In this document: positions 1 through 64,000 of the stretch, piece after piece
Layout: the number at the start of each line of letters is the position of its first letter
How positions within the stretch are numbered: position 1 is the stretch's first letter
Notes under the pieces: generated by a model
Databases searched by the model: none
What the model was told of the DNA's origin: nothing
Seen by the model: only the letters and a program-made list of their open reading frames with translations
Position numbers and translations under genes: made by a program
NCBI RefSeq assembly: GCF_004216695.1
Contig: NZ_SGXC01000002.1
Span: 558,001 to 622,000, forward strand
Direction: 5' to 3'
DNA from: Pigmentiphaga kullae
Lineage (GTDB): Bacteria > Pseudomonadota > Gammaproteobacteria > Burkholderiales > Burkholderiaceae_B
Length of the DNA stretch: 64,000 nucleotides

Positions 1-2
1 TT

Positions 3-158
3 CCCTGGTTCGTCATGCAGCCGGCTATGGGCGCGGGCGTTGCTTCATCCCACACGCCCACGCCGATGAAGAACCGCATGCGCAACCTGGCAACGCATGC
101 GGTATTCGGCTGCGGTCTTTACGTGTCGGCGGCCTTGCTCAAGCTGGTGTGGGCATGA
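3..158 (+). CDS. DUF2938 family membrane protein, C-terminal fragment (5' end lies before the window)
   Basis: The frame is open from the first bases and stops with TGA at 156-158, giving the last 51 residues of a protein that starts outside the window. The piece contains QPAMGAG, a TPTPMKNR stretch and a final hydrophobic helix ending LKLVWA, a pattern I associate with the C-terminus of DUF2938, a small four-helix inner-membrane family of unknown function. It points toward the EamA gene on the other strand, 13 bases away. The family call rests on recall of the pattern and on a short fragment, so it is moderate. Confidence 0.6.
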   Translation, partial: PWFVMQPAMGAGVASSHTPTPMKNRMRNLATHAVFGCGLYVSAALLKLVWA

Positions 159-171
159 GCTGGGTGTTCCG

Positions 172-1149
172 CTATTTCATCCCGAACCAGGCCGGATCCG
201 CCGCTAAGGCCACCGCTCCAATCAACGACACAACCGTCGCCAGCAGCACCGGCCCGTCAAACGACTCCAGCTCCGGATTCAGCACCCGTGCAAACCACAC
301 CCGCATGACGAGCGACGTCCGCTGTATGGGTATCACGACCGACGCCGGCGCGATGGCAAGGGCCATGTAGACAAAGATCTGCGAGGCCGCGGCGGTCGCG
401 CCCGCGACCGAATACCATCCGAGCGTAGGGCGCGACATGGTCAGCGACCGGCTCAGGCCACCCTGGCAGATGACGAGGGCCACCACGCCCACGGTCGCGG
501 CGGTATAGGCCACGGCGGCGCCGGCCAGCCCTCCAGCCATCCCGTTCCCCTCCACCATGGCCTGCCGGACCAGGATGGGGCTGGAGCCATACGCCAGCGC
601 CGAGAGGGTGGCGAACAGGTAGCCTTCGCCCAGTTTGGGTTGGAAGCCGCTGGCGGCGGATTTCGTCTCGACCTGGGTCGACTCAACGGACGCGCGCTTG
701 AACGGGCGGAAGGATGCCGGCGCATGGGCTCGCGCGGCCAGCATAGGCGCGGCCATGATCAGCACGATGCCGACGATGTGCAGCGGGGTCAGCCGCTCGC
801 CCAGAAGGACGATGGCCAGCACCAGCGTGATCAGCACGCTGGTCTGCTGCACGGGCCCGACCAGTACGGTACCCATGGCGCGCGTCGCGCGGTAGTTGCA
901 ATAGCGGCCGAAGCCGAAGTGCAGCAGGCCGGCAGCGGAGAAGAGCAACGTCGAGCGCAGCGGAAACGTTTGCAGGTGGCCGGTTCCCCCAACCGCCAGC
1001 ACCGCGATCCAGACCATTACCGTGCCAAGCAGCAACGTGACGACCATGGCCTGTGACAGCGTTCCGGCGACGACCCCGCGGCGTAGCGTGGCGTTGTTCG
1101 CGGCGAAGGTGAAGGCCGCGAGAAGCGCGAGGACGGTCGGCAGGATCAT
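172..1149 (-). CDS. EamA/DMT-family inner-membrane transporter
   Basis: The product is 325 residues of mostly hydrophobic helices arranged as two EamA repeats, roughly residues 5-135 and 170-318, separated by a polar loop (about 145-170). This is the ten-helix drug/metabolite transporter layout; family members export amino acids, metabolites or drugs, and nothing here shows the substrate. The ATG at 1149 overlaps the TGA of the upstream diguanylate cyclase gene by four bases (ATGA), so the two genes are probably co-transcribed and translationally coupled. That link to a cyclic-di-GMP enzyme may be incidental. Confidence 0.85.
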   Translation of the reverse strand: MILPTVLALLAAFTFAANNATLRRGVVAGTLSQAMVVTLLLGTVMVWIAVLAVGGTGHLQTFPLRSTLLFSAAGLLHFGFGRYCNYRATRAMGTVLVGPVQQTSVLITLVLAIVLLGERLTPLHIVGIVLIMAAPMLAARAHAPASFRPFKRASVESTQVETKSAASGFQPKLGEGYLFATLSALAYGSSPILVRQAMVEGNGMAGGLAGAAVAYTAATVGVVALVICQGGLSRSLTMSRPTLGWYSVAGATAAASQIFVYMALAIAPASVVIPIQRTSLVMRVWFARVLNPELESFDGPVLLATVVSLIGAVALAADPAWFGMK

Positions 1150-2780
1150 GCCGTGCGCTGGGTCCGCCGTGCCTGTTTATCGGCATACATGAGCTGGTCG
1201 GCTACCTTGAGCACGGCTTGCAGCGAGCTGACGGAGGGGTCGACGCTGGCGATGCCGAAGCTGGCGCCGGGGTAGTCGAAGCTGCATTCGGTGAAGGTAT
1301 AGGTGCCGGTCAGCAGCGGCGCGAGCCGGTTGCGCATGGCCTCGGCCGGGCCGTTCGGGTCGTCGGGCTGGGGCGGGTCGACCAGGCCGATGACGACGAA
1401 TTCGTCGCCGCCCAGCCGGCCCAGCATGTCGCTTTTGCGCAGGCCGGCGGACATGCGTTGGCCGACCTCGATCAGGAATTTGTCGCCGACCACGTGTCCG
1501 TAGGTGTCATTGATGGCCTTGAAACCATCCAGGTCGATGAAGGCGACGAGCACCCACATCCGGGTTTCTTTGGCCAGGGTGAACAGGCGGTCCAGTTCGG
1601 CCAGGACGGCGCGGCGGTTGGGCAGGCCGGTCAGGGCGTCGTAGTTGGCCGCGTATTGTTCTTCCTGGCGGCGCATCACCATTTGTCCGGCCGCCTGGCC
1701 GGACAGCAGGATCAGGACCAGGCCGACCATGGCCACCAGGCCGGCGGTGTAAAGGTGCTGCGTGCGCATGGGCGCGACGTGGTCGAGCGTGGCCAGGGTG
1801 ATCAACTGGTATTGGGGATTGGTCAGCGGCTGGCGCCGGATCAGGTAGGGCTTGTCGTCGATCAGCCATTGGCCGGCATCGGGGCCGGCGTTGGCGATCG
1901 GATGCGCGTTCATGGGTTCGCCGGGTTCTTCGCCGCCGTCGGGCGGCAACACGGTGCCGGGGGGCAGGAGCGCGGCCAGGTTGCGCAGCATGAAAGACTC
2001 GGACGAAGCGGTGATCACGCGGCCCTGGCGGTTCACGATCAGGGCGATGTGCCGCCCGGTCAGGTAGGCGGCCATTTCGGGGGCGTCGAATTTCGCGGTG
2101 ACCGAGCCCAGCGGGACGTCGTTGGCGTCTTCGATGCGGCTGCTGACGAAATAGGAGGGGCTGTTGTTGAGGCGGGCAATGCCGAACTGCTGGCCGGTGC
2201 CGTGGCGCAAGGCGTCGATCAGGTAGGTTCGGCCCGAGTAGATCATGCCCACGATGCTGTCGGACTCGGCCCAGTTGCTGGCGGTGACGGTGTCGTCCGA
2301 CAAATTGTTCATGTAGATGCGGGCATAGCGCAGGTCGCTGGCCAGCGCGTTCATGTAGTCGCCGACCCGGCGCACCAACGGGTCTTGCGTGAATTGCGCG
2401 GCGCGCTGCTGGCGCGTCAGTTCGGCGGCGCCGGGAGGGTCGGTGCGGTAGCGGGCGGCGAGCTGGATGACCTGGCCCTGGCGCGCCACCATGTTGGCCA
2501 CGCTGACCATTTCGGTGAACAGGCGGTCGACCACGCGCGCGGTGGTCCTGGCCTCGTATTCGGCGCTGGCGGCCACGTTGTCCAGCCGTGCGTTCACGAT
2601 CCGCTGCGAGGTCCACCAGCCCAGGCCGGCCACCAGCGCCACCCAGGCCAGGGCCAGGCCAAGGGTGATGCGCAGCACGATGGGGGGCATTTTCCGGCCG
2701 CGCCGGCCTTGCTGCGGCAGCGCGCTGCTTATGCCATGACCGCCGACAAGGCGATGATCCAAAACAGCTTCATTCTGCAT
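1146..2780 (-). CDS. Membrane-anchored diguanylate cyclase (sensor domain + GGDEF)
   Basis: This 544-residue protein should make cyclic-di-GMP from two GTP. After an N-terminal helix (about 33-55) comes a periplasmic sensor region (about 56-340, Cache-like in size), a second helix (about 343-365) and a GGDEF domain to the end. The catalytic motif GGDEF is intact at 457-461. An RxxD inhibitory site (R448-D451) lies exactly five residues before it, so product feedback inhibition is expected. There is no EAL domain. The annotated start at 2780 adds 30 polar residues before M31, which sits just ahead of the first helix and could be the true start. It overlaps the EamA gene by four bases. Confidence 0.9.
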   Translation of the reverse strand: MQNEAVLDHRLVGGHGISSALPQQGRRGRKMPPIVLRITLGLALAWVALVAGLGWWTSQRIVNARLDNVAASAEYEARTTARVVDRLFTEMVSVANMVARQGQVIQLAARYRTDPPGAAELTRQQRAAQFTQDPLVRRVGDYMNALASDLRYARIYMNNLSDDTVTASNWAESDSIVGMIYSGRTYLIDALRHGTGQQFGIARLNNSPSYFVSSRIEDANDVPLGSVTAKFDAPEMAAYLTGRHIALIVNRQGRVITASSESFMLRNLAALLPPGTVLPPDGGEEPGEPMNAHPIANAGPDAGQWLIDDKPYLIRRQPLTNPQYQLITLATLDHVAPMRTQHLYTAGLVAMVGLVLILLSGQAAGQMVMRRQEEQYAANYDALTGLPNRRAVLAELDRLFTLAKETRMWVLVAFIDLDGFKAINDTYGHVVGDKFLIEVGQRMSAGLRKSDMLGRLGGDEFVVIGLVDPPQPDDPNGPAEAMRNRLAPLLTGTYTFTECSFDYPGASFGIASVDPSVSSLQAVLKVADQLMYADKQARRTQRTA

Positions 2781-2895
2781 TCGTGATCTTCTCGCGAGGC
2801 AGGGGTTTGGGGCGGCGGTGTCAATCCGGTTTCATCAGGTCATTGATTCTAAAAGAGTTGATGTTTCAATCAATAATGAAATAAGAGGGTAAATG

Positions 2896-2916
2896 ACGGC
2901 CGCCCGCCGTTTTTTT
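2896..2916 (+). terminator. Terminator-like hairpin on the plus strand
   Basis: ACGGC at 2896-2900 pairs with GCCGT at 2906-2910 around a five-base loop and is followed directly by a run of seven T. It has the form of a small rho-independent terminator reading plus, yet both neighbouring genes run minus. It may end an antisense or small transcript, or be chance. Confidence 0.35.
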
Positions 2917-2980
2917 CCTTTGTTTACTTATGGGCCGGGAAAAATCGAGGGCCGCGGGCAGGGCGTTGGCCCGGAGGCGT

Positions 2981-4369
2981 TCAGAATTCCTCCAGAAACC
3001 GCATCCGGAACCGCCGTCCCTTGATATTGCTGTTCGAAATCCGCGAGAACGCCTGTTTGGCGATCTGCCGGTCCAGCGCCACATAAGAACTGAACTCGGT
3101 GATATTGATTTTTCCGACCTGCTCGAAAGCCAATCCGCCATCCCCGGTCAGCGCGCCCAGCAAATCCCCGGGCCGCAGCTTGTCCTTTTTTCCCCCCTGT
3201 ATGCACAGGGTGATCATGCGCGCCCGCAGCGGCCGGTCGGCCTTGGCCCGCAGCGACTTCAGGTCGCCCCATTTCAGCGGCGCGCCCTGGTATTGCTCGA
3301 TCAGGTTGGCCCAGCGCATTTCCTCGGGCGAGCACAGGCTCAGCGCCAGCCCCTTCTGGTCGCCGCGGCCGCTGCGGCCGATGCGGTGCACGTGGACCTC
3401 GGTGTCCTTGGTCACGTCCACGTTGATCACGGCGCCCAGGTTCTGGATGTCCAGGCCGCGGGCGGCGACGTCGGTGGCGACCAGCACGGCGCAGCTCTGG
3501 TTGGCGAACTGGATCAGGATTTCGTCGCGCTCGCGCTGTTCCAGGTCGCCGTTCAGCGCCTGGGCGCTGATGCCTTCGGACCGCAGGCGTTCGACCAGTT
3601 CGTGGCTGCGGATCTTGGTGTTGCAGAAGGCCAGGGTGGAGACGGGACGGTAGTGGGCCAGCAGGGTGACGACGGCGTCCAGCCGCTCGTCTTCGTCGAT
3701 TTCGTAGAAGACCTGTTCGATGCGGCTGGCGTCGTGCTGCGCCTCGACCTTGACTTCGGCCGGGTTGCGCAGGAAGCGCGCGCTGAGTTTGCGGATGTTG
3801 TCGGGGTAGGTGGCCGAGAACAGCAGGGTCTGGCGCTTGGCGGGGCAGTGCGAGGCGATGGCGACGATGTCGTCGTAGAAGCCCATGTCGACCATGCGGT
3901 CGGCCTCGTCCAGCACCAGGGTGTTCAGGGCCGACAGATCCAGGCTGCCGCGTTCCAGGTGGTCCTGAATGCGGCCGGGCGTGCCCACGACCAGATGGGT
4001 GCCTCGGGCCAGGGATTCGGCCTGGGGACGGGCGGCGGTGCCGCCGCACAGGGTCAGGACCTTGACGTTGGGGATCAGGCGCACCAGCCGGCGCAGTTCC
4101 TGGGCGACCTGGTCGGCCAGTTCGCGGGTGGGGCAGACCACCAGCGCCTGGGGAACCAGGCGGTCGACGTCCAGCTTCTGCAGCACGCCCAGGCCGAAGG
4201 CCGCGGTCTTGCCGCTGCCGGTCTTGGCCTGGGCGATCAGGTCGCGGCCTTCCAGGATGAGCGGCAGGCCCTGGGCCTGGATGGGCGTCATCCGTTCGAA
4301 GCCCAGGTTTTGCAGGTTGTCCAGCAAGGCGGGCAGGAGGGGCAGGGATTTGAAGGACGTGTCGGTCAC
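2981..4369 (-). CDS. dbpA: ATP-dependent RNA helicase DbpA (23S rRNA specific)
   Basis: A DEAD-box helicase of 462 residues acting in large-subunit ribosome assembly. Visible motifs: Walker A AKTGSGKT at 48-55, DEAD at 154-157, SAT at 185-187 and HRIGRSGR at 329-336. The C-terminal 75 residues (about 388-460) form the DbpA RNA-binding domain, with the recognisable run GDLLGAL, ITEFSSYVAL and GRRFRMRFLEE; this domain binds hairpin 92 of 23S rRNA and separates DbpA from the other DEAD-box proteins. Length fits the family (E. coli DbpA is 457). It is a single gene, about 200 bases from the cyclase gene downstream. Confidence 0.95.
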   Translation of the reverse strand: MTDTSFKSLPLLPALLDNLQNLGFERMTPIQAQGLPLILEGRDLIAQAKTGSGKTAAFGLGVLQKLDVDRLVPQALVVCPTRELADQVAQELRRLVRLIPNVKVLTLCGGTAARPQAESLARGTHLVVGTPGRIQDHLERGSLDLSALNTLVLDEADRMVDMGFYDDIVAIASHCPAKRQTLLFSATYPDNIRKLSARFLRNPAEVKVEAQHDASRIEQVFYEIDEDERLDAVVTLLAHYRPVSTLAFCNTKIRSHELVERLRSEGISAQALNGDLEQRERDEILIQFANQSCAVLVATDVAARGLDIQNLGAVINVDVTKDTEVHVHRIGRSGRGDQKGLALSLCSPEEMRWANLIEQYQGAPLKWGDLKSLRAKADRPLRARMITLCIQGGKKDKLRPGDLLGALTGDGGLAFEQVGKINITEFSSYVALDRQIAKQAFSRISNSNIKGRRFRMRFLEEF

Positions 4370-4468
4370 GGTAGGGCGGGTCGCAAGACCCGCGAAAAGA
4401 GAGGTTGACCGACAGTGTATGCCGCGCCGTCCCGGTTGCGGGGCCGCGCCCGGTTCAGGGCGCGGGGG

Positions 4469-5644
4469 TCATGGCGAGGCTCTCCAGGGATATTCGAGCT
4501 GCAGGGCGACGACGTCGGCGGTGCGGGCGCCGTAGCGTCCGGCGATGGCTTGCAGCGTTCGATCCAGGGCCTGGGCCGGGCGTTGGTCGGTGAAGGCGGC
4601 CATGTGCCTGGCCGAAGACAGGTCGGCCGGCGCCGCCTCCGGAATGACGCGAACCTTGTCGCGGGTCTCGATGGCTTGCGATGTAGCCGCGAACGAGACG
4701 GCCCGTGACCGGTAGGTGCGCGACCAGGCGTCGGCGACCAGGGCCAGCGAGACTTCGTCCATGCCGGACCGGAGTTCCACGCCTATCCGTTCCCGGTTCC
4801 AGAACGCCAGGACGTTGCCGAGCACGGTCGTCGCGAACGGCCTTGTCAGCTTGAAGGCATGGCTGGCGTGGCGGGCGTCCCACGCGGGCAGGCCCAGGTC
4901 GCGGGCCACCGCTTCGGCCTTCTGCCGTCCGGCCATGGCCTCGATCAGGATCAGCATCATGGGCATCGATGCGGAGATGCCGGTGCTGGTCGCAACGCCC
5001 CGGTCCGCCACCACGCGCCGGTCGGCCACGTAGGCGATCGACGGGTGCTTGTCCAGCATGTCCTGCAGGTAGTACCAATGCGTGGTCGCGCGCTTGCCGT
5101 CCAGCAGGCCGGCCGCGGCGACGACCTTGGCGCCCGCGCACACGCCCAGGATGATCGCGCCCTTGCGGGACTGGCCGCGCAGCCAGGCCAGCACGGCCGG
5201 ATCGTCGTCGCGGCTCATGGCGGGCACGATGACGTAGTCGGCGCCCTCCGGGTGTTGCGCGTCGAAGTGCGCGAGGGTGGCGTCGGCCTGGACGGTCAGC
5301 GCCGGGAAGAGTTTGACCGGCCCCGGCCCGGTCGCAAGCATCACGACGTCGGCCACGCCGGCGCGCCGCAGGATGCCGGTGGGCATCAGGTAGTCGGTGG
5401 TTTCGGTGGCATCGTTGATGCTCACGATTGCCACCAGTGGACGCCTGGGCCTGGGCGGTTTCAAGGCGGCCAGCATGGCGTCCATTTCCCCCGTTGCGAG
5501 AGGCGGCATGTCGGCCGGGGCAGACGCCGGCGGCAGGCTGTACGACCAGGCACCCAGGCCCGCCAGCGCCAGCAGGACGAGCGCCAGTGCACCCCGGATG
5601 ACATGACGGTTGAGCATGATCGGAATTCTCCGAGCCGTAGGCAT
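4469..5644 (-). CDS. Membrane-anchored DJ-1/PfpI-superfamily protein
   Basis: A 391-residue protein with an N-terminal membrane anchor (about 17-37), a proline-rich linker and a DJ-1/PfpI (class I glutamine amidotransferase-like) domain from about 68 to 245. The nucleophile-elbow cysteine is visible as GVCAG (C169), followed by the ATTHW stretch typical of the sensor half of GlxA regulators. Unlike GlxA it has no AraC DNA-binding domain; the last 140 residues are unassigned. It is divergent from a GlxA-type regulator at 5715 and probably shares its control region. M11 (5614) is an alternative start nearer the helix. Chemistry unknown; family members act as amidases, hydratases or sensors. Confidence 0.75.
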   Translation of the reverse strand: MPTARRIPIMLNRHVIRGALALVLLALAGLGAWSYSLPPASAPADMPPLATGEMDAMLAALKPPRPRRPLVAIVSINDATETTDYLMPTGILRRAGVADVVMLATGPGPVKLFPALTVQADATLAHFDAQHPEGADYVIVPAMSRDDDPAVLAWLRGQSRKGAIILGVCAGAKVVAAAGLLDGKRATTHWYYLQDMLDKHPSIAYVADRRVVADRGVATSTGISASMPMMLILIEAMAGRQKAEAVARDLGLPAWDARHASHAFKLTRPFATTVLGNVLAFWNRERIGVELRSGMDEVSLALVADAWSRTYRSRAVSFAATSQAIETRDKVRVIPEAAPADLSSARHMAAFTDQRPAQALDRTLQAIAGRYGARTADVVALQLEYPWRASP

Positions 5645-5679
5645 GGTTTGTCAGGTCTCAATCTACCCGCCTTGCGTCA

Positions 5680-5714
5680 TGGCGGAAATGTCAAAAATGT
5701 ATTAATTTCTGCCA
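5680..5714. promoter_or_regulatory. Inverted repeat between the divergent DJ-1 and GlxA genes
   Basis: TGGCGGAAAT at 5680-5689 and ATTTCTGCCA at 5705-5714 are inverted copies (nine of ten bases pair) separated by 15 bases. The right arm ends at the ATG of the GlxA-type gene. The position fits an operator through which that regulator controls itself and the divergent gene. Confidence 0.5.
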
Positions 5715-6680
5715 ATGCACCGCATCGTGTTCGTCGTCTATCCGGGTTTCGAGATTCTTGACGTGTCGGGGCCGGGCGCCGTCTTCAGCGGCGCCAATCG
5801 CGCCTTGGGCGGCGCCGATCCCTTCTATGGAATCGAACTGGCGTCCGCACGGGGCGGGCCGGTGCCCAGCAGCAGCGGCATCGTGGTCGACACGCAGCGC
5901 ATCGATGCGCTGCCTGCCCAGGCGGTCGGCACCTTGCTGGTCGTGGGGGCCGAGCGGGAACCGCTGCTGCGGGCGATGGCCGATCCGGCGTTGGGGCCGG
6001 GGCTCGCGCGGCTTGCCGGCGGGGCCGCGCGGTGGGGCTCGATCTGCTCCGGCGTCTTCATCCTGGCGGCGCTTGGCCTGGTCGATGGCCGCCGCGTCGC
6101 CACGCACTGGGATGCCTGCATGCCCTTGGCCAAGGCCTTTCCCAAGGTGGAGGTGGATGCCGATTCCCTGTATGTCGTGGACGGGAGCCTGTGGACGTCG
6201 GCCGGCGTGACGACCGGCATCGACATGAGCCTGGCGATGATCGCGGGCGACCTGGGCGCGACGATCGCCGGCGAAGTCGCGAAGCGGCTGGTGCTGTATG
6301 CGCGCCGCCCCGGATATCAATCCCAGTTCAGTCCCGTGCTCCAGGCGCAGGCCAGGGCCGACAGTCCCTTCGGCGATCTGATCGCCTGGATACAGGACCA
6401 TCTGCAGGAGCCGCTGGACGTGCCGGCGCTGGCCGCCCGCGCGGGGCTGGCCGAGCGCACCTTCCATCGCAAGTTCGTCGCCGCGACGGGCGTGACGCCG
6501 GCCCGCTACGTCGAGACCGCGCGGCTGGATGCCGCCCGCATGCTGCTGTCCCGGGGGCTGTCGTTGAAGTCGGTAGCGGTGCAGGTGGGGCTGTTTCCGG
6601 CGGCGCGATTCGCCGACGCGTTCGAGCGCCGGTTCGGAATGTCTCCCCGATTGTTCCGGGATATGCATGCCGGGGGATGA
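5715..6680 (+). CDS. GlxA-family transcriptional regulator (DJ-1/PfpI + AraC HTH)
   Basis: The 321-residue product has an N-terminal DJ-1/PfpI-like sensor half (about 1-175, with SICSGVF at the nucleophile elbow and RRVATHW after it) and a C-terminal AraC/XylS double helix-turn-helix (about 225-318, with AARAGLAERTFHRKF and a final RRFGMSP). GlxA-type regulators usually control catabolic or amine/choline genes next to them, so the divergent DJ-1 protein is the likely target. An imperfect inverted repeat ends exactly at this ATG, leaving little or no room for a ribosome-binding site, so the mRNA may be leaderless. A hairpin terminator follows the stop. Confidence 0.9.
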   Translation: MHRIVFVVYPGFEILDVSGPGAVFSGANRALGGADPFYGIELASARGGPVPSSSGIVVDTQRIDALPAQAVGTLLVVGAEREPLLRAMADPALGPGLARLAGGAARWGSICSGVFILAALGLVDGRRVATHWDACMPLAKAFPKVEVDADSLYVVDGSLWTSAGVTTGIDMSLAMIAGDLGATIAGEVAKRLVLYARRPGYQSQFSPVLQAQARADSPFGDLIAWIQDHLQEPLDVPALAARAGLAERTFHRKFVAATGVTPARYVETARLDAARMLLSRGLSLKSVAVQVGLFPAARFADAFERRFGMSPRLFRDMHAGG

Positions 6681-6707
6681 GTCAGGTCTTCCTGGCTCGA
6701 TGTCAAG

Positions 6708-6737
6708 GTGGACATTTCGTGGCCTGTCCACGTTTTT
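6708..6737 (+). terminator. Rho-independent terminator after the GlxA-type gene
   Basis: GTGGACA (6708-6714) pairs perfectly with TGTCCAC (6725-6731) around a ten-base loop and is followed by GTTTTT. It sits 28 bases after the regulator's stop codon. Confidence 0.65.
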
Positions 6738-6788
6738 CAGGGAATGAGAGGGTCGCATACTGTCGCCTCGCTTGCGTCCCTGCGCTGA

Positions 6789-6818
6789 CCTAATGGTTGT
6801 CGATTGACAACCATTAGG
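6789..6818. promoter_or_regulatory. Perfect 13-bp palindrome with 4-bp spacer (operator)
   Basis: CCTAATGGTTGTC at 6789-6801 is followed by GATT and then its exact reverse complement at 6806-6818. It lies directly before the two-gene HicA-like unit and contains that unit's -35 box. This is the usual layout of an autoregulatory toxin-antitoxin operator. Confidence 0.8.
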
Positions 6819-6832
6819 TTCGTCGCCATACT
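6804..6832 (+). promoter_or_regulatory. Sigma-70 promoter of the HicA-like/HTH unit
   Basis: TTGACA at 6804-6809, a 17-base spacer and CATACT at 6827-6832 form a good promoter. The -35 box overlaps the palindrome. Transcription should begin near 6839-6841, within a few bases of the first start codon, so the message would be nearly leaderless. Confidence 0.65.
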
Positions 6833-6841
6833 GGATCATCG

Positions 6842-7117
6842 TTGATGAATCGACCCACTCACCCCAAGAAGGATATCGAAGAATCGCTCAGGCATGCCGA
6901 ACGCCTGGGCTGGCGTGTGGAAGCAGGTGGCAGCCATGCCTGGGGAAGGATTTATTGTCCCTACAACGATGTCACTTGCCGCTGTGGTGAGTTCTGCATA
7001 GCCACTGTGTGGAGCACACCCAGGAGTCCCGGAAATCATGCGCGCGCCTTGAGGCGAGTAGTGGACAACTGTATATCGCATCGCAGGCAGCATGAATCCG
7101 GCGGCGTCGAGGAATAG
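6842..7117 (+). CDS. HicA-like small protein (toxin candidate)
   Basis: A 91-residue protein from TTG 6842, or 90 from ATG 6845. Its front half has the HicA pattern: an amphipathic helix, then GW (23-24) and GGSH (29-32), where the histidine is the catalytic residue in HicA mRNA interferases with the dsRNA-binding fold. It differs from classical HicA in a cysteine cluster right after it (C39, C46, C48, C52) and in a longer tail with a STPRSPGNHARALRR stretch. Four bases separate its stop from the next gene, whose ribosome-binding site lies inside this gene's end. Promoter and palindrome directly upstream support a toxin-antitoxin pair. The function is inferred from these features only. Confidence 0.6.
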   Translation: MMNRPTHPKKDIEESLRHAERLGWRVEAGGSHAWGRIYCPYNDVTCRCGEFCIATVWSTPRSPGNHARALRRVVDNCISHRRQHESGGVEE

Positions 7118-7121
7118 CACC

Positions 7122-7643
7122 ATGGACTACATCTTTACCCTGAAGTACCAGCTTACCGACGAAAGCTGTGACCCAGGCGCCTTGGTCGAGCGCCTGGGCG
7201 AAGCGGGCTGTGACGATGCCTTGGTCGGTATCGGGCAGCCAGGGCGCCTGGCGCTGGAGTTCACTCGCGAGGCAGCAGACGCCGAGACAGCCGTGCACAG
7301 CGCGTTGGACGATGTGCGCCGTGCCGCGCCGTCGGCCAGGTTGATCGAGGTGGCCCCGGATTGGGTCGGGCTGACCGACGTGGCGAACATCGCGGGGGTG
7401 TCGCGACAGAATATGCGCAAGCTCATGCTGGCGCATCCGGGCAGTTTCCCGGCTCCCGTGCACGAGGGCAGCACATCGATCTGGCACTTGGCGGACGTCC
7501 TGGCGTGGCTGCAAGCCAGGGGCGGCTATTCGTTGCCTGGCGATGTGATGGAGGTGGCCCGGGTGGCATTGAAGATCAACGTGGCCAGGGAAGGCCGCCG
7601 ATTGCCGCGCGCGGCATCCAAGGCCCTGGCCGCCCTGATCTAG
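7122..7643 (+). CDS. HTH partner of the HicA-like protein (antitoxin/repressor candidate)
   Basis: A 173-residue protein. The start at 7122 is preferred over an in-frame ATG at 7092 because GAGGAA (7109-7114) lies seven bases before it. The N-terminal 80 residues resemble a small alpha/beta domain of the HicB size class. Residues 84-132 form an AlpA/MerR-like winged helix-turn-helix (LTDVANIAGVSRQNMRK, then WHLADVLAWL). The gene follows the HicA-like gene by four bases, so the pair should be co-translated. It would be the antitoxin that binds the palindrome at 6789-6818. No close family name is recalled; the role comes from domain order and context. Confidence 0.6.
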   Translation: MDYIFTLKYQLTDESCDPGALVERLGEAGCDDALVGIGQPGRLALEFTREAADAETAVHSALDDVRRAAPSARLIEVAPDWVGLTDVANIAGVSRQNMRKLMLAHPGSFPAPVHEGSTSIWHLADVLAWLQARGGYSLPGDVMEVARVALKINVAREGRRLPRAASKALAALI

Positions 7644-8533
7644 ATTTCCGCTGGCGGCTGCTCCTGCGCCGCCTTCCTGTCCATCAACAAGCTATGCAGC
7701 ATCTCCGTCGACAACCCATGCAGCACCAGCCGATACCCCGCCCGCAGGGTCGACATCGGTACCAGCGGATGCTTGTTGTTGACCAGGATGAGATGCTCCG
7801 GCGCGCCCATCAGCCTGGCGGCGTAGATGCCGATGGTCTCGTCCAGCTGCAGCGAGTTGGCGGCACGCCAGAAGTCGTTGTCGGTCAGCATGAGCTGGTA
7901 CAGCGGCGTGAACAGTTCGATCGCGCTTTGCAGGTCCAGGAAGTTCAGCCGCGTATGCGGCATGTCCTCCAGCCGCAGGCCCGGGTCGCGGATCATGGAG
8001 AAGTCCACGCGGGCCGGCGGGTGCATCTCGACGCCGGCATCGCGCAGGGCCTGGTTCAGGCGGATGACGAAGTTGAACAGGTTCAGGTCGTGCTTGACGA
8101 ACAGGTCGTCCTTCAGGTCGTCGATGTTGCGCGGCTCCAGCGGCGTGGTGGTGATGGGTACCGGCGAGTTGGCCGCGATGAAGGCCAGGATCTGTGCCCC
8201 AAGATGAAAGTGCCGCAGGATCAGCCAGTTGGCCTCGGGCGAGACGAAGCGCGTCAGCCCCCACGCCAGCACGCGGTGTAGCAGCCGCGAATGCGACCAC
8301 TTGCGCGGCAGGAATATCTTCAGCACTTGGATCAGGATGATGAAGCCGCGCGCGATGGGGCGCAGCAGGGGCAGCAGGTACTGGCGCGAATTGCTGCTGG
8401 AATCGGTCAGCCAGCTTTTCTTGACCTCGTCGGGCAGGGGCGTGCTGCGGTCCAGGTACAGGGCCAGCCAGGGATTGGGGTCGGCGGGGTCGTGCGCCTG
8501 GGCCAGGAAGTCGGGGGTTTTTCTTTTTCTCAT
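7640..8533 (-). CDS. Uncharacterised protein, last gene of the KAS III-di-iron oxidase operon
   Basis: I do not recognise a family. The 297-residue product (start ATG 8533) has a polar N-terminus, one likely hydrophobic segment at about 53-76 and a mixed C-terminal part with several histidines (RHFHLG, then VKHDLNLFNF). It overlaps the stop of the KAS III-oxidase fusion gene by four bases (ATGA at 8530-8533), so it is translationally coupled to it. Coupling implies a product that works with the fusion enzyme: perhaps an acyl-transfer, cyclase or release step, or a membrane-attached partner. The gene also ends four bases into the convergent HTH gene. The larger open frame to 9043 is not used, since its front part is the shadow of the fusion gene. 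Confidence 0.7.
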   Translation of the reverse strand: MRKRKTPDFLAQAHDPADPNPWLALYLDRSTPLPDEVKKSWLTDSSSNSRQYLLPLLRPIARGFIILIQVLKIFLPRKWSHSRLLHRVLAWGLTRFVSPEANWLILRHFHLGAQILAFIAANSPVPITTTPLEPRNIDDLKDDLFVKHDLNLFNFVIRLNQALRDAGVEMHPPARVDFSMIRDPGLRLEDMPHTRLNFLDLQSAIELFTPLYQLMLTDNDFWRAANSLQLDETIGIYAARLMGAPEHLILVNNKHPLVPMSTLRAGYRLVLHGLSTEMLHSLLMDRKAAQEQPPAEI

Positions 8534-10446
8534 CGGGCCTCGTCCTCCATGACGTGGTGGAATTGCATCAGGTACAGGGCCGCGGTGTGGCGGGCGGTGT
8601 CGACGATGCGTTGGGCGGCGCGGCCGGTGGGGTCGCAGTCCAGGGCCAGTTCGACGGCAGCCAGCCAGCGGGCCAGGTGGTTTTCGTCGTTGTGGCCGTG
8701 GTATTCGAGGAAGCGGTAGGTGTCCGGCGGCAGCGACAGGCTGGCCTTGAGCAGCGGCAGCAGGGCGGGGATGATGCGCTGGCCGGTGCCTTCGATGATG
8801 TAGATGGCGCCCAGCAGGCCGATCGGGTCGCGCGTGGCGGCCAGGCCGTGCAGGTAGGCGTTCAGGGCCTCTCCGCCGGGATTGCGGCGCAGGGCGTCTA
8901 GGTCGGCGATGGCTCCGCCGGCGTTCCGGTAGTCCTGGAACAGGATCCTGAAGTCGTTCTGTTCTTCGCCCGCATGGGTCTCGATCAGGGCCGCCAGGGG
9001 CTGGTAGTCCGGCCCCAGCGAGGCCACGCCCTCGCGCATCCATTTGCTGCCTTCGCGGACCTGGGGAATCCAGTTCTCCATCCAGTTCAGGTAGTCGGCG
9101 GCCTGGAAGCGGCGGGTGCGCAGCTTGTGCACGACGGGGGTGCGCCAGACGCGCGAGCGGTAGTCGTGCCAGATCGAGGCCAGTTCGGTCAGCAGCGGCC
9201 CCAGTTCCGGCGATGCAGTGGCCGGGTCGTGGGGCGGGGCGATGGGGTCGGCATCGGGTGTGTCAGCCACGCGCGCAATGGGCGGGGCGACGGCCGCGGC
9301 GGGCGAGGCATCGGCGGCCTCTACTTCCCACAGCATGTAGGCGGTGGTGAAACGTCCGGACTCGGGGATGTAGCAAAGGATCTGCTGGCCGGGTTCGACG
9401 GCGCGCGTCTCCAGGAATTCGGCCAGCATGATCAGGATGGATGCGGCGCCGGTATTGCCGCGCCAGGCCAGGTTGCTGTACCAGCGCTCGTGCGGGATCT
9501 CCAGGCCGGCTTTCTCCAGCAGGTCCTTGACCACGGGGATGAATTTCTCGGACGAGTAGTGGCACAGGAAGTGGTCGATCCGATCGGACCGGACCCAGCC
9601 GTCCTGCGCGAGCCGGGCGTATTCGTGGATGCCGATGTCGAACAGGTGGGGCAGCAGGCGGATGTCCTGGCGCAGCGCCAGCGCGCCGTCGGCCTCCGCC
9701 TCGGTCCACGAGGGGTAGTCCAGGTGCACGCGTCCGCGGTCCGCCGACAGGCCCAGTTGCATGCATACCGGATAGTCGCCAGAGAACGAGCGCTGGTGCA
9801 CCCATTTCAGTTTCAGTCGCACGCCGCGCGAGGCGCCGGGCAGCGCCGATCCCGCGTTGCCCAGCAGTAGCGCGCCGGCGCCGTCCGACAGCATCCAGCG
9901 CAGGAAGTGGGAATCGAAGTCGGCGTCGTAGCCGCGGGCGGTGAAGCGCGACCGCTTGAACAGCCGCGAGGGCAGTTCGCTGGCCACGGCCAGGGCGCGG
10001 TCGTGGCCGCCCATTTGCACGGCTTGGGCGGCGGCCTGGATGGCCGAGACGCCGGCGGCGCAGATGCCGTGCACCGACAGCGTTTCCATGGGGTGGGCGG
10101 CCAGTTCGCCCTGGATCATGTTGGCGAAGCCGGGCATCAGGGCATCGCCGCCCGAACTGCCGCTGGCCAGCAGCGACACGTCGGCCAGCCGGGCGTCGGC
10201 GCGCCGCAGGCAGTCCTGGATGGCATGGACGGCCATCCTGGCGTTGCTGTAGACGGTGGCGCCTTCGCGGTCGATGGCGTAGTAGCGCTGCTTGATGCCG
10301 TTTTCGGCCAGGATGCGCTGCTTGATGCGTCCGGAGATGCGGTTCAAGGGCGCGATGTAGCGGTCCAGTTCGTCGTTGGACACCGGCTGGCCGGGCATGA
10401 AGTAGCCGGCGCTTTGCAGGTAGACGCGATCGAAGGCGATGGGCAT
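8530..10446 (-). CDS. Fusion of ketoacyl-ACP synthase III and haem-oxygenase-like di-iron oxidase
   Basis: A 638-residue two-domain enzyme. Residues 1-375 are a thiolase-fold KAS III (FabH-like) with all three catalytic residues: C129 (HGICAAG), H296 (LCHYSS) and N331 (GNTGAAS). An Ala/Pro-rich linker (380-412) joins it to residues 415-638, an all-helical domain of the iron-containing redox enzyme (HDO) type. Candidate metal ligands sit in ETHAGEE (489-495), IIEG (E552) and HGHNDENHLARW (H583, D587, H590). HDO enzymes perform oxidative decarboxylation, N-oxygenation or desaturation of small acids and amines. Together they could make a ketoacyl or longer acyl intermediate and oxidise it. The start at 10446 follows AGGAGAAT on the minus strand. 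A frame open further upstream is the desaturase shadow. Confidence 0.85.
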   Translation of the reverse strand: MPIAFDRVYLQSAGYFMPGQPVSNDELDRYIAPLNRISGRIKQRILAENGIKQRYYAIDREGATVYSNARMAVHAIQDCLRRADARLADVSLLASGSSGGDALMPGFANMIQGELAAHPMETLSVHGICAAGVSAIQAAAQAVQMGGHDRALAVASELPSRLFKRSRFTARGYDADFDSHFLRWMLSDGAGALLLGNAGSALPGASRGVRLKLKWVHQRSFSGDYPVCMQLGLSADRGRVHLDYPSWTEAEADGALALRQDIRLLPHLFDIGIHEYARLAQDGWVRSDRIDHFLCHYSSEKFIPVVKDLLEKAGLEIPHERWYSNLAWRGNTGAASILIMLAEFLETRAVEPGQQILCYIPESGRFTTAYMLWEVEAADASPAAAVAPPIARVADTPDADPIAPPHDPATASPELGPLLTELASIWHDYRSRVWRTPVVHKLRTRRFQAADYLNWMENWIPQVREGSKWMREGVASLGPDYQPLAALIETHAGEEQNDFRILFQDYRNAGGAIADLDALRRNPGGEALNAYLHGLAATRDPIGLLGAIYIIEGTGQRIIPALLPLLKASLSLPPDTYRFLEYHGHNDENHLARWLAAVELALDCDPTGRAAQRIVDTARHTAALYLMQFHHVMEDEAR

Positions 10447-10472
10447 GGGATTCTCCTGAAGGGCGCGGCGGC

Positions 10473-11396
10473 CTAGCGTGGCGTGGTCCGCGTCATCAGG
10501 GGCCGCGAGCGAAAGCGCGCGCTGAAGGTGCCCAGGATGAAGACGCGGAACATGTAGGGCGCGAGGCCGCGCTCGTTCAGCGTGGCCGGTACGCGGTGCC
10601 GGTAGCGCCGGTGGTGCAGGCGGGTCAGTTCGGACCAGTGGGCGCGCGAATGTTCGTGGTGGGCGGTGTGCAGGCCGATGTTGAACAGCAGCGGGTTGAC
10701 CAGTCCTTCGAAATTGCGGGCATAGCCCAGCGTGCGGCCACGCGCGGGGCCGCCGTCGGCATGCGCGTGTTGCAGGTAGTTGGTCGCCAGCAGCCAGTGC
10801 AGGCCATGCAATTGCGGCACGATCACGAACACCAGGGCCTTGACCGGGTTCAGCGCCAGGAGCCCGGCCCACAGGCCCAGCCAGGCGGCGTACTGGGCCA
10901 TGCAGTAGCGCCAGGCGCCGGGCCGGTGCCGGTACAGTCGGCATAGCCAGCGGAGGAAAGCGGGGTAGAGCACCCACACCGCCTGTACAGGGTGTGCCAG
11001 ATAGCCCCACAGGTGATTGGTGTCGCCGCCGAAGCGATAAGTGCGCGCGATGTCCTGCGGACCATGCCGGTGGCGATGATGGTTGGCCACGTGCGCGGGG
11101 TAGAACACGAAGGTCGGGTGTCCCTGCAATAGCGTGATCCAGAAATCGGTGGCGCGGTTGGCCCGGCGGCCACGCCACATCCGCACGTGGGTGTGGTTGT
11201 GGTGGATGACGCCTATGCCCAGGGTCAGGAACAGCATCAGCGCGTAGAGCGGCAGCGAAAATCCGTGGCGCCATTGCCAGGCGGCCAGTGCCGGCAGGGC
11301 GGCCAGATACAGCAGGCTCTGCCAGTCGCGGCGGTTGCGCAGGGTGGGCAGCAGGGGGCGTCCGCTATTCATGGCCGGCCGCGGTCCTGCGTTCAT
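10473..11396 (-). CDS. Membrane fatty-acid desaturase-family di-iron enzyme
   Basis: An integral-membrane protein of up to 307 residues with the histidine boxes of the fatty-acid desaturase family: HHNHTH (65-70), HVANHH (102-107) and HTAHH (243-247), plus QHAHA (209-213). These hold a non-haem di-iron centre that desaturates or hydroxylates acyl chains at the cytoplasmic face. M9 (11372) is an alternative start that would reduce the overlap with the upstream hydroxylase gene from 32 to 8 bases. Twenty-six bases separate it from the KAS III fusion gene downstream. Position in the operon suggests it acts on the acyl product of that enzyme or on its precursor. Confidence 0.88.
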   Translation of the reverse strand: MNAGPRPAMNSGRPLLPTLRNRRDWQSLLYLAALPALAAWQWRHGFSLPLYALMLFLTLGIGVIHHNHTHVRMWRGRRANRATDFWITLLQGHPTFVFYPAHVANHHRHRHGPQDIARTYRFGGDTNHLWGYLAHPVQAVWVLYPAFLRWLCRLYRHRPGAWRYCMAQYAAWLGLWAGLLALNPVKALVFVIVPQLHGLHWLLATNYLQHAHADGGPARGRTLGYARNFEGLVNPLLFNIGLHTAHHEHSRAHWSELTRLHHRRYRHRVPATLNERGLAPYMFRVFILGTFSARFRSRPLMTRTTPR

Positions 11397-12138
11397 GGGC
11401 CTTCAACACGAGCGCCGCCGCGTCGGCCTGCAGCCGGGTGCGGAACAGGCGGTCCATGAAGGTGAACTGGAACCCGTAGTTCCCGTTGAAGCAGGCATGG
11501 TGCAGATGGTGCCGGCGGCTGGCGGCGAACCAGTGGGCGTAGGACACCCGGGGGAAAAAGTCGTAGTTGGCGTGGCCGATGCAGTTGAAGAACAGGCTGA
11601 ACAACGGCACCGAGGCCAGCGACCAGAAGCTGAAGTCGTGCACCACCATGGGCAGCAGGATCACGTTGCCCAGCATCAGCGCCTCGACTGGATGGAAGCT
11701 GTAGGTCGAGAACGGCGTGGTGACGATGGAGCGGTGGTGGGGCAGGTGGAAACGGCGCAGCAGCTTCGTGTGCAGCAGGCGGTGGTTGATCCAGAAGTGC
11801 ACGTCGTTCCAGGCTACCAGGGCCAGGATTTCCAGGGCGATCTTCCCGCCGCTGGCGGCGGGATCCAGTCGGGCCCAGCCGAGTTGCAGCAGGCCCCACG
11901 GAAAGATCATGCCCGTGCCGAACAGCAGGATGGACATGCCCGACTGCAGCAACTCGCGGCGCAACTGGCCCGGCGCGAGCGGGCGGGGGTCCAGCGGGCG
12001 CCCCAGGCCCAGTGCGGGCAAGAGGCGGCGGGTAAGCAGCCAGGTCGCGGCGCCGAACAGCAGGTAGATACCACCGAAGAACAGCAGGCCTGCCAGCATG
12101 ACCTGCGATGCCGAGAGCTCCTGGAAGGCTTGGCCCAT
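11365..12138 (-). CDS. Sterol desaturase/fatty-acid hydroxylase-family membrane enzyme
   Basis: The 257-residue protein has several transmembrane helices and the eight-histidine pattern of the FA_hydroxylase/sterol desaturase superfamily: HFWINHRLLH (114-123), HLPHH (131-135), an isolated HANYDFFP (189-196) and HHLHH (210-214) followed by NYGFQFTFMDRLF. The enzymes bind two irons and insert oxygen into, or desaturate, lipid chains, carotenoids or alkyl ethers. It is the first gene of the four-gene operon and overlaps the desaturase. Substrate unknown. No sterol pathway gene is in view, so a fatty-acid or alkyl substrate is more likely. Confidence 0.88.
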   Translation of the reverse strand: MGQAFQELSASQVMLAGLLFFGGIYLLFGAATWLLTRRLLPALGLGRPLDPRPLAPGQLRRELLQSGMSILLFGTGMIFPWGLLQLGWARLDPAASGGKIALEILALVAWNDVHFWINHRLLHTKLLRRFHLPHHRSIVTTPFSTYSFHPVEALMLGNVILLPMVVHDFSFWSLASVPLFSLFFNCIGHANYDFFPRVSYAHWFAASRRHHLHHACFNGNYGFQFTFMDRLFRTRLQADAAALVLKAHERRTAAGHE

Positions 12139-12290
12139 GGATTGTTGTCGTTGTGATGCCGGGAACGGCCCCTATGATAAGCAATCCGCCAGGATGGCCG
12201 CGGTGCCTGGACGGGATGTCGATTGCACTCTCCGGACGAATTCATTACAAAATGTTTGCGCCGATGGCGGCCAGGCACGGTGCTTCATGC

Positions 12291-12749
12291 CTATGCGGCG
12301 ATCACCAGTTCGAGTATGTCGTCCCCCGCTTCGTCCTGCGTCCCTGTCGGCGCCCATCCCAGGTGCCGGTAGAAGCCGTGGGAGCGAACGCCCGGATCGC
12401 TGGCGCACGCCAGGAACAGGCGTTCGAATCCCCGGCGCCTGAAGTCCTGGACGACCAGCCCGAGCAGGGTCTTGCCGATTCCCCGGCCCTCGTGGCCGGG
12501 CAGCAGGGCCAGGACGACGATCTCGCCGGTGTCCCGGTCGCCGAAGCAGTAGCCGATCATCCGGCCGTCCATGCAGGCCACGTAGCCGGGACAACTGCCG
12601 TCCCGGATGCCCGCGCTCCAGGTCGCGGCGGTAATGCCCAGCGCGCGCAGTTCCTCTTCGGAGAACGCATTCTCCCGGGTCTGCCCGCGGATCCTGATGC
12701 AGGAAGGAGCGTCGTCCGGTAGAGCGGGGCGAAAACTCAGTTGGGGCAT
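12291..12749 (-). CDS. GNAT-family N-acetyltransferase
   Basis: A 152-residue single-domain GNAT. The acetyl-CoA-binding motif A is clear in the middle: LALLPGHEGRGIGKTLL matches the Q/RxxGxG/A pattern, and FYRHLGW near the end is the usual motif B. The start at 12749 (MPQLSFRPA) is taken because the beta-strand that opens GNAT domains begins there; an in-frame ATG 38 residues earlier adds an unrelated tail. It stands alone, 150 bases downstream of the hydroxylase start and before a repeat-rich gap. The acceptor substrate cannot be told from sequence. Confidence 0.85.
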   Translation of the reverse strand: MPQLSFRPALPDDAPSCIRIRGQTRENAFSEEELRALGITAATWSAGIRDGSCPGYVACMDGRMIGYCFGDRDTGEIVVLALLPGHEGRGIGKTLLGLVVQDFRRRGFERLFLACASDPGVRSHGFYRHLGWAPTGTQDEAGDDILELVIAA

Positions 12750-13120
12750 GTGTTTGTGTTCCGGATGCCAGGCGGTGCGCCAAGCCTTGATTTCAGCGGT
12801 ATATATTAAAATCCCATGACCTGCCGCGCGCCCTCGCGCCGTGAATATTTCAGCGAGCGGCATCTTCCAGGCAACACAAGGAGCATCCAGGCTCTAGTCG
12901 CATACCGGTCAAGTGGAGCATCCCCCATGTCAGCTTCCCCTGAAGAACACCGCGCCCTACCCAGGGCACAGCGGATCCGGCTCCGCCGGTCCGCCAGTGC
13001 CGCCCTGTGGGCCCGGCGCCGGGCCGCCCCAAGGCGGGCCCACGCCCCCCTGGGGGGCTGCCGCGGAGCGGCTGGGGGCTCAACATGCGAGGCGCGCGTC
13101 AGCGCGTAGGGGGGGCCTCC
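12750..13120. other. Intergenic stretch between GNAT and AraC genes
   Basis: This 371-base gap holds an AT-rich patch near 12797-12815 (GTATATATTAAAATC) that could carry the GNAT promoter on the minus strand. After it comes a GC-rich hairpin repeat at about 13015-13117. I see no RNA gene and no convincing small coding frame. Confidence 0.6.
13015..13117. repeat. GC-rich intergenic repeat of stacked hairpins
   Basis: Four short inverted repeats follow each other: an imperfect GGGCCGCC/GGCGGGCCC (about 13021-13040), CCCCCC-T-GGGGGG (13045-13057), GCCGC-GGA-GCGGC (13060-13072) and CGCGC-GTCA-GCGCG (13093-13106), ending in a run of seven G. Similar hairpin units are scattered between genes in Burkholderiales. 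It occupies the 5' flank of the AraC gene and could affect its transcript. Confidence 0.55.
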
Positions 13121-13987
13121 ATGTCCGCCGCGATCAGGATCCTGCAGGGCAAGTTCGGGCGCGTCGCGCTGCTCGACATGAACATGCTTCTGGTGTCGCA
13201 TGCGCATCACCATTGCCACGTCCTGATCAAGGCCTTCGGCGCGGATACGTATTTCTCGGTGCGCGGGCAGCCGCAGCCGCTGACGGACGACAGCGCCGTG
13301 CTGATCAACGCCTGGGAGCCCCATTCGTACAGCCATAACGGCGCCGAGGTGCAGCGCACGGTGATCCTGGCGCTGTACATCGAACCCGGTTGGTTGGCCG
13401 GCATCCAGCAGGCGCTGACGGTCAGCGCGCATCCCCATTTCTTCCAGCAGCCTTGCGTCGCCCTGTCGCCGGCGGCGCGCAAGCTGGCCGATGCGCTGGC
13501 CCGGGACATGCTGCTGATGGCGGAGCTGCCGGCCACCCAGCTGGAAGAGCGTCTTTTCCAGTTGATGATCGCCACCATCGAGCATCATTCGGAATGGCGC
13601 AGCTATCAGTCGCTGCTGGGCACCCTGCGGCAGCATCACGGCGACGTGCGCATCCGCAAGGCCATCAGCCGCATGCGCGAGAACATCGGGCAGCCGGTGG
13701 ACATGGACGTGCTGGCGGCCGAATGCGGCCTGTCGCGGGCGCATTTCTTCGAGCTGTTCCGCAAGACGACCAAGCTGACGCCGCGCGTGTACGCCAACGT
13801 GCTGCGCATGGAAGCGGCCATCGCCGCGCTGACCGCGGGCGAGACGCCGGTGGCCGACCTGGCCTACGACATGGGCTTTTCCGCGCCCGGCCACTTCACC
13901 CGCTTCTTCCGCGAACATCTGGGCACCACGCCCACCGAGTACCGCCGGGTGGTGGATCTGCTCGAGCCCGCCAAGAACGGGCACTGA
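13121..13987 (+). CDS. AraC-family transcriptional regulator
   Basis: A 288-residue regulator: a cupin-like sensing domain (about 1-165, with HAHHHCHVLIK and a region predicting effector binding) and an AraC double helix-turn-helix (about 190-285, with LAAECGLSRAHFFELFRK and MGFSAPGHFTRFFREHLGTTPTEYR). The ATG at 13121 is preferred to 13085 and to an upstream GTG, because the earlier codons lie inside the hairpin repeat. It precedes, on the same strand, the molybdenum hydroxylase operon starting at 14162 and is its likely regulator, activating in response to the pathway substrate. The distance, 174 bases, leaves room for a separate promoter. Confidence 0.88.
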   Translation: MSAAIRILQGKFGRVALLDMNMLLVSHAHHHCHVLIKAFGADTYFSVRGQPQPLTDDSAVLINAWEPHSYSHNGAEVQRTVILALYIEPGWLAGIQQALTVSAHPHFFQQPCVALSPAARKLADALARDMLLMAELPATQLEERLFQLMIATIEHHSEWRSYQSLLGTLRQHHGDVRIRKAISRMRENIGQPVDMDVLAAECGLSRAHFFELFRKTTKLTPRVYANVLRMEAAIAALTAGETPVADLAYDMGFSAPGHFTRFFREHLGTTPTEYRRVVDLLEPAKNGH

Positions 13988-14148
13988 CGGCCGGCCCCAT
14001 GGGCCGTTCTCCCGTCGGAAAACCGAAAAAATCAGACTCTATGGTAAGTGACCCGATGCGGCGGTAACGGCCGCGGGCAGGGTGCCGCTTATCTTTCTCC
14101 CCGCGCAGATCGCCTGTAGGCGGCATGCAGGAAACAGGAGGAAGAGAC

Positions 14149-14169
14149 ATGGAGTGCTTGCATGAGTGA
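14149..14169 (+). CDS. Possible six-codon leader ORF overlapping the start of the hydroxylase gene
   Basis: ATG at 14149, five bases after a strong AGGAGGAA (14136-14143), opens MECLHE and stops at 14167-14169. The hydroxylase ATG at 14162 lies inside it in another frame. The strong ribosome-binding site fits this small frame better than the large gene, so it may deliver ribosomes by termination-reinitiation. Confidence 0.35.
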   Translation: MECLHE

Positions 14170-17100
14170 CGCGAGCGTTCTGCCCGCGGCCGATGCGCCC
14201 TTCGTCGGGCGCCGGCAGGAGCGGGTCGAGGACACGGCGCTGCTGTCCGGGCGCGGCGCCTATGGCGACGATCTGCCGGTCAAGCCGGGCACGCTGCACG
14301 CCGCCATCCTGAGGTCGCCCCATGCCCACGCGCAGGTGCTGCGCATCGATACGGATGCCGCCGAGGCCCATCCGGGCGTCAGGGCGGTGCTGATGGGCAC
14401 GGACGTGAAGCGCTGGTCGCAGCCTTTCGTCGTGGGCGTGAAGTCCCCCATGGAGCATTGGTCGCTGGCCCAGGACCGGGTGCGCTACGTGGGCGAGCCG
14501 GTCGCCGTCGTGGTGGCCGAGGACCGCTATGTCGCCGAGGACGCGCTGGAGCTGATCCGCGTCGACTACGAGGTGCTGCCGGTAGCCGTGGAAATCGAGG
14601 CGGCCATTGCCGAGGATGCGCCGGTGCTGCATCCGGCGGTGGGCAGCAACGTCGTCAGCGACCGCAGCTTCAGTTATGGCGAACCGGACGCCGCCTTCGC
14701 CGCGGCCGAACACCGCGTCGAACTGACCGTCCACTACCCGCGCAACTCCTGCACGCCCATCGAAGGGGCGGTGGTGATCGCCGAACATCTGGCGGGCGAC
14801 GACGGCTACGAGGTCAGCTCCAATTTCATGGGGCCGTTCTCGCTGCATTCGGTCATGGCGCTGGCGCTGAAGATCCCCGGAACGCGTCTGCGCCACAAGC
14901 TGCCGCGCGACTCGGGCGGCAGCTTCGGCGTGAAGCAGAGCGTGTTTCCGTACGTGGTGCTGATGTGCCTGGCGTCCCGCAAGGCGGGCGCGCCCGTGAA
15001 GTGGGTGGAGGACCGCCTGGAGCACCTGGTGGCCGCGACCTCGGCGACGTCTCGCCTGTGCACGATCGAGGCGGCCGTGGACGGCGAGGGGCGGATCAGC
15101 GCGCTGTCCTACGACCAGTTCGATGACGTGGGCGGCTACCTGCGAGCCCCCGAGCCGGCCACGTTCTATCGCATGCACGGCTGCCTGACGGGCGCCTATG
15201 CGATTCCCAACCTGAAGGTGCGCAACCGCGTGGTGCTGACCAATCGCACGCCCGCCGGGCTGGTGCGCGGCTTCGGCGGCCCTCAGGTGTATTTCGCGCT
15301 GGAACGCCTGGTGCAGCGCATCGCGCAGCAACTGGGCATCGATCCGCTGGTGGTGTACCGGCGCAATTTCGTGCAGCCCGGGGCGTTTCCCTACCGCGCG
15401 GCGGCCGGCGCCTTGCTGGACTCCGGCAACTATCCGCTGGCGATCGAGATGGCCGGGCGCGAAGGCGGGCTGGACGAACTGCTGCAACGGCGCGACGCCG
15501 CCAGGGCAGAGGGCAGGTTGTACGGCATCGGCTATGCCGCGATCGTGGAGCCTTCCATCTCCAACATGGGCTACATCAGCACGGTCATGACGGCGGAGCA
15601 GCGCGCCAAGGCCGGCCCCAAGAACGGCGCCACCGCCAGCGCCACCGTCGGCATCGACCCGCTGGGCGGGGTGACGGTGGTGGTGGCTTCCTCGCCGGCG
15701 GGGCAGGGGCACATGACGGTGTGCGCGCAGGTCGTCGCGGACGTGTTCGGCCTGGTGCCGCAGCAGGTGACCGTGAACGTGGACTTCGACACGCAGAAGG
15801 ATGCCTGGTCGGTCGCCGCGGGCAATTACTCCAGCCGCTTCGCCGGCGCGGTGGCGGGCACGGTGCATCTGGCGGCCAGCCGGCTGCGCGACAAGGTGGC
15901 GCGCATCGTCGCTCATCAACTGGCGTGCGATCCGGCCGATGTGGTGTTCGCCGGTGGCAAGGTGGGCCTGCCGGACGTGCCGGGCAAGATGCTGGCGTTC
16001 GCGCGCGCGGCCAGCAGCGCGCACTGGGCGCCGGGACAGTTGCCGGAGGGCGAATCGCCGGGGCTGCGGGTGACCGAGTTCTGGACGCCGCCCCAGTTGA
16101 CCGCGCCGGACGAGCAGGACCGTGTCAATACTTCCGCGGCCTACGGATTCGCCTTCGACATCTGCGCGGTCGAGATCGACCGCGACACCGGACGCGTGCG
16201 CATCGATCGCTACGTCACCACGCACGACGCGGGCAAGCTGCTCAACCCCGCGCTGGCGGACGGCCAGATCCGTGGGGCCTTCGCCCAGGGGCTGGGTGCC
16301 GCGCTGATGGAGGAGTTCCGTTACGCCGGAGACGGCAGCTTCCAGTCCGGTACCTTCGCCGATTATCTGGTGCCGACCACCTGCGAGGTGCCGGACCCCG
16401 TCATCGTGCACCTGGAAACGCCGTCGCCGTTCACCCCGCTGGGGGCCAAGGGGCTGGGCGAGGGCAACAACATGAGCACGCCGGTGTGCGTGGCCAATGC
16501 CGTCGCCGATGCCCTGGCGCCGATCCGGGGCGCCTGCGACGTCCGGCTGCCGCTGACGCCGCTCAAGGTCATGGAGCTGATCGGGTTCGACGATCCGCCG
16601 CCCAGCGGCGGCGCGCGCGCGGCCTCGGCGCCGTCCGCGAGTCCCGCCGCGCCGGGAAGCGGCTCGGGCAAGGCCCTGTCCGCCACCGGCAGCGTGCAGA
16701 TCGCCGCGACGCCCGAGGTCGTCTTCAACGTGCTGCTCGATCCGCAGGCCCTGGCCAAGGTAGTGCCGGGCTGCCATTCGCTGGAGGCAATCGGCGAGAA
16801 CCGCTATCGCGCCGACGTGACGGTGGGCGTGGGCATGATCAAGGCCCGCTACGCGGCCGAGATCGCGCTGTCGGAACTCGATCCGCCGCATTCCCTGCGC
16901 CTGGCCGGTTCGGGCAGCTCGTCGCTGGGCGCGGCGCGCGGCAGCGGCAAGGTGCGGCTCGAGCCCAACGAAGGCGGCACGCGCCTCGTCTACGACTACA
17001 GCGCCGAGGTCAGCGGCAAGGTGGCCGCCGTGGGCAGCCGGATGCTGGAGGGAGCGGCCAAGATCGTCCTGGCGCAATTGTTTGAACAACTGGGCCGGCA

Positions 17101-17185
17101 GGCCAGCGGGCAGCCGGCCCGGGCCGGATCGCGCGGCTGGTGGCGCAAGCTGCTGGCGCTGTTCGGATGGAGGGGGGCGGCATGA
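14162..17185 (+). CDS. Xanthine dehydrogenase-family molybdopterin subunit fused to a CoxG/SRPBCC domain
   Basis: The 1007-residue large subunit binds molybdopterin cytosine dinucleotide and hydroxylates a substrate with water. Residues about 20-130 are the a/b hammerhead domain and 145-800 the cofactor domain, with the catalytic glutamate in AKGLGEGNN (E767). After an Ala/Ser/Pro linker comes a CoxG-like SRPBCC domain (about 838-985), normally a separate membrane-recruitment protein in CO dehydrogenase clusters, then a basic/hydrophobic tail. The CO dehydrogenase signature AYxCSFR is absent; the matching place reads GLVRGFGG, so an organic substrate (aldehyde, aromatic or N-heterocycle) is likelier. 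It overlaps the FAD-subunit gene by four bases. Confidence 0.88.
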   Translation: MSDASVLPAADAPFVGRRQERVEDTALLSGRGAYGDDLPVKPGTLHAAILRSPHAHAQVLRIDTDAAEAHPGVRAVLMGTDVKRWSQPFVVGVKSPMEHWSLAQDRVRYVGEPVAVVVAEDRYVAEDALELIRVDYEVLPVAVEIEAAIAEDAPVLHPAVGSNVVSDRSFSYGEPDAAFAAAEHRVELTVHYPRNSCTPIEGAVVIAEHLAGDDGYEVSSNFMGPFSLHSVMALALKIPGTRLRHKLPRDSGGSFGVKQSVFPYVVLMCLASRKAGAPVKWVEDRLEHLVAATSATSRLCTIEAAVDGEGRISALSYDQFDDVGGYLRAPEPATFYRMHGCLTGAYAIPNLKVRNRVVLTNRTPAGLVRGFGGPQVYFALERLVQRIAQQLGIDPLVVYRRNFVQPGAFPYRAAAGALLDSGNYPLAIEMAGREGGLDELLQRRDAARAEGRLYGIGYAAIVEPSISNMGYISTVMTAEQRAKAGPKNGATASATVGIDPLGGVTVVVASSPAGQGHMTVCAQVVADVFGLVPQQVTVNVDFDTQKDAWSVAAGNYSSRFAGAVAGTVHLAASRLRDKVARIVAHQLACDPADVVFAGGKVGLPDVPGKMLAFARAASSAHWAPGQLPEGESPGLRVTEFWTPPQLTAPDEQDRVNTSAAYGFAFDICAVEIDRDTGRVRIDRYVTTHDAGKLLNPALADGQIRGAFAQGLGAALMEEFRYAGDGSFQSGTFADYLVPTTCEVPDPVIVHLETPSPFTPLGAKGLGEGNNMSTPVCVANAVADALAPIRGACDVRLPLTPLKVMELIGFDDPPPSGGARAASAPSASPAAPGSGSGKALSATGSVQIAATPEVVFNVLLDPQALAKVVPGCHSLEAIGENRYRADVTVGVGMIKARYAAEIALSELDPPHSLRLAGSGSSSLGAARGSGKVRLEPNEGGTRLVYDYSAEVSGKVAAVGSRMLEGAAKIVLAQLFEQLGRQASGQPARAGSRGWWRKLLALFGWRGAA

Positions 17186-18021
17186 AGCCGGCGGCTTTCG
17201 ATTACGTGCGCCTGGAGGACGAGGCGCAGGCCTGCGACCTGCTGGCGCGGCATGGCGACGAAGCCCGCATCCTGGCGGGCGGGCAATCGCTGATCACGGT
17301 GCTGAACATGCGCCTGGCGCAGCCGTCGGTGCTGCTGGACGTCTCGCGCTGCAAGGCGCTGGACTACGTGAAGGTGACGGATCGCATGCTGGAAGTGGGG
17401 GCCGCGGCCACCCAGGCCAGCGTGGAATGGCGGCCGGACCTGGCCGGCGAGGTGCCGCTGCTGGCCTGTGCCTTTCCCTATATCTCGCATTTCCAGGTGC
17501 GCAACCGGGGCACCGTGTGCGGCTCGGTCGCGCACGCCGATCCCAGCGCGGAACTGCCGCTGTGCCTGGCGCTGCTGGGGGGGGAAGTGGTGCTGTCCTC
17601 CAGGCGCGGCCGCCGGACCCTGGCTGCCCGGGATTTCTTCCAGGGCATGCTCACGACGGCCCGCGCCGGCGACGAACTGATCGCCTGCGTGCGCTATCCG
17701 CTGGGCGTCGCGGGCACGGGCTACGCGTTCGAGGAGTTCTCGCTGCGCCACGGCGATTTCGCCATCGCCGCCTGCGCGGCCGCCGTCAGCAGGGACGCCA
17801 TCCGCCTGGGCGTGGGCGGTGTGGCGGACCGTCCGACCGTCGTGCAATGGCCGCGCCTGCCGAAGCCGGAGCTGGAAACCGCCATCAACGATTTCGCCTG
17901 GACGCTGGGCGCGCAGGACGATGCGCACGCCAGCGCCGCCTACCGCCGGAGGCTGGTGCGGCAACTGGCGGCCCGGGCCATCGCGACCGCCGCGTCGCGG
18001 GCGCAAGGAGACACGCCATGA
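17182..18021 (+). CDS. Molybdenum hydroxylase FAD-binding subunit (CoxM-type)
   Basis: A 279-residue subunit that passes electrons from the iron-sulfur centres to FAD. The two FAD motifs are ILAGGQSL (30-37) and TVCGSVAHADPSAELP (111-126); the second has Cys instead of Gly in the usual TxGG. The start at 17182 forms ATGA with the stop of the large subunit, and the gene ends in another ATGA overlap with the 2Fe-2S gene, so the three subunits are made together in equal amounts. The order large-FAD-FeS differs from the M-S-L order of carboxydotroph CO dehydrogenase. The usual length is near 280-290, so it is complete. Confidence 0.9.
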   Translation: MKPAAFDYVRLEDEAQACDLLARHGDEARILAGGQSLITVLNMRLAQPSVLLDVSRCKALDYVKVTDRMLEVGAAATQASVEWRPDLAGEVPLLACAFPYISHFQVRNRGTVCGSVAHADPSAELPLCLALLGGEVVLSSRRGRRTLAARDFFQGMLTTARAGDELIACVRYPLGVAGTGYAFEEFSLRHGDFAIAACAAAVSRDAIRLGVGGVADRPTVVQWPRLPKPELETAINDFAWTLGAQDDAHASAAYRRRLVRQLAARAIATAASRAQGDTP

Positions 18022-18506
18022 GCATGGAAAAGACCCATCGCATCCGCTGCACGCTGAACGGCCGGCAGCGCGAGGGCACGGCCGAGAGCCGCATGTTGTT
18101 GTCGGATTTCCTGCGGCACGAACTGGGCGCCACCGGCACCCACGTGGGGTGCGAGCACGGCGTGTGCGGCGCCTGCACGGTGCGCATCGACGGCGTGGCG
18201 GGCCGCTCGTGCCTGACGCTGGCCGTCCAGGCGGACGGCTGCGAGGTGGACACGGTCGAAGGCCTGGCGCGCGACGGCGAGCTGAGCGACCTGCAACAGG
18301 CTTTCCGCCGGCACCACGCGCTGCAATGCGGTTTCTGCACCGCGGGCATCCTGATGTCGTGCGACGACTTCCTGGAGCGCGTGCCGGATCCGACCGAGCA
18401 GCAGGTGCGGGACATGCTTTCGGGCCACCTGTGCCGATGCACCGGCTACACGCCCATCGTGCAGGCCGTCCTGGACGTGGCCGCTGCGCGCAACAAGAAC
18501 ACATAG
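18018..18506 (+). CDS. Molybdenum hydroxylase 2Fe-2S subunit (CoxS-type)
   Basis: A 162-residue iron-sulfur subunit. The plant-ferredoxin-type cluster uses C45, C50, C53 and C65 (GCEHGVCGAC, then RSC), and the second, helical cluster uses C104, C107, C139 and C141 (CGFC, then CRC). All eight ligands are present. It carries electrons from the molybdenum site to the FAD subunit. The ATG at 18018 overlaps the preceding stop. Its own TAG (18504-18506) overlaps the AGGAGG that serves the acyl-CoA ligase gene, which ties the hydroxylase to CoA activation of its product. Confidence 0.93.
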   Translation: MSMEKTHRIRCTLNGRQREGTAESRMLLSDFLRHELGATGTHVGCEHGVCGACTVRIDGVAGRSCLTLAVQADGCEVDTVEGLARDGELSDLQQAFRRHHALQCGFCTAGILMSCDDFLERVPDPTEQQVRDMLSGHLCRCTGYTPIVQAVLDVAAARNKNT

Positions 18507-18516
18507 GAGGCATCTG

Positions 18517-20043
18517 ATGCTGGATTTGGGACGTACATTCCTGCAAAGCGTGGAGCGCAACCCGGACGCGATCGCGGTCGTGGACGGCGATACCCGCCTG
18601 ACATACGCCGCATGGCTGGAGCAGATCCTGCGCGTGGCGCAAGGTTTGAACGAACTGGGGCTCGGGCACGGCGACCACCTGCTGGTGGTGTTGCAGAACC
18701 GCCTGGAGATGGCGACGCTGCACTGGGCCTGCCAGTTCCTGGGGGTGATCGTCACGCCCTTGAACTGGCGCGCCAAGCCCGAGGAAATCGACTACTGCCT
18801 GATCGATGCGTCGGCCAAGGCTCTCGTCTATGAAGAGGTCAGCGCCGAAGCGGTGGCGCAGTCGGCCGAGGCTTCCAACGTGCCGCGCGTCGTGGTCGGC
18901 GCGGACGAGGGGGCGACCCATGCGTACGCCGGCCTGCTCGCCGCACGGCGCTGGACGGCCGGCCCGCGCGCCACGGCGGACGACATTTCGCTGATGCTCT
19001 ACACGTCGGGAACGACCGGCAAGCCCAAGGGGGTGCCGCGCCGCCATCGCCAGGAACGGGCGGCCGCGCTGGGCCACGTGGCACAGAACCAGTACGGAAT
19101 AGGCGAATGCACGCTGGGCGTGATGCCGCTCTATCACACCATGGGCGTGCGGTCGCTGCTGGCCATGGCGTTGGTGGACGGGTGCTTCGTATGCCTGCCG
19201 CGCTTCTCGCCGGCGACCGCGCTGGCCCTGATCCAGCGCGAACGGGTCAGCAACCTGTACCTGGTGCCGACGCTCTATCACGACCTGCTGGCGCACGCGG
19301 ACTTCGCGGGCACCGACATTTCCAGCGTCCGCAAGCTGGGCTTCGCCGGGGCGCCCATGCACGACGCGCTGCTGTTGCGCCTGGACGAGGCGTTTCAGCC
19401 GGAACTGTTCGTCAATCACTACGGCAGCTCCGAGGTCTACACCATGGCGGTCAACCCCGACGCCCGCCGCAAGCCCGGCAGCGCGGGGCGCGCGGGCATC
19501 AATACGCGCCTGCGCCTGGTGCGGCTGGAGACGACGAATCCCGACGACCTGGCGCCGCGTGGCACGGAAGGGCAGATCGTCGCCGACCTGGCGGGGGACG
19601 AGGCGTTCGAGGGCTATTGGAACCGGCCCGACGCCAACGCCAAGTCGCTGCACGGCGGCTGGTACTTCACCGGCGACACCGGCTACCTGGACGAGGACGG
19701 CGAACTGCACGTGACCGGCCGGGTGGACGACATGATCATCAGCGGTGGCGAGAACATCTCGCCGGTCGACATCGAGTCGGTGCTGTCCCTGCATCCGGGC
19801 GTGGACGAGGTCGCCGTGGCGGGCCTGCGCGACGAGCGCTGGGGGCAGCGCGTCGTCGCGTTCATCAAGCGCAAGGGGCCGGTCGACGGCGAGGCGCTGG
19901 ACGCCTATTGCCGCGGCACCGATCTCGCCAATTTCAAGCGTCCGCGGGAATACGTCTTCGTCAGCGAGATTCCCAAGTCCCCCGTGGGGAAGATCCTGCG
20001 CCGCAAGCTGACGGCCGGCGAGTTCGAGCCGGACCGCTCCTGA
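18517..20043 (+). CDS. AMP-binding acyl-CoA ligase
   Basis: A 508-residue adenylate-forming ligase that activates a carboxylic acid to its CoA thioester with ATP. The P-loop-like A3 motif YTSGTTGKPKG is at 162-172, the hinge motif GRVDDMIISGGE is near 402-413 and the catalytic lysine lies in SPVGKILRR (K492). It follows the hydroxylase subunits with an optimal AGGAGG six bases before the ATG. A route in which the hydroxylase makes or modifies an acid that is then CoA-activated and passed to the crotonase downstream is plausible. The acid could be aromatic or aliphatic; sequence alone does not decide. Confidence 0.9.
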   Translation: MLDLGRTFLQSVERNPDAIAVVDGDTRLTYAAWLEQILRVAQGLNELGLGHGDHLLVVLQNRLEMATLHWACQFLGVIVTPLNWRAKPEEIDYCLIDASAKALVYEEVSAEAVAQSAEASNVPRVVVGADEGATHAYAGLLAARRWTAGPRATADDISLMLYTSGTTGKPKGVPRRHRQERAAALGHVAQNQYGIGECTLGVMPLYHTMGVRSLLAMALVDGCFVCLPRFSPATALALIQRERVSNLYLVPTLYHDLLAHADFAGTDISSVRKLGFAGAPMHDALLLRLDEAFQPELFVNHYGSSEVYTMAVNPDARRKPGSAGRAGINTRLRLVRLETTNPDDLAPRGTEGQIVADLAGDEAFEGYWNRPDANAKSLHGGWYFTGDTGYLDEDGELHVTGRVDDMIISGGENISPVDIESVLSLHPGVDEVAVAGLRDERWGQRVVAFIKRKGPVDGEALDAYCRGTDLANFKRPREYVFVSEIPKSPVGKILRRKLTAGEFEPDRS

Positions 20044-20082
20044 TCCCGACATCCCGTGCATGACCTACTGAAGGATATCTCC

Positions 20083-20889
20083 ATGCCCAAGCTCAACCAT
20101 CCGGCCCAAACCCTGCTCGAACAACTCGACGGCTTCGACGTGATCGTCGATGCCGAGCGCGAGCGCGCCGACATCGTCCTGAAGCGCCCCCCGTTCAACA
20201 TCATCACCATGCCCGAGCGCGAGCAGCTGCGCCTGGTGTTCGAGGCGCTGGACGAGGATCCGCGCGTGCGCGTGATCGTGCTGCGCGCCGAAGGCGAGCA
20301 TTTCTCCAGCGGCGGCGACATCCGCGGCTTCCTGGAGGCGTCGCCCGAGCACGTCTCCAAGCTGGCCTGGAACATCGCGGCGCCGGCCCGCTGTTCCAAG
20401 CCCGTGATCGCCGCCAATCGCGGCTATTGCTTCGGCGTGGGATTCGAGATTTCGCTTGCCTGCGACTTCCGCATCGCCAGCGTCACGGCGCAATACGCGC
20501 TGCCCGAGCAGAAGCTGGGGCAGATTCCCGGGTCGGGCGGCTCGGCGCGCCTGCAAAGCATGATCGGTATCGCCCGCACCAAGGACGTCGTGATGCGCTC
20601 GCGCCGCATACCGGGTCAGCAGGCCTACGACTGGGGCTTCGTGGTCGAGTGCGTGGCCGACGACCAGCTCGAGGCCGCCACCGACAAGCTGGTGGACGAA
20701 CTGCGCGGCTTCTCGCCGCTGGCGCAGCGCACGGTCAAGAAGCTGCTGAACGACTCGGAAGATTCGCCGGTGTCCATCGCCATCGAACTCGAGGGCCATT
20801 GCTACAGCCGCCTGCGAACCTCCGAGGATTTCCGCGAAGGCGTCGAGGCGTTCCACGCCAAGCGCAAGCCGCACTGGCAAGGCCGTTAA
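20083..20889 (+). CDS. Enoyl-CoA hydratase/isomerase (crotonase family)
   Basis: A 268-residue crotonase. The oxyanion-hole segments are FSSGGDIRGF (74-83) and GYCFGVGFE (114-122). Both glutamates used by classical enoyl-CoA hydratase are present: E122 in GFEISLACD and E142 in LPEQKLGQIPG, 20 residues apart as in rat hydratase (E144/E164). A true hydratase activity on the CoA ester made by the preceding ligase is therefore likely. Start 20083 follows AAGGATATCTCC; a frame nine codons longer begins in the 3' end of the ligase region and is not preferred. Part of the 14.1-22.3 kb operon. Confidence 0.9.
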   Translation: MPKLNHPAQTLLEQLDGFDVIVDAERERADIVLKRPPFNIITMPEREQLRLVFEALDEDPRVRVIVLRAEGEHFSSGGDIRGFLEASPEHVSKLAWNIAAPARCSKPVIAANRGYCFGVGFEISLACDFRIASVTAQYALPEQKLGQIPGSGGSARLQSMIGIARTKDVVMRSRRIPGQQAYDWGFVVECVADDQLEAATDKLVDELRGFSPLAQRTVKKLLNDSEDSPVSIAIELEGHCYSRLRTSEDFREGVEAFHAKRKPHWQGR

Positions 20890-20925
20890 GCCAGCGCGAC
20901 GCCTCATTCCAACAACGGAGACATC

Positions 20926-22275
20926 ATGAATACGACTACGGATACCGTTGCGGGTCCGCGCGGCTCGGCCGCCGATCCCGCGCAGTCGCGCAAGGCCTTC
21001 ATGGCGGGCCTGGCCTCTACCTTCGGGTGGGCGCTGGACCTGTTCGACCTGTTCATCCTGCTGTACGTGGCGCCCATCATCGGGCGGTTGTTCTTTCCCT
21101 CGGACAAACCGACCCTGTCACTGGCGGCGGTCTACGCCTCGTTCGCGGTGGCGCTGCTGGTGCGGCCCCTGGGCTCGGCCGTGTTCGGCGCCTATGCCGA
21201 CAAGCACGGACGAAAGCGGGCGTTGATGATCTCGATGGTGGGCGTGGGGCTGAGCACGGCGGCGTTCGGCCTGTTGCCGACCATCCACCAGGCCGGCGTG
21301 ATCGCGCCCGTCATCTTCCTGGCGCTGCGCATCGTGCAGGGCCTGTTCGTGGGCGGCATCGTGGCCTCGACGCACACCATAGGCACGGAGTCGATCGCGC
21401 CGCGCCACCGCGGCCTGATGTCGGGGCTGGTGGGCAGCGGCGGAGCCGGCATGGGTGCGCTGATGGCCTCCATCGTGTACTTCGCGCTGTCCTACGTATT
21501 CCCCGGCGACCGCTTCGACCAGATCGGCTGGCGCGTCATGTTCTTCTCGGGCCTGATCAGCACGGTCTTCGGCCTGGTGATGTACCGGCTGCTGGATGAA
21601 ACGCCTTCCTTCAAGAAGCTCCAGGCAGAGCGCGCCCGGCAGAAGGACGGGGCGGCCAGGCAGGCGTCCCCGCTGAAGACGCTGTTCGCGGGCGAGTACC
21701 GCAACGTGCTGCTGGTCAACCTGCTGATCACCTTCGGTGGCGGCGCGACCTATTACATCACCGCCGGCTATCTGCCGACGCTGCTGAAACTGGTCGCGAA
21801 CGTGCCCCACGAAAGCTCGGCGCTGATCCTGATGATCAGCTCGGTGGGCACCATCGTCGGCGCGCTGGCTTTCGGCGCCCTGAGCGACATCATCGGCCGC
21901 AAGAAGACCTTCTACGCGCTGGGCGTCTTCTGCCTGGTGCTGCTGCCGTACCTGTTCCTGCTCATCGCCAAGCCCGCATTCCTGTCGCGGATCACGATGA
22001 TCGCCTCGGCCATCGCCCTCTTGGGCGGCGCCATCATCGCGCCCGTCATGATCTTCCTGAACGAACGCTTCCCGGCCAAGATGCGCGCCAGCGGCACGGG
22101 GTTGTCCTGGAACATCGGTTTCGCCGTCGGCGGCATGATGCCCACGGTGGTTTCGCTCCTGAGCGGTTCGCCGCAGGACATCCCCCATGTCCTGGCCATC
22201 ACCTCGGCCTTGCTGGCGGTGGTCTATCTGGTGGGTGCCAAGGTCGCGCCCGAGACCCAGGGCCAGTTCGACTAG
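20926..22275 (+). CDS. MFS permease (metabolite:proton symporter type)
   Basis: A 449-residue major facilitator with twelve predicted helices in two halves. The loop 2-3 signature is present as GAYADKHGRKRALM (about 87-100), as is its repeat GALSDIIGRKKTF (about 319-331). The larger cytoplasmic loop at about 225-250 separates the halves. This pattern fits the metabolite:H+ symporter subfamily that takes up aromatic and organic acids. As last gene of the hydroxylase/CoA-ligase/crotonase run, it likely imports the pathway's substrate. GGAG sits nine bases before the ATG. Confidence 0.88.
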   Translation: MNTTTDTVAGPRGSAADPAQSRKAFMAGLASTFGWALDLFDLFILLYVAPIIGRLFFPSDKPTLSLAAVYASFAVALLVRPLGSAVFGAYADKHGRKRALMISMVGVGLSTAAFGLLPTIHQAGVIAPVIFLALRIVQGLFVGGIVASTHTIGTESIAPRHRGLMSGLVGSGGAGMGALMASIVYFALSYVFPGDRFDQIGWRVMFFSGLISTVFGLVMYRLLDETPSFKKLQAERARQKDGAARQASPLKTLFAGEYRNVLLVNLLITFGGGATYYITAGYLPTLLKLVANVPHESSALILMISSVGTIVGALAFGALSDIIGRKKTFYALGVFCLVLLPYLFLLIAKPAFLSRITMIASAIALLGGAIIAPVMIFLNERFPAKMRASGTGLSWNIGFAVGGMMPTVVSLLSGSPQDIPHVLAITSALLAVVYLVGAKVAPETQGQFD

Positions 22276-22303
22276 GACGGAGGCGGCTGGGCGAACATGG
22301 GAT

Positions 22304-22705
22304 CTACGCCCCCGCCGCGGGAGCTTCGCTGGTGATCACCGCGCCGTTGCGCATGACCTTGGTGACCGGCGTATTGGCCACGATCTCCAGCAGCCGTTTC
22401 CATTGCTCGGCGGTGAGCGGCTGGTCCGAATACAGCCTGCGATGGATGTGCGCCGTGCCCTGCTCGTCGAAGCGCAGGGCCAGTTCGGCGCGAAATTCGC
22501 CCAGGTTCCAGCCCTTGCGCTGCGCGTACATGCGCAGCGTGATCGCGGTGCAGGCGGACAGCGATGCCAGGTAGTAGTCGAAGGGCGCGGGAGCGCCGCC
22601 CTGGCCGCCCAAGGACTTGGGCTCGTCGGTGTTCAGGCCGAAGGGGCCGGCCTGGATGTGGTGCTGGTAGTCGGTGCCGGTGGAGACGATGGTGGCCTTG
22701 TGCAT
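22304..22705 (-). CDS. OsmC-family peroxiredoxin-like protein
   Basis: A 133-residue OsmC/Ohr-fold protein. The family's peroxidatic cysteine lies in LSACTAITLRMYAQRKGW (C near residue 52). The second cysteine at about 120 of Ohr is not visible (VTKVMRNGAVI in its place), so it belongs with the OsmC-like/YhfA branch rather than the two-cysteine organic hydroperoxide reductases, and its peroxidase activity is uncertain. It converges on the MFS permease gene, 28 bases apart. No regulator of the OhrR type is adjacent. Confidence 0.85.
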   Translation of the reverse strand: MHKATIVSTGTDYQHHIQAGPFGLNTDEPKSLGGQGGAPAPFDYYLASLSACTAITLRMYAQRKGWNLGEFRAELALRFDEQGTAHIHRRLYSDQPLTAEQWKRLLEIVANTPVTKVMRNGAVITSEAPAAGA

Positions 22706-22715
22706 GGCGGGTCCT

Positions 22716-23090
22716 TCAGGAAATGGAGTCGAGCCGTACCCAGTCGGCGGTTTCCATGACGTAGGGCGCGAACAGGTAGTCCTGGATCCGGGTCACGCCT
22801 TCCGCGCGCCACGTAAGCAGGACGAAGTGTACGGGGCGGTCCATGGGGCCGCGGGCGTCATAGACCAGCATCGCAGGCCGTCCTTCGACCGCGCGCAGCG
22901 CTGGAGGACCGCCAGTTGCAGGAAGGTCCGGAACCCTATCGCGACGATGTCGGATTGGGGGCCTTCCATTCCGGGTTCCATGTCTTCGATCAACGGTACC
23001 TCCTGGGTCCGGGCCCGGGCGCGCAGGAAGTCCAGGCTGGCGTTGTGCGCGACGCGGAACAGCCAGCCTTCGACGTTGGCGATGTCCGCG
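22716..23090 (-). pseudogene. Remnant of an ECF-type RNA polymerase sigma factor gene
   Basis: Two pieces of one sigma gene can be read on the minus strand. From about 23086 to 22898 the frame gives NVEGWLFRVAHNASLDFLRAR through RTFLQLAVLQR, the end of sigma region 2 and the linker into region 4. From about 22898 to the stop at 22716-22718, in another frame, it gives RPAMLVYDARGPMDRPVHF through QDYLFAPYVMET, matching the C-terminal extension of this sigma group (RPAVLV..YFVLLEW..IRDFRYARY as I recall it). Everything between, including the region 4 helix-turn-helix, is missing, and so is the N-terminal part of region 2, where AT-rich DNA begins instead. The gene cannot be functional. Confidence 0.75.
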
Positions 23091-23108
23091 GCGGACGTAT
23101 TCGAATAT

Positions 23109-23129
23109 CGGATATTTGACATATATCCG
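23109..23129. promoter_or_regulatory. Inverted repeat over the -35 box of the HipB-like gene
   Basis: CGGATAT (23109-23115) and ATATCCG (23123-23129) are perfect inverted arms around a seven-base centre that carries the -35 box. E. coli HipB binds TATCC/GGATA half-sites, here in the opposite order. An autoregulatory operator is likely. Confidence 0.6.
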
Positions 23130-23143
23130 TACTGAAATATTAT
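23116..23143 (+). promoter_or_regulatory. Promoter of the HipB-like regulator gene
   Basis: TTGACA at 23116-23121, a 16-base spacer and TATTAT at 23138-23143 make a near-consensus sigma-70 promoter in an AT-rich island unlike the surrounding GC-rich DNA. It reads into the HTH gene starting at 23173. Confidence 0.7.
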
Positions 23144-23172
23144 GGATTTACCCGTATTCCAGGTATTTTCCA

Positions 23173-23445
23173 ATGGCCATGGCACATCAAGTCCTGGCGA
23201 CCGCCACGCAGCTGGGCGCGGTACTGCAGGCCGCGCGCAAGTCCCAGGGCATGGCCCAGTCGGCCCTGGCCGGCCGCATCGGCCTGAGCCAGTCGCGCGT
23301 GTCCCATCTGGAACTGCACGCCCATGAACTGAGCCTGGAGCAGCTATTGGCCTGGTGCGCCGCGCTCGGGCTGGAGCTGAGTCTGGGGCCAAGTGGCGGC
23401 CAGGCGCCGCCTCTCACCGCACACGCGGATTCGACCAGGAGCTAG
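23173..23445 (+). CDS. HipB-like XRE-family DNA-binding protein without HipA
   Basis: A 90-residue one-domain Cro/C1-type helix-turn-helix protein. Its pattern, LGAVLQAARKSQGMAQSALA then GLSQSRVSHLELH and LSLEQLLAWCAALGLELSLG, is that of HipB antitoxins. No HipA kinase gene follows or precedes it; instead an SDR gene starts two bases after the TAG. Start codon: ATG 23173 or 23179 (MAMAHQ). Longer frames begin inside the promoter. The promoter overlaps an inverted repeat with HipB-like half-sites. It may be an orphan antitoxin recruited as a repressor of the SDR gene. Confidence 0.8.
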   Translation: MAMAHQVLATATQLGAVLQAARKSQGMAQSALAGRIGLSQSRVSHLELHAHELSLEQLLAWCAALGLELSLGPSGGQAPPLTAHADSTRS

Positions 23446-23447
23446 GC

Positions 23448-24185
23448 ATGTCTCGAATCTTCATCACGGGCTCGGCCGACGGGCTGGGCAAGGCGGCAGC
23501 CGCGACGCTGCTCGCCGACGGCCACGAGGTCGTGCTTCATGTGCGTGGCCGTCAACGGCTCGACGCGGTTCAGGATCTGTTGGACCGGGGCGCCCGGGTG
23601 GTGGTCGGCGACCTGTCGGACCAGGGACAGGCCGAGGACGTCGCCGCCCAGGTGAACCGGCTCGGCCGCATGGATGCGGCCATCCACAACGCCGGCGTCT
23701 ATACGGGGCGGCAGATACTGCCGGTCAACGTGATCGCGCCCTATGTCCTGACGGCCCTGGTCACCCGGCCGGATCGCCTGGTTTACCTGAGCAGCGGCAT
23801 GCACTTCGACGGCCGCCCGGTGCTGGAAGGTCTGGACTGGGCCGGGCGTGGCGAATCGGCCTCTTACTCGGACAGCAAGCTGTTCGTGACGGCGCTGGCG
23901 ATGGCGCTTGCCCGGCTGTGGCCCGATGTCCTCAGCAACGCGGTCGATCCGGGATGGGTGCCGACGAAGATGGGCGGCACGAATGCGCCCGACGACCTGC
24001 GCCTGGGACACCTGACCCAGGAGTGGCTGGCCGCCAGCCCGGACCCGCGGGCCGAAGGCACCGGCGGATACTGGCATCACCAGCAGCGGCTAGACCCGCA
24101 TCCCGCCGCGCGCGACGTGGCTTTCCAGGATGCGCTGCTGCGCGAGCTCGAGCTGGCCACGGGGATCGCGCTGCCCAAGGCCTGA
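23448..24185 (+). CDS. SDR-family NAD(P)-dependent oxidoreductase
   Basis: A 245-residue short-chain dehydrogenase. The cofactor motif TGSADGLG is at 7-14 and NAG at 81-83, and the catalytic residues are S115/S116, Y140 and K144 (YSDSK). The C-terminal part has NAVDPGWVPTKMGG, like WW-domain oxidoreductase/retinol dehydrogenase-type SDRs. It starts two bases after the HipB-like regulator, so the two are one transcript, and is 18 bases before a glycosyltransferase-type gene. Substrate unknown; a role in nucleotide-sugar or surface-glycan work is possible from position only. Confidence 0.88.
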   Translation: MSRIFITGSADGLGKAAAATLLADGHEVVLHVRGRQRLDAVQDLLDRGARVVVGDLSDQGQAEDVAAQVNRLGRMDAAIHNAGVYTGRQILPVNVIAPYVLTALVTRPDRLVYLSSGMHFDGRPVLEGLDWAGRGESASYSDSKLFVTALAMALARLWPDVLSNAVDPGWVPTKMGGTNAPDDLRLGHLTQEWLAASPDPRAEGTGGYWHHQQRLDPHPAARDVAFQDALLRELELATGIALPKA

Positions 24186-24203
24186 AAACGGCAAGGAGCG
24201 AGG

Positions 24204-24959
24204 ATGCGGCAACGGTTCACGGATGCGAAGAAGCGCCTGTATCGATGGCTGAAGTACCGCTTGACCCGGCCCGCGCCGCCTCCGCTGCCTTTCGATATCA
24301 AGGGGCCGGTGGTGGTGGTCGGTTCCGCGCCGCAGGCCAGCCGGCCAGAGGGTCTCGACAGGGGCTATTTCGTCATTACGGTAAACGGATCCCAGGCCGT
24401 GGCCGCGCACTGGGGCATCGAGGTGCCCGACATCACGATGATGATGTTCAACCAGATCGAAGGTACCACGCACAACGCGCGCGAGGTCCGGCGGGTCCTG
24501 GGCGGGCGGCGGACCCGGGCGCTTTACGTGCTGCTGTGGCGCAAGAACGAGCGCGAGCGGCTGGAGCGCGGGCTGGCTTCGTTCGACTACCGCTACGACC
24601 ATCTCTACATCGTCGACCGCTATGAGCGGATGGCGTTGCTCGACAAGGTCGCGGGCCTGCATTCGCTGGAAATCGACGCCGAGTCGAAGTGCTCGAACGG
24701 CATCAACGCGGTGCTGTACGCCCTCCATCATGGCGCGCCGGCGGTCATCATCTCCGGCATCGATCCGGGCTCGGCCGGACACGCCTATAACGATGCGGGC
24801 CTGGCGCGGCTGCATGTGCGCATGGATCTGATCATCCTGCAACGCCTGCTCGATGCGGGGCGGCCCATTTTCACCGCCGATCCGCAGGTTGCCCGCGCAA
24901 CGGGGATTCCCCTGTGGGATGAGAGATGCGCGGAACGGGTCACCTGCCGCGCTGCCTGA
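24204..24959 (+). CDS. Glycosyltransferase-like protein (DUF115/GT42-type fold)
   Basis: A 251-residue protein that opens with a basic helix and then a nucleotide-binding-type strand and loop, VVVVGSAPQAS (36-46). Later it has a CSNGINAVLYALHHG stretch followed by IISGIDPG. This order, GxxPS-like loop early and (S/T)G..A...A...G then I..G.D late, recalls the sialyltransferase GT42/DUF115 (MAF) group that uses CMP-activated acidic sugars. The plus-strand gene at 25760 shares the order. AAGGAG lies six bases upstream of the ATG. Its 3' end overlaps the convergent GT8-like gene by 20 bases. Donor and acceptor are unknown. Confidence 0.6.
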   Translation: MRQRFTDAKKRLYRWLKYRLTRPAPPPLPFDIKGPVVVVGSAPQASRPEGLDRGYFVITVNGSQAVAAHWGIEVPDITMMMFNQIEGTTHNAREVRRVLGGRRTRALYVLLWRKNERERLERGLASFDYRYDHLYIVDRYERMALLDKVAGLHSLEIDAESKCSNGINAVLYALHHGAPAVIISGIDPGSAGHAYNDAGLARLHVRMDLIILQRLLDAGRPIFTADPQVARATGIPLWDERCAERVTCRAA

Positions 24960-25629
24960 CATGCAGAAGGCGATCGCGGGTGGCGAACCATTCTCCCGCA
25001 TAGTCGTCGTTCCTGCGTTCATCGAAGTAGGGGCCGCCGGTGGTGAAATGCACCAGCCTAGCGTCGGGCAGGTAGGGATATTCGTTGACCAGCCAGTTCC
25101 ACGCGGCGGGCAGTTCTCCGATGAGGTCGTCGGACTCGAGCCACTTGAACTGGTGCAGGTCCAGCCCGGTCGCGGTATTCACGTAGTAGGGGTCGAGCCG
25201 GCGGCATTTCGCGTTATTGAAAAGAAGAACGCTGGACCAGTTCTTCTTCGTGTATCTGGCCTGGACCTGCCCCAGGAACTTGGTCTCGCTTTTGGGCACA
25301 TAGTCGTGCTTGACGCACATCGCGGCAAAGCGCTCGTCCCTCAACGCCCATAGTTCCGCGATATCGGTACGTATCAGCGTGTCGCAATCGATGAACAGCG
25401 ACCAGCCCTGGAAACCGCTCAGGTACGGCACCAGGAAGCGCGAGAACGAGAACTCGGTCGATTGCAGCGGATTGCGCGTACGGGCGAAGACGCCTTCCAG
25501 ATGGCGCAGGGCGACCGGGGTGATGGAAACCGGCATGGAGCTTTTTTCCAGGATGCTCTGGCACAGCACGTGGTAGGCGACGACTTCCTTGCTGTCGAAG
25601 CCTATGTAGATGCGGGCGGTTTCTATCAT
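24940..25629 (-). CDS. Glycosyltransferase, GT8-like
   Basis: A 229-residue protein with a GT-A-type opening (ARIYIGFDSKE, where the family has IFVGYDSRE) and a metal-binding DxD motif, FIDCDTL (DCD at 81-83). Further on it has LLFNNAKC and a final HFTTGGPYF, which resembles the HxxGxxKPW-type end motif of GT8 enzymes. It would transfer a sugar from a nucleotide donor to a surface glycan. It runs against the flow of its neighbours, overlapping the preceding gene's end by 20 bases and diverging from the gene at 25760. It is the paralogue-like counterpart of the gene at 26703. Confidence 0.75.
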   Translation of the reverse strand: MIETARIYIGFDSKEVVAYHVLCQSILEKSSMPVSITPVALRHLEGVFARTRNPLQSTEFSFSRFLVPYLSGFQGWSLFIDCDTLIRTDIAELWALRDERFAAMCVKHDYVPKSETKFLGQVQARYTKKNWSSVLLFNNAKCRRLDPYYVNTATGLDLHQFKWLESDDLIGELPAAWNWLVNEYPYLPDARLVHFTTGGPYFDERRNDDYAGEWFATRDRLLHVRQRGR

Positions 25630-25759
25630 GGCCGGCCGGGTCGAGTTCTGCTGGAACCCATGTTGTACCGGGCAGCCGCCCCGGCGGGCGTATCACAACG
25701 TTTCATAAGAAACAGGCGCCGCCTCGACATTGCCGCGGTATCGGCAAACAATTGGCCAC

Positions 25760-26689
25760 ATGCCCGTCGCCCGCCGCATCGCCAACACCGCGCTGAAGCT
25801 GCTGTACCGCTATACCCACGGTCCGGGCCAGCGCCACAACGAGCGCCTGTGGCCGCACGTGTCCGTCGAACGCGATGCCCAGGGCCATGTGGCCGGCTAT
25901 GCGTACCGGCGCCGGCAACTGCCGTTGGCCAATGCGAGCGTGGGGCAGGGCGATTCGTACGGAACGGGGCACATCATCGCCTGCGGTCCGTCGATCAACG
26001 AGATCGATTATGGCCGCCTGTCCTTGTCCAACGTGATGGGCGTGAACGGCGCCATTGCGCTGCTCGACCGTTACGTCGTGCGCTTCGATTATTACTGTTT
26101 CAACGACACGGGTTTCGTGCGAGCCCGCCCCGAGCTGGTCCGCCGCATCGTCGAGCAGGACCTGTTGTTGTTCACTACGCCGCTATGCCTGTGGCACCTG
26201 CTGCAGCGGATGCCGCCCGAGGCGCTGCGCTGCCGGTTGTTCCTGATCGAGAACCCCCAGCGGCGCGCGCTGCTGCCGGCGCGGACCATGGCGCAAGTGC
26301 GGCGCGATCATCCGGACAGCGAGCTGGCCGTCTTCGATTCCGACCGCGCGTTGGGATTCAGCCGAGACATCCGCAAGGGCGTGTTCGACGTCGGAACGGT
26401 GGCTTACACTGGTCTGCAGATCATGGCCTGGCTGGGGTTTTCGGAAATCGTGCTGCATGGCGTGGATCTGGGCAATGCCGCCACCACGGCCCGCTTCTAC
26501 GAGTCTCCCGCCGATCGCCTTCCCACCACGCTCGACCAATACCTGCCCGGCCATATCCTGCCGTCGTTCATGCGGGCCGCGGCGTTGCTGCGCGAATCGG
26601 GCGTGCGGATCGTCAACTTGTCGCCAGGCGGCGCGCTGTCGGGCGACATGTTCCACCAGCGGGACTGGCGCACGCTGGCCGAAGGTTGA
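25760..26689 (+). CDS. Glycosyltransferase-like protein, second DUF115/GT42-type member
   Basis: A 309-residue protein. The N-terminal 65 residues are basic. Then comes HIIACGPSINEIDYGRLS (71-88), the GxGPS loop followed by a D/E-Y pattern seen in GT42 sialyltransferases and DUF115 proteins, and later VAYTGLQIMAWLGFSEIVLHGVDLG, the matching (T)G..A..LG...I.L.G.D block. It ends shortly after LSPGGALSG, which resembles the N.(S/T)..S motif of the group. The ATG at 25760 is preferred over a TTG ten codons upstream. Thirteen bases separate it from the GT8-like gene that follows, so both are one transcript. Confidence 0.65.
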   Translation: MPVARRIANTALKLLYRYTHGPGQRHNERLWPHVSVERDAQGHVAGYAYRRRQLPLANASVGQGDSYGTGHIIACGPSINEIDYGRLSLSNVMGVNGAIALLDRYVVRFDYYCFNDTGFVRARPELVRRIVEQDLLLFTTPLCLWHLLQRMPPEALRCRLFLIENPQRRALLPARTMAQVRRDHPDSELAVFDSDRALGFSRDIRKGVFDVGTVAYTGLQIMAWLGFSEIVLHGVDLGNAATTARFYESPADRLPTTLDQYLPGHILPSFMRAAALLRESGVRIVNLSPGGALSGDMFHQRDWRTLAEG

Positions 26690-26702
26690 TGCCGAGGACA
26701 AT

Positions 26703-27569
26703 ATGGAAGACCGGATCAGGCTTTTCGTCGGATGCGATCCAAACGACTGCGATCTCGAACAGATGATGGTGCTGGAGTACAGCGCGCGCAAGCATTGTTC
26801 GCTGCCCATCGACATCGAGTGGATGCGGCTCTCCAGGGATCCATCCAGTTTCTGGCATGCCGATCCGGAGCAGGGGCTGGGCTGGCGCACGCAGGCATGG
26901 GCCACGCCGTTCTCGGGTTTCCGCTGGGGCGTGCCGGCGTTCTGCGGCTACGAGGGGCGGGCCATCTACCTGGACACCGACATGCTGGTGCTGTGCGACC
27001 TGGCCGAACTTTGGCGCATGCCGTTCGGCGCCGGCAAGGTCCTGAGCGGCAAGGGGCGCAAGACGTCGTGGCGATTCTGCGTGACGGTGTGGGATTGCGC
27101 CGCCGCGCGGCTCCATCTGCCGCCCATCGAACGCCTGCGCGCCGAACCCGATGCGCACCAGCGCATGATGCGGTATTTCGCCGGGCACCCCGGGCTGATC
27201 GAGACCATGCATTCCGACTACAACAACATCGATGGCGAACGAAGGCCGCCGCATGCCATCCGCATCCTGCATTATTCGGACATGGGGACGCAGTTCAGCC
27301 ACAAATACGCTTTCCCCAGGTTGGAGCGGGAAGGCCGCGCGCACTGGTTCGACGGCCGGGTGCTGCCGCATCCCAGGGACGACCTGGCGGCGCTTTTCGA
27401 TGCCTGCTACCAGGAAGCGCTGTCCGTGGGCTACACGCTCGACAGCTATCGGGCTCCGCGGCCGTTCGGCGATCTCATGAAGGCCACGCAGCGCGCCTAT
27501 GCCGGCAACCACCGCACCCGCAACCGCTCGTTCTGGGCGCGCCTGGGCCTGGGCGGCCCGGCGGATTGA
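26703..27569 (+). CDS. Glycosyltransferase, GT8-like (second copy)
   Basis: A 288-residue GT-A-type enzyme with RLFVGCDPND at the start (6-15), the DxD motif in YLDTDML (DTD at 91-93), a central region with SGKGRKTSW, and a late histidine segment RILHYSDMGTQFSHKY that fits the metal-binding histidine of GT8. It shares its scheme with the gene at 24940 but is longer. It follows the DUF115-like gene at 25760 by 13 bases. The likely role is sugar addition to lipopolysaccharide core or another surface glycan; the sugar is unknown. Confidence 0.75.
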   Translation: MEDRIRLFVGCDPNDCDLEQMMVLEYSARKHCSLPIDIEWMRLSRDPSSFWHADPEQGLGWRTQAWATPFSGFRWGVPAFCGYEGRAIYLDTDMLVLCDLAELWRMPFGAGKVLSGKGRKTSWRFCVTVWDCAAARLHLPPIERLRAEPDAHQRMMRYFAGHPGLIETMHSDYNNIDGERRPPHAIRILHYSDMGTQFSHKYAFPRLEREGRAHWFDGRVLPHPRDDLAALFDACYQEALSVGYTLDSYRAPRPFGDLMKATQRAYAGNHRTRNRSFWARLGLGGPAD

Positions 27570-27730
27570 TCGTTCCCTTGCGAATATCCGGTGACGATTT
27601 GGTTACGATAAAAAACAAGTCGTACCGGGGTGCAGCGTAGAGTCGATTACATCGACCTGGACCACTGCACAAGGGGGCTGCCATCAACCATCCCCGACAT
27701 CCGATCCAGCAAGGCTGGTCTGTTGCCTTC

Positions 27731-28702
27731 GTGATGTCGCCGCGCATCGGCGACACGCTGATCTCGATGGTGGTCGCCAACAATCTCGTCCGCCATGGGA
27801 TCGATGTCACGATCTTCAGCCGCCATCTGCATGCCCTGCGCGCATGGTTTCCCGGCTTTCGCATAGAGCCCGCCCCGCATGCGGCGCAGGCTCGAAGCCG
27901 GCTCGAGCGTTTCGACGTCGTGCTGCACGCCTATCAAACCGACGTGCCGCACGACGTGCGCGATTGGCACCCGCGCGTGTGGAGCATGGACGAGTGGCCC
28001 ACGTATCGCCAGGTCAAGCCCATGGTGGATATCCAGTTGGACCTGTGCCGCCATTGCTTCGGGCTCGATGCCCTGACGCGCGACAATGGCCTCGTCGTGC
28101 CAGCCGACGTCGGCGTGTCCGGTGTCGGCAATCGGGTGATCATCCATCCCACGGCAAGCGACATCCAGAAGCAGTGGCTGCCCGGTCGTTTCCTGAAGCT
28201 CGCGCGCCGGCTGCACGGCCGGGGCTACGAGCCGAGCTTCGTCGTGGCGCCGCGCGAGCACGAGGAATGGGCATGGGTCGAAGCTCAAGGCTTTCGCCTG
28301 GTCTCGCACGAATCGCTGGACGACCTGGCGCGCTGGCTGGCAACGGCCCGGCTTTTCGTGGGGAACGATTCGGGCCTTGCCCACCTGGCCTCGAACGTGG
28401 GCGTGCCCGCCGTCTCGCTGGCGATGCGGCCGCGGATCGCGGTGCGCTGGGCGCCGGGCTGGGCACCCGGCGTGGCGGTTACCGCGCCGCCGCTGATGCC
28501 CGGCCGATGGATGCGCGAGCATTCATGGAAGTACCTGCTGTCGGTCCGCCGGGTGGAGGCCGCGATCGAAAGGCTGCGCCGGCGGGTCTCGGAGGCCGTG
28601 TTGGCTTTCGATCAAGGCGGCCCGGGCGACCGGACGACGAGCAAGACGATGATCAATGCCGGTCCCATGGCGCAGACGCCGATGACGAAGGGCCGCGCAT
28701 AG
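27731..28702 (+). CDS. Heptosyltransferase-like protein (GT9), start uncertain
   Basis: A 323-residue GT-B protein as counted from GTG 27731. MSPRIGDTLISMVVANNLVRHG (given here in part) matches the KxxxIGD...T...L opening of GT9 heptosyltransferases, with NRVIIHPTASDIQKQW at the start of the second domain and FVGNDSGLAHLASNVGVP as the donor-site signature. The frame stays open back to 27641. Residues just before the GTG, GWSVAFV, look like the first Rossmann strand, which a GTG start would cut. No ATG, GTG or TTG is available upstream, though an AAGGGGG (27671-27677) sits five bases before an ATC. The true start is therefore unclear. The tail ends in a low-complexity stretch. Confidence 0.75.
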   Translation: MMSPRIGDTLISMVVANNLVRHGIDVTIFSRHLHALRAWFPGFRIEPAPHAAQARSRLERFDVVLHAYQTDVPHDVRDWHPRVWSMDEWPTYRQVKPMVDIQLDLCRHCFGLDALTRDNGLVVPADVGVSGVGNRVIIHPTASDIQKQWLPGRFLKLARRLHGRGYEPSFVVAPREHEEWAWVEAQGFRLVSHESLDDLARWLATARLFVGNDSGLAHLASNVGVPAVSLAMRPRIAVRWAPGWAPGVAVTAPPLMPGRWMREHSWKYLLSVRRVEAAIERLRRRVSEAVLAFDQGGPGDRTTSKTMINAGPMAQTPMTKGRA

Positions 28703-28805
28703 TTGCCGCCCCGGCTATACAGACAAGACCCGGCCACGGGCCTTGAAGCGGCTTCATCGAGCATTCCCCCATCGATGCCACACAGGACGAGCCTGGACCT
28801 CGCGC

Positions 28806-28835
28806 TTGACGTTTTCGTCGAATGAAAAATATAAT
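28806..28835 (+). promoter_or_regulatory. Promoter of the Atu-like operon
   Basis: TTGACG at 28806-28811, an 18-base spacer and a consensus TATAAT at 28830-28835. It reads into the AtuA gene at 28879 and is the only strong promoter seen before the ten-kilobase operon. Confidence 0.75.
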
Positions 28836-28864
28836 GAAATTAGACAAAATAAAACGAAATTAGA
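28836..28864. promoter_or_regulatory. 9-bp direct repeat, 20 bp apart, over the Atu-like operon start
   Basis: GAAATTAGA occurs at 28836-28844 and again at 28856-28864, a period of 20 bp or two turns of the helix. It lies just after the -10 box, over the expected transcription start, fitting a repressor site. The two IclR regulators after the operon are candidates to bind it. Confidence 0.6.
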
Positions 28865-28878
28865 AAACGGAGGCAGAT

Positions 28879-30255
28879 ATGGGCCGCATCGTGCGGATGG
28901 GTGCCGGGTCGGGTTTCTGGGGCGACGCGCTGGACCCCGCGGAAGAACTGCTGGAACGGGCGGGCCTGGACTACCTGTGTTTCGACTATCTGGCCGAACT
29001 GACCATGGCGCTGTTGCAGCGGCAGAAGCTCAAGCGGCCCGACGCCGGCTACGTGCCGGATGCGGTGCAGGCCATGATCGCGTTGTTGCCGAAGGCCAAG
29101 GCCGCCGGCACGCGCCTGATTTCCAACGGCGGCGGCGTCAATCCGCGCGCCGCGGCCGACCGGATCGCCCAGGGGGCCCGACAGGCGGGACTGTCCGGCG
29201 CCCGCATCGCCCTGGTCGAGGGCGACGATATGCTGGGCAAGCTGGATGACCTGGTCGCGCAGGGCGTATCGCTGCGCAATCTCGATACGGGGGACGAGGA
29301 TTTCTCGGCCATTCGCGATCGCGTGGTGTGCGCGAACGTCTATACCGACAGTTCGGGGATAAGCGAAGGGCTGGCCGGCGGGGCCGACGTCGTCATCGCC
29401 GGACGGGTATCGGACAATGCGCTGTACGTCGGTCCGCTGGCGCACGAATTCGACTGGCGCCGCGACGCGGCGCACGTCGACCGGTATGCCGCGGCGGTCA
29501 CGCTGGGGCATATCGTCGAATGCGCGGCGGGCTGCTCGGGCGGCATGTCGTCGCGGTTCGCGGAAATGCCTCACATGGGCCGGGTCGGTTTCCCCATCCT
29601 GGAGGTCGACGAGACGGGCGACGCCACCGTCACCAAGCTGCCCGGCAGCGGCGGCCGGGTCGATCAGTGGACGGTCAAGGAGCACCTCGTCTACGAGATC
29701 GGCGATCCCCGTCGCTATCTGATGCCCGACGCGGTGGCCGATTTCACGTCGCTCAAGCTGAATGACGAAGGCCAGGACCGCGTCCGTGTCAGCGGCATGC
29801 GGGGGGAACCCGCGCCCGACCAGTGGAAGATGGTGGTGGGTTACCAGGATGGCTGGATAGGGGAGACGATGGCCTTTTTTCCATGGCCCAACGCCTATGA
29901 CCGCGCCGTGAAGGCGCGCGAGACCCTGCTCGAGCGTTTCGAGCGGATGGGGCTGGCGGCAGACCAGGTGCATTTCGATTTCGTCGGCCTGAACACCCTG
30001 CATGGGCCCGCGGCGGCGTTTGCCGGCCGGGAATGGGCCAACGAACTGCCCGAGGTGGGGCTGCGCTGCGCGGTGCGCACGCGCACCCAGGAGGAAGCCG
30101 ACAAGGTACGGCGCGCCGGGACGAATCTGTGGATCATGGGGCCTGGGGGCACTTCGTTCGGCACGCCGATGAAGCCACGTCCCGTCATCGCGCTGTGGCC
30201 GACCCTGGTCCCGCGCGACGCCGTCGAACAGAAGACCGAGATCCTGGTGGCTTGA
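28879..30255 (+). CDS. AtuA-family protein (acyclic terpene utilisation, DUF1446)
   Basis: A 458-residue protein of the AtuA/DUF1446 family: MGAGSGFWGDALDPAEELLE at the N-terminus, LISNGGGVNPRAAAD near 75-90 and a GGADVVIAGRVSD segment near 173-185. AtuA is needed for citronellol/geraniol degradation in Pseudomonas, but its reaction is not settled in what I know. A strong ACGGAGG precedes the ATG. It opens an operon with an AtuA-related small protein and a biotin-dependent carboxylase, as in terpene clusters, though AtuB- and AtuD-like enzymes are missing, so the substrate may differ. Confidence 0.88.
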   Translation: MGRIVRMGAGSGFWGDALDPAEELLERAGLDYLCFDYLAELTMALLQRQKLKRPDAGYVPDAVQAMIALLPKAKAAGTRLISNGGGVNPRAAADRIAQGARQAGLSGARIALVEGDDMLGKLDDLVAQGVSLRNLDTGDEDFSAIRDRVVCANVYTDSSGISEGLAGGADVVIAGRVSDNALYVGPLAHEFDWRRDAAHVDRYAAAVTLGHIVECAAGCSGGMSSRFAEMPHMGRVGFPILEVDETGDATVTKLPGSGGRVDQWTVKEHLVYEIGDPRRYLMPDAVADFTSLKLNDEGQDRVRVSGMRGEPAPDQWKMVVGYQDGWIGETMAFFPWPNAYDRAVKARETLLERFERMGLAADQVHFDFVGLNTLHGPAAAFAGREWANELPEVGLRCAVRTRTQEEADKVRRAGTNLWIMGPGGTSFGTPMKPRPVIALWPTLVPRDAVEQKTEILVA

Positions 30256-30262
30256 GGAGAGC

Positions 30263-30595
30263 ATGCCGATGACACTGCAAGTGAAAGATATCGCCTATGT
30301 GCGGTCAGGGGACAAGGGGGACGTCTGTTCCGTGGGACTGGTCGCCCGCGGGCCGCGGGAATATGCGTGGCTGCGCGCCAGCGTGACGCCGGCCGACGTG
30401 AAGCGGATCTACGGCGACTGGGTGCGGGGCGAGGTGGAATGCCATCCCATGGACAACATCGGCGCGGTGGTTGTGGTGATGCGACATGCCCTGGGGGGCG
30501 GCGCCACGCGCACCCTGCGGCTGGACCAGACCGGCAAGTCGCTGGGCTATGCCTTGATGCGTCTGCCGGTGCGGGGCGCCGAGAACCCTTCCTGA
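30263..30595 (+). CDS. AtuA-related small protein
   Basis: A 110-residue protein (RSGDKGDVCSVGLVAR near 14-29, VRGEVECHPMDNIGAVVVVMRHALGGG in the middle, given in part). This is the module found as the C-terminal part of longer AtuA proteins or as a separate gene right after them. Here it is separate, starting seven bases after the AtuA stop. It presumably forms a complex with AtuA. Function unknown in detail. Twelve bases then lead to the carboxyltransferase gene. Confidence 0.8.
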   Translation: MPMTLQVKDIAYVRSGDKGDVCSVGLVARGPREYAWLRASVTPADVKRIYGDWVRGEVECHPMDNIGAVVVVMRHALGGGATRTLRLDQTGKSLGYALMRLPVRGAENPS

Positions 30596-30607
30596 CTATC
30601 CGACCCC

Positions 30608-32212
30608 ATGGCCATCCTGTCTTCCCGTACACGCACCGACGGCAAGGAGTTCGCCGCCAACGTCGCGGCCTACGCCCAATTGCGCGTGCCGCTGGATGCC
30701 GCGCGCCGGCGTGCCATCGAGGGGGGCGGCGAACGCGCGCGCCAGACGCATCTGGCGCGCGGCAAGCTGCTGCCGCGCGAACGGATCAACACCTTGCTGG
30801 ATCCCGCAACGCCGTTCCTGGAGATCGGGCAACTCGCGGCCGATGGCTTGTACGACGGCCAGTCGCCGGGCGCGGGCATGATCACCGGCATCGGAATGGT
30901 GTCCGGCCGCGCCTGCGTGGTCATGGCCAACGACGCCACGGTCAAGGGCGGCACCTACTATCCGCTTACCATCAAGAAGCAGTTGCGCGCGCAGGCCGTC
31001 GCCCGCGAGAACGGCCTGCCTTGCGTCTATCTGGTGGATTCCGGCGGTGCCTACCTGCCGCTGCAGGGGGACATCTTTCCGGACGAACACCATTTCGGCA
31101 AGATCTTCCGCAACATCGCCGAGATGTCCGCCCTGGGCCTGAAGCAGGTCGCGGCCGTGCTGGGCGCATGCACGGCGGGCGGCGCCTACATTCCGGCGAT
31201 GTGCGACGAGACCGTCATCGTCGACCAGGCCGGCACCATCTACCTGGGCGGGCCGCAACTGGTGCAGGCGGCCACCGGCGAGTTGGTCGATGCGCAGGCG
31301 CTGGGCGGGGCCGACATCCACACGCGCCTGTCCGGCGTCGCCGATCATTTCGCCCACGATGAACTGCATGCGCTGGCGCTGGTCCGGGACATCGTGGCGC
31401 GCGGCAAGGCCGGCGCCTTGCCGGCGCCTCCGCGTATCCCGGTTGCGCCGCGCCACGATCCGGCCGAACTGCCGGGGCTGATTCCCGCCAATCCCAAGCA
31501 GGCCATCCCGATCCGCGACGTGCTGGCGCGGCTGCTGGACGATAGCGAGTTCGTCGCCTACCGGGAACGCTACGGCGCCAGCCTGATCTGCGGCACGGGC
31601 GCGATAGGCGGGTATCCGGTCGGCATCCTGGCCAACGACGGGGTGCTGTTCGGCCAGAGCGCGCAGAAGGCGGCCAACTTCATCGAGCTGTGCTGCCAGG
31701 AGAATATCCCGCTGGTGTTCCTGCACAACATCAGCGGCTTCATGGTCGGCGTGCAGTACGAGCAGGGCGGGATCGCCAAGGACGGTGCCAAGATGGTCAA
31801 CGCGGTGGCCACCGCGCGCGTGCCCAAGTTCAGCGTGGTCATGGGCGGCAGCTACGGCGCGGGCGCCTATGCCATGTGCGGGCGCGCCTTCGGGCCGCGC
31901 CTGATGGCGATGTGGCCGAACGCGAGGACGTCGGTGATGGGGGGCGAGCAGGCCGCCACGGTGCTGGCCCTGGTGCGCGCCGAGCAACTGGCGCGTCAGG
32001 GCAAGACGTTTTCCGCCGAGGAAGCCGAGGCCTTCAAGGCTCCGGTGCGCGCCGTCTACGATGCCGAGAGCACGGCCCTGCATGCGGCGTCGCGCCTGTG
32101 GGTGGACAGCGTGATCGAGCCCGCCGATACGCGCGCATGGTTGACGCTGGGCCTGGCGCTGGCGGCGGGCAGCCCCGGGGAATCGACACGCTTCGGCGTT
32201 TTCAGGATGTAG
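30608..32212 (+). CDS. Acyl-CoA carboxylase carboxyltransferase subunit (AtuC/LiuB-type)
   Basis: A 534-residue beta subunit that moves CO2 from biotin to an acyl-CoA. Two crotonase-like halves are evident: the N-terminal one with CTAGGAYIPAMCDE (oxyanion hole and acyl-CoA side) and the C-terminal one with GGSYGAGAYAMCGRAF and WPNARTSVMGG (biotin side). Length equals that of methylcrotonyl- and geranyl-CoA carboxylase beta chains (about 535). Adjacent to AtuA it would be read as geranyl-CoA carboxylase, but whether the substrate is geranyl-CoA, methylcrotonyl-CoA or another 3-methylenoyl-CoA cannot be read from motifs alone. Four bases separate it from the biotin subunit gene. Confidence 0.92.
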   Translation: MAILSSRTRTDGKEFAANVAAYAQLRVPLDAARRRAIEGGGERARQTHLARGKLLPRERINTLLDPATPFLEIGQLAADGLYDGQSPGAGMITGIGMVSGRACVVMANDATVKGGTYYPLTIKKQLRAQAVARENGLPCVYLVDSGGAYLPLQGDIFPDEHHFGKIFRNIAEMSALGLKQVAAVLGACTAGGAYIPAMCDETVIVDQAGTIYLGGPQLVQAATGELVDAQALGGADIHTRLSGVADHFAHDELHALALVRDIVARGKAGALPAPPRIPVAPRHDPAELPGLIPANPKQAIPIRDVLARLLDDSEFVAYRERYGASLICGTGAIGGYPVGILANDGVLFGQSAQKAANFIELCCQENIPLVFLHNISGFMVGVQYEQGGIAKDGAKMVNAVATARVPKFSVVMGGSYGAGAYAMCGRAFGPRLMAMWPNARTSVMGGEQAATVLALVRAEQLARQGKTFSAEEAEAFKAPVRAVYDAESTALHAASRLWVDSVIEPADTRAWLTLGLALAAGSPGESTRFGVFRM

Positions 32213-32215
32213 GAC

Positions 32216-34171
32216 ATGTGGAAGAGAATCCTGATCGCGAACCGGGGCGAGATTGCCCGGCGCATCGCGCGCACGTGCAGACGCCTGGGCATCGAGTATG
32301 TGGCGGTCCACTCCGAAGCCGACTCCGCCGCGGCCCATCTGGGCGGCGCGGTGGAAACGGTATGCCTGGGACCGGGGCCGGCCGGCGACAGCTATCTGCG
32401 CGGCGACCGGCTGGTCGAGGCGGCGCTGCGCACGAACTGTGAAGCGGTGCATCCCGGCTACGGCTTCCTGTCCGAGAACGGCGAATTCGCCGCCGCCGTC
32501 GAGCGCGCGGGGCTGGTGTTCATCGGGCCCGCGCCCGAGACCATCGCCATGCTGGGAGACAAGGCGCGGGCCAAGGCGTTGATGCGCGCCGCGGGCGTTC
32601 CCGTGGTGCCGGGCACCGACGAGGCCAGCGACGACCCCGGGCAGATCGAGGCGCAGGTGCGCGCCATCGACCTGCCGGTCTTGCTCAAGCCGTCGGCCGG
32701 TGGCGGCGGCAAGGGCATGCAGGTCATCACCCGCCATGAAGGACTGGCGGGGGCGATCGAGTCCGCGATCCGGGTGGCGCGCAGCAGCTTCGGCGACGGC
32801 CGCATGATCGTCGAGCGCTACATCGACCAGCCGCGCCACATCGAGGTGCAGATATTCGGCGACGGCCGGGGCGGGGCGGTACACCTATTCGAGCGCGAAT
32901 GCTCGCTCCAGCGCCGCCATCAGAAAGTGGTGGAAGAGGCGCCCGCGCCGGACCTGCCCGCCCAGGCCCGCCAGCGCCTGCTGGAGGCGGCGCTGCAAGG
33001 CGCGCGCAGCCTGAACTATCGCAACGCCGGAACCTTCGAGTTCATCGTCGGCCCCGATCTCCAGTGCTACTTCCTGGAGGTGAACACGCGCCTGCAGGTC
33101 GAACATCCGGTGACCGAGGCCGTCACGGGCCTGGACCTGGTGGAGTGGCAATTGCGGGTGGCGGCGGGCGAGCCCTTGCCGCTGGCGCAGTCCGCCATCG
33201 CATGCCTTGGCCATGCCATCGAGGCGCGGGTCTATGCCGAGGATCCGGCGCAGGACTTCCGGCCGTCGCCGGGCACGGTGGCCCGCGCGCATTGGCCCGT
33301 TGGCCTGCGGGTGGACACGGCGCTGGACACCTCGGGCGAGGTGCCGCCTTTCTACGACCCCATGGTGGCCAAGATCATCGCCCATGCCGGCGACCGCCAG
33401 GCCGCGCTGGATGCGCTCAGGGCGGGGCTGGACGACACCGTGTTGCTGGGCGTGGCCGCCAACGTGGGTTACCTGTCGCGCGTGCTGGACGATCCGGCGG
33501 TCAGGTCCGGGCATGTCCATACGCGCTACCTGGACGAGCGCAAAGACCTGCAGGCGCCACGCAGCCGCGAGGCCGCCGTGGCGGTGGGCGCCGCACTGCA
33601 TTTTCCAGCTATCGCGGAGCAGGGCTCGCCATGGACGCGGGAGGCCGGGCTGGGCGTAATGGACAGGCATTGCCTGGATGCCGGCGCACCGCTGGGGCGC
33701 GTGCATTTCGAGCTGGACCAGGAGCCGGTCGCGGCGGGCTACGCGGCGGCCGACGGCCCCGGCGTGGACGTGGCGGTGGGCAATACCCTGCGCGTCGAGC
33801 GCGACGCATCGGGGCTGCGGGGCCGGATCGAAGGCCGCAACTGGGAAGCATGCCCCGCCGAGTCCGGGTGGCATGTCCAGGTGGACGGCGATCACCATGC
33901 CGTGCGTCCGCGCAGGACCCGCGAGGCGGATGGCGGCAGCACGGACCGACTGGCCACGGCGCCGATGTCGGGCGTGGTCGCTGCCGTGCCGGTGCGGCCG
34001 GGCGACCGGATCCAGCCGGGCGACACGCTGGCCATCATCGAAGCGATGAAGATGGAGCATGCCATTACCGCCCACCAGGCCGGCACCGTGCGGGCCTTGC
34101 GCCATGCGCGCGGAGAGAGCGTTCGCGAGGGCGATCTCATCGTCGAGGTCGACTACGACGCCGCGCCATGA
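32216..34171 (+). CDS. Acyl-CoA carboxylase biotin carboxylase/carrier subunit (AtuF/LiuD-type)
   Basis: A 651-residue alpha subunit. Residues 1-445 are the ATP-grasp biotin carboxylase (KRILIANRGEIARRI at the start, SAGGGGKGM near 161-169, FLEVNTRLQVEHPVTE near 289-304). A middle BT domain follows, then the biotinyl domain with EAMKMEH, K612 being the biotinylated lysine. It carboxylates biotin with bicarbonate and ATP and works in an alpha6beta6 complex with the preceding beta subunit. Its TGA overlaps an ATG of the CoA-transferase frame (ATGA at 34168-34171). Confidence 0.93.
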   Translation: MWKRILIANRGEIARRIARTCRRLGIEYVAVHSEADSAAAHLGGAVETVCLGPGPAGDSYLRGDRLVEAALRTNCEAVHPGYGFLSENGEFAAAVERAGLVFIGPAPETIAMLGDKARAKALMRAAGVPVVPGTDEASDDPGQIEAQVRAIDLPVLLKPSAGGGGKGMQVITRHEGLAGAIESAIRVARSSFGDGRMIVERYIDQPRHIEVQIFGDGRGGAVHLFERECSLQRRHQKVVEEAPAPDLPAQARQRLLEAALQGARSLNYRNAGTFEFIVGPDLQCYFLEVNTRLQVEHPVTEAVTGLDLVEWQLRVAAGEPLPLAQSAIACLGHAIEARVYAEDPAQDFRPSPGTVARAHWPVGLRVDTALDTSGEVPPFYDPMVAKIIAHAGDRQAALDALRAGLDDTVLLGVAANVGYLSRVLDDPAVRSGHVHTRYLDERKDLQAPRSREAAVAVGAALHFPAIAEQGSPWTREAGLGVMDRHCLDAGAPLGRVHFELDQEPVAAGYAAADGPGVDVAVGNTLRVERDASGLRGRIEGRNWEACPAESGWHVQVDGDHHAVRPRRTREADGGSTDRLATAPMSGVVAAVPVRPGDRIQPGDTLAIIEAMKMEHAITAHQAGTVRALRHARGESVREGDLIVEVDYDAAP

Positions 34172-35436
34172 CCTTCCATTCCGAGCCGGCGCGCGCCGGC
34201 AGCACCGAGACCACCATGAACAAGCCGCTGAGCCACCTTCGCGTCGTGGACCTTTCCCGCATCCTGGCCGGCCCCTGGGCCACGCAGAACCTGGCCGATC
34301 TGGGGGCGGAGGTCATCAAGATAGAAAAACCCGGCGTCGGCGACGACACCCGGCAGATGGGGCCGCCGTTCCTGGCCGACGAGCGCACGGGCGAAGACGG
34401 CGATGCCGCTTATTTCATGAGTTGCAACCGCGGCAAGAAATCGGTGGCCGTCGATTTCTCCGATGCGCGAGGTCAGCGCATCGTCCGGGACCTGGCGCGG
34501 GGCGCCGATGTGTTCGTGGAGAACTACAAGGTCGGGGCGCTGAGGAAATACGGACTCGATTACGACTCGCTGCGCGAGATCAATCCGCAACTGGTCTATT
34601 GCTCGGTGACCGGCTTCGGCCAGACCGGCCCCTACAAGGATCGCGCGGGCTACGACTATCTGATCCAGGGCATGGGCGGCCTGATGAGCGTGACGGGCGA
34701 GCGCGACGACCTGCCCGGCGGCGGACCGCAGCGGGCGGGGGTGGCGGTGGCCGATCTGCTGGCCGGCATGTACGCCACCACCGCCATCCTGGCCGCTTTG
34801 CGGCATCGGGACCGGGGCCACGGCGGCCAGCACATCGACATCAGCCTGCTGGACTGCATGGTCGGCTCGCTGGTGAACCAATCGATGAACTACCTGGTCA
34901 GCGGCCAGGTGCCGCAGCGCATGGGCAGCGGCCATCCCAACATCGCGCCGTACGCCGTCTATCCGGCGGCGGACGGCCATCTGGTCCTTGCCGTCGGAAA
35001 CGACACCCAGTTCCGCCGCCTGTGCGAGGCGGTGGGCCAGGCCGAGGTCGGCACCGATCCGCGTTTCGCGACCATCGCCGCCCGGGTGCGCAATCGGGCC
35101 GAGATGGACGCCTGGCTGGTACCCGTTACGCGTTCGCGCAGCCTGGCCGATTGGACTTCGCTGCTCGAACGCGCCCAGGTGCCGGGCGGCCCCATCAACC
35201 GCATGGATCAGGTCTTCGCCGACGAACACGTCGTCGCGCGAGGCATGCGCGCCGAGTTGCGGCATCCGCGCTACGGTCGGGTGCCGACGGTGCGCAATCC
35301 CATGCGTTTTTCGGCCACGCCGCTGGAGCCGGGAAGCGCGCCGCCGCTGCTGGGCGAGCACACCGACGAGGTCCTGCGGTCGGTGGGCGTGACGCCCGAA
35401 CAATTGGCGGCGCTGCGCGAAGCCGGCGTGCTTTGA
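34168..35436 (+). CDS. Class III (CaiB/BaiF) CoA transferase
   Basis: A family III CoA transferase of 422 residues from 34168, or 406 from M17 (34216). The family opening LRVVDLSRILAGPWATQNLAD starts right after M17, so 34216 may be the true start; the ATGA overlap favours 34168. The catalytic aspartate region is AGVAVADLLAGMYA (D in VADLLAG), which forms an aspartyl-CoA thioester. The enzyme moves CoA between acids and would activate the pathway substrate without ATP. This step replaces the acyl-CoA synthetase found in other terpene or leucine routes. Confidence 0.9.
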   Translation: MTFHSEPARAGSTETTMNKPLSHLRVVDLSRILAGPWATQNLADLGAEVIKIEKPGVGDDTRQMGPPFLADERTGEDGDAAYFMSCNRGKKSVAVDFSDARGQRIVRDLARGADVFVENYKVGALRKYGLDYDSLREINPQLVYCSVTGFGQTGPYKDRAGYDYLIQGMGGLMSVTGERDDLPGGGPQRAGVAVADLLAGMYATTAILAALRHRDRGHGGQHIDISLLDCMVGSLVNQSMNYLVSGQVPQRMGSGHPNIAPYAVYPAADGHLVLAVGNDTQFRRLCEAVGQAEVGTDPRFATIAARVRNRAEMDAWLVPVTRSRSLADWTSLLERAQVPGGPINRMDQVFADEHVVARGMRAELRHPRYGRVPTVRNPMRFSATPLEPGSAPPLLGEHTDEVLRSVGVTPEQLAALREAGVL

Positions 35437-35472
35437 ACAGGAAAACAGTCAGAGAACCAGGAGGAGAAGGGC

Positions 35473-35988
35473 ATGCGCAGAGCAATCACGACCGACGCCA
35501 ACGGGCTGGAGGTCCTGGGAATGGGGTTCTATTGGGACGATGTCGAGATCGGCTATCGCTTCCGCACCCTGGGGCGGACCATCACCGAGGCGGACATCAC
35601 CCTGTTCATCGGGACGGTGGGCATGGTGGAGGAAATGTTCACCAACCTGGACTACATCGCCTCGCAGTCCATCATCGGTTCGCGCCCGGCGCCCGGTTCG
35701 CTGGTCTTCTGCATGGCCGAGGGCCTGCTGATGCAGAGCACCATGCAGCGCACGGGCATGGCGTTCATGGAAGCGGACATCAAGGTGCACAGGCCCACCA
35801 ATGCCGGCGACACCATCCACGTCGAATGCGAGGTGGTCGAGGCCAGGGCGACGAGCAAGGTCGACCGGGGCCTGGTGCGCACCGCCAACCGCGTGGTCAA
35901 CCAGCGCGGCGAGACCGTGCTGACCTACTCGCCGCTGCGCATGGTCAAGACCCGTCCGAACGATTCCACCCCCGCAGGAGACAAATAA
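35473..35988 (+). CDS. MaoC-like hot-dog hydratase
   Basis: A 171-residue single hot-dog domain. FYWDDVEIGYRFRTLGRTITEADI (given in part) followed by IKVHRPTNAGDTIHVECEV is the MaoC pattern. The strict hydratase-2 triad D..xx..H is not complete at the expected place: TEADITLFIGTVGMVE has D but no N-terminal ..GD.NP.H motif. It may be an atypical hydratase, a dehydratase or a binding partner. Its TAA overlaps the ATG of the Bug protein gene (TAATG), so the two are coupled. Confidence 0.8.
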   Translation: MRRAITTDANGLEVLGMGFYWDDVEIGYRFRTLGRTITEADITLFIGTVGMVEEMFTNLDYIASQSIIGSRPAPGSLVFCMAEGLLMQSTMQRTGMAFMEADIKVHRPTNAGDTIHVECEVVEARATSKVDRGLVRTANRVVNQRGETVLTYSPLRMVKTRPNDSTPAGDK

Positions 35989-36950
35989 TGAAACCCTTGC
36001 TATCGATGAGCCTGTGCATCCTGGCGCTTGCCGCACAGGGGCTGCCGGCGGCCCGCGCCGCCTATCCCGACAAGCCGGTCACCATCGTCGTGCCGTTCGC
36101 CGCGGGCAGCCCGACCGATGCCGTGGCGCGCGTCGTGGCGGAAGCGCTGGGCAAGCGCCTGGGCCAGTCCATGGTGGTCCAGAACCGGCCGGGCGCCACG
36201 GGCATGATAGGCAGCGAGTACGTCGCGCGCGCGCAACCGGACGGCTACACCCTGCTGTTCGGCACCAACACGACCCAGGTGGCGAACCAATATTTCTTCA
36301 AGAAGGTGTCCTACGACGGCCTGAAGGACTTCGCGCCGGTGGCCATCGTGGGCGGCGTGCCGCATGCGCTGGTGGTCAACCCCTCGGTGCCGGTCAATTC
36401 GGTGGCCGAACTGATCGCATATGCCAAGGCGAATCCCGGCAAGCTGTCCTTTCCCTACGCCAACAGCACCACGCGGATCACCGGCAGTACCTTCCGCGTG
36501 ATGACGAAGACCGAGATCAATGCCATTCCGTACAAGGCCTACGGCCAGGCCATCGCCGAACTGCTGGGCGGCCAGACGCAGATGATGTTCATCGATTTCT
36601 CGACCGGTCTTGCCTACATGACCACGGGCAAGCTCAAGGCGCTGGCCATCACGCCGGACCGCTCGGCCAAGCTGCCCGGCGTGCCCGCGATGAAGGAGGT
36701 GCTGCAGGGTTTCGAGATCGGCAACTGGAACGGCCTGTTCGCGCCCACGGGAACCTCGCCCGAGATCATCGACCGGCTGAACCGCGAGGTCCGCGCCGTG
36801 CTCGAACAACCCGAGCTGCGCAAGCAGGTGGACGGCGTGGGCTACGAATTGCTGCCCCCGATGGCGCCGGCCGAATTCGGCAAGTACATCGCCGAGGAAA
36901 GCCGGCACTACGCCAGGCTTACCAACGCCGCCGACATCAAGCCCGAGTGA
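35988..36950 (+). CDS. Bug-family (TctC) periplasmic solute-binding protein
   Basis: A 320-residue exported receptor. A signal peptide (1-24, cleavage after AARA) is followed by YPDKPVTIVVPFAAGSPTD, the standard start of the mature Bug fold; the usual GG is replaced by GS here. Other family blocks follow: VVQNRPGATGMIGSEYVA and a late PEIIDRLNREVRAVL. Bug proteins bind carboxylates and feed TctAB permeases, or sense solutes. No TctA or TctB gene is in the operon, so import would need a permease encoded elsewhere. Its place among CoA-ester genes suggests the ligand is the pathway's acid substrate. Confidence 0.92.
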   Translation: MKPLLSMSLCILALAAQGLPAARAAYPDKPVTIVVPFAAGSPTDAVARVVAEALGKRLGQSMVVQNRPGATGMIGSEYVARAQPDGYTLLFGTNTTQVANQYFFKKVSYDGLKDFAPVAIVGGVPHALVVNPSVPVNSVAELIAYAKANPGKLSFPYANSTTRITGSTFRVMTKTEINAIPYKAYGQAIAELLGGQTQMMFIDFSTGLAYMTTGKLKALAITPDRSAKLPGVPAMKEVLQGFEIGNWNGLFAPTGTSPEIIDRLNREVRAVLEQPELRKQVDGVGYELLPPMAPAEFGKYIAEESRHYARLTNAADIKPE

Positions 36951-37005
36951 GCGGCAAGCGTGGCGCAATATTTCGAGCTGATTTTCCGTGTCCTGGAGGC
37001 CTGAC

Positions 37006-37797
37006 ATGACGACACCCACCGAAGCCCCCGTGGAATACGCGCTGGCATCCGGCATCGCCACGATCCGGATCAACCGGCCGGACCAGCGCAATGCGCTGTC
37101 GATCGCGGTCTGCGAACGGCTGCTCGATCTCTGGGACGAGGTCGACCGCGACGAGGCCGTGCGCGCGGTCGTGCTGACCTCGGCCGATTGCGGGACGTTC
37201 TCGGCCGGCATGGACCTGAAAGAGGCGGCAAGGGTGCGCGCGGAGTCGGGCAAGGACATGCTGGAGCTGCTGCGCGATCCGTTCCACCAGCGGATGCGGC
37301 GGGTGTCCAAGCCCATCATCGCCGCGATGACCGGCCACTTCACCGCGGGCGGCATGGTCCTGGCGGCCAACAGCGACATCCGGGTCGGCCTGCAGGGAAC
37401 GCGCGGGGGCATCTCCGAGGCCAAGGTGGGGAGGGGTTCGCCGTGGGGCGTGCCCATGCTGTGGATGCTGCCGCAGCCCTTCCTGCTGGAGATGATGATG
37501 ACGGGAGACATGCATCCCATCGAGCGTTTCCATCAACTGGGGTTCGTCAACTACGTGGAGGCGACGCCCGCGGCCGTGCGCGAGCGGGCACAGGCGGTCG
37601 CCCGGACCATTGCGGACAATGCGCCGTTGACCGTATGGGCGGCCAAGAAGAGCGTGGGCGCGGCGATGGACCTGGGGTGCGATCGCGGCTTCGAGGCGGC
37701 CTGCAAGTTCCACGAACGCGTCTACGCCAGCGCGGATGCCATCGAGGGGCCGCGTGCCTTCGCCGAAAAGCGCCCGCCGCGCTGGATCGGAGCCTAG
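37006..37797 (+). CDS. Crotonase-family protein, one catalytic Glu replaced
   Basis: A 263-residue enoyl-CoA hydratase/isomerase-fold protein. The oxyanion-hole segments are TFSAGMDLKE (64-73) and GHFTAGGM (110-117). The first catalytic glutamate of true hydratases (rat E144) is replaced by V118; the second is present as E138 (GISEAKVG). A changed reaction, such as isomerisation, retro-aldol, hydrolysis or ring opening, is more likely than simple hydration. GGAGGCCTGAC precedes the ATG at 37006, which is preferred to a start six codons earlier. Two bases separate it from the next crotonase gene. Confidence 0.85.
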   Translation: MTTPTEAPVEYALASGIATIRINRPDQRNALSIAVCERLLDLWDEVDRDEAVRAVVLTSADCGTFSAGMDLKEAARVRAESGKDMLELLRDPFHQRMRRVSKPIIAAMTGHFTAGGMVLAANSDIRVGLQGTRGGISEAKVGRGSPWGVPMLWMLPQPFLLEMMMTGDMHPIERFHQLGFVNYVEATPAAVRERAQAVARTIADNAPLTVWAAKKSVGAAMDLGCDRGFEAACKFHERVYASADAIEGPRAFAEKRPPRWIGA

Positions 37798-37799
37798 CC

Positions 37800-38612
37800 A
37801 TGGCCGCGGACCAGGGGTTCGTCCAACGCGAGGACCGGGACGGCATCGTCACTCTGACGCTCTGCCATCCCGACACGCTGAACCGTTTTTCCAGCACGGA
37901 GCAATTCCTGGAACTGGCCGGCCAGATCCGCCGCGCCAATGCCGATCCCAACGCGCGCGTGCTCGTCATCACCGGCCAGGGCAGGGCGTTCTGCGCGGGC
38001 GGCGACCTGCGGCAGATGGCGCGGCGCGAAATGTTCTCGGCCGGCTCCGTGGCCCAGGTGCAGGGGCGCTATCGTGACACAGTGCATCAGTTGCCGCTGG
38101 CCCTGAGCGAGACCGAGATCCCCGTCATCGCCGCGATCAACGGGCCGGCCTATGGCGCGGGATGCGATCTTGCCTGCTTCTGCGACATACGCATCGCGGC
38201 GCGCAGCGCGCGTTTCTCGGTCAGCTTCGCGCGGCTGGGCATCGTCGCGGGAGACGGCGGTGCGTGGATGCTTCCCCGTCTGGTCGGCCGGTCCAAGGCC
38301 ATGGAACTGGCATTCACGGCCGATCCCATCGATGCCGGCGAGGCCCTGCGCATCGGCCTGGTGTCGGATGTCGTGCCCGACGACGAATTGCGCGCGCGGG
38401 CCGACGGCCTGGCCCGCCGCATCGCCCGGCATCCCGCGCAGGCCATGCGCATGCACAAGCGCCTGTTGCGCGATGCGGAGCAACATACCCTGGCGACCCA
38501 CCTGGATGTCGTGGCGGCGTTCCAGGCCATCGCCCATGTCTCGGAGGAACACCTCCAGGCGGTGCGCGACGCGCTGGGTTCGCTGGACGAGGGGCGCCAG
38601 GCGGGGCCCTAG
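37800..38612 (+). CDS. Crotonase-family protein (AtuE-like candidate)
   Basis: A 270-residue crotonase. FCAGGDLRQM (64-73) and GPAYGAGCD (115-123) form the oxyanion hole. The places of the two hydratase glutamates are D123 and F143 (FSVSFARLG), followed by IVAGDGGAWMLPRLVGRSKA, a variant common in isomerase-like and isohexenylglutaconyl-CoA hydratase-like proteins. In an Atu-type pathway AtuE hydrates isohexenylglutaconyl-CoA, and this gene is the nearest candidate by context. It ends the operon, overlapping the end of the convergent IclR gene by four bases. Confidence 0.82.
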   Translation: MAADQGFVQREDRDGIVTLTLCHPDTLNRFSSTEQFLELAGQIRRANADPNARVLVITGQGRAFCAGGDLRQMARREMFSAGSVAQVQGRYRDTVHQLPLALSETEIPVIAAINGPAYGAGCDLACFCDIRIAARSARFSVSFARLGIVAGDGGAWMLPRLVGRSKAMELAFTADPIDAGEALRIGLVSDVVPDDELRARADGLARRIARHPAQAMRMHKRLLRDAEQHTLATHLDVVAAFQAIAHVSEEHLQAVRDALGSLDEGRQAGP

Positions 38613-39406
38613 CGGCCGGCGTCCTTCTCGAGGGCGATGCGCTGGGCCACGGCGAAGAGTTCGGGCGCCACCTGCTGGCGCAGGTTCTTTTCCGTCAGGC
38701 TGGCGCCCACGGCCATGGCCGCCAGGGCGAACTCCACGCCGGCTCCGGCGTGCACCGGCGTGGCGATGGAGGCGGTCTGGTTGGCGACCGGAGAGGCCAG
38801 ATAGCACCAGCCGTGCCTGTCCAGTTCCAGGAAGGCCGCATGGGTGTCGGCGATCTGTCGCTGCATGCCCGCGCCGGCCTCGTCCTCGAGCTGGGCCAGC
38901 AGGACGCGGCGCTGTTCCTCGGGCTGCCCCCACAGGTAGGCGCGCCCGGACGCGGACGCGACCATGGAGAAGCGCGAGCCGGTGGTTAGCCCCAGGCGGA
39001 CCTTGCCGGAGGGAACGCAGTGCTCGACCACCAGCATGTGCAGCCGGTCGCGCGTGGTCAGCGTCACGTGGACGCCATAGCGCTGGGACAATTCGAGCAT
39101 CAGCGGCCGTGCCGCCTGGGCGGTGGGCAGGCGGCGCTTGACCGCGCGTCCCAGCGCCAGGCAGGCGACATGCGGCTGGTAGACGTCGTTGCCCAGCGAT
39201 TGCAGGAAATGGTGATTCAGCAGGGTCCGGACGAGCTTGTCGGTGGTCGCTCGCGTCAGGCCTAGCTTGTTCGAGATGTCGTCCAGCGACAGGCGGCGGT
39301 GGCGCACGTCGAACAGCCGGAGGATCTCCAGGCCCCGGCGCAGCGAATCGACCTGGATGTCGGCGGCCTGTGACGAGTCGGGGGCCGGTTGGCGGGTCCT
39401 GACCAT
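38609..39406 (-). CDS. IclR-family regulator 1
   Basis: A 265-residue regulator. It has a winged helix-turn-helix at about 18-75 (LRRGLEILRLFDVRH, then LSLDDISNKLGLTRATTDKLVRTL) and an IclR effector domain from about 85 to 255. The start at 39406 is chosen because the upstream frame is a shadow of the second IclR gene; a two-base gap separates it from that gene's stop. It converges on the end of the Atu-like operon and is a likely controller of it, with the promoter repeat at 28836-28864 as possible target, ten kilobases away. Confidence 0.9.
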   Translation of the reverse strand: MVRTRQPAPDSSQAADIQVDSLRRGLEILRLFDVRHRRLSLDDISNKLGLTRATTDKLVRTLLNHHFLQSLGNDVYQPHVACLALGRAVKRRLPTAQAARPLMLELSQRYGVHVTLTTRDRLHMLVVEHCVPSGKVRLGLTTGSRFSMVASASGRAYLWGQPEEQRRVLLAQLEDEAGAGMQRQIADTHAAFLELDRHGWCYLASPVANQTASIATPVHAGAGVEFALAAMAVGASLTEKNLRQQVAPELFAVAQRIALEKDAGR

Positions 39407-39408
39407 GA

Positions 39409-40215
39409 CTACTCCGCCTGGCCGGCGCTGAGCTCGGCCTCCAGCCTGGCCTTGAGCGCCAGCAGCCCGGGAGCGACTTCCCGCTTCAGCCGCGCCATGG
39501 CCAGCGCGTTCGAGGGCGCGGCGCAGCCCAGCGCATAGGTGTGCGGCCCCTCGGGGGTGTCGATCACGAGCGCCACGCCGTTGGTTCCTTCCTCCAGCGT
39601 GCCCGCCGCCACGCAATAGCCCTGGCCGGCCATCTGGGACACGGCATGGGGCACTTCCTGGCTCAGGGCCTTCCAGGCGGACGGATCGGCCACGCTGAGC
39701 TTCTCGAGATAGGCCAGCCGCTCGGCATCGCCCATGGCGCCGACCAGCGCCCTGCCCAATGCCGAGCGGTCGATGCGCAGGCGCGAGCCCGCGCGCACGC
39801 GCAGCGTGAACAGCATCTCGCGGCTATGGGCGACCTCGTTGCACACCATGCTGCTGGCGTCGGGGGAGGCCAGGACCACCGAGACACGGTGCTCGTCGGC
39901 GAACTGCTGCATGAGCGGCCGGGCCAGCACGACGAAATCGCTGTGGGAGGCCGCGGCGAAACCCAGCGCGAGCACCGGCATGCCCAGGCGGTAGGCGGCC
40001 CGTTGGGCCGAATACTCCAGATAGCCCGCCTCGAGCAGATTGGAGGTCAGCCGCGAGACGGTGGGCTTGGGCAGGTCGGTGAGCGCGGCCAGTTCGGAGT
40101 TGGTCAACCAGCCGTTCTCCGGCTCGAAAGCGGAGAGTATCGTGAGCCCGCGGGCCAGGACGCGGACGTCCCGGGTGCCCGGTTGCCGAGATGACGGGAT
40201 GGCGACGTTCTGCAT
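39409..40215 (-). CDS. IclR-family regulator 2
   Basis: A 268-residue IclR protein. Its helix-turn-helix (about 16-75) has VRVLARGLTILSAFEPENGW and LAALTDLPKPTVSRLTSNLLEAGYLE; the effector domain follows from about 88. It is the upstream member of a two-gene minus-strand operon with IclR regulator 1. Two different IclR proteins beside one catabolic operon could sense two intermediates, or one could act as activator and the other as repressor. A possible promoter lies at 40243-40273. Confidence 0.9.
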   Translation of the reverse strand: MQNVAIPSSRQPGTRDVRVLARGLTILSAFEPENGWLTNSELAALTDLPKPTVSRLTSNLLEAGYLEYSAQRAAYRLGMPVLALGFAAASHSDFVVLARPLMQQFADEHRVSVVLASPDASSMVCNEVAHSREMLFTLRVRAGSRLRIDRSALGRALVGAMGDAERLAYLEKLSVADPSAWKALSQEVPHAVSQMAGQGYCVAAGTLEEGTNGVALVIDTPEGPHTYALGCAAPSNALAMARLKREVAPGLLALKARLEAELSAGQAE

Positions 40216-40242
40216 GAGGCTGGGAAAGAAAATGGCCTCAAT

Positions 40243-40273
40243 TGTATATGTGAACCTTCGTCATATCGTGCAA
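40243..40273 (-). promoter_or_regulatory. Possible promoter of the two IclR genes
   Basis: Read on the minus strand, TTGCAC (40268-40273), a 19-base spacer and TATACA (40243-40248) precede the IclR gene start at 40215. The spacer is longer than ideal, so this is tentative. Confidence 0.4.
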
Positions 40274-40302
40274 GCGGGCGGCCCGGACAGGCGGCGTTCT
40301 CC

Positions 40303-41106
40303 TCAGTCCCATTCGGGCGCGAGCCCCTGGGGATCGACTTCGCGGCCATTGCGTTCCAGCGCGGCGATCCGCGCCATGTCGTCGGCATCGAGCGCGAGGT
40401 CGCGGGCGAGAAGATTGCTGGCCAGGTTCTCGCGCCTGGTGGAAGAGGGAATCACCGCATAGCCGAGCTGCAGCGCCCAGGCCAGCGCGACTTGCGCGAC
40501 GGTGGCATCGTGCTTGGCGGCGATCGCGGCCAGTACCGGATCCTTCAGCACCTTGCCGTAGGCCAGCGTCATGTAAGACGTCACGGTAATGCCTTGTTCC
40601 TTCAGGAACGCGGTCAGCTTGCGGTTCTGCAGGTAGGGGCTGAGTTCGATCTGGTTGGTGGCGATCTCGCCCTTGCCGACCATCGCGATGGCTTCTTTCG
40701 TCAGCGCGATGTTGAAGTTGGAGATGCCGATCTGCCGGGTCAGCCCCAGCGCCTTGGCCTCGGCCAGCGCCGCCATGGTTTCGCCCAGTTCGACGCCGTT
40801 GCCCGGCGCCGGCCAGTGGATCAGAGTCAGGTCGACGTAGTCGGTGCGCAGCTTCTCCAGGCTGGCGCGCAGGCTGGGTGCGAGCTTGTTTCCGGCATAG
40901 TTGTCGGTCCAGATCTTGGTGGTCAGGAACAGGTCGGCGCGCTGGACGCCGCTCTGGGCGATGGCCTGGCCGACCTCGGCCTCGTTGCCGTAGATCTGCG
41001 CGGTGTCGACGGCGCGATAGCCCACGTCCAGGGCGTTGCGCACCGAGTCGATGACGGTCTGGCCGGTCAGGCGGAAGGTGCCGACGCCGAAGGAAGGAAT
41101 GCTCAT
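40303..41106 (-). CDS. dkgB: 2,5-didehydrogluconate reductase B (aldo/keto reductase)
   Basis: A 267-residue aldo/keto reductase, the same length as E. coli DkgB and with long identical stretches as I recall that sequence ([33 protein letters not shown] at the end). The catalytic tetrad is D34, Y39, K64 and H97. It reduces 2,5-diketo-D-gluconate and also methylglyoxal and other aldehydes with NADPH. It is a single gene, facing away from the MFS carrier at 41403. The AT-rich 41175-41215 region between them probably holds its promoter; otherwise the 296 bases of that gap show nothing. Confidence 0.93.
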
Positions 41107-41402
41107 GGAAGGTCTCCTGGATAGCGGGGTATGGATGGCATTTTGCCGCCTTTACCTTTGCGGATGAAGCGCGGTATAAGCCAAATACATTTGAATTGAA
41201 GTCAATAAAACGCGTGCGTTTCGTCGGGTGCTAGAATTTCTTCGCAGTGTTCCTTCGGACGCGGCCGTAAGCGTTTACGTCAACCAACGCATCACCAGCG
41301 GCACCCGTGGCCGGCTGGCGGTGTGCGTTGGCGCCGCGTGGTCCATCGTTCCCCTCCATCCTCCCGCGCCGTGCCGCCCTGACTCCCAAGGAGCGGCGGT
41401 CG

Positions 41403-42584
41403 ATGTCGAACGTCCTGCAGTATTCCCCCTTGCGCCGCCTGGTCTGGATGACCGTGGCGCTGTTCCTGAGCTATCTCGCGGTGGCCATGGCGATGCCCGC
41501 CGTGGCGGTGCACGTCTCGCACACGCTGGGCATGGGCAATGTCGCCTCCGGCCTGGCCGTGGGCATCGCGTTTCTTTCCACCATCCTGAGCCGCGGCTGG
41601 GCCGGCCGGCTGGCCGACGAGCGGGGTGGCAAGTCGGGCATGTTCCGGGGCCTGGCCTTGTATGCGCTGGCCTCGCTGCTGTGTCTGGCGTCGTCGCTGC
41701 CGATGCTGGGGCACGGCATGGTGTCCTATGCGGTCCTGCTGGCGGGCCGGCTGCTGCTGGGCCTGGGCGAGAGCCTGGCCCTGGTCGGCATGCTGGCGTG
41801 GAGCATGGCGATGATGGGACCGGCGCGTTCCGGCCTGGTGATGGCCGTGTTCGGCATGGGCATGTATGGCGCGTTCGCGGCGGGCGGCCCGCTGGGCCTG
41901 TGGCTGTTGCAGGACGTGGGGTTCGCCGGCCTGATGGCGATCTGCGTCGCGCTGCCGCTGCTGGGCGCGCTGATGCTGTGGCCGCTCGAGTCCGCCGTGC
42001 CGGCGCAGGCGGGCCGGCGTCCGCCGTTCGCGCAGGTGCTCGGGCGCATCTGGCGGCCCGGTGTCGTGGTCGGCCTGCAAGGCATAGGCTTCGCCGCGCT
42101 GGGCGCGTTCTTCCCGCTGTATTTCCTGGCCCAGGGGTGGGAAGGCGCCGGTTATGGGTTGACGTGCTTTGGCCTGGGCTTCGTCGCGGTGCGGGTGTTG
42201 TTCGGTTACTTGCCCGATCGCATCGGCGGCGTGCCGGTGGCGCTGGCGTCGCTGCTGGTCGAGGCCGCGGGGCAGGCGCTGCTCTGGCTGGCTCCCGGAC
42301 CGGAGGTGGCCATGGCGGGTGCGCTGCTGACGGGCATGGGATGCTCGATGGTGTTTCCGGCGATGGGGCTGGAGGCGGTCCGGCGCGTGCCGGCGCATTT
42401 GCGCGGCACCGCGATAGGAGGCTTCGCGGCGTTCCAGGATCTGGCCTACGGCGTGACCGGGCCGCTGGCCGGGTGGATCGCCGACCACTTCGGCCACGCC
42501 CAGGTCTTCCTGGTGGGAGGGCTGGCGGCGGCGCTGGGCGCGGCGATCACCCTCCGGCTGCGCGACGGTGGAGGGCAGACTTGA
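41403..42584 (+). CDS. MFS transporter (YfcJ/YhhS-like)
   Basis: A 393-residue twelve-helix major facilitator. WAGRLADERGGK in loop 2-3 and a shorter GYLPDRIGG in loop 8-9 are the MFS signatures. The protein resembles the YfcJ/YhhS group of sugar or drug efflux carriers of this length. The start at 41403 follows AAGGAGCGGTCG; a longer frame opening at 41307 adds no helix. A promoter for the following repressor gene lies just inside and after its 3' end (42581-42610). Substrate unknown. Confidence 0.85.
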   Translation: MSNVLQYSPLRRLVWMTVALFLSYLAVAMAMPAVAVHVSHTLGMGNVASGLAVGIAFLSTILSRGWAGRLADERGGKSGMFRGLALYALASLLCLASSLPMLGHGMVSYAVLLAGRLLLGLGESLALVGMLAWSMAMMGPARSGLVMAVFGMGMYGAFAAGGPLGLWLLQDVGFAGLMAICVALPLLGALMLWPLESAVPAQAGRRPPFAQVLGRIWRPGVVVGLQGIGFAALGAFFPLYFLAQGWEGAGYGLTCFGLGFVAVRVLFGYLPDRIGGVPVALASLLVEAAGQALLWLAPGPEVAMAGALLTGMGCSMVFPAMGLEAVRRVPAHLRGTAIGGFAAFQDLAYGVTGPLAGWIADHFGHAQVFLVGGLAAALGAAITLRLRDGGGQT

Positions 42585-42610
42585 CGGAGACAACCCGGAA
42601 TTCCTAGAAT
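42581..42610 (+). promoter_or_regulatory. Promoter of the RHH-VOC-methyltransferase unit
   Basis: TTGACG at 42581-42586, an 18-base spacer and TAGAAT at 42605-42610. The -35 box overlaps the stop codon of the MFS gene. The -10 box overlaps tandem CTAG-containing repeats. Confidence 0.7.
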
Positions 42611-42627
42611 GCTAGCAATCTAGCAAT
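42604..42627. repeat. Three tandem 8-bp CTAG repeats (operator candidate)
   Basis: CTAGAATG, CTAGCAAT and CTAGCAAT follow each other without gaps at 42604-42611, 42612-42619 and 42620-42627. The two downstream copies are identical. They lie on the -10 box and 11 bases before a ribbon-helix-helix gene. Tandem 8-10 bp subsites are typical for cooperative binding by such repressors. Confidence 0.65.
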
Positions 42628-42637
42628 CAGGGTCGCC

Positions 42638-42814
42638 ATGGCCGACGAAGAGGTCAAGCAGTTCAACGTCTATCTGCCGGTCAGCCTGATCCGGCAGGTC
42701 AAGCATCACGCCATCGAATCGGAGTCCTCGCTCTCGGCCCTGGTGGCCGAGGCGCTGCGCGCCTATCTCGACGCGCGCCAGCCCAGGCGCCGAACAACCA
42801 GAAAGGAGAAGTGA
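42638..42814 (+). CDS. Small ribbon-helix-helix (CopG-type) DNA-binding protein
   Basis: A 58-residue protein: [20 protein letters not shown] (in part) is the beta strand and first helix of a ribbon-helix-helix fold, followed by a second helix [18 protein letters not shown] and a basic tail ending RRRTTRKEK. Such proteins bind DNA as dimers through the strand and usually repress their own promoters. The gene has its own promoter with three CTAG repeats over the -10 box. Its end carries AAAGGAG, the ribosome-binding site of the VOC gene that starts one base after the stop. It probably regulates the VOC and methyltransferase genes. Confidence 0.8.
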
Positions 42815-42815
42815 C

Positions 42816-43166
42816 ATGAAGTCCGAACGGATCGAAGCGGTGTTCCTGACCACCCACAATTGGGGCAAGGCGGCCAAGTTCTTCCAGGCCCTGGGGTTCA
42901 GGCTGGAGTTCGAGACCGATCACAATTCGGGCCAGTTGCGCAATGGCGACGGCCCTTATCTGTTCATTGCCGAGGTGCCGGAAGGCGAGAAGCCCGAGTC
43001 GCAGATCGTGCTGAAGCTGCCCGATGCGGATGCGTTCCAACCCGAGCCTATCGTCGAGGTGGTCACGCCGTTCGAGGATACGCACTGGGGTACGCGGGAC
43101 ATGACCGTGCGCGATCCCGATGGTCGCGTCTGGCGCTTGCAGGCCCCGGCCCGGGCCGGAAAGTGA
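42816..43166 (+). CDS. VOC-family (glyoxalase-fold) protein
   Basis: A 116-residue single vicinal-oxygen-chelate domain with two beta-alpha-beta-beta-beta units: VFLTTHNWGKAAKFFQALGFRLEFE opens the first (given in part) and GTRDMTVRDPDGRVWRLQAP closes the second. The metal-ligand pattern is weak: a histidine at the start of the first unit (TTHN) but no clear glutamate at the end (RDPDGRVW), so it may bind a ligand rather than catalyse. Some small VOC proteins sequester antibiotics. It starts one base after the RHH gene and is followed nine bases on by the methyltransferase. Confidence 0.85.
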   Translation: MKSERIEAVFLTTHNWGKAAKFFQALGFRLEFETDHNSGQLRNGDGPYLFIAEVPEGEKPESQIVLKLPDADAFQPEPIVEVVTPFEDTHWGTRDMTVRDPDGRVWRLQAPARAGK

Positions 43167-43175
43167 GCGACGATC

Positions 43176-44036
43176 ATGCATGACGAACAGGACGTGGCGC
43201 CCGACAGCACCGCGGCGCGGGTAGCCTTGTGGCGGGCCCTGCATGTCGAGGTCGATGCGCCGCCGCACGTGCTCGAGGACGAGGTCGGCCTGCGCCTGCT
43301 GGACCCGGAACCGGGCTGGCAACATCGTGGAGACATGGACCAGGGCTTCACCCGGCCGTTTCGTGCGTCCATCGTGGGGCGGGCCCGGTTCATCGAAGAC
43401 CTGGTCCTGGAGCAGGCCGGCGGTGGCCTGGAGCAATACGTCATCCTGGGCGCCGGGCTGGACAGCTTCGCGCAGCGCCGGCCCGGGCTGGCGTCGCGGC
43501 TGCGTGTGTTCGAGATCGACCGGCCCGGCCCGCAGGCGTGGAAGCGGCGGCGCCTGGTCGAACTGGGCTGGGGCGTGCCGGACTGGCTGCGCTTCGTGCC
43601 GGTCGACTTCGAGGCCGGCGAATCCTGGTGGGATCGCCTGCTGGCGGCCGGATTCGATGGCGGCAAGCCGGCGGTCGTGGTGTCCACCGGGGTCAGCATG
43701 TACCTGACCAAAGAGGCGAACGCCGCCACGCTGCACCAGATGGCGAGGCTGGCGCCGGGGTCCACGTTCGCGATGTCCTTCCTGTTGCCGCTGGACATGG
43801 CGGATCCGGATGTTCGGCCGGGCATGCAGATGGCGGAGAAGGGCGCGCGCGCGAGCGGGACGCCGTTCGTGAGTTTCTTCCTGCCGGCGCAGATCCTGCA
43901 ACTGGCCCGCGAGCAGGGATTCAAAGAGGCGCGGCACGTCTCGGCGGACGAGTTGGCCCGGCGATACTTCTCCGGCCGCGCGGACGGCTTGCGTCCGCCG
44001 TCCAATACCGAGGAGCTCCTGGTGGCCACCACTTAG
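43176..44036 (+). CDS. Class I SAM-dependent methyltransferase (LCM/TIGR00027 family)
   Basis: A 286-residue methyltransferase of the leucine carboxyl methyltransferase-like family. SAM-binding residues lie in YVILGAGLDSFAQR (88-101) and RVFEIDRPGPQAWKR (110-124), followed by VVSTGVSMYLT near 172-182, all hallmarks of the TIGR00027/PF04072 group that methylates carboxyl or hydroxyl groups of small molecules. It is the third gene of the RHH-VOC unit. Substrate unknown. Two hairpins follow before the next gene. Confidence 0.88.
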   Translation: MHDEQDVAPDSTAARVALWRALHVEVDAPPHVLEDEVGLRLLDPEPGWQHRGDMDQGFTRPFRASIVGRARFIEDLVLEQAGGGLEQYVILGAGLDSFAQRRPGLASRLRVFEIDRPGPQAWKRRRLVELGWGVPDWLRFVPVDFEAGESWWDRLLAAGFDGGKPAVVVSTGVSMYLTKEANAATLHQMARLAPGSTFAMSFLLPLDMADPDVRPGMQMAEKGARASGTPFVSFFLPAQILQLAREQGFKEARHVSADELARRYFSGRADGLRPPSNTEELLVATT

Positions 44037-44061
44037 CCGGCTGCAAGATCCGTTCACCATT

Positions 44062-44084
44062 GTTGTGAAAACCTGTTTCACAAC
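44062..44084. repeat. Perfect 9-bp hairpin, with a second hairpin after it
   Basis: GTTGTGAAA (44062-44070) and TTTCACAAC (44076-44084) pair perfectly around a five-base loop. A second hairpin, GCGCGG/CCGCGC (44086-44103), follows at once. There is no T run, so this is either an operator for the lipoprotein gene or a factor-dependent terminator for the methyltransferase unit. Confidence 0.45.
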
Positions 44085-44143
44085 GGCGCGGAAATCGCCG
44101 CGCATTGGGTTATCCTCGCGGCAACGCGAAGAATGGATCCCGC

Positions 44144-44875
44144 ATGACCAGCTTCAGGACGGTGGGCGCGGCGGCGGTGGCTCTATCCCTGCTGGCCGGC
44201 TGTGCCCAGTACACCGCGCTGCCTCGCCCCGGCTACGAGTCGCGGGGGACCGAGGACATGTCCTCGGACCAGATGATGCAGACCGATTTCAATCGGACCC
44301 TGACCATCGCCATGCGCGACAACCTGTCCAGCCTGATGTCGCTGATGACCAAGCTCTACAAGCGCAACCCGCGCGAGTGGCGCAAGTCCGGCAAGCCTTC
44401 GATGGAGGCCGCCGCCGAGACGGTCCGGCGGTCCATCGATGCCCGTACGCCGCCGGCGGGGCTCCAGGGCCTGCGCGACGTCGAGATCCTGGCAGTGGCG
44501 CTCGATCCCGCCTACCCCGGCGACCGGGTCGCCGCCTTCATCTACGGCATGGCCGACACCATCGTCGCGGCGCACGACGGCAAGACGCGTTTTTATGCCT
44601 TCGATCTGCTGGACGGCGGCCGGGTCTACAACGCCGCCCGCAACGTCGAGGCGGCGGCCTGGCTGCTGGGCAGCCGGCGCGATGCGCGCGGCGAGCCGCT
44701 GCTGCTGGCCAATGAATGGACGGACTCGCAGGTCAACCTGAGTTTCGAACGCGAATTCGGCGCCATCATCGGGCGCCTGGACCTGATCGCCAACCTGCTG
44801 GGCGAGAACTCGCGCCGGCTGGGCATCAACTACGCGCAGAACCTGATGCTGTTTTCCTTCCTGCCGGTGCGCTAG
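44144..44875 (+). CDS. Uncharacterised lipoprotein
   Basis: A 243-residue exported lipoprotein: an N-terminal hydrophobic segment ends in the lipobox LLAGC with C20 as the lipidated residue. Start 44144 is chosen because it places the signal peptide at the N-terminus; an ATG 13 codons upstream would bury it. The mature part is helical, with LVLDPAYPGD-like ALDPAYPGDRVAAFIYGMADT in the middle (in part) and ending SFLPVR. I do not recall a named family. Its last 50 bases overlap the convergent ada gene. Confidence 0.75.
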   Translation: MTSFRTVGAAAVALSLLAGCAQYTALPRPGYESRGTEDMSSDQMMQTDFNRTLTIAMRDNLSSLMSLMTKLYKRNPREWRKSGKPSMEAAAETVRRSIDARTPPAGLQGLRDVEILAVALDPAYPGDRVAAFIYGMADTIVAAHDGKTRFYAFDLLDGGRVYNAARNVEAAAWLLGSRRDARGEPLLLANEWTDSQVNLSFEREFGAIIGRLDLIANLLGENSRRLGINYAQNLMLFSFLPVR

Positions 44876-45971
44876 GGTCGTCGCCGGCTTCGCGCCCGAG
44901 CAGCGCACGCTTGCGCTCCACGCCCCAGCGGTAGCCCGACAGGTCGCCGTCGCGCCGGATGACCCGGTGGCAGGGAATGGCCACGGCGATGTGGTTGGCG
45001 CCGCAGGCCTGGGCGACGGCGCGCACGGCGCGAGGCGCGCCTATGCGCTGCGCGATCTCGGCATAGCTGGCGGTCCGGCCCGGCGGGATCTCGCGCAGGG
45101 CCTGCCAGACGCGTTCCTGGAAGGCGGTGCCGCGCACATCCAGCGGCAGGTTCAGCCCGATGGAGGGCGCCTCGATGAAGCCCACCACCTGGGCCACCAG
45201 CCGTTCGAAGCCGGCGTCGCCGCCGATCAGCCTGGCTTTGGGGAACTGGTCCTGCAGCTCGCGCACCAGCGCGTCGGGATCGTCGCCCAGCAGGATGGCG
45301 CAGATGCCGCGCTGGCTTTGCGCGACCAGGATGGCGCCCAGCGAGCATTGGCCCACCGCGAAGCGGATGACCGCGCCGGCGCCCCCCGCGCGGTAGTCGC
45401 GCGCGCGCATGCCCAGCAACTGGTCGGAGGCTTCGTAGAACCGGCTGTTGGAGTTGAACCCCGCTTCGTAGATGGCATCGGTGACCGAGGCGTCGGGTGT
45501 CCCCAATTCCTCGCGCAGCCGGCGGGCGCGCCGGGCCGAGGCATAGGCCTTGGGCGTCAGGCCGGTCTCGGCCTTGAACACCCGGTGGAAGTGGAAGGGG
45601 CTCATGCCCGCCTGCGAGGCCAGTTCCGCAAGACCGGGCGGTGTCTCGGCGTTTTCGATCAGGCGGCAGGCGCGGGCGATCAGCGCCGCGCGCTCGCGGG
45701 CGGCCTCGGGTCCGTCGTGCTGCCGCTGGCTGGCGCGGTAGCCGGCGGCCTCGGCATCCCGGGGCGAATCGAAGAACTCGACGTTGGCGCGGCGGGGCAA
45801 CCGTGTGGGCGAGCTGGGGCGGCAGTACACGCCGGTCGTGCGCACGGCGTAGACGAAATGGCCGTCTGCATTGGCGTCGCGCGCCTGGACGGCCCGCCAG
45901 CGGGCGTCGTCGGTGGCATAGTCGGAGGAGGGGCGCGTATCCATGGCGGATGTCCCGGGGTTCGTGGTCAT
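44826..45971 (-). CDS. ada: Ada-type alkylation repair protein with degenerate N-terminal zinc site
   Basis: A 381-residue Ada: N-terminal methyl-phosphotriester domain (about 20-90), AraC helix-turn-helix (about 95-195, SQAGMSPFHFHRVFK), and C-terminal O6-methylguanine methyltransferase with the acceptor cysteine in IPCHRV (C334). The N-terminal domain normally binds zinc with four cysteines. Here only the first, the methyl acceptor (C50), remains; the others read S54, S81 and Q84. Zinc binding and methyl-triggered activation should be lost or altered, while O6-methylguanine repair should be intact. The C-terminus runs about 27 residues past the usual end and overlaps the lipoprotein gene by 50 bases. 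M10 is an alternative start. Confidence 0.9.
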   Translation of the reverse strand: MTTNPGTSAMDTRPSSDYATDDARWRAVQARDANADGHFVYAVRTTGVYCRPSSPTRLPRRANVEFFDSPRDAEAAGYRASQRQHDGPEAARERAALIARACRLIENAETPPGLAELASQAGMSPFHFHRVFKAETGLTPKAYASARRARRLREELGTPDASVTDAIYEAGFNSNSRFYEASDQLLGMRARDYRAGGAGAVIRFAVGQCSLGAILVAQSQRGICAILLGDDPDALVRELQDQFPKARLIGGDAGFERLVAQVVGFIEAPSIGLNLPLDVRGTAFQERVWQALREIPPGRTASYAEIAQRIGAPRAVRAVAQACGANHIAVAIPCHRVIRRDGDLSGYRWGVERKRALLGREAGDDPSAPAGRKTASGSARS

Positions 45972-46046
45972 GGCATCAGGATAGAGAATAGTCCGGGCGC
46001 AAGCGCTCCGTTTCTTGCGCTCGAATCCGTGCCGTGTGCCGGCCGG

Positions 46047-47405
46047 CTACAAGGCGAATTCCTGGTCCTGGCGCGGGACGACGGCGTCCCAGCCCAGTTC
46101 CCGGTCTATCCTGACCCGCAGGGCATCCGATGCATCCGGCTCGCCATGGACGATGAACACGCGCCGGGGCGCCTTGCGAAAGCCGGACAGCCAGCGCATC
46201 AACTCGCCCGCGTCGGCGTGGGCGGACAGCCGGTCCAGCCGGGAGACCTCGGCGTCGATCCGGACCCAGGCGCCGTGGATCTTGATTTCCCTGGCGCCGT
46301 CCTGCAAAGCCCGGCCGCGGGTGCCCATGGCCTGGAAGCCCGACAGCAGGATGGTGTTCCGGGCATCGGGGCCGAATGCCTTCAGGTGGTGCAGGACGCG
46401 GCCGCCGGTGGCCATGCCCGAGGCGGAAATGATGACCTTGGGGTAGGGGCTGGCCGACAGCATCTTGGACGCGGCGACGTCCTCGGCGTAGCGCGCGATG
46501 GCGAAGACTTCACGGCAGGTGTTCGCGTCCAGGCGGTGGTCGCGCAGGAGGGCGGCCATCAGGCCGGTCGCGCCCACGGCCATGGGGCTGTCGAGAAAGA
46601 CCGGTACGGAAGCCAGGCGTCCCGCCTGCTTCAGCTTCCACAGCCAGTACAGGATTTCCTGGGCGCGCCCGACTGCGAACGCGGGGATGACGACCGTGCC
46701 GCCACGCCGGATCGTGCGCTCGACCACGTCCCCCAGCATGTCTCCCGGATCGCCGCCTTCGTGGAGGCGGTTGCCATAGGTCGATTCGATGACCACATAG
46801 TCGGCTTCCTCGACCGGCGCGGGGTCGGGCATCAAGGGGTCGCCGTAGCGGCCGACGTCGCCGGAGAAGACGATGCGCCTGCCGCCCCAGTCGATCTGCG
46901 CATGGGCCGCGCCCAGGATGTGGCCGGCGTGGCGCAGGCGCAGCCGGGCGCCGTTGGGCAGTTCGACGGGCTGGTCGAAATCGACCTTGGAAAAGCGTTC
47001 CAGGGCACGCTCCGCGTCCTTGACGCCGTACAGGGGCAGCGCCGGCTTGTGCCTGGACAATTCGTGCCGGTTCAGGAACTCGGCATCCTTTTCCTGAAGA
47101 TGGGCACTGTCCTTCAGGATCAGTTCGGCCACGTCGCGTGTGGCGGGCGTGGCGTGGATGCGCCCGCGGAAGCCGTCGCGCACCAGCTTGGGCAGGTAGC
47201 CGCAATGATCCAGGTGAGCATGCGTCAGGACCACATGGCCGATGTCGGCAGCGGCGATGGGCAACGGCGCCCAGTTCAGTTCCCGCAGGTTCTTCAGGCC
47301 CTGGAACAGGCCGGCATCGACCAGCATGTGCTGGCCGTGGAGCGACAGCAGGTGCTTCGAGCCGGTTACCGAACCGGCGCCACCGAGTGACTTGAAGATA
47401 AGCAA
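46047..47405 (-). CDS. MBL-fold RNA metallo-hydrolase (beta-CASP family)
   Basis: A 452-residue enzyme. The metallo-beta-lactamase motif HAHLDHCG is at 62-69 (H62, H64, D66, H67 are zinc ligands), with GHILGAAH and FSGDVGRYGDPLM further on. The beta-CASP insert (SASGMATGGRVLHHLKAF) and the C-terminal RMMBL histidines (LSAHAD, FIVHGEPD) follow. Family members are RNA exo/endonucleases of the CPSF-73/RNase J type. No ATG fits: the frame's first domain strand starts LLIFKSLGGAGSVTGSKH, so TTG at 47405, with CAGGA upstream, is taken. It lies between ada and alkB on the same strand. Confidence 0.88.
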   Translation of the reverse strand: MLIFKSLGGAGSVTGSKHLLSLHGQHMLVDAGLFQGLKNLRELNWAPLPIAAADIGHVVLTHAHLDHCGYLPKLVRDGFRGRIHATPATRDVAELILKDSAHLQEKDAEFLNRHELSRHKPALPLYGVKDAERALERFSKVDFDQPVELPNGARLRLRHAGHILGAAHAQIDWGGRRIVFSGDVGRYGDPLMPDPAPVEEADYVVIESTYGNRLHEGGDPGDMLGDVVERTIRRGGTVVIPAFAVGRAQEILYWLWKLKQAGRLASVPVFLDSPMAVGATGLMAALLRDHRLDANTCREVFAIARYAEDVAASKMLSASPYPKVIISASGMATGGRVLHHLKAFGPDARNTILLSGFQAMGTRGRALQDGAREIKIHGAWVRIDAEVSRLDRLSAHADAGELMRWLSGFRKAPRRVFIVHGEPDASDALRVRIDRELGWDAVVPRQDQEFAL

Positions 47406-47475
47406 GGGCGGGTCCTGTGATGGGCAGGGGGTGGGGAAAGTATGCCTGAATCGCGGACGCGAAGTCCGGCGGCCG

Positions 47476-48126
47476 TCATCCCGCCTTCCTGAACGTGAAG
47501 TTGATGCGCTGGCTGCCCAGGACCGGATGCGGGACGTCGGCCAGCGGCAATATGCCGTGGTAGCGCAGGCGGTCCGGGCCGCCCCATACGGCGATGTCGC
47601 CATGATGGAGTTCGAGCCGCGCGGCCTTGTCCGACCGCCGATGGCCGCCGAACAGGAAGACCGCCGGCATGCCCAGGGATACCGAGACGATGGGGGCGTC
47701 GAGGTCGCGTTCGTTCTTGTCCTGGTGCAGCGACATCCGCGCGCCGGGCAGGTAGCGGTTGATCAGGCAGGCATCGGGTTCGAAGCGCGGAAAGCCCGCC
47801 ACGTCGGCCGCTTCCCGCGCCAGCGCGGCGAGGACCTCCGGCATGGCGGGCCAGGGCAGGCCGGTGGCGGGGTCGGTGCGCGAGTACCGGTAGCCGTGGC
47901 GGTCGGTGGTCCAGCCCAGCGTGCCGCAGTTCGTCAGCGCGACCGACATGGTGAAGCCGCCGGGCGTGACCATGTGGCGCAATGGCGCGGCGTCCGTGAC
48001 GCGGGAGATGGCGGGCAGCAACTCGTCCACGCGGGGCAGCGCGAAGCCGCGCAACAGGAAGGCGCGCGGTCCCATGGGTTCGGGCTGGCCGGACGTGGGG
48101 TCGGAGAAGAGATCGAATGTCTGCAT
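47476..48126 (-). CDS. alkB: DNA oxidative demethylase AlkB
   Basis: A 216-residue Fe(II)/2-oxoglutarate dioxygenase, the same length as E. coli AlkB, that removes methyl groups from 1-methyladenine and 3-methylcytosine. Iron ligands are H134, D136 (LHQDKNERD) and H190 (YHGILPL). The 2-oxoglutarate arginines are R207 and R213 (RINFTFR), shifted by three from E. coli numbering. Start 48126 gives the canonical short N-terminus MQTFDLF; a frame four codons longer exists. It shares strand and neighbourhood with ada, though 70 bases and the metallo-hydrolase gene lie between. Confidence 0.95.
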   Translation of the reverse strand: MQTFDLFSDPTSGQPEPMGPRAFLLRGFALPRVDELLPAISRVTDAAPLRHMVTPGGFTMSVALTNCGTLGWTTDRHGYRYSRTDPATGLPWPAMPEVLAALAREAADVAGFPRFEPDACLINRYLPGARMSLHQDKNERDLDAPIVSVSLGMPAVFLFGGHRRSDKAARLELHHGDIAVWGGPDRLRYHGILPLADVPHPVLGSQRINFTFRKAG

Positions 48127-48319
48127 GGTCCCGCGCAATTGTAGTCGCCGGCTTCGTACGCCAGGATGATCGTACGGCAGCAGATCGTTGGTGTCTGGAG
48201 GTTGCGCGGTGTAGCCGGGGCGACGATTTGTCTGCGGCCCGCGTGTGTTTTACCCTGTTGCGTCATAGGCGGGCGCAGGCTCCGCCTTTCACCTTTCTTT
48301 TCCTCCAGGAGACCCCCTA

Positions 48320-50647
48320 GTGGTTCGACTCGCGACGACAGCATGCACACTTCCCCTGCAATCCCACCGCGACGTCTCGCTGAGTCGCCGCAGGCTGTCC
48401 AAGCCCTGGCTGGCCCAGGTCGCGTTCCTGATCCTGCTGTCGTTGGCGACACTGACGTCGAACCGTGTCGCGCTGGCCGGGCAAGCCCCGGCGACACCCA
48501 CGCCGGCCGCGTTGGCCGACCTGCTCGAGAATCCGGACAGCCGCAAGGCGCTGATCGACCAGTTGCGGGCGCACGAACCCGGATCCGAGACGAAGAAAGG
48601 GGGGACCGCTGCCGCGGATACGCAGCCTGCCCAGGCATCCCCGACGCTGCGCGCGCGGCTGGCGGATGGCACGCAGCGCTTCCTGTCCGGCCTGGTGTCC
48701 GACCTGGGGCAGGGCGCCGCCGATCTGCGGGCCATGACCGAGGGCGACGGCCCCTCCATGGATAGCGCCGAAGCGCGGGCGTTGCAGCCGCTGGCCATGT
48801 CGGTCGTGACGGCCATCGTCGCTTTCGTGCTGCTCAGGCTGGTCGCGTTGTGGATCTACCGGCGGATAGACGATTGGGTGGCGGGCTTGGGATGGGATGC
48901 CACGGCGCCGTCGCGGGCCGGTGCGCCGGTCGGCATGCCGGTTCTGTACCGGCGAGCGGGCGCGATCATCGGCGCGGTGGTCATCGATGCGCTGGTGGTC
49001 CTGCTGGCCGCCGCGGCGGCGTACGCGGCAGGGGTCCGCGGCGGGCCGGACGGCGTCGCCGTCGATCCGCTGGTGACCGTGTTCCTGAAGGCCTTCCTGG
49101 CGGTCGAGATCACCAAGGTATTGGTCCGCACGGTGTTCTCGACGCGCTATCCGCACCTGCGTCTGCTGCCCATGTCCAATGAGATGGCACGGTACTGGAA
49201 CCGGTGGCTGATCGTGCTGGTCATGGCGGCGGGCTACGGCACCATGCTGGTCGATCCGGTGCTGGCCGCGGCGCTGTCGCCCGCGCTGGGCCGGCTGGCC
49301 GCGCTGGTGATCATGCTGGGCGTCTATGTGTACGCGGTGGGCGTGATCTGGCGCAACCGCCAGCGGGTGCGCGAGAAGCTCGAGCACAGCGGTTCGCGCA
49401 GGACGACCTTCCTGGGCACCTCGCCGCGCCTGCTGGCGCGCGTCTGGCACTGGCTGGGCATCGGGTACTTCACCGTGCTGCTGGTGGTCAGCCAGATCGA
49501 TCCGGCCAATGCGCTGCCCTTCATGGTGGGCGCCACGCTCCAGACCCTGCTGGCGACCGGCGTGGGCAGCCTGGCCATCGTGTTGCTGAACGCGCTGCTG
49601 GCCAAGCCCATACGCGTCTCCGACGAATTGCGCGCGCGCCTGCCCATGCTGGAGAACCGGCTCAATTCCTATGTGCCCGCGACCATCCGTTTCGTGGGAT
49701 GGGCGGTCCGCATCGTCGTGGTGTTGCTGGTGCTGGATGCGTGGCGCGCCTTCAATCTGTCGCGCTGGATCGCCTCGGACGCCGGCGCGGCGGCCATAGG
49801 CGTGGCGGTGAACGTGGCCATCGTGCTGCTGGCGGCGGCGCTGGCGTGGACGGTGGTGGCCAGCATCATCGAACATCGCCTGAACCTGCGCGAAGGCGGG
49901 CGCATGCCCACCGCGCGCGAGAAGACCCTGCTGTCGCTGTTCCGCAATGCGGCGCTGATCGTGATCGTGACCATGACGGTCATGGTGGTGCTGTCGCAGA
50001 TAGGCATAGACGTGGCGCCCCTGATCGCGGGCGCCGGCGTGGTCGGTCTGGCCGTGGGCTTCGGCGCGCAGAAGCTGGTGCAGGACATCATCACCGGCGT
50101 CTTCATCCAGCTCGAGAACGGCATGAACGAGAACGACGTCGTGCAGGTGGCCGGCGTGTTCGGCACGGTCGAGAAGATGACCATCCGTTCGGTGGGCATA
50201 CGTACCCTGGACGGTGGCTATCACCTGGTGCCGTTCTCTTCGGTGGACGTGGTGTCCAACCACATGCGGGACTTCTCCTACCATCTGGGCGAGTACACGA
50301 TCGCCCACCGGGAAAGCATCGACGACGCCATGCAGCACCTGCGCAATGCCTTCGCCGAACTGATGACCGACGAGGCGCTGGCGCCGGAGATCCTGGAGGA
50401 CATCAGCATTCCGGGCGTGACCGCCGTCAACGAGAAGGGCGCGACCATACGGGTCCTGATCAAGACCCGGCCCGGCATGCAGTGGGCGGTGCAGCGCGCC
50501 TACAACCGCCTGGTGAAGCAGCATTTCAACGCCGCCGGCATCGAGCTGCCCTACCCGCACATGGTGGTCTACTTCGGGCAGGACAAGCAGGGCGAGGCGC
50601 CGCCGGTGCGCGTGGCCATGGAAGGCGGGCAGGCCGCGGCAAGCTGA
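48320..50647 (+). CDS. Mechanosensitive ion channel, YbiO/MscS-type
   Basis: A 775-residue large MscS-family channel. A signal or first helix (about 30-52) precedes a periplasmic part rich in Ala/Pro/Asp. Several helices follow, and then the MscS core: GLAVGFGAQKLVQDIITGVF (pore helix into the beta domain), ENGMNENDVVQVAGVFGTVE and RTLDGGYHLVPFSSV. Length and order fit YbiO, a moderate-conductance channel that relieves osmotic downshock. GTG is the start, with AGGAG seven bases before it. It is divergent from alkB with 193 bases between. Confidence 0.88.
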   Translation: MVRLATTACTLPLQSHRDVSLSRRRLSKPWLAQVAFLILLSLATLTSNRVALAGQAPATPTPAALADLLENPDSRKALIDQLRAHEPGSETKKGGTAAADTQPAQASPTLRARLADGTQRFLSGLVSDLGQGAADLRAMTEGDGPSMDSAEARALQPLAMSVVTAIVAFVLLRLVALWIYRRIDDWVAGLGWDATAPSRAGAPVGMPVLYRRAGAIIGAVVIDALVVLLAAAAAYAAGVRGGPDGVAVDPLVTVFLKAFLAVEITKVLVRTVFSTRYPHLRLLPMSNEMARYWNRWLIVLVMAAGYGTMLVDPVLAAALSPALGRLAALVIMLGVYVYAVGVIWRNRQRVREKLEHSGSRRTTFLGTSPRLLARVWHWLGIGYFTVLLVVSQIDPANALPFMVGATLQTLLATGVGSLAIVLLNALLAKPIRVSDELRARLPMLENRLNSYVPATIRFVGWAVRIVVVLLVLDAWRAFNLSRWIASDAGAAAIGVAVNVAIVLLAAALAWTVVASIIEHRLNLREGGRMPTAREKTLLSLFRNAALIVIVTMTVMVVLSQIGIDVAPLIAGAGVVGLAVGFGAQKLVQDIITGVFIQLENGMNENDVVQVAGVFGTVEKMTIRSVGIRTLDGGYHLVPFSSVDVVSNHMRDFSYHLGEYTIAHRESIDDAMQHLRNAFAELMTDEALAPEILEDISIPGVTAVNEKGATIRVLIKTRPGMQWAVQRAYNRLVKQHFNAAGIELPYPHMVVYFGQDKQGEAPPVRVAMEGGQAAAS

Positions 50648-50657
50648 TCCCGGGCCT

Positions 50658-51875
50658 TCAACCCGCCAGCAGCCAGCCTCCCAGCGCCGCCAGCGCCACG
50701 ACCAGGACGGGCGGCACGCGGCCCACGACCAGCAGTCCGAATGCGGCCAGCGCCAGCGCGAAGTCGGCGCGGCCGTGGATGGCGCTGGTCCATACCGGGT
50801 CGTACAGCGCCGACAGCAGGATGCCGACCACGCCGGCATTGACGCCGGCCAGCGCGGTCTGGATGCCGTGGCGCTGGCGCAGTTGTTCCCAGAAGGGCAG
50901 GGCGGCCGCCAGCACCAGCAGCGCGGGCAGGAAGATCACGGCCAGCGCGGCCAGACCGCCGGCCCAGCCGTGCAGCGGACCGCGGGCCACCGCGCCCAGG
51001 TAGGCGGCGAAGGTGAACAGCGGCCCGGGCACGGCCTGCGCCGCGCCGTAGCCCGCCAGGAAATCCGCGTTGTCGACGAGGCCCGTGGGCACCACCGTGG
51101 CCTGCAGGAGCGGCAGCACCACGTGCCCGCCGCCGAAGACCAGCGCGCCGGCGCGATACACGCCATCGAGGAACGCGACGAGCGAGGAGCCGCTGGCGGC
51201 GGCCCAGACCGGCAGTGCCGCCAGCGGCAGTGCGAACAGCACCAGGGCGGCGACGCCGGCGCGGCGCGAGATGGGGTAGGGATGGGGATGTGCCGGGACG
51301 GGCGCGGGCAGGTCCAGCAGCCATCGGCCGAGCAACCCGCAGGCGACGATCGCGGCGACCTGTCCCGCCGCCGAGGGCACCGCGAGTGTCGCCAGCGCGG
51401 CCAGCACGGCCAGTCCGGCCCGCGTCCGATCCGGGCACAGTGACCGGGCCATGCCCCAGACCGCCTGCGCCACCACCGCCACCGCCACGACCTTCAGGCC
51501 ATGCACCCAGCCGGAGTCGGCCAGACCGCGGTAGTCGGCCATGCCGTAGGCGAACAGGATCAGGACCAGGGCCGAGGGGAGGGTGAAGCCCAGCCACGCG
51601 GCCACGAGGCCGGGCCAGCCCGCGCGCCGCAGCCCCAATGCCATGCCGACCTGGCTGCTGGCGGGGCCGGGCAGGAATTGGCACAGGGCCACGAGGTCCG
51701 AGTAGCTGCGATCGTCCAGCCAGCGGCGGCGTTCGACGAATTCGGCACGGAAGTACCCCAGGTGGGCGATCGGCCCGCCGAAGGAAGTCAGTCCCATCCG
51801 CAGGAAGACCAGGAATACCCGCCATGCCCCGTCGCGCGAGTCGTCGTGGCTTGCCGGGGGCGTATCGGTGGGCAT
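50658..51875 (-). CDS. chrA: ChrA-family chromate transporter
   Basis: A 405-residue long-chain ChrA with two homologous membrane domains. The signature GLTSFGGPIAHLGYFR lies near residues 30-45, LCQFLPGPASSQVGM near 70-84, and the second-half counterparts FGGGHVVLPLLQ and GYGAAQAVPGPLFTFAAY near 262-273 and 287-304. Such proteins expel chromate using proton motive force; not all homologues give resistance. Start 51875 is the first methionine before the polar N-terminus. The gene lies five bases after the LysR gene on the same strand, so they are co-transcribed. No chrB is present. Confidence 0.88.
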   Translation of the reverse strand: MPTDTPPASHDDSRDGAWRVFLVFLRMGLTSFGGPIAHLGYFRAEFVERRRWLDDRSYSDLVALCQFLPGPASSQVGMALGLRRAGWPGLVAAWLGFTLPSALVLILFAYGMADYRGLADSGWVHGLKVVAVAVVAQAVWGMARSLCPDRTRAGLAVLAALATLAVPSAAGQVAAIVACGLLGRWLLDLPAPVPAHPHPYPISRRAGVAALVLFALPLAALPVWAAASGSSLVAFLDGVYRAGALVFGGGHVVLPLLQATVVPTGLVDNADFLAGYGAAQAVPGPLFTFAAYLGAVARGPLHGWAGGLAALAVIFLPALLVLAAALPFWEQLRQRHGIQTALAGVNAGVVGILLSALYDPVWTSAIHGRADFALALAAFGLLVVGRVPPVLVVALAALGGWLLAG

Positions 51876-51880
51876 GGTCG

Positions 51881-52816
51881 TCAACGTGAAGAGGGTTTTC
51901 GCGAGGGCTTGCCGGCGTCTTCCTGCGCGCGGACGAAGTCGATGAAGGCCCGCAGGGGCGACGGCAGGTGCCGGCGGCCGGAATAATAAAGGAAGGGACC
52001 GGTGAACGGGCGCCACCAGGACTTGAGCACGGGTTCCAGCGCGCCGCTGTCCAGGTCGGGCTGCAGCCAGCCCTCGAACAGGTGGATGATGCCCAGTCCG
52101 TCCCGCGCCGCCTGAACGGCGAGTTCGACGCCGCTGCCCAGGCTGACCAGTAGCGGCCCGGCGGGCTCCACCCGCAGGACCTCGCCCTTGCGTTCGTATT
52201 CCCAGGCGGGCATGGCGCCGCTGGCGAACTGGCCGCGCAGGCACAGGTGGCCGAGCAGATCGCGCGGGTGCGTGGGCCGGCCGCGCGCCGCCAGGTAGGC
52301 GGGCGAGGCGGCGGTGGCGAAGCGCTGCCAGCGGGGGCCGATGGGGATCGCGATCATGTCCTGTTCGAGCCGTTCGTCGTAGCGGATGCCCGCGTCGCAG
52401 CCGGCGGCCAGCAGGTCGACGAAACCGTCCTCGACCACGATTTCCAGCTTGATGTCGGGATAGGCTTGCAGGAAGGGCGTGACGAGGGGGGCGAGCACCA
52501 GCCGCGCGGCGCTGAGCGGGACGTTCAGGCGCAAGGTCCCGGCGGGCCGGTCGCGAAAGCCGTTGACCACGTCGAGTGCGGTTTCCACTTCGCCCAGCGC
52601 CGGCACCAGCCGTTCGACCAGGCGGGTGCCGGCTTCGGTCGGCGTCACGCTGCGCGTGGTGCGATGGAGCAGCCTGACGCCCAGCCGGGCCTCCAGCCGT
52701 CGCACGGCCTCGCTCAGGCTGGAGGCCGAGGTGCCGCCGGCGCGTGCGCCTTCGCGAAAACCCCCGGCGCGAACCACGGCCAGGAAGGCGAACAGGTCTT
52801 GGAGCGGTGCTTGCAT
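51881..52816 (-). CDS. LysR-family transcriptional regulator
   Basis: A 311-residue LysR protein: winged helix-turn-helix at about 5-65 (FLAVVRAGGFREGARAGGTSASSLSEAV, in part) and a substrate-binding domain at about 92-295. It is of the CrgA-like branch that often controls a divergent oxidoreductase. It lies back to back with an aldo/keto reductase gene at 52916, 99 bases apart, its likely target. It is also five bases from chrA, which follows it on the same strand. Confidence 0.9.
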   Translation of the reverse strand: MQAPLQDLFAFLAVVRAGGFREGARAGGTSASSLSEAVRRLEARLGVRLLHRTTRSVTPTEAGTRLVERLVPALGEVETALDVVNGFRDRPAGTLRLNVPLSAARLVLAPLVTPFLQAYPDIKLEIVVEDGFVDLLAAGCDAGIRYDERLEQDMIAIPIGPRWQRFATAASPAYLAARGRPTHPRDLLGHLCLRGQFASGAMPAWEYERKGEVLRVEPAGPLLVSLGSGVELAVQAARDGLGIIHLFEGWLQPDLDSGALEPVLKSWWRPFTGPFLYYSGRRHLPSPLRAFIDFVRAQEDAGKPSRKPSSR

Positions 52817-52915
52817 TGTGCGAAATTCCGTACAGCCTGTGCCGATTACACCAGATTATCGATCGAAGCGGACGTGTCTATAGTGTGGTCCATCCACGCT
52901 TTCCGGAGAAATGCC

Positions 52916-53791
52916 ATGACCGATCTGCAAGCAGCGGGCAGTTTTGCCCTGGGAGACCGCACCGTGCGCCGCATGGGCTACGGCGCGATGCAACTGGCGG
53001 GGCCGGGGGTGTTCGGTCCGCCCAGGGACCGCGTCGCGGCGCTGGCCGTGCTGCGAGCCGCGGTCGACGCCGGCGTCGACCATATCGACACCAGCGACTT
53101 CTACGGTCCCCACGTCACCAACCAATTGATCCGCGAGGCCCTGCATCCCTACCGGGACCTGACCATCGTGACCAAGGTCGGCGCCGTGCGCGGGTCCGAC
53201 GCCTCGTGGAATGCGGCGCAGCGCCCCGAGCAGCTCACGCAGGCCGTGCACGACAACCTGCGCAATCTCGGCCTGGACGTGCTGGACGTGGTGAACCTGC
53301 GCATCATGGGGGACGTGCACGCGCCGTCCGAAGGATCGATCGAGGAACCGTTCACCGCATTGGCGCAATTGCAGCGGCAGGGGCTGATCCGCCACCTGGG
53401 CCTGAGCAATGCCACGGCCGCGCAGGTGGCCCAGGCCCGGCGCATCGCCCCCATCGTGTGCGTGCAGAACCACTACAACCTGGCGCACCGCGCCGACGAT
53501 GCGCTGATCGATCAATTGGGCGGCCAGGGCATTGCCTACGTGCCGTTCTTCCCGCTGGGCGGTTTCTCGCCGCTGCAATCGGACATCCTGACCCGGGTGG
53601 CGCAGCGGCTGGCGGCGACGCCCATGCAGGCTGCGCTGGCGTGGCTGCTGGCGCGCGCGCCCAACCTGCTGCTGATACCGGGGACGTCGTCGACGGCGCA
53701 TCTGCGGGAGAATCTGGCGGCCGCTGCGCTGGCGCTGCCCGCCGATGCGATGACTGAACTGGACGGCATCGCGGCTAAGGCGCGCGCCTAG
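52916..53791 (+). CDS. Aldo/keto reductase-family oxidoreductase
   Basis: A 291-residue aldo/keto reductase. Catalytic residues can be placed at D and Y in HIDTSDFYGPH (Y near 62), K in IVTKVGAVRG (near 84) and, where many members have histidine, N in VVNLRIMGD, as in the YajO/IolS/pyridoxal-type branch. LLIPGTSS near 255-262 binds the NADPH phosphate. Two ATGs lie close together (52911, out of frame, and 52916); GGAGA precedes both. It diverges from a LysR regulator, and TTATCG-17-TATAGT at 52856-52884 may be its promoter. Confidence 0.88.
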   Translation: MTDLQAAGSFALGDRTVRRMGYGAMQLAGPGVFGPPRDRVAALAVLRAAVDAGVDHIDTSDFYGPHVTNQLIREALHPYRDLTIVTKVGAVRGSDASWNAAQRPEQLTQAVHDNLRNLGLDVLDVVNLRIMGDVHAPSEGSIEEPFTALAQLQRQGLIRHLGLSNATAAQVAQARRIAPIVCVQNHYNLAHRADDALIDQLGGQGIAYVPFFPLGGFSPLQSDILTRVAQRLAATPMQAALAWLLARAPNLLLIPGTSSTAHLRENLAAAALALPADAMTELDGIAAKARA

Positions 53792-53837
53792 GCCGCGCGG
53801 GCGCGGGATGCGTTATCGTCGGGGGTGGATCCCATTC

Positions 53838-54317
53838 ATGTCCCCGACAAGCCCCCGCGTGAGAACCGATAGCCGCCTTTCCCGGATGCTGCACGTGCTG
53901 CTGCACATGGCCAGGAACGACCAGCCCGTGACGTCCGCCCAGATCGCCCGGATGCTGGGCACCAATGCCGCCGTGGTCCGCCGGACCATGGCGGGCCTGC
54001 GCAAGGCGGGCTACGTGCAGTCCGAGAAAGGCCACCACGGCGGCTGGCGGCTGGACTGCGACCTGGCCACCGTCACGTTGCTGGACATCCATCGCGCGGT
54101 GGGCGGGCCCAGGGTCTTCGCGATCGGCGCCGACCACGCCCACCCTGACTGCGCCGTCGAACGCGTGGTCAACGCCGCGCTGGCCGACGCGCTGGAAGAG
54201 GCGCAAGCCTTGCTCGTAAGGCGCCTGGGCGCGGTGACGCTGGCCGATCTGGCCAGGGAATTCGACCAGATCTGCCACACGGCTGCGTGGGGCCTGGCGG
54301 ACCACCCGCAGTCCTGA
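53838..54317 (+). CDS. Rrf2-family transcriptional regulator
   Basis: A 159-residue Rrf2 protein: winged helix-turn-helix with SAQIARMLGTNAAVVRRTMAGLRKAGYVQSEKG (given in part) followed by GGWRL, the usual wing. The three cysteines that hold an iron-sulfur cluster in IscR/NsrR are not present; only C in HPDCAVE and one near the end are seen, so it may sense redox by a different means or be of the YwnA type. It starts at 53838 (the frame extends ten codons further back). A thioredoxin-reductase-like gene follows 111 bases later with an imperfect palindrome at its promoter. Confidence 0.85.
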   Translation: MSPTSPRVRTDSRLSRMLHVLLHMARNDQPVTSAQIARMLGTNAAVVRRTMAGLRKAGYVQSEKGHHGGWRLDCDLATVTLLDIHRAVGGPRVFAIGADHAHPDCAVERVVNAALADALEEAQALLVRRLGAVTLADLAREFDQICHTAAWGLADHPQS

Positions 54318-54381
54318 ACATGCCCCGTTAGGCGATGGCCCCGAGCCCCGAAGGGGTATCGGGACCTTGCGGCGGATTTTT

Positions 54382-54402
54382 ATGTATCATTTAAAGGTAC
54401 AT
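54382..54402. promoter_or_regulatory. Imperfect 21-bp palindrome before the flavoprotein gene
   Basis: ATGTA (54382-54386) and TACAT (54398-54402) bound an AT-rich dyad centred at 54392. It lies 27 bases before the flavoprotein start, right where a promoter would be, and after the Rrf2 gene. Rrf2 regulators bind dyads of this size, so it is the probable operator. Confidence 0.5.
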
Positions 54403-54428
54403 GAATTCGACAGAGCAAGGAGAGCGAT

Positions 54429-55313
54429 ATGGACCACGACGTGATCATCATCGGCGGAAGCTATGCCGGGCTTTCGGCGGGCATGCAACTGGCCCGCGCC
54501 AGGCGCCGCGTGCTCGTGATCGATGCCGGCGAGCGCCGCAATCGGTATGCGCCGTTGTCCCATGGCTTCCTGACGCGTGACGGCGAATCCGGCGCCGACA
54601 TTGCCGCCATTGCCCGTGACCAGTTGCTCAGATACGAGACCGTGGAATGGCTGGATGCCCGCGTGGACGCCGTGGCGCAGGCGGGCGAGGGCTTCGCGGT
54701 GTCGGTGGGCGAGCAGGTGCGGACGGCGCGGCGCCTCGTGCTGGCTACGGGCGTGAAGGACGAGTTGCCGGATCTGCCGGGACTCGCGCAGCGCTGGGGC
54801 ATCCATGTGTTCCATTGTCCGTATTGCCACGGCTACGAGTTGCAGCAGGGCCGCATCGGCGTGCTGGCCTTGTCCGAGATGTCCATGCACCAGGCGATGA
54901 TGCTGCCCGACTGGGGCGCGACGACGCTGTTCCTGAACGAAGCCTTCGAGCCCGATGCCCAGCAGCTCGCACTGCTGGCCGGGCGCGGCGTGGCCATCGT
55001 GCGGGGGCGGGTGGCGCGGCTGGACGGTGACGGCGTGGCGGTGGTCATGGGCGACGGCGAAGTCCACGCGCTGGACGGCCTGTTCATCGCGGCCCGGGTC
55101 CGCTCCTCGGGACTGGCCGAGCAACTGGGCTGCGTGATGGAAGAGGGGCCGTGGGGCAGCACGATCAAGACCGATGCGACCAAGGCCACGAGCGTACCGG
55201 GCGTGTTCGCGTGCGGCGACACGGGCCGGCCAGCCGGCTCGGTGGCGGCGGCGGTGGGCGATGGCGCGATGGCGGGGGCCGCGGCACACCGTTCGCTGAT
55301 GTTCGGGTTGTAG
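54429..55313 (+). CDS. Thioredoxin-reductase-like NAD(P)/FAD oxidoreductase
   Basis: A 294-residue flavoprotein of the TrxB fold. FAD-binding GGSYAG is at 9-14, the redox-active pair C130-P-Y-C133 in FHCPYCHGY, and the C-terminal FAD motif VFACGDTGRPAGSVAAAVGDGA near 257-278. The NADPH loop (about 145-175) lacks a clear GxGxxA, reading GVLALSEMSMHQA instead, so the electron donor may not be ordinary NADPH use. This type often pairs with an Rrf2 regulator. AAGGAGAG precedes the ATG; a hairpin with TTTT ends the gene. Confidence 0.88.
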   Translation: MDHDVIIIGGSYAGLSAGMQLARARRRVLVIDAGERRNRYAPLSHGFLTRDGESGADIAAIARDQLLRYETVEWLDARVDAVAQAGEGFAVSVGEQVRTARRLVLATGVKDELPDLPGLAQRWGIHVFHCPYCHGYELQQGRIGVLALSEMSMHQAMMLPDWGATTLFLNEAFEPDAQQLALLAGRGVAIVRGRVARLDGDGVAVVMGDGEVHALDGLFIAARVRSSGLAEQLGCVMEEGPWGSTIKTDATKATSVPGVFACGDTGRPAGSVAAAVGDGAMAGAAAHRSLMFGL

Positions 55314-55321
55314 AAGAACGG

Positions 55322-55343
55322 CAGGGCCGTCAGGCCCTGTTTT
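55322..55343 (+). terminator. Rho-independent terminator after the flavoprotein gene
   Basis: CAGGGCC (55322-55328) pairs with GGCCCTG (55333-55339) around a four-base loop and is followed by TTTT. It overlaps the stop codon of the convergent MFS gene. Confidence 0.75.
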
Positions 55344-56535
55344 GCGCGGGCCAGGCGGCCACCAGCACCAACAGGACGCCGGCCAGCGCATAGGGCACGC
55401 CCGGACCGGTTTCGTACAGCAAGGTGCCGGCCAGCGGGCCCAGGACGATGCCCAGTCCCTGCGCGGCGCCCACCGATCCGGCTGCCGCGCCTTGTTCGTG
55501 GGCCGCCACGGCGTTCGAGGCCATCGCGGCGAACGCGGGAAACATCCAGCCCATGCCCGCCGCGGCAACGAAGAAAGCGGCTTCCAGCATGGTGCCGTTG
55601 CTGGCCAGGGGAACGGCGCCGAAGCCCGCGGCGCTGACCAGCGCGCCGGCACGGATCAGGCGCTGCGTGCTCCAGCCCAGGCGGCGCACCGCCAGTTGCG
55701 CGACGATGAGCGCTGCGCCCACCATGGCCAGGGCAAGGCCGGCGGTGCGCGCCGCCGCCTCCGGCGCCAGGCCCAACTGGTCGATGGCGAAGAAGCCGAC
55801 GGTGATCTGCGCCATGGAAACGCAGAACATGCAGACGAAGGCCACCGTCATCGGCCGGCGCAGCCTGGGGTCGACCAGACGCAGTGCCGCCGTGGCGGCG
55901 ACATGGGCGGGGGGCGAGTCGGGCAGCGCTTTCCAGAGCAGGCCAAGGCCGAGCAGGGGCAGCACCGCGATCAGGGCAAGCGGCAGCGACAGGCCCAGCG
56001 GCGTGAGCGCCGCGACGATGGCCGGCCCCAGCACGAGGCCGATGGCATTGGCCGCGCCCAGCGAGGCCATGGCGGCGGCCCGGTGTTCGGCGGGCAGGTG
56101 ATCGGCCACCAGCGCCTGGCTGACCGAGGGGATCGCGGCGAAGAACGCGCCCACCGCGCCGCGGGTCAGGACCAGGCCCGCGAAGACCAGTCCGGCTGCG
56201 GGAAAGAAATAGAGCGAGGCGATGGCGACGGCGCACATCGCCCAGTAGCTCAGGGCGAAGCCGCCCACGCCCGCCAGCAGCACGCGCCGCCGGCCCAGCC
56301 GGTCGCTGGCGGTGCCCCACGTCCGGGCAAGCAGCATCCACAGCACGCCGCCCACGGTGATGACGGCGCCGGCCTGCCATGCCGCCAGGTGCAGCAGCCG
56401 CGCGACGGGTCCGATGACCGAGACGAAGCCCATCATCGCCATGGTGCAGGTCATGTAGGCCGCCAGCAGGGGGCGGAAGTCGAAGGCCGGGCCGGTTTGC
56501 GGGGCCGGCGCGGCGGGGGCGGGGATAGGAGTCAT
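55330..56535 (-). CDS. MFS transporter
   Basis: A 401-residue twelve-helix major facilitator. The loop 2-3 signature is GTASDRLGRRRVLLAG near 70-85, and a motif C-like GLVLGPAIVA in helix 5 suggests an exporter of the drug/siderophore efflux type. Start at 56535 follows TAGGAG-type sequence read on the minus strand (AGGGGCG region) and is the first Met before the helices. It is the last gene of a minus-strand unit with TetR and a small protein, headed by a Fur box, so it may export a siderophore or metal chelator. Confidence 0.87.
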   Translation of the reverse strand: MTPIPAPAAPAPQTGPAFDFRPLLAAYMTCTMAMMGFVSVIGPVARLLHLAAWQAGAVITVGGVLWMLLARTWGTASDRLGRRRVLLAGVGGFALSYWAMCAVAIASLYFFPAAGLVFAGLVLTRGAVGAFFAAIPSVSQALVADHLPAEHRAAAMASLGAANAIGLVLGPAIVAALTPLGLSLPLALIAVLPLLGLGLLWKALPDSPPAHVAATAALRLVDPRLRRPMTVAFVCMFCVSMAQITVGFFAIDQLGLAPEAAARTAGLALAMVGAALIVAQLAVRRLGWSTQRLIRAGALVSAAGFGAVPLASNGTMLEAAFFVAAAGMGWMFPAFAAMASNAVAAHEQGAAAGSVGAAQGLGIVLGPLAGTLLYETGPGVPYALAGVLLVLVAAWPAQNRA

Positions 56536-56552
56536 GGCGGCGATGCGTGGTG

Positions 56553-57182
56553 TCAACAGGGGCGCAGCGCCGCGGCGAAGGTATCGGCCAGGCGGCGCAC
56601 GATGCGCGCGCGTTGGGTCGTGACGCCGCGTGCGATCGCATCGTCGGCCAGTCCATGCATGGAATGGAACATCATGATGGCCATGGCATGGCTGTCGGCC
56701 ACCCGCCAGGCGCCCGAGGCGGCACCGGCTTCCAGCAGGGCTTCCAGTTGCACGATGATGGGGTTGTCCTTCATGAGTTCGCGGCTGGCCGGATGCGGGT
56801 CGTGGAAGAGCATGTCGTGCAGCATGACCTGGTCCATCAGCCCGTCCAGCATGGCGGTGAACCAGGCGCGCAGCCGGGCGTTCCATCCTTTTTCGCCGGA
56901 AGCCGCGCGGCGTCCCACGGCGGCGTCCACGCGCTGGCAGAAGCCCAGGACGAAGCGTTCCCTGAGCGCGCCCAGCAGTTCTTCCCGAGAGGAAAAGTAC
57001 AGGTAGAACGTGCCCTTGGAGACCAGGGCGGCGGTGGTGATGTCGTCGACGCTGGTCTGGGCCACGCCCTTTTGCAGGAAGAGGCGTTCGGCCGCATCCA
57101 GCAGTTCGGCGCGCCGGCTCTGCGGCGCGCGCACACGCGGACGCGGCGCGGCGGAGGTGGCGCCGGAGGGTTCAGCGGGCAT
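56553..57182 (-). CDS. TetR-family transcriptional regulator
   Basis: A 209-residue TetR protein: helix-turn-helix at about 22-72 (RRAELLDAAERLFLQKG, then SVDDITTAALVSKGTFYLYF) and an all-helical ligand-binding part, with MMFHSMHGLADDAIARG near the end. It overlaps the 3' end of the small-protein gene by 11 bases and is 17 bases from the MFS gene it probably controls. Ligand unknown. Confidence 0.9.
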   Translation of the reverse strand: MPAEPSGATSAAPRPRVRAPQSRRAELLDAAERLFLQKGVAQTSVDDITTAALVSKGTFYLYFSSREELLGALRERFVLGFCQRVDAAVGRRAASGEKGWNARLRAWFTAMLDGLMDQVMLHDMLFHDPHPASRELMKDNPIIVQLEALLEAGAASGAWRVADSHAMAIMMFHSMHGLADDAIARGVTTQRARIVRRLADTFAAALRPC

Positions 57183-57618
57183 CCGTTTTTCCTTGCACGG
57201 CAGCCACGACCGCCGCTTCGTCGAATGGCAGGCCGCGCGGCGTGAATACCCGGTCGCGCAGCCAGGCCAGCGCCGAGGGCAGGTCGGCGAAGATCGCGGC
57301 CGGGACGCCGAACAGCTTCTCGACGTTCATCCGGGAGACCCGCTCGAACTCCTCGGGCGGGACCACGCTGGCCATGCCCATCACCTGTTCGCGTATGGCC
57401 TGGCCCTGTCGGCCGAACCACTGTTTGACGTGTTGCGCGGCGCCGGGCGGATGGGTCAGCGACGAGGCGTCGGTGAACACGCGCAGGGAGGCGAATGCCT
57501 GCCCGCGCGCCAGCCAGTCGTCCCACGCCCGGGAGAAATCCTGGGTGTCCGCCAGTGTGGGGGCGCCGGCGGAGACGCTGACGACGAGCGGCCAATGCCC
57601 GAGATCGTGATGTTGCAT
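57172..57618 (-). CDS. Uncharacterised SpoIIAA/STAS-like small protein
   Basis: A 148-residue soluble protein whose opening (WPLVVSVSAGAPTLADTQDFSRAWDDWLAR, in part, then FASLRVFTDASS) has the beta-alpha-beta order of STAS/SpoIIAA-like domains, although the link is weak. The start at 57618 places a short leader after the Fur box; a longer frame would begin inside the Fur box itself. It is the first gene of the unit with TetR and the MFS exporter. I have no family name for it. Confidence 0.65.
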   Translation of the reverse strand: MQHHDLGHWPLVVSVSAGAPTLADTQDFSRAWDDWLARGQAFASLRVFTDASSLTHPPGAAQHVKQWFGRQGQAIREQVMGMASVVPPEEFERVSRMNVEKLFGVPAAIFADLPSALAWLRDRVFTPRGLPFDEAAVVAAVQGKTDAR

Positions 57619-57657
57619 GACGAGCCTCTTATCCGTTGACGAGTGGATACGATTCAA

Positions 57658-57676
57658 ATTAATGAGAATCGTTATC
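57658..57676. promoter_or_regulatory. Fur box
   Basis: ATTAATGAGAATCGTTATC matches the 19-bp Fur consensus (GATAATGATAATCATTATC) at 15 of 19 positions by hand count. It lies 40 bases before the small-protein gene at 57618 on the minus strand, so iron should repress that gene, TetR and the MFS exporter. It is past the stop of the PepSY gene. Confidence 0.75.
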
Positions 57677-57709
57677 GTTATTGGATAATGACCGGCGGTC
57701 ATTAACTTG

Positions 57710-59215
57710 TCAAGCCCGGAAGCTGCGCCTGGACAGGCGCAGCCGGCGCCAGCCGATGACGAGTCCCGTGAGGCTCAGTGCGAGGCCGCCCAGGCTGAAC
57801 AGGATCAGTACCGCGTCCCACAGCGGCCTGTGCTCCAGCAGCGGCAGCCAGTCCCAGCTGTGCAGCATGGCGAACAGCCAGCGCGAGGCGCGGCGCGAGC
57901 GGTCGGTGCTGTTCAGGACGGAACCGGTATATGGATCCAGGTGTACCCAGGTCGCTGCGGGATCGTCGAACTCGATGCGCCAGACCGGCAGCGGCTTGTT
58001 GCCGCCACCCGTCATGGTGTGCGGCGCCCGGTCGTAGTAGTGCAGGTCGTAGCGGTCGAGCACCTGGATGCGGGCGAGGGGGGCGGCCACGAGTCCCGCC
58101 GCCGCGTGGCGCAGCTCGCCGGGGTCCAGGCCGACGGCCCGCGCGGTCCGGGCATCGAGCAGCGCGGGGCGGCCGGCCGGGCCATAGGCCAGGACGAGTT
58201 CGCGCCCCAGGCGATGGACCCAGCGCAGTTCGCGGATGTCGCCGCCTCGGGCCAGCAGCATCTGCACGGAGGCGGCGCCGGCGGGCATCGCGCCCGTGTG
58301 GCCGTACACGGCGGCGACGGCAGGCCCGCCGCGGCCGCTGCCGAATACGCCCCATGGGTTCATGGACATCAGGCCGCTGAAGATCCAGGTGAGCGTGGTC
58401 AGCGCGAACGCCAGTCCCGCCAGGTGGTGCCAGCGCATCATGCCGGCCCGGTACGGCGAGCGCGAGCCGCTGCGGTAGGGGCGCGCGAAGCGCCAGCGCA
58501 GCAGCCCTACGACGGTGCCGGTCAGCGCGACGGCGATGCCGGCGATGGACAGGCCGTCGACGATGGCGGCCCAGTGGCGATCGAAAAGATTGCCGCGGAA
58601 TGGGTAGAGCCAATGGATCCACGCGCCCGCGTAGTTCCAGGTGCGCTCGGTGCGAGGCGCATCGCGCACCACTTCGCCGGTGCGGCTGGAGATGTACAGC
58701 AGCGTGCCCGCTTCGTCGTCCAGTTGCACGCGGTGCAGCGGCCGGTGCGGATCCAGGGCGCGCGAGTGCGTGTGCGCGTCCTCGTGCACCAGACCCGCAT
58801 AGTGCGCCTGGACGCCGCCGCCGGCGTAGGCGGCCGCGCTGGCCAGGGCATGGGCGGCGTCGATTGCGCGCAGCATCGTTCCTGTCGCGGCGTCGATGGC
58901 CACGGGCGCGCCGATCCGCGAGCCATCCGCCAGCGTGGCCAGGTAGACCGGCCGGCCGGCGCTGGCCGCCGACAGCCGCAGGTCTTGCGGCATCGAGGGG
59001 ATGCCGGCCGCCGCCAGCGCCTGCGCGGGTCCGAGCAGAGGCGCCGCCGGGTCCAGGGAAGGAAGGTGCTGCAGGCGCTCGGCCGCCGTAAGCCTGGGAT
59101 AGCCGACGTACATCATGACCACGCCCGAGGCGAACCACATGACGAAAAACGCGCACATCACGATGCCCAGCCACCGATGCAGCAGATAGAGCCAGCGCTT
59201 GAGGCGTGAATGCAT
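57710..59215 (-). CDS. PepSY-domain membrane protein (siderophore/metal reduction type)
   Basis: A 501-residue inner-membrane protein with four helix clusters: about 12-36 (LLHRWLGIVMCAFFVMWFASGVVMM, in part), 195-215, 265-285 and 470-495. PepSY-type periplasmic domains lie between them. Histidines within helices (HRW, HHLAG, HSWDWLP) resemble a diheme b-type reductase arrangement as in the PepSY_TM family, which includes ferric-siderophore reductases. It starts nine bases after the TonB-dependent receptor gene's stop and is coexpressed with it. Likely task: reduction or release of the metal brought in by the receptor. Confidence 0.88.
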   Translation of the reverse strand: MHSRLKRWLYLLHRWLGIVMCAFFVMWFASGVVMMYVGYPRLTAAERLQHLPSLDPAAPLLGPAQALAAAGIPSMPQDLRLSAASAGRPVYLATLADGSRIGAPVAIDAATGTMLRAIDAAHALASAAAYAGGGVQAHYAGLVHEDAHTHSRALDPHRPLHRVQLDDEAGTLLYISSRTGEVVRDAPRTERTWNYAGAWIHWLYPFRGNLFDRHWAAIVDGLSIAGIAVALTGTVVGLLRWRFARPYRSGSRSPYRAGMMRWHHLAGLAFALTTLTWIFSGLMSMNPWGVFGSGRGGPAVAAVYGHTGAMPAGAASVQMLLARGGDIRELRWVHRLGRELVLAYGPAGRPALLDARTARAVGLDPGELRHAAAGLVAAPLARIQVLDRYDLHYYDRAPHTMTGGGNKPLPVWRIEFDDPAATWVHLDPYTGSVLNSTDRSRRASRWLFAMLHSWDWLPLLEHRPLWDAVLILFSLGGLALSLTGLVIGWRRLRLSRRSFRA

Positions 59216-59224
59216 GGCCGCCTC

Positions 59225-61444
59225 CTAGAACGCGATCCGCAGGCTGACGTCGGCGGTGCGCGGGGCGCCCAGGTAGGCCATGGTCGGCGTCATGTTGGCC
59301 GCATAGACCTTGTCGGTCAGGTTGCGGATGCGCGCAACGATCGCGGTGCGGCGGTCGATGCGGTAGCTCACCCCCAGGTCCACCAGCAGATAGGCGGGCC
59401 AGGACACGGTGTTGGCCGCGTCGGCGTACACGCGGCCCACGCGGCGCAGTCCGACGCTGGCCTGCAGCGCGGGCGTGACGGCATAGGACACCCACAGGTT
59501 GGCGACCATGGCCGGTGTGTTGGTCGGACGCTTGCCCGCCAGCGACACGCCGCCCTGCGTGTAGTCGTCGTAGCGCGCATCGACGTAGGCGACGTTGCCC
59601 TGGACGGACCAGCGTCGGTCGGGCTGCAGGCCCACGGCCAGTTCCATGCCCCGGGACGACTGCTCGCCCACGAGCACGGTCAGGCTGCTGTCGTTCGGAT
59701 CCTGGCTGGCGATGTTCCGGCGCGAGATGCGATAGGCGGCCAGCGTGGCCGTTCCCTTGCCTTCCCAGAAATCCAGTTTGCCACCCACCTCGGCCTGGCG
59801 GCCGGAGGTCAGTTCGCTGTTGTTGCGTACGTCCGCGAACGAGGCGGTGGACAGCACGCCCGAGGGCGGATCCGCGGCGGTGGCGTACTGGGCGTAGAGC
59901 GCCGCGTCCTGCGTGACGTCCCAGACCAGGCCGATGCGCCCCGTGGTCGGGTGATAGCTGCGGCGGAACTCGGCCGGGTTGGCGGCGGTGATCTCGCGCC
60001 GGTTGGTCAGGTCGAGCTGGATGCGCTCGTGGCGCAGCGCGGTGACCAGGTGCAGGTCGTGCCGCAGCGCGGTGCGGTTCTCGGCATAGATCGCGAGGGT
60101 GCGCACCTTGTTGTCGCGGTCGGGCCGGAAACCCGGCGACATGCCGGGAATGTCGAAGAAGCGCTCGGTGCCGTAGTCGTAGGGATTGACTGTGCCGATC
60201 GTGCCGGACAGGCTGTTCGGAAAGCGTGTCTGGCGGTTCACGCTGACGTCCGCGCCGAAGGCCCAGTCGCTTTTCAGGCCGGCGATCTCGCCATGGTAGA
60301 TGCCATCGATGCGGTTGCCCACCAGGTGCTGGTCGTGCCGCTGCAGCAGCGCGCTGGACCGGATTACCTGGGTGTTGTCGGCGTTGAAGCGGTAGTTCTC
60401 GACGTTGCGGTAGTCGCGCAGAGCGTCGTAGACGTAGAAGGTATTGCGCCATTGCAGCTTGTCGCCGGTCCGCCATTCGGCGATCGATCGCAGCCATTGC
60501 ACGCGCTGGATGTACACCCCGTCGGCACTGTTGTAGTTCTTGAAGCGGGTGCCATCGTCGATGCGCGCGGTGCCGGCGATCGGGTTCAGCAGCGGCGTGC
60601 CCCAGTAGGGACGGTCGACGTGCTCGTGCTGGTATTCATAGGCCAGGGTGTGGGTGAAGCCATTGCCGAAATCGGACAGTACCGAGGCCGCGAGCTGCGT
60701 GGCGCGCGTGCCCGTGCCGTCCACCCAACTGTCGGCGTCGCGATGATTGAGGTCCAGGCGCAGGTAGTGGCCCGGGCCGCCGGCCTCGCCCGCGATGCGC
60801 CGATTCAGGCCGACGGAGGCTTCCTTGAGCCCGTTGCTGCCCAGGCGCAGCTGGCCTTCGGAGATGTCCTCGCGCCGGGCCAGCTTCGTCACATAGTTGA
60901 TCGATCCGCCCACGGCTCCCGCGCCGAATAGAAAGCTGGACGGGCCGCCGATGGCCTCGACGCGTTCGTAGATCCAGCTGTCCACGGGACGGGCGGCGAT
61001 CGAATACTGGACATTGATGCCGTTGAACAACTGGCCGATGGAGCCGGTGCCGAAGCCGCGATAGCTCACGCCCACGTTGCCGGGCGCGTCGTGGGAGGTC
61101 ACGCCCGGGATGGCGCGCAGAATCTCCTGCGTGTTCTGCGCGCCCCGCGCATCGATGGTGGCGCGATCGACCACGGTGATCGAGGCGGGGGTCTCGCGGG
61201 CGGTCAGGCCGAGATTGCTGGCGGCCGAGGCCGGCGTGTCGAGGTTGAGCTTGCCGTTGGGCGTGTCGGCGCGGCTACGGACTTCGACGGCTGGCAGGGC
61301 CTGTTCAGGGGCGGCCTGGGCATGGACGGGCGCCACAAGCACCTGGCAGGCGGCGAGCAGGCCGGCGCATGCCGGGCCGGAACGGGATGGGCGCGGGGCG
61401 GCGCGATGCGCGCGCGGGCGCATCGGAAAGACGGAAGTGGACAC
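59225..61444 (-). CDS. TonB-dependent siderophore-type outer-membrane receptor
   Basis: A 739-residue receptor. An N-terminal signal (about 1-44, ending PVHAQA) precedes the TonB box region (PAVEVRSRADT), plug domain (about 80-175, with RETPASITVVDRATID and VEAIGGPSSFLFGAGAVGGSIN, in part) and a 22-strand barrel ending in ADVSLRIAF, whose final Phe is the outer-membrane signature. The layout is TIGR01783, the siderophore receptor family. The upstream DUF2946 gene and downstream PepSY gene form an uptake unit, seen also with copper receptors, so the ligand may be a ferric siderophore or a copper complex. M8 is an alternative start. Confidence 0.92.
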   Translation of the reverse strand: MSTSVFPMRPRAHRAAPRPSRSGPACAGLLAACQVLVAPVHAQAAPEQALPAVEVRSRADTPNGKLNLDTPASAASNLGLTARETPASITVVDRATIDARGAQNTQEILRAIPGVTSHDAPGNVGVSYRGFGTGSIGQLFNGINVQYSIAARPVDSWIYERVEAIGGPSSFLFGAGAVGGSINYVTKLARREDISEGQLRLGSNGLKEASVGLNRRIAGEAGGPGHYLRLDLNHRDADSWVDGTGTRATQLAASVLSDFGNGFTHTLAYEYQHEHVDRPYWGTPLLNPIAGTARIDDGTRFKNYNSADGVYIQRVQWLRSIAEWRTGDKLQWRNTFYVYDALRDYRNVENYRFNADNTQVIRSSALLQRHDQHLVGNRIDGIYHGEIAGLKSDWAFGADVSVNRQTRFPNSLSGTIGTVNPYDYGTERFFDIPGMSPGFRPDRDNKVRTLAIYAENRTALRHDLHLVTALRHERIQLDLTNRREITAANPAEFRRSYHPTTGRIGLVWDVTQDAALYAQYATAADPPSGVLSTASFADVRNNSELTSGRQAEVGGKLDFWEGKGTATLAAYRISRRNIASQDPNDSSLTVLVGEQSSRGMELAVGLQPDRRWSVQGNVAYVDARYDDYTQGGVSLAGKRPTNTPAMVANLWVSYAVTPALQASVGLRRVGRVYADAANTVSWPAYLLVDLGVSYRIDRRTAIVARIRNLTDKVYAANMTPTMAYLGAPRTADVSLRIAF

Positions 61445-61519
61445 GAACGACTCCTGGTCGGCCGCGCGCGGGCGCGGCAGGGCGAAGCGGCGCTGCCACG
61501 CGGGCAGGGCCGGGCGGGA

Positions 61520-61930
61520 TCAGGAAGCGGCCGTGAGGGGTGGCGCGCGGGAGGGCGGCGGACGCGAGATGGGCGTCGTGCCCAGGAGCGGAGCGGGAGG
61601 AAGCGCCGGCGCCTCGGCCGAGACGACGAAGCCGACCAGCACGAGACCGCCACCGGGAGACGGCAGCGCGACGGCGGCATGGAGCCGGCAATACGGGCAG
61701 TCGGCGGACGTGGTGGCCGAGTCGTCCTGCGACGGCTGGGAGCCGTCGTCCGACAGCTTGACCTGTTTCGGGCCGTAGACGCTGCAAAGTTCGACCCAGG
61801 TGTCGGACGGGCGGGCCAGCGTGTTGGCGATGGCCGGCGCCAGCATCCCCCAGAGCAGCGCGAGCAGGACCAGCATCGCGATGCCGCGATGGCGGTCCTG
61901 CCTGGAGAATCGGAGGGATGGCCGATGCAT
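61520..61930 (-). CDS. DUF2946 family protein
   Basis: A 136-residue exported small protein: one hydrophobic segment (about 18-38) and then a periplasmic part with C in LCSVYGPKQVK and the paired DCPYCRLHAAVA, the Cys/His-containing motif that marks DUF2946. Proteins of this family are usually found beside TonB-dependent receptors for copper or siderophores; metal binding is assumed. Here it lies 75 bases upstream of the receptor gene, same strand. It is divergent from the M28 peptidase gene. The tail is proline-rich. Confidence 0.78.
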   Translation of the reverse strand: MHRPSLRFSRQDRHRGIAMLVLLALLWGMLAPAIANTLARPSDTWVELCSVYGPKQVKLSDDGSQPSQDDSATTSADCPYCRLHAAVALPSPGGGLVLVGFVVSAEAPALPPAPLLGTTPISRPPPSRAPPLTAAS

Positions 61931-62117
61931 GCTCGAGTCGGGAACGATCGGGCCGGCGGGCCCGGGAGACGCGGCAGTATGGGCAGGAAATCCGGTGGCG
62001 TCAATTCGCGGCCCGTGCTTGCGGCCGGGCCAGGACAGCTGCGGCCTTGAACGATTCGATGGGGGCGTTGCGGATACCTTCTGTTACGATCGCCGTCGAT
62101 TCTTCAAGGATGCTCCA

Positions 62118-63650
62118 TTGGCTTCGCAAATCATCGAACCCCGCCTGGCCAGGCTGGCGGCGCTGGCCGCCGCGGTGCTGGCGCTCGCAAGCTGCGGCGG
62201 CGACGGGGCCGTCGTGCCCGGGACCGCCTGTGCCCAACAGGTCAACGACACCGAAGGCAAACTGCTGGCCTGCATGACGCTGGAGGGCGTCATGGTCCAT
62301 CTGCGCGAGTTCGAGCGCATCGCAAAGGCTAACGGCGGGCATCGGGCCTCGGGATCGTCCGGCTACGAGGCTTCGGGGGCTTATGCGGAGCAGGTGCTGC
62401 GCGGCGCCGGCTATGCGGTCGCGCGCGAGTCCTTCGATTTCGTCCGATACGAGGACCTGGGCGGGAGCCTGCTGCGCCAGGCCGGACCGGGGCCGGCGGC
62501 CGACTTCGAACATCGGGTCATGGACTATTCCGGCTCCGGCGATGTATCGGCGCAAGCGCATATCGTGGGTGCCCGGGGCTGTACGGCCGAGGATTACACC
62601 GGATTCCCGGCGAACGGCATCGCCCTGATCGAGCGGGGCGATTGCAGCTTCGACCGGAAGATCGGTCTTGCCCGCGAAGCCGGTGCCGCGGGCGCCGTGG
62701 TCTACAACAACGCCGAGGGCATGGTCCATGGCGCGTTGACCCCGGAGCTGGCCGCCGACATTCCGGTACTGGAGGCCACGCAGGCCGTGGGCCGGCACCT
62801 GGTCGGCACGCCCGGCCTGGTGCTGCGGATTGCCGCCTCGACCCGGCGCGAGCCCGCGACCACCTTCAACCTGATCGCCGAGGGCCGCGGCGGCGACGAT
62901 AGCCACGTGGTCATGGTGGGTGCGCATCTGGACTCGGTCCAGGCCGGTCCAGGCATCAACGACAACGGCAGCGGCTCGGCGGCCGTGCTGGAGACCGCGG
63001 TGCAACTGGCGCGCACGCCGACGCGGTACAGGCTGCGCTTTGCCTTGTGGGGCGCCGAGGAGGACGGCGTCCTGGGTTCCGCCGACTACGTCGGCAAGCT
63101 GGCGCCCGAAGCGTTGGCGAAGATCGCGATGTACCTGAACTTCGACATGATCGGATCGCCCAATCCGGGCTATTTCATCTATGACGGCGACAACTCCGAC
63201 GGCCGCAGCGACGGGCCGGGGCCGGCCGGCTCGGAAGTGATCGAGCGGACCTTCGAGCGTTTCTATGCCGCCCGCAACACGCCGTTCAAGGGTACGCCGT
63301 TCGACGGCCGTTCGGACTATGGCCCGTTCATCGGGCTGGGGATTCCCGCCGGCGGCATCTCGTCGGGCGTGGACGAGACCAAGACCGAGGCGGACGTCGC
63401 GCTGTGGGGCGGGACCGCCGGCATCACGTTCGACCCTTGCTACCATGCCGCCTGCGACAACCTGTCGAACCTGGACCCTGCCGCGCTGGAGCTGAACAGC
63501 AGGGCGGTGGCGGCGGCGACGCTGCATCATGCCAACGACCTGCAAGGTATCCTGCGGATCACGCCGGCGGACGGCGCCGCGCGTTCGATGCGAGCCGCCT
63601 ATACGCCGCCCGCCGACATGCGGCCCAGGCACCTGCCAGCGTTGCGCTAG
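62118..63650 (+). CDS. Secreted M28-family metallopeptidase lipoprotein with PA domain
   Basis: A 510-residue exported peptidase from TTG 62118, chosen because AAGGA lies eight bases before it and because the signal peptide (LARLAALAAAVLALASC) starts there; an upstream ATG frame would add 106 meaningless residues. The lipobox LASC makes it a lipoprotein. A PA domain (about 130-250, with GIALIERGDCSFDRK) precedes the M28 zinc peptidase (GAHLDSVQAGPGINDNGSG, WGAEEDGVLGSADY, NFDMIGSPNPGY, ITFDPCYHAACDN), which has the H, D, EE, D and H ligands. Aminopeptidase activity is expected. Divergent from DUF2946. Confidence 0.9.
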   Translation: MASQIIEPRLARLAALAAAVLALASCGGDGAVVPGTACAQQVNDTEGKLLACMTLEGVMVHLREFERIAKANGGHRASGSSGYEASGAYAEQVLRGAGYAVARESFDFVRYEDLGGSLLRQAGPGPAADFEHRVMDYSGSGDVSAQAHIVGARGCTAEDYTGFPANGIALIERGDCSFDRKIGLAREAGAAGAVVYNNAEGMVHGALTPELAADIPVLEATQAVGRHLVGTPGLVLRIAASTRREPATTFNLIAEGRGGDDSHVVMVGAHLDSVQAGPGINDNGSGSAAVLETAVQLARTPTRYRLRFALWGAEEDGVLGSADYVGKLAPEALAKIAMYLNFDMIGSPNPGYFIYDGDNSDGRSDGPGPAGSEVIERTFERFYAARNTPFKGTPFDGRSDYGPFIGLGIPAGGISSGVDETKTEADVALWGGTAGITFDPCYHAACDNLSNLDPAALELNSRAVAAATLHHANDLQGILRITPADGAARSMRAAYTPPADMRPRHLPALR

Positions 63651-63652
63651 CG

Positions 63653-64000
63653 TCAGCTTGCGGACGACGGCCGGTTCGCGCCCCACAGGATGGCCACGCC
63701 GATCAGCGAGGACACGATGGAGCCGATGAAGACCGCGACCTTGGCCGCGGCGAAGTCGGTGTCCACCGGGAAGGCCTGCCCGGAAATGAACAGGGACATG
63801 GTGAAGCCTATGCCGGCCAGCGCGCCGGCGCCCACCAACTGACGCCACGAGTAATCGGCGGGCTTGCGCGCGATGCCCAGCCGGACGGCGATGACCGAGG
63901 CCAGCACGAGCCCCAGCGGCTTGCCGACGACCAGCCCGGCGATGATGGCCAGCGACAACTGGCCGTGGCTGGACAGCACGTCGGGCGCCAGCGCCACGCC
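63653..64000 (-). CDS. nhaA: NhaA Na+/H+ antiporter, C-terminal part (N-terminus beyond the window)
   Basis: The last 115 residues of a protein that begins past the window's end. LVVGKPLGLVLASVIAVRLGIARKP (in part) and LAGIGFTMSLFISGQAF are the helix 10-11 motifs of NhaA; the lysine in GKPLG corresponds to the K300 region of the E. coli protein. Three helices remain. It exchanges sodium for protons across the inner membrane. It converges on the M28 peptidase gene, two bases away. Confidence 0.92.
   Translation of the reverse strand, partial: GVALAPDVLSSHGQLSLAIIAGLVVGKPLGLVLASVIAVRLGIARKPADYSWRQLVGAGALAGIGFTMSLFISGQAFPVDTDFAAAKVAVFIGSIVSSLIGVAILWGANRPSSAS

Follow-up and report, generated by a model that had tools for sequence, protein, structure and literature searches.

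In the window, by which we mean the whole 64,000-nucleotide stretch of Pigmentiphaga kullae DNA that was analysed, four open reading frames lie on the minus strand between positions 12138 and 7640, all at the place where an earlier, sequence-only reading had proposed a four-gene operon. The genes, together with the domains of the largest product, are given here from upstream to downstream.

11365..12138, minus strand: FA_hydroxylase-family membrane-type protein, 257 aa (Pfam FA_hydroxylase; accessory)
10473..11372, minus strand: FA_desaturase-family membrane-type protein, 299 aa (Pfam FA_desaturase; accessory)
8530..10446, minus strand: fusion protein, 638 aa, consisting of a StlD/DarB-like ketosynthase, a linker and an HDO domain (Pfam, NCBIfam, PDB comparison, Foldseek)
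9319..10446, minus strand: ketosynthase domain of the fusion, residues about 1-376, with Cys129, His296 and Asn331 (NCBIfam, PDB comparison, Foldseek, tree)
9205..9318, minus strand: variable linker of the fusion, residues about 377-414 (pLDDT <50 at 385-403)
8533..9204, minus strand: HDO (Haem_oxygenas_2) domain of the fusion, residues about 415-638 (Pfam, alignment)
7640..8533, minus strand: DUF6999 protein, 297 aa (Pfam; all-helical model)

The hydroxylase and desaturase genes overlap by 8 nt, or by 32 nt if the desaturase gene begins at an alternative start at 11396 that makes it 8 codons longer. A gap of 26 nt separates the desaturase and fusion genes, and the fusion and DUF6999 genes overlap by 4 nt (ATGA). 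No acyl carrier protein is encoded within the operon itself. Scans for promoters and terminators returned 1 against 0.7 expected and 2 against 1.8 expected, respectively, and no family of repeats of at least 20 nt could be distinguished from chance.

Pfam bore out the families previously named for these products: FA_hydroxylase (PF04116; 77.5 bits against a cut-off of 31), FA_desaturase (PF00487; 80.2 against 29.7), ACP_syn_III_C (36.8 bits) and Haem_oxygenas_2 (PF14518; 39.7 against 28.9) in the two halves of the fusion, and, for the protein to which no family had been given, DUF6999 (PF22523; 439.5 bits against 27). The last match is full-length, covering profile positions 1-274 of 275, and Pfam describes the family as one of unknown function.

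It had been suggested that the operon be sought across the Burkholderiales, and there the genes do stay together: our genome scan retained 80 loci, of which 77 have all four in the same order. Flanking ORFs of at least 100 aa, taken from five query loci, recur in no more than 29 of the 80. All four genes are under purifying selection (dN/dS 0.050-0.202 in 16/16 gene-by-locus comparisons). Because order is kept while the flanks are not, and because dN/dS is low, we conclude that the four-gene operon is a selected unit, beyond what chance would produce. Its presence is patchy; the full-length fusion was found in 13 of 300 Burkholderiales genomes, including that of the window.

The core of the system is smaller than the operon. 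Ketosynthase, HDO and DUF6999 genes are adjacent in 13 of the 15 genomes that were found by means of DUF6999 alone, and no other gene accompanies the ketosynthase-HDO pair as constantly as DUF6999 does. This trio also occurs outside the Burkholderiales, mostly as separate genes. Ketosynthase and HDO are unfused in 6/6 second-class loci and in L118, L168 and L169, and fused in L166. The earlier proposal placed a fusion of a KAS III with a di-iron oxidase at the centre of the system. The fusion is indeed present, but we reject it as a hallmark, since elsewhere the same two parts, ketosynthase and HDO, are encoded by separate genes that lie side by side. Incomplete sets were also seen, namely a fusion without DUF6999 (L097), fragments of ketosynthase and DUF6999 with no HDO match (L170), and a DUF6999 gene that adjoins a transposase-like ORF in a 17-kb stretch where neither ketosynthase nor HDO was matched (L167). 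A DUF6999 match is present in the genome of Caulobacter vibrioides, and a plasmid search with DUF6999 returned one record, from Pseudoalteromonas.

In the loci read, the hydroxylase and desaturase were found only in the Burkholderiales, and the trio elsewhere lacks both, so that these two are the dispensable genes of the set. Their histidine clusters (H114xxxxH119xxxH123, H131xxHH135 and H210H211xH213H214 in the hydroxylase; H58xxxH62, H94xxxHH99 and H235xxHH239 in the desaturase) fit the box patterns of such membrane enzymes. Neither protein has a PDB relative at E 0.1. Since the operon has two membrane-type oxidases, and the genes that most loci share do not include an exporter, it might be thought to modify a structural lipid of the membrane or envelope rather than to make a diffusible metabolite, and in a single genome (L106) a gene for an MFS-acyltransferase-acyl-ligase protein lies directly downstream. 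However, none of the loci read outside the Burkholderiales pairs the trio with the membrane oxidases, and the fusion form is patchy within that order, so that we regard a structural role as quite unlikely.

The ketosynthase residues Cys129, His296 and Asn331 had been correctly picked out as the catalytic triad; they align to those of StlD. The identity of the domain as a generic KAS III, in contrast, did not survive comparison. Its best NCBIfam model is StlD/DarB, at 323 bits, with FabH-type models at 77 or below. Its best PDB relative is StlD (E 1.7e-60; next relative 9.9e-10), and Foldseek with the predicted structure likewise places StlD first, at a TM of 0.87-0.91 over StlD. In a 35-row tree the module ketosynthases group with DarB against FabH with support of 100/100. 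By sequence and fold, then, the domain is StlD/DarB-like, that is, akin to the ketosynthases of 1,3-cyclohexanedione pathways, while falling below the family cut-off (NF005293, 450 bits). Three other module members score 322, 361 and 372 bits under that model, compared with 567-614 for three true DarB proteins, and the same tree sets the module ketosynthases apart as their own clade with support of only 74/48. Because of this sub-cut-off score and the weakly resolved split from DarB, the reaction may differ from that of DarB. Among the head-to-head ketosynthases of the OleA/PpyS type, PpyS has a catalytic Glu (E105) upstream of its C129, according to the part of PMC4578411 consulted; in the window, the residues at the matching spacing from Cys129 are Leu103-Met104-Pro105, a comparison made by spacing only.

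The surroundings of the ketosynthase also differ from those of its nearest relatives. The dar clusters, such as that of Azoarcus (PMC3949708, in the portion used; further background in part of PMC3992019), have a DarB-type ketosynthase in common with the module, and the StlD/DarB family shares its fold and triad. At 6/6 DarB loci a DarA-like gene lies upstream within about 1.1 kb, and a BtrH-like gene is present in the one locus checked for it; the Azoarcus table in that portion also includes ABC transporter genes. The module is not accompanied by any conserved extra gene of this kind, and its ketosynthase is instead fused or adjacent to HDO and DUF6999. A DarA-like aromatase is present at no module locus among L021-L158, and a search of the window's own genome, run without a positive control, detected none.

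The HDO domain had been credited with a full set of candidate di-iron ligands, a claim that holds in part. Aligned sequences point to E465, H491, E495, D498, E552, H583, D587 and H590 as candidate metal ligands, and all of these save E465 are identical in 99/99 sequences and in 3 further ones; position 465 is Glu in 95 of the 99, and His in 3dde and in four unfused HDOs. The exception to the claim is Asp498, by which the canonical E-x2-H becomes E-x2-D in 102/102 module sequences. The motif E-H-X-H-D/E-H, which about 85% of the HDO groups analysed are said to carry in the section of PMC11363339 consulted, is thus replaced by E495-D498-E552-H583-D587-H590 (a second source, PMC11965152, offers general ligand counts only in its available part). 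Haem-oxygenase-like dimetal oxidases (HDOs) such as UndA, CADD, SznF, BesC and FlcD share with the module the PF14518 domain (although the Pseudoalteromonas HDO lacks a match to it), E552 and H583-x3-D587-x2-H590 at the usual places, but the module has E-x2-D in place of E-x2-H. By sequence profile, the domain has a single relative in the PDB, 3dde (E 1.3e-13), an uncharacterised HDO-fold protein whose title states no function and which keeps E-x2-H. Although four unfused HDOs have Tyr at the H491 place, 3dde shares the module's His there, so that His491 was rejected as a module-specific swap.

With the canonical His absent, HDO activity is not assured. The domain could have lost its dimetal chemistry and become mononuclear, non-redox or structural, leaving only the ketosynthase and DUF6999 catalytic; the replacement by Asp is universal in the module, and FlcD couples a changed ligand set to mononuclear iron (PMC11363339, same section). 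Yet the invariance of seven metal-type residues suggests that metal binding has been kept rather than lost, and we consider this loss improbable. Two other readings keep the oxidase active. In one, the ketosynthase would form a linear beta-keto product that an UndA-like HDO would cleave or decarboxylate to an alkene, ketone or shortened chain, the desaturase and hydroxylase having modified the chain beforehand. UndA belongs to the HDOs that act on fatty acids (review PMC13108848, in part), and fatty-acid desaturase and hydroxylase genes are neighbours of the fusion gene here; the ketosynthase, however, is not FabH-like, the sole PDB relative of the HDO is 3dde rather than UndA, and the ligands depart from the motif that PMC11363339 reports for UndA, all of which make such a route unlikely. 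In the other, the HDO would act on nitrogen after an amino-acid or amine unit had joined the chain. N-oxygenation is a known HDO reaction (in the same part of PMC13108848), but no amine-supplying gene is conserved, since no further gene of at least 100 aa is kept with the four in most loci, and the ligand set is unlike that reported for characterised HDOs; this we hold to be very improbable.

The DUF6999 protein is helical and has several invariant His, Asp and Glu residues, from which we infer that it is possibly a metalloenzyme. Its profile found nothing in the PDB at E 1, and its all-helical model had no PDB match by Foldseek. Foldseek did list chains of the HDO fold (PolF, a TenA-like protein and PqqC), but with E values of 1.2 or worse and TM of 0.11-0.17 we do not take them as matches, and the idea that DUF6999 is a diverged HDO was rejected at a profile-comparison probability of 0.2%.

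Our tentative reading, held with somewhat less than even confidence, is that the operon makes an oxidised small molecule or lipid from fatty-acid-synthase units, by DarB-like condensation followed by HDO oxidation and then DUF6999. The StlD/DarB-like domain would join two acyl thioesters; the likeliest product is a 2,5-dialkylcyclohexane-1,3-dione or a closely related beta-dicarbonyl. The HDO, which other lineages have as a neighbouring protein of its own, would then use O2 and a metal centre to oxidise this product, at the step that the aromatase DarA performs in dialkylresorcinol pathways. DUF6999 would carry out the next step or serve as a partner of the HDO, and in the Burkholderiales the membrane hydroxylase and desaturase would decorate the alkyl chains or a membrane-held product. 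A bolder form of this proposal, which we consider doubtful, is that the trio represents a new DarB-type branch in which an altered-ligand HDO replaces the aromatase and converts the cyclohexanedione to an unseen ring or ring-opened lipid, that DUF6999, which would act on that product, represents a new family of metalloenzymes with an unseen fold, and that the trio makes a natural-product class found across the Pseudomonadota.

The enzyme families are compatible with the suggestion of an undescribed operon whose product is oxidised and derived from fatty acids. We found no characterised enzyme of the kind of this fusion and, in the open-licence literature, no account of the gene set; the term DUF6999 occurs in 0 papers there, and the accessible part of an Acinetobacter DtpC paper (PMC13232832) has no link to the operon. 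Because the four-gene form is present in genera that can be cultured, Variovorax and Achromobacter among them, and Caulobacter vibrioides has its DUF6999 match, the product can be searched for directly. If our reading is right, the operon would lead from a DarB-like condensation to new lipids by a route that depends on O2, would offer an HDO subgroup with altered ligands in which to examine how the ligands determine cofactor and reaction, and would provide the first functional context for Pfam DUF6999.

Four genes of the window form an operon:

12138-7640, minus strand: four-gene operon encoding an FA_hydroxylase protein, an FA_desaturase protein, a 638-aa ketosynthase-HDO (haem-oxygenase-like domain) fusion and a DUF6999 protein

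The first two genes overlap by 8 nt (or 32 nt), 26 nt separate the second from the third, and the last two share a 4-nt ATGA. The Pfam domains of the products are FA_hydroxylase, FA_desaturase, ACP_syn_III_C plus Haem_oxygenas_2 on the fusion, and DUF6999; the catalytic residues that a sequence-only reading had named for the fusion (Cys129, His296 and Asn331) match the sequence.

Elsewhere in the window, two small overlapping ORFs of 91 and 183 aa (6842-7117 and 7092-7643, plus strand) follow a perfect 12-nt inverted repeat (6790-6801/6806-6817); they are reminiscent of a HicA-like toxin-antitoxin pair, but neither has a Pfam match. A CoxG domain is fused to the C-terminus of a molybdopterin-dependent dehydrogenase large subunit (14162-17185), and a DJ-1/PfpI protein is encoded divergently from a DJ-1/PfpI-AraC regulator (4469-6680).

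A scan of genome contigs yielded 209 stretches encoding a relative of the fusion, the best 80 of which we analysed. Co-occurrence of the four genes in other genomes, a check that the same reading had asked for, was borne out: by tblastn, 77 of these best 80 loci carry the complete set in unchanged order, while L089 is without the desaturase, L090 without the hydroxylase, and L097 without the hydroxylase and DUF6999. The nearest named fusion relatives among them (95-96% identity) belong to Alcaligenaceae bacterium SAGV5, a Burkholderiales MAG and Pigmentiphaga sp. NML030171, pointing to a relative of Pigmentiphaga as the window's source. Five loci supplied query ORFs of 100 aa or longer; those found in most of the 80 loci were the four operon genes and ORFs overlapping them, and others reached at most 29 of 80. 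Across the four genes, dN/dS against four loci was 0.050-0.202 (16 of 16 comparisons).

Searched with a ketosynthase-HDO profile, 300 Burkholderiales genomes, the window's own included, gave 19 with matches at E 1e-40 or lower; 13 of these have full-length fusions and 6 the ketosynthase only. We inspected 12 of the 13 fusion neighbourhoods (G892 was left out, and G013 was represented by L039, on the same contig). DUF6999 follows the fusion in all 12. Nine have the hydroxylase as well as the desaturase, two (L149 and L150) have the hydroxylase without the desaturase, and in L151 the desaturase match is split over two frames and the hydroxylase is absent. In genome G021 (locus L111) the ketosynthase is split over two frames and neither membrane oxidase was matched. 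Five of 10 other genomes of the window's genus encode the full fusion.

The conserved core is smaller than this operon, a trio of ketosynthase, HDO and DUF6999 (the module), and wider in distribution than Burkholderiales. Searches of three genome sets with DUF6999 alone found 15 different positive genomes overall. The phylum set had 5 positives among 299 genomes, the set from the class of genome G261 (which we infer to be Alphaproteobacteria) 6 among 385, and the set from the window's class 7 among 369; the control, Caulobacter vibrioides, was positive in the genome-level search. The three adjoin in 13 of the 15. Genome G1022 (L167) gave no ketosynthase or HDO match within 17 kb around DUF6999, and G1002 (L170) has ketosynthase and DUF6999 fragments and no HDO match. 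At L167 the DUF6999 gene occupies 8889-9947, and a transposase-like ORF adjoins at 10181-10912. Separate genes encode ketosynthase and HDO in the six loci of the class of G261, in L118 (a Pseudoalteromonas plasmid record), L168 and L169, whereas the two share one frame in L166, from another order of the window's class. Neither hydroxylase nor desaturase was matched at any of these 10 loci at E 1e-3 within the stretch read. L118 and L168 have in common a protein (67% identity, no Pfam match):

L118:12621-13178 and L168:2626-3171, directly upstream of the ketosynthase: 182-185-aa protein, apparently membrane-bound

In one genome, a 1133-aa MFS-acyltransferase-AMP-ligase fusion lies directly downstream of the trio (L106:4697-8098).

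Sequence and model comparisons indicate that the ketosynthase is DarB-like. It is not the plain KAS III of the earlier reading: StlD/DarB models score far above FabH-type ones (NCBIfam: StlD/DarB family 323 bits, DarB 256, FabH-type at most 77). StlD came first in a PDB sequence search (1.7e-60; runner-up 9.9e-10) and in Foldseek (TM 0.87-0.91 over StlD) with the fusion model (mean pLDDT 85.3, pTM 0.61; linker 385-403 below 50). A 35-row tree grouped module and DarB ketosynthases against FabH at 100/100 support, with the module as a single clade at only 74/48. All four module ketosynthases scored fell below the 450-bit StlD/DarB family cut-off, which counts against membership; three ketosynthase-only loci reached 567-614 bits.

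The six Burkholderiales loci that have the ketosynthase only resemble dar loci. All of them have a DarA-like gene upstream, and the one checked for it has a BtrH-like neighbour, as in the Azoarcus dar cluster (PMC3949708). None of the library models put a name to the DarA-like ORFs, which we take to be such from their position and a table in PMC3949708. Across L021-L158, DarA matches were confined to the six dar loci, with none at module loci, and a search of the window's own genome, run without a positive control, gave no match.

The candidate ligand set of the HDO differs from the usual pattern. The only PDB sequence relative of the domain is 3dde (1.3e-13), and in their alignment the E-x2-H, E and H-x3-D-x2-H positions correspond, the module having E495-x2-D498. 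The "full set of candidate ligands" proposed earlier holds only in part, Asp498 standing where E-x2-H has His. About 85% of analysed HDO groups have an E-H-X-H-D/E-H motif, according to the FlcD paper (PMC11363339). The candidate ligands H491, E495, D498, E552, H583, D587 and H590 each occur in 99 of 99 module sequences, and position 465 is E in 95, D in 3 and Q in 1; L166, L168 and L169 have the same residues. Four unfused HDOs (from related genomes, and similar to each other) carry His at 465, Tyr at 491 and His at 498 and keep the remaining pattern, save Arg at 590 in L156. Because 3dde has His at all three positions, H491 is not module-specific; E465 and D498 appear special to the module within these two comparisons. 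The predicted structure has a helix break between 495 and 498. Most rows conserve PHDP in the linker before the HDO (window about 9205-9318) and an HDPxDP-like stretch at the DUF6999 N-terminus.

For DUF6999, 22 sequences down to 29% identity share the invariant polar residues D18, D28, R50, N102, R107, H108, N122, H148, D149, D200, N226, D231, N253, H255, R268, H272 and E277. Its model (pLDDT 88.1, pTM 0.87) is nearly all helix and matched nothing among PDB structures at E 0.001 (best 0.89, TM 0.17), nor did its sequence match PDB sequences; open-licence papers yielded no literature on DUF6999 or the four-gene set. Because several invariant His and acidic residues lie on model helices 99-122, 144-166, 229-242 and 262-291, the model suggests a metal or acid-base site.

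Cyclohexanedione chemistry is ascribed to DarB and StlD on the basis of the title of Fuchs 2013 and of PMC3992019 and PMC3949708. Since a DarB-like condensation without an adjoining DarA is here tied by fusion or adjacency to an O2-type oxidase, the simplest reading is condensation, HDO oxidation, then DUF6999. The ketosynthase would form a cyclohexanedione-like product, the HDO would oxidise it in DarA's place, and DUF6999 would act afterwards; in Burkholderiales, the membrane hydroxylase and desaturase may decorate the chain.
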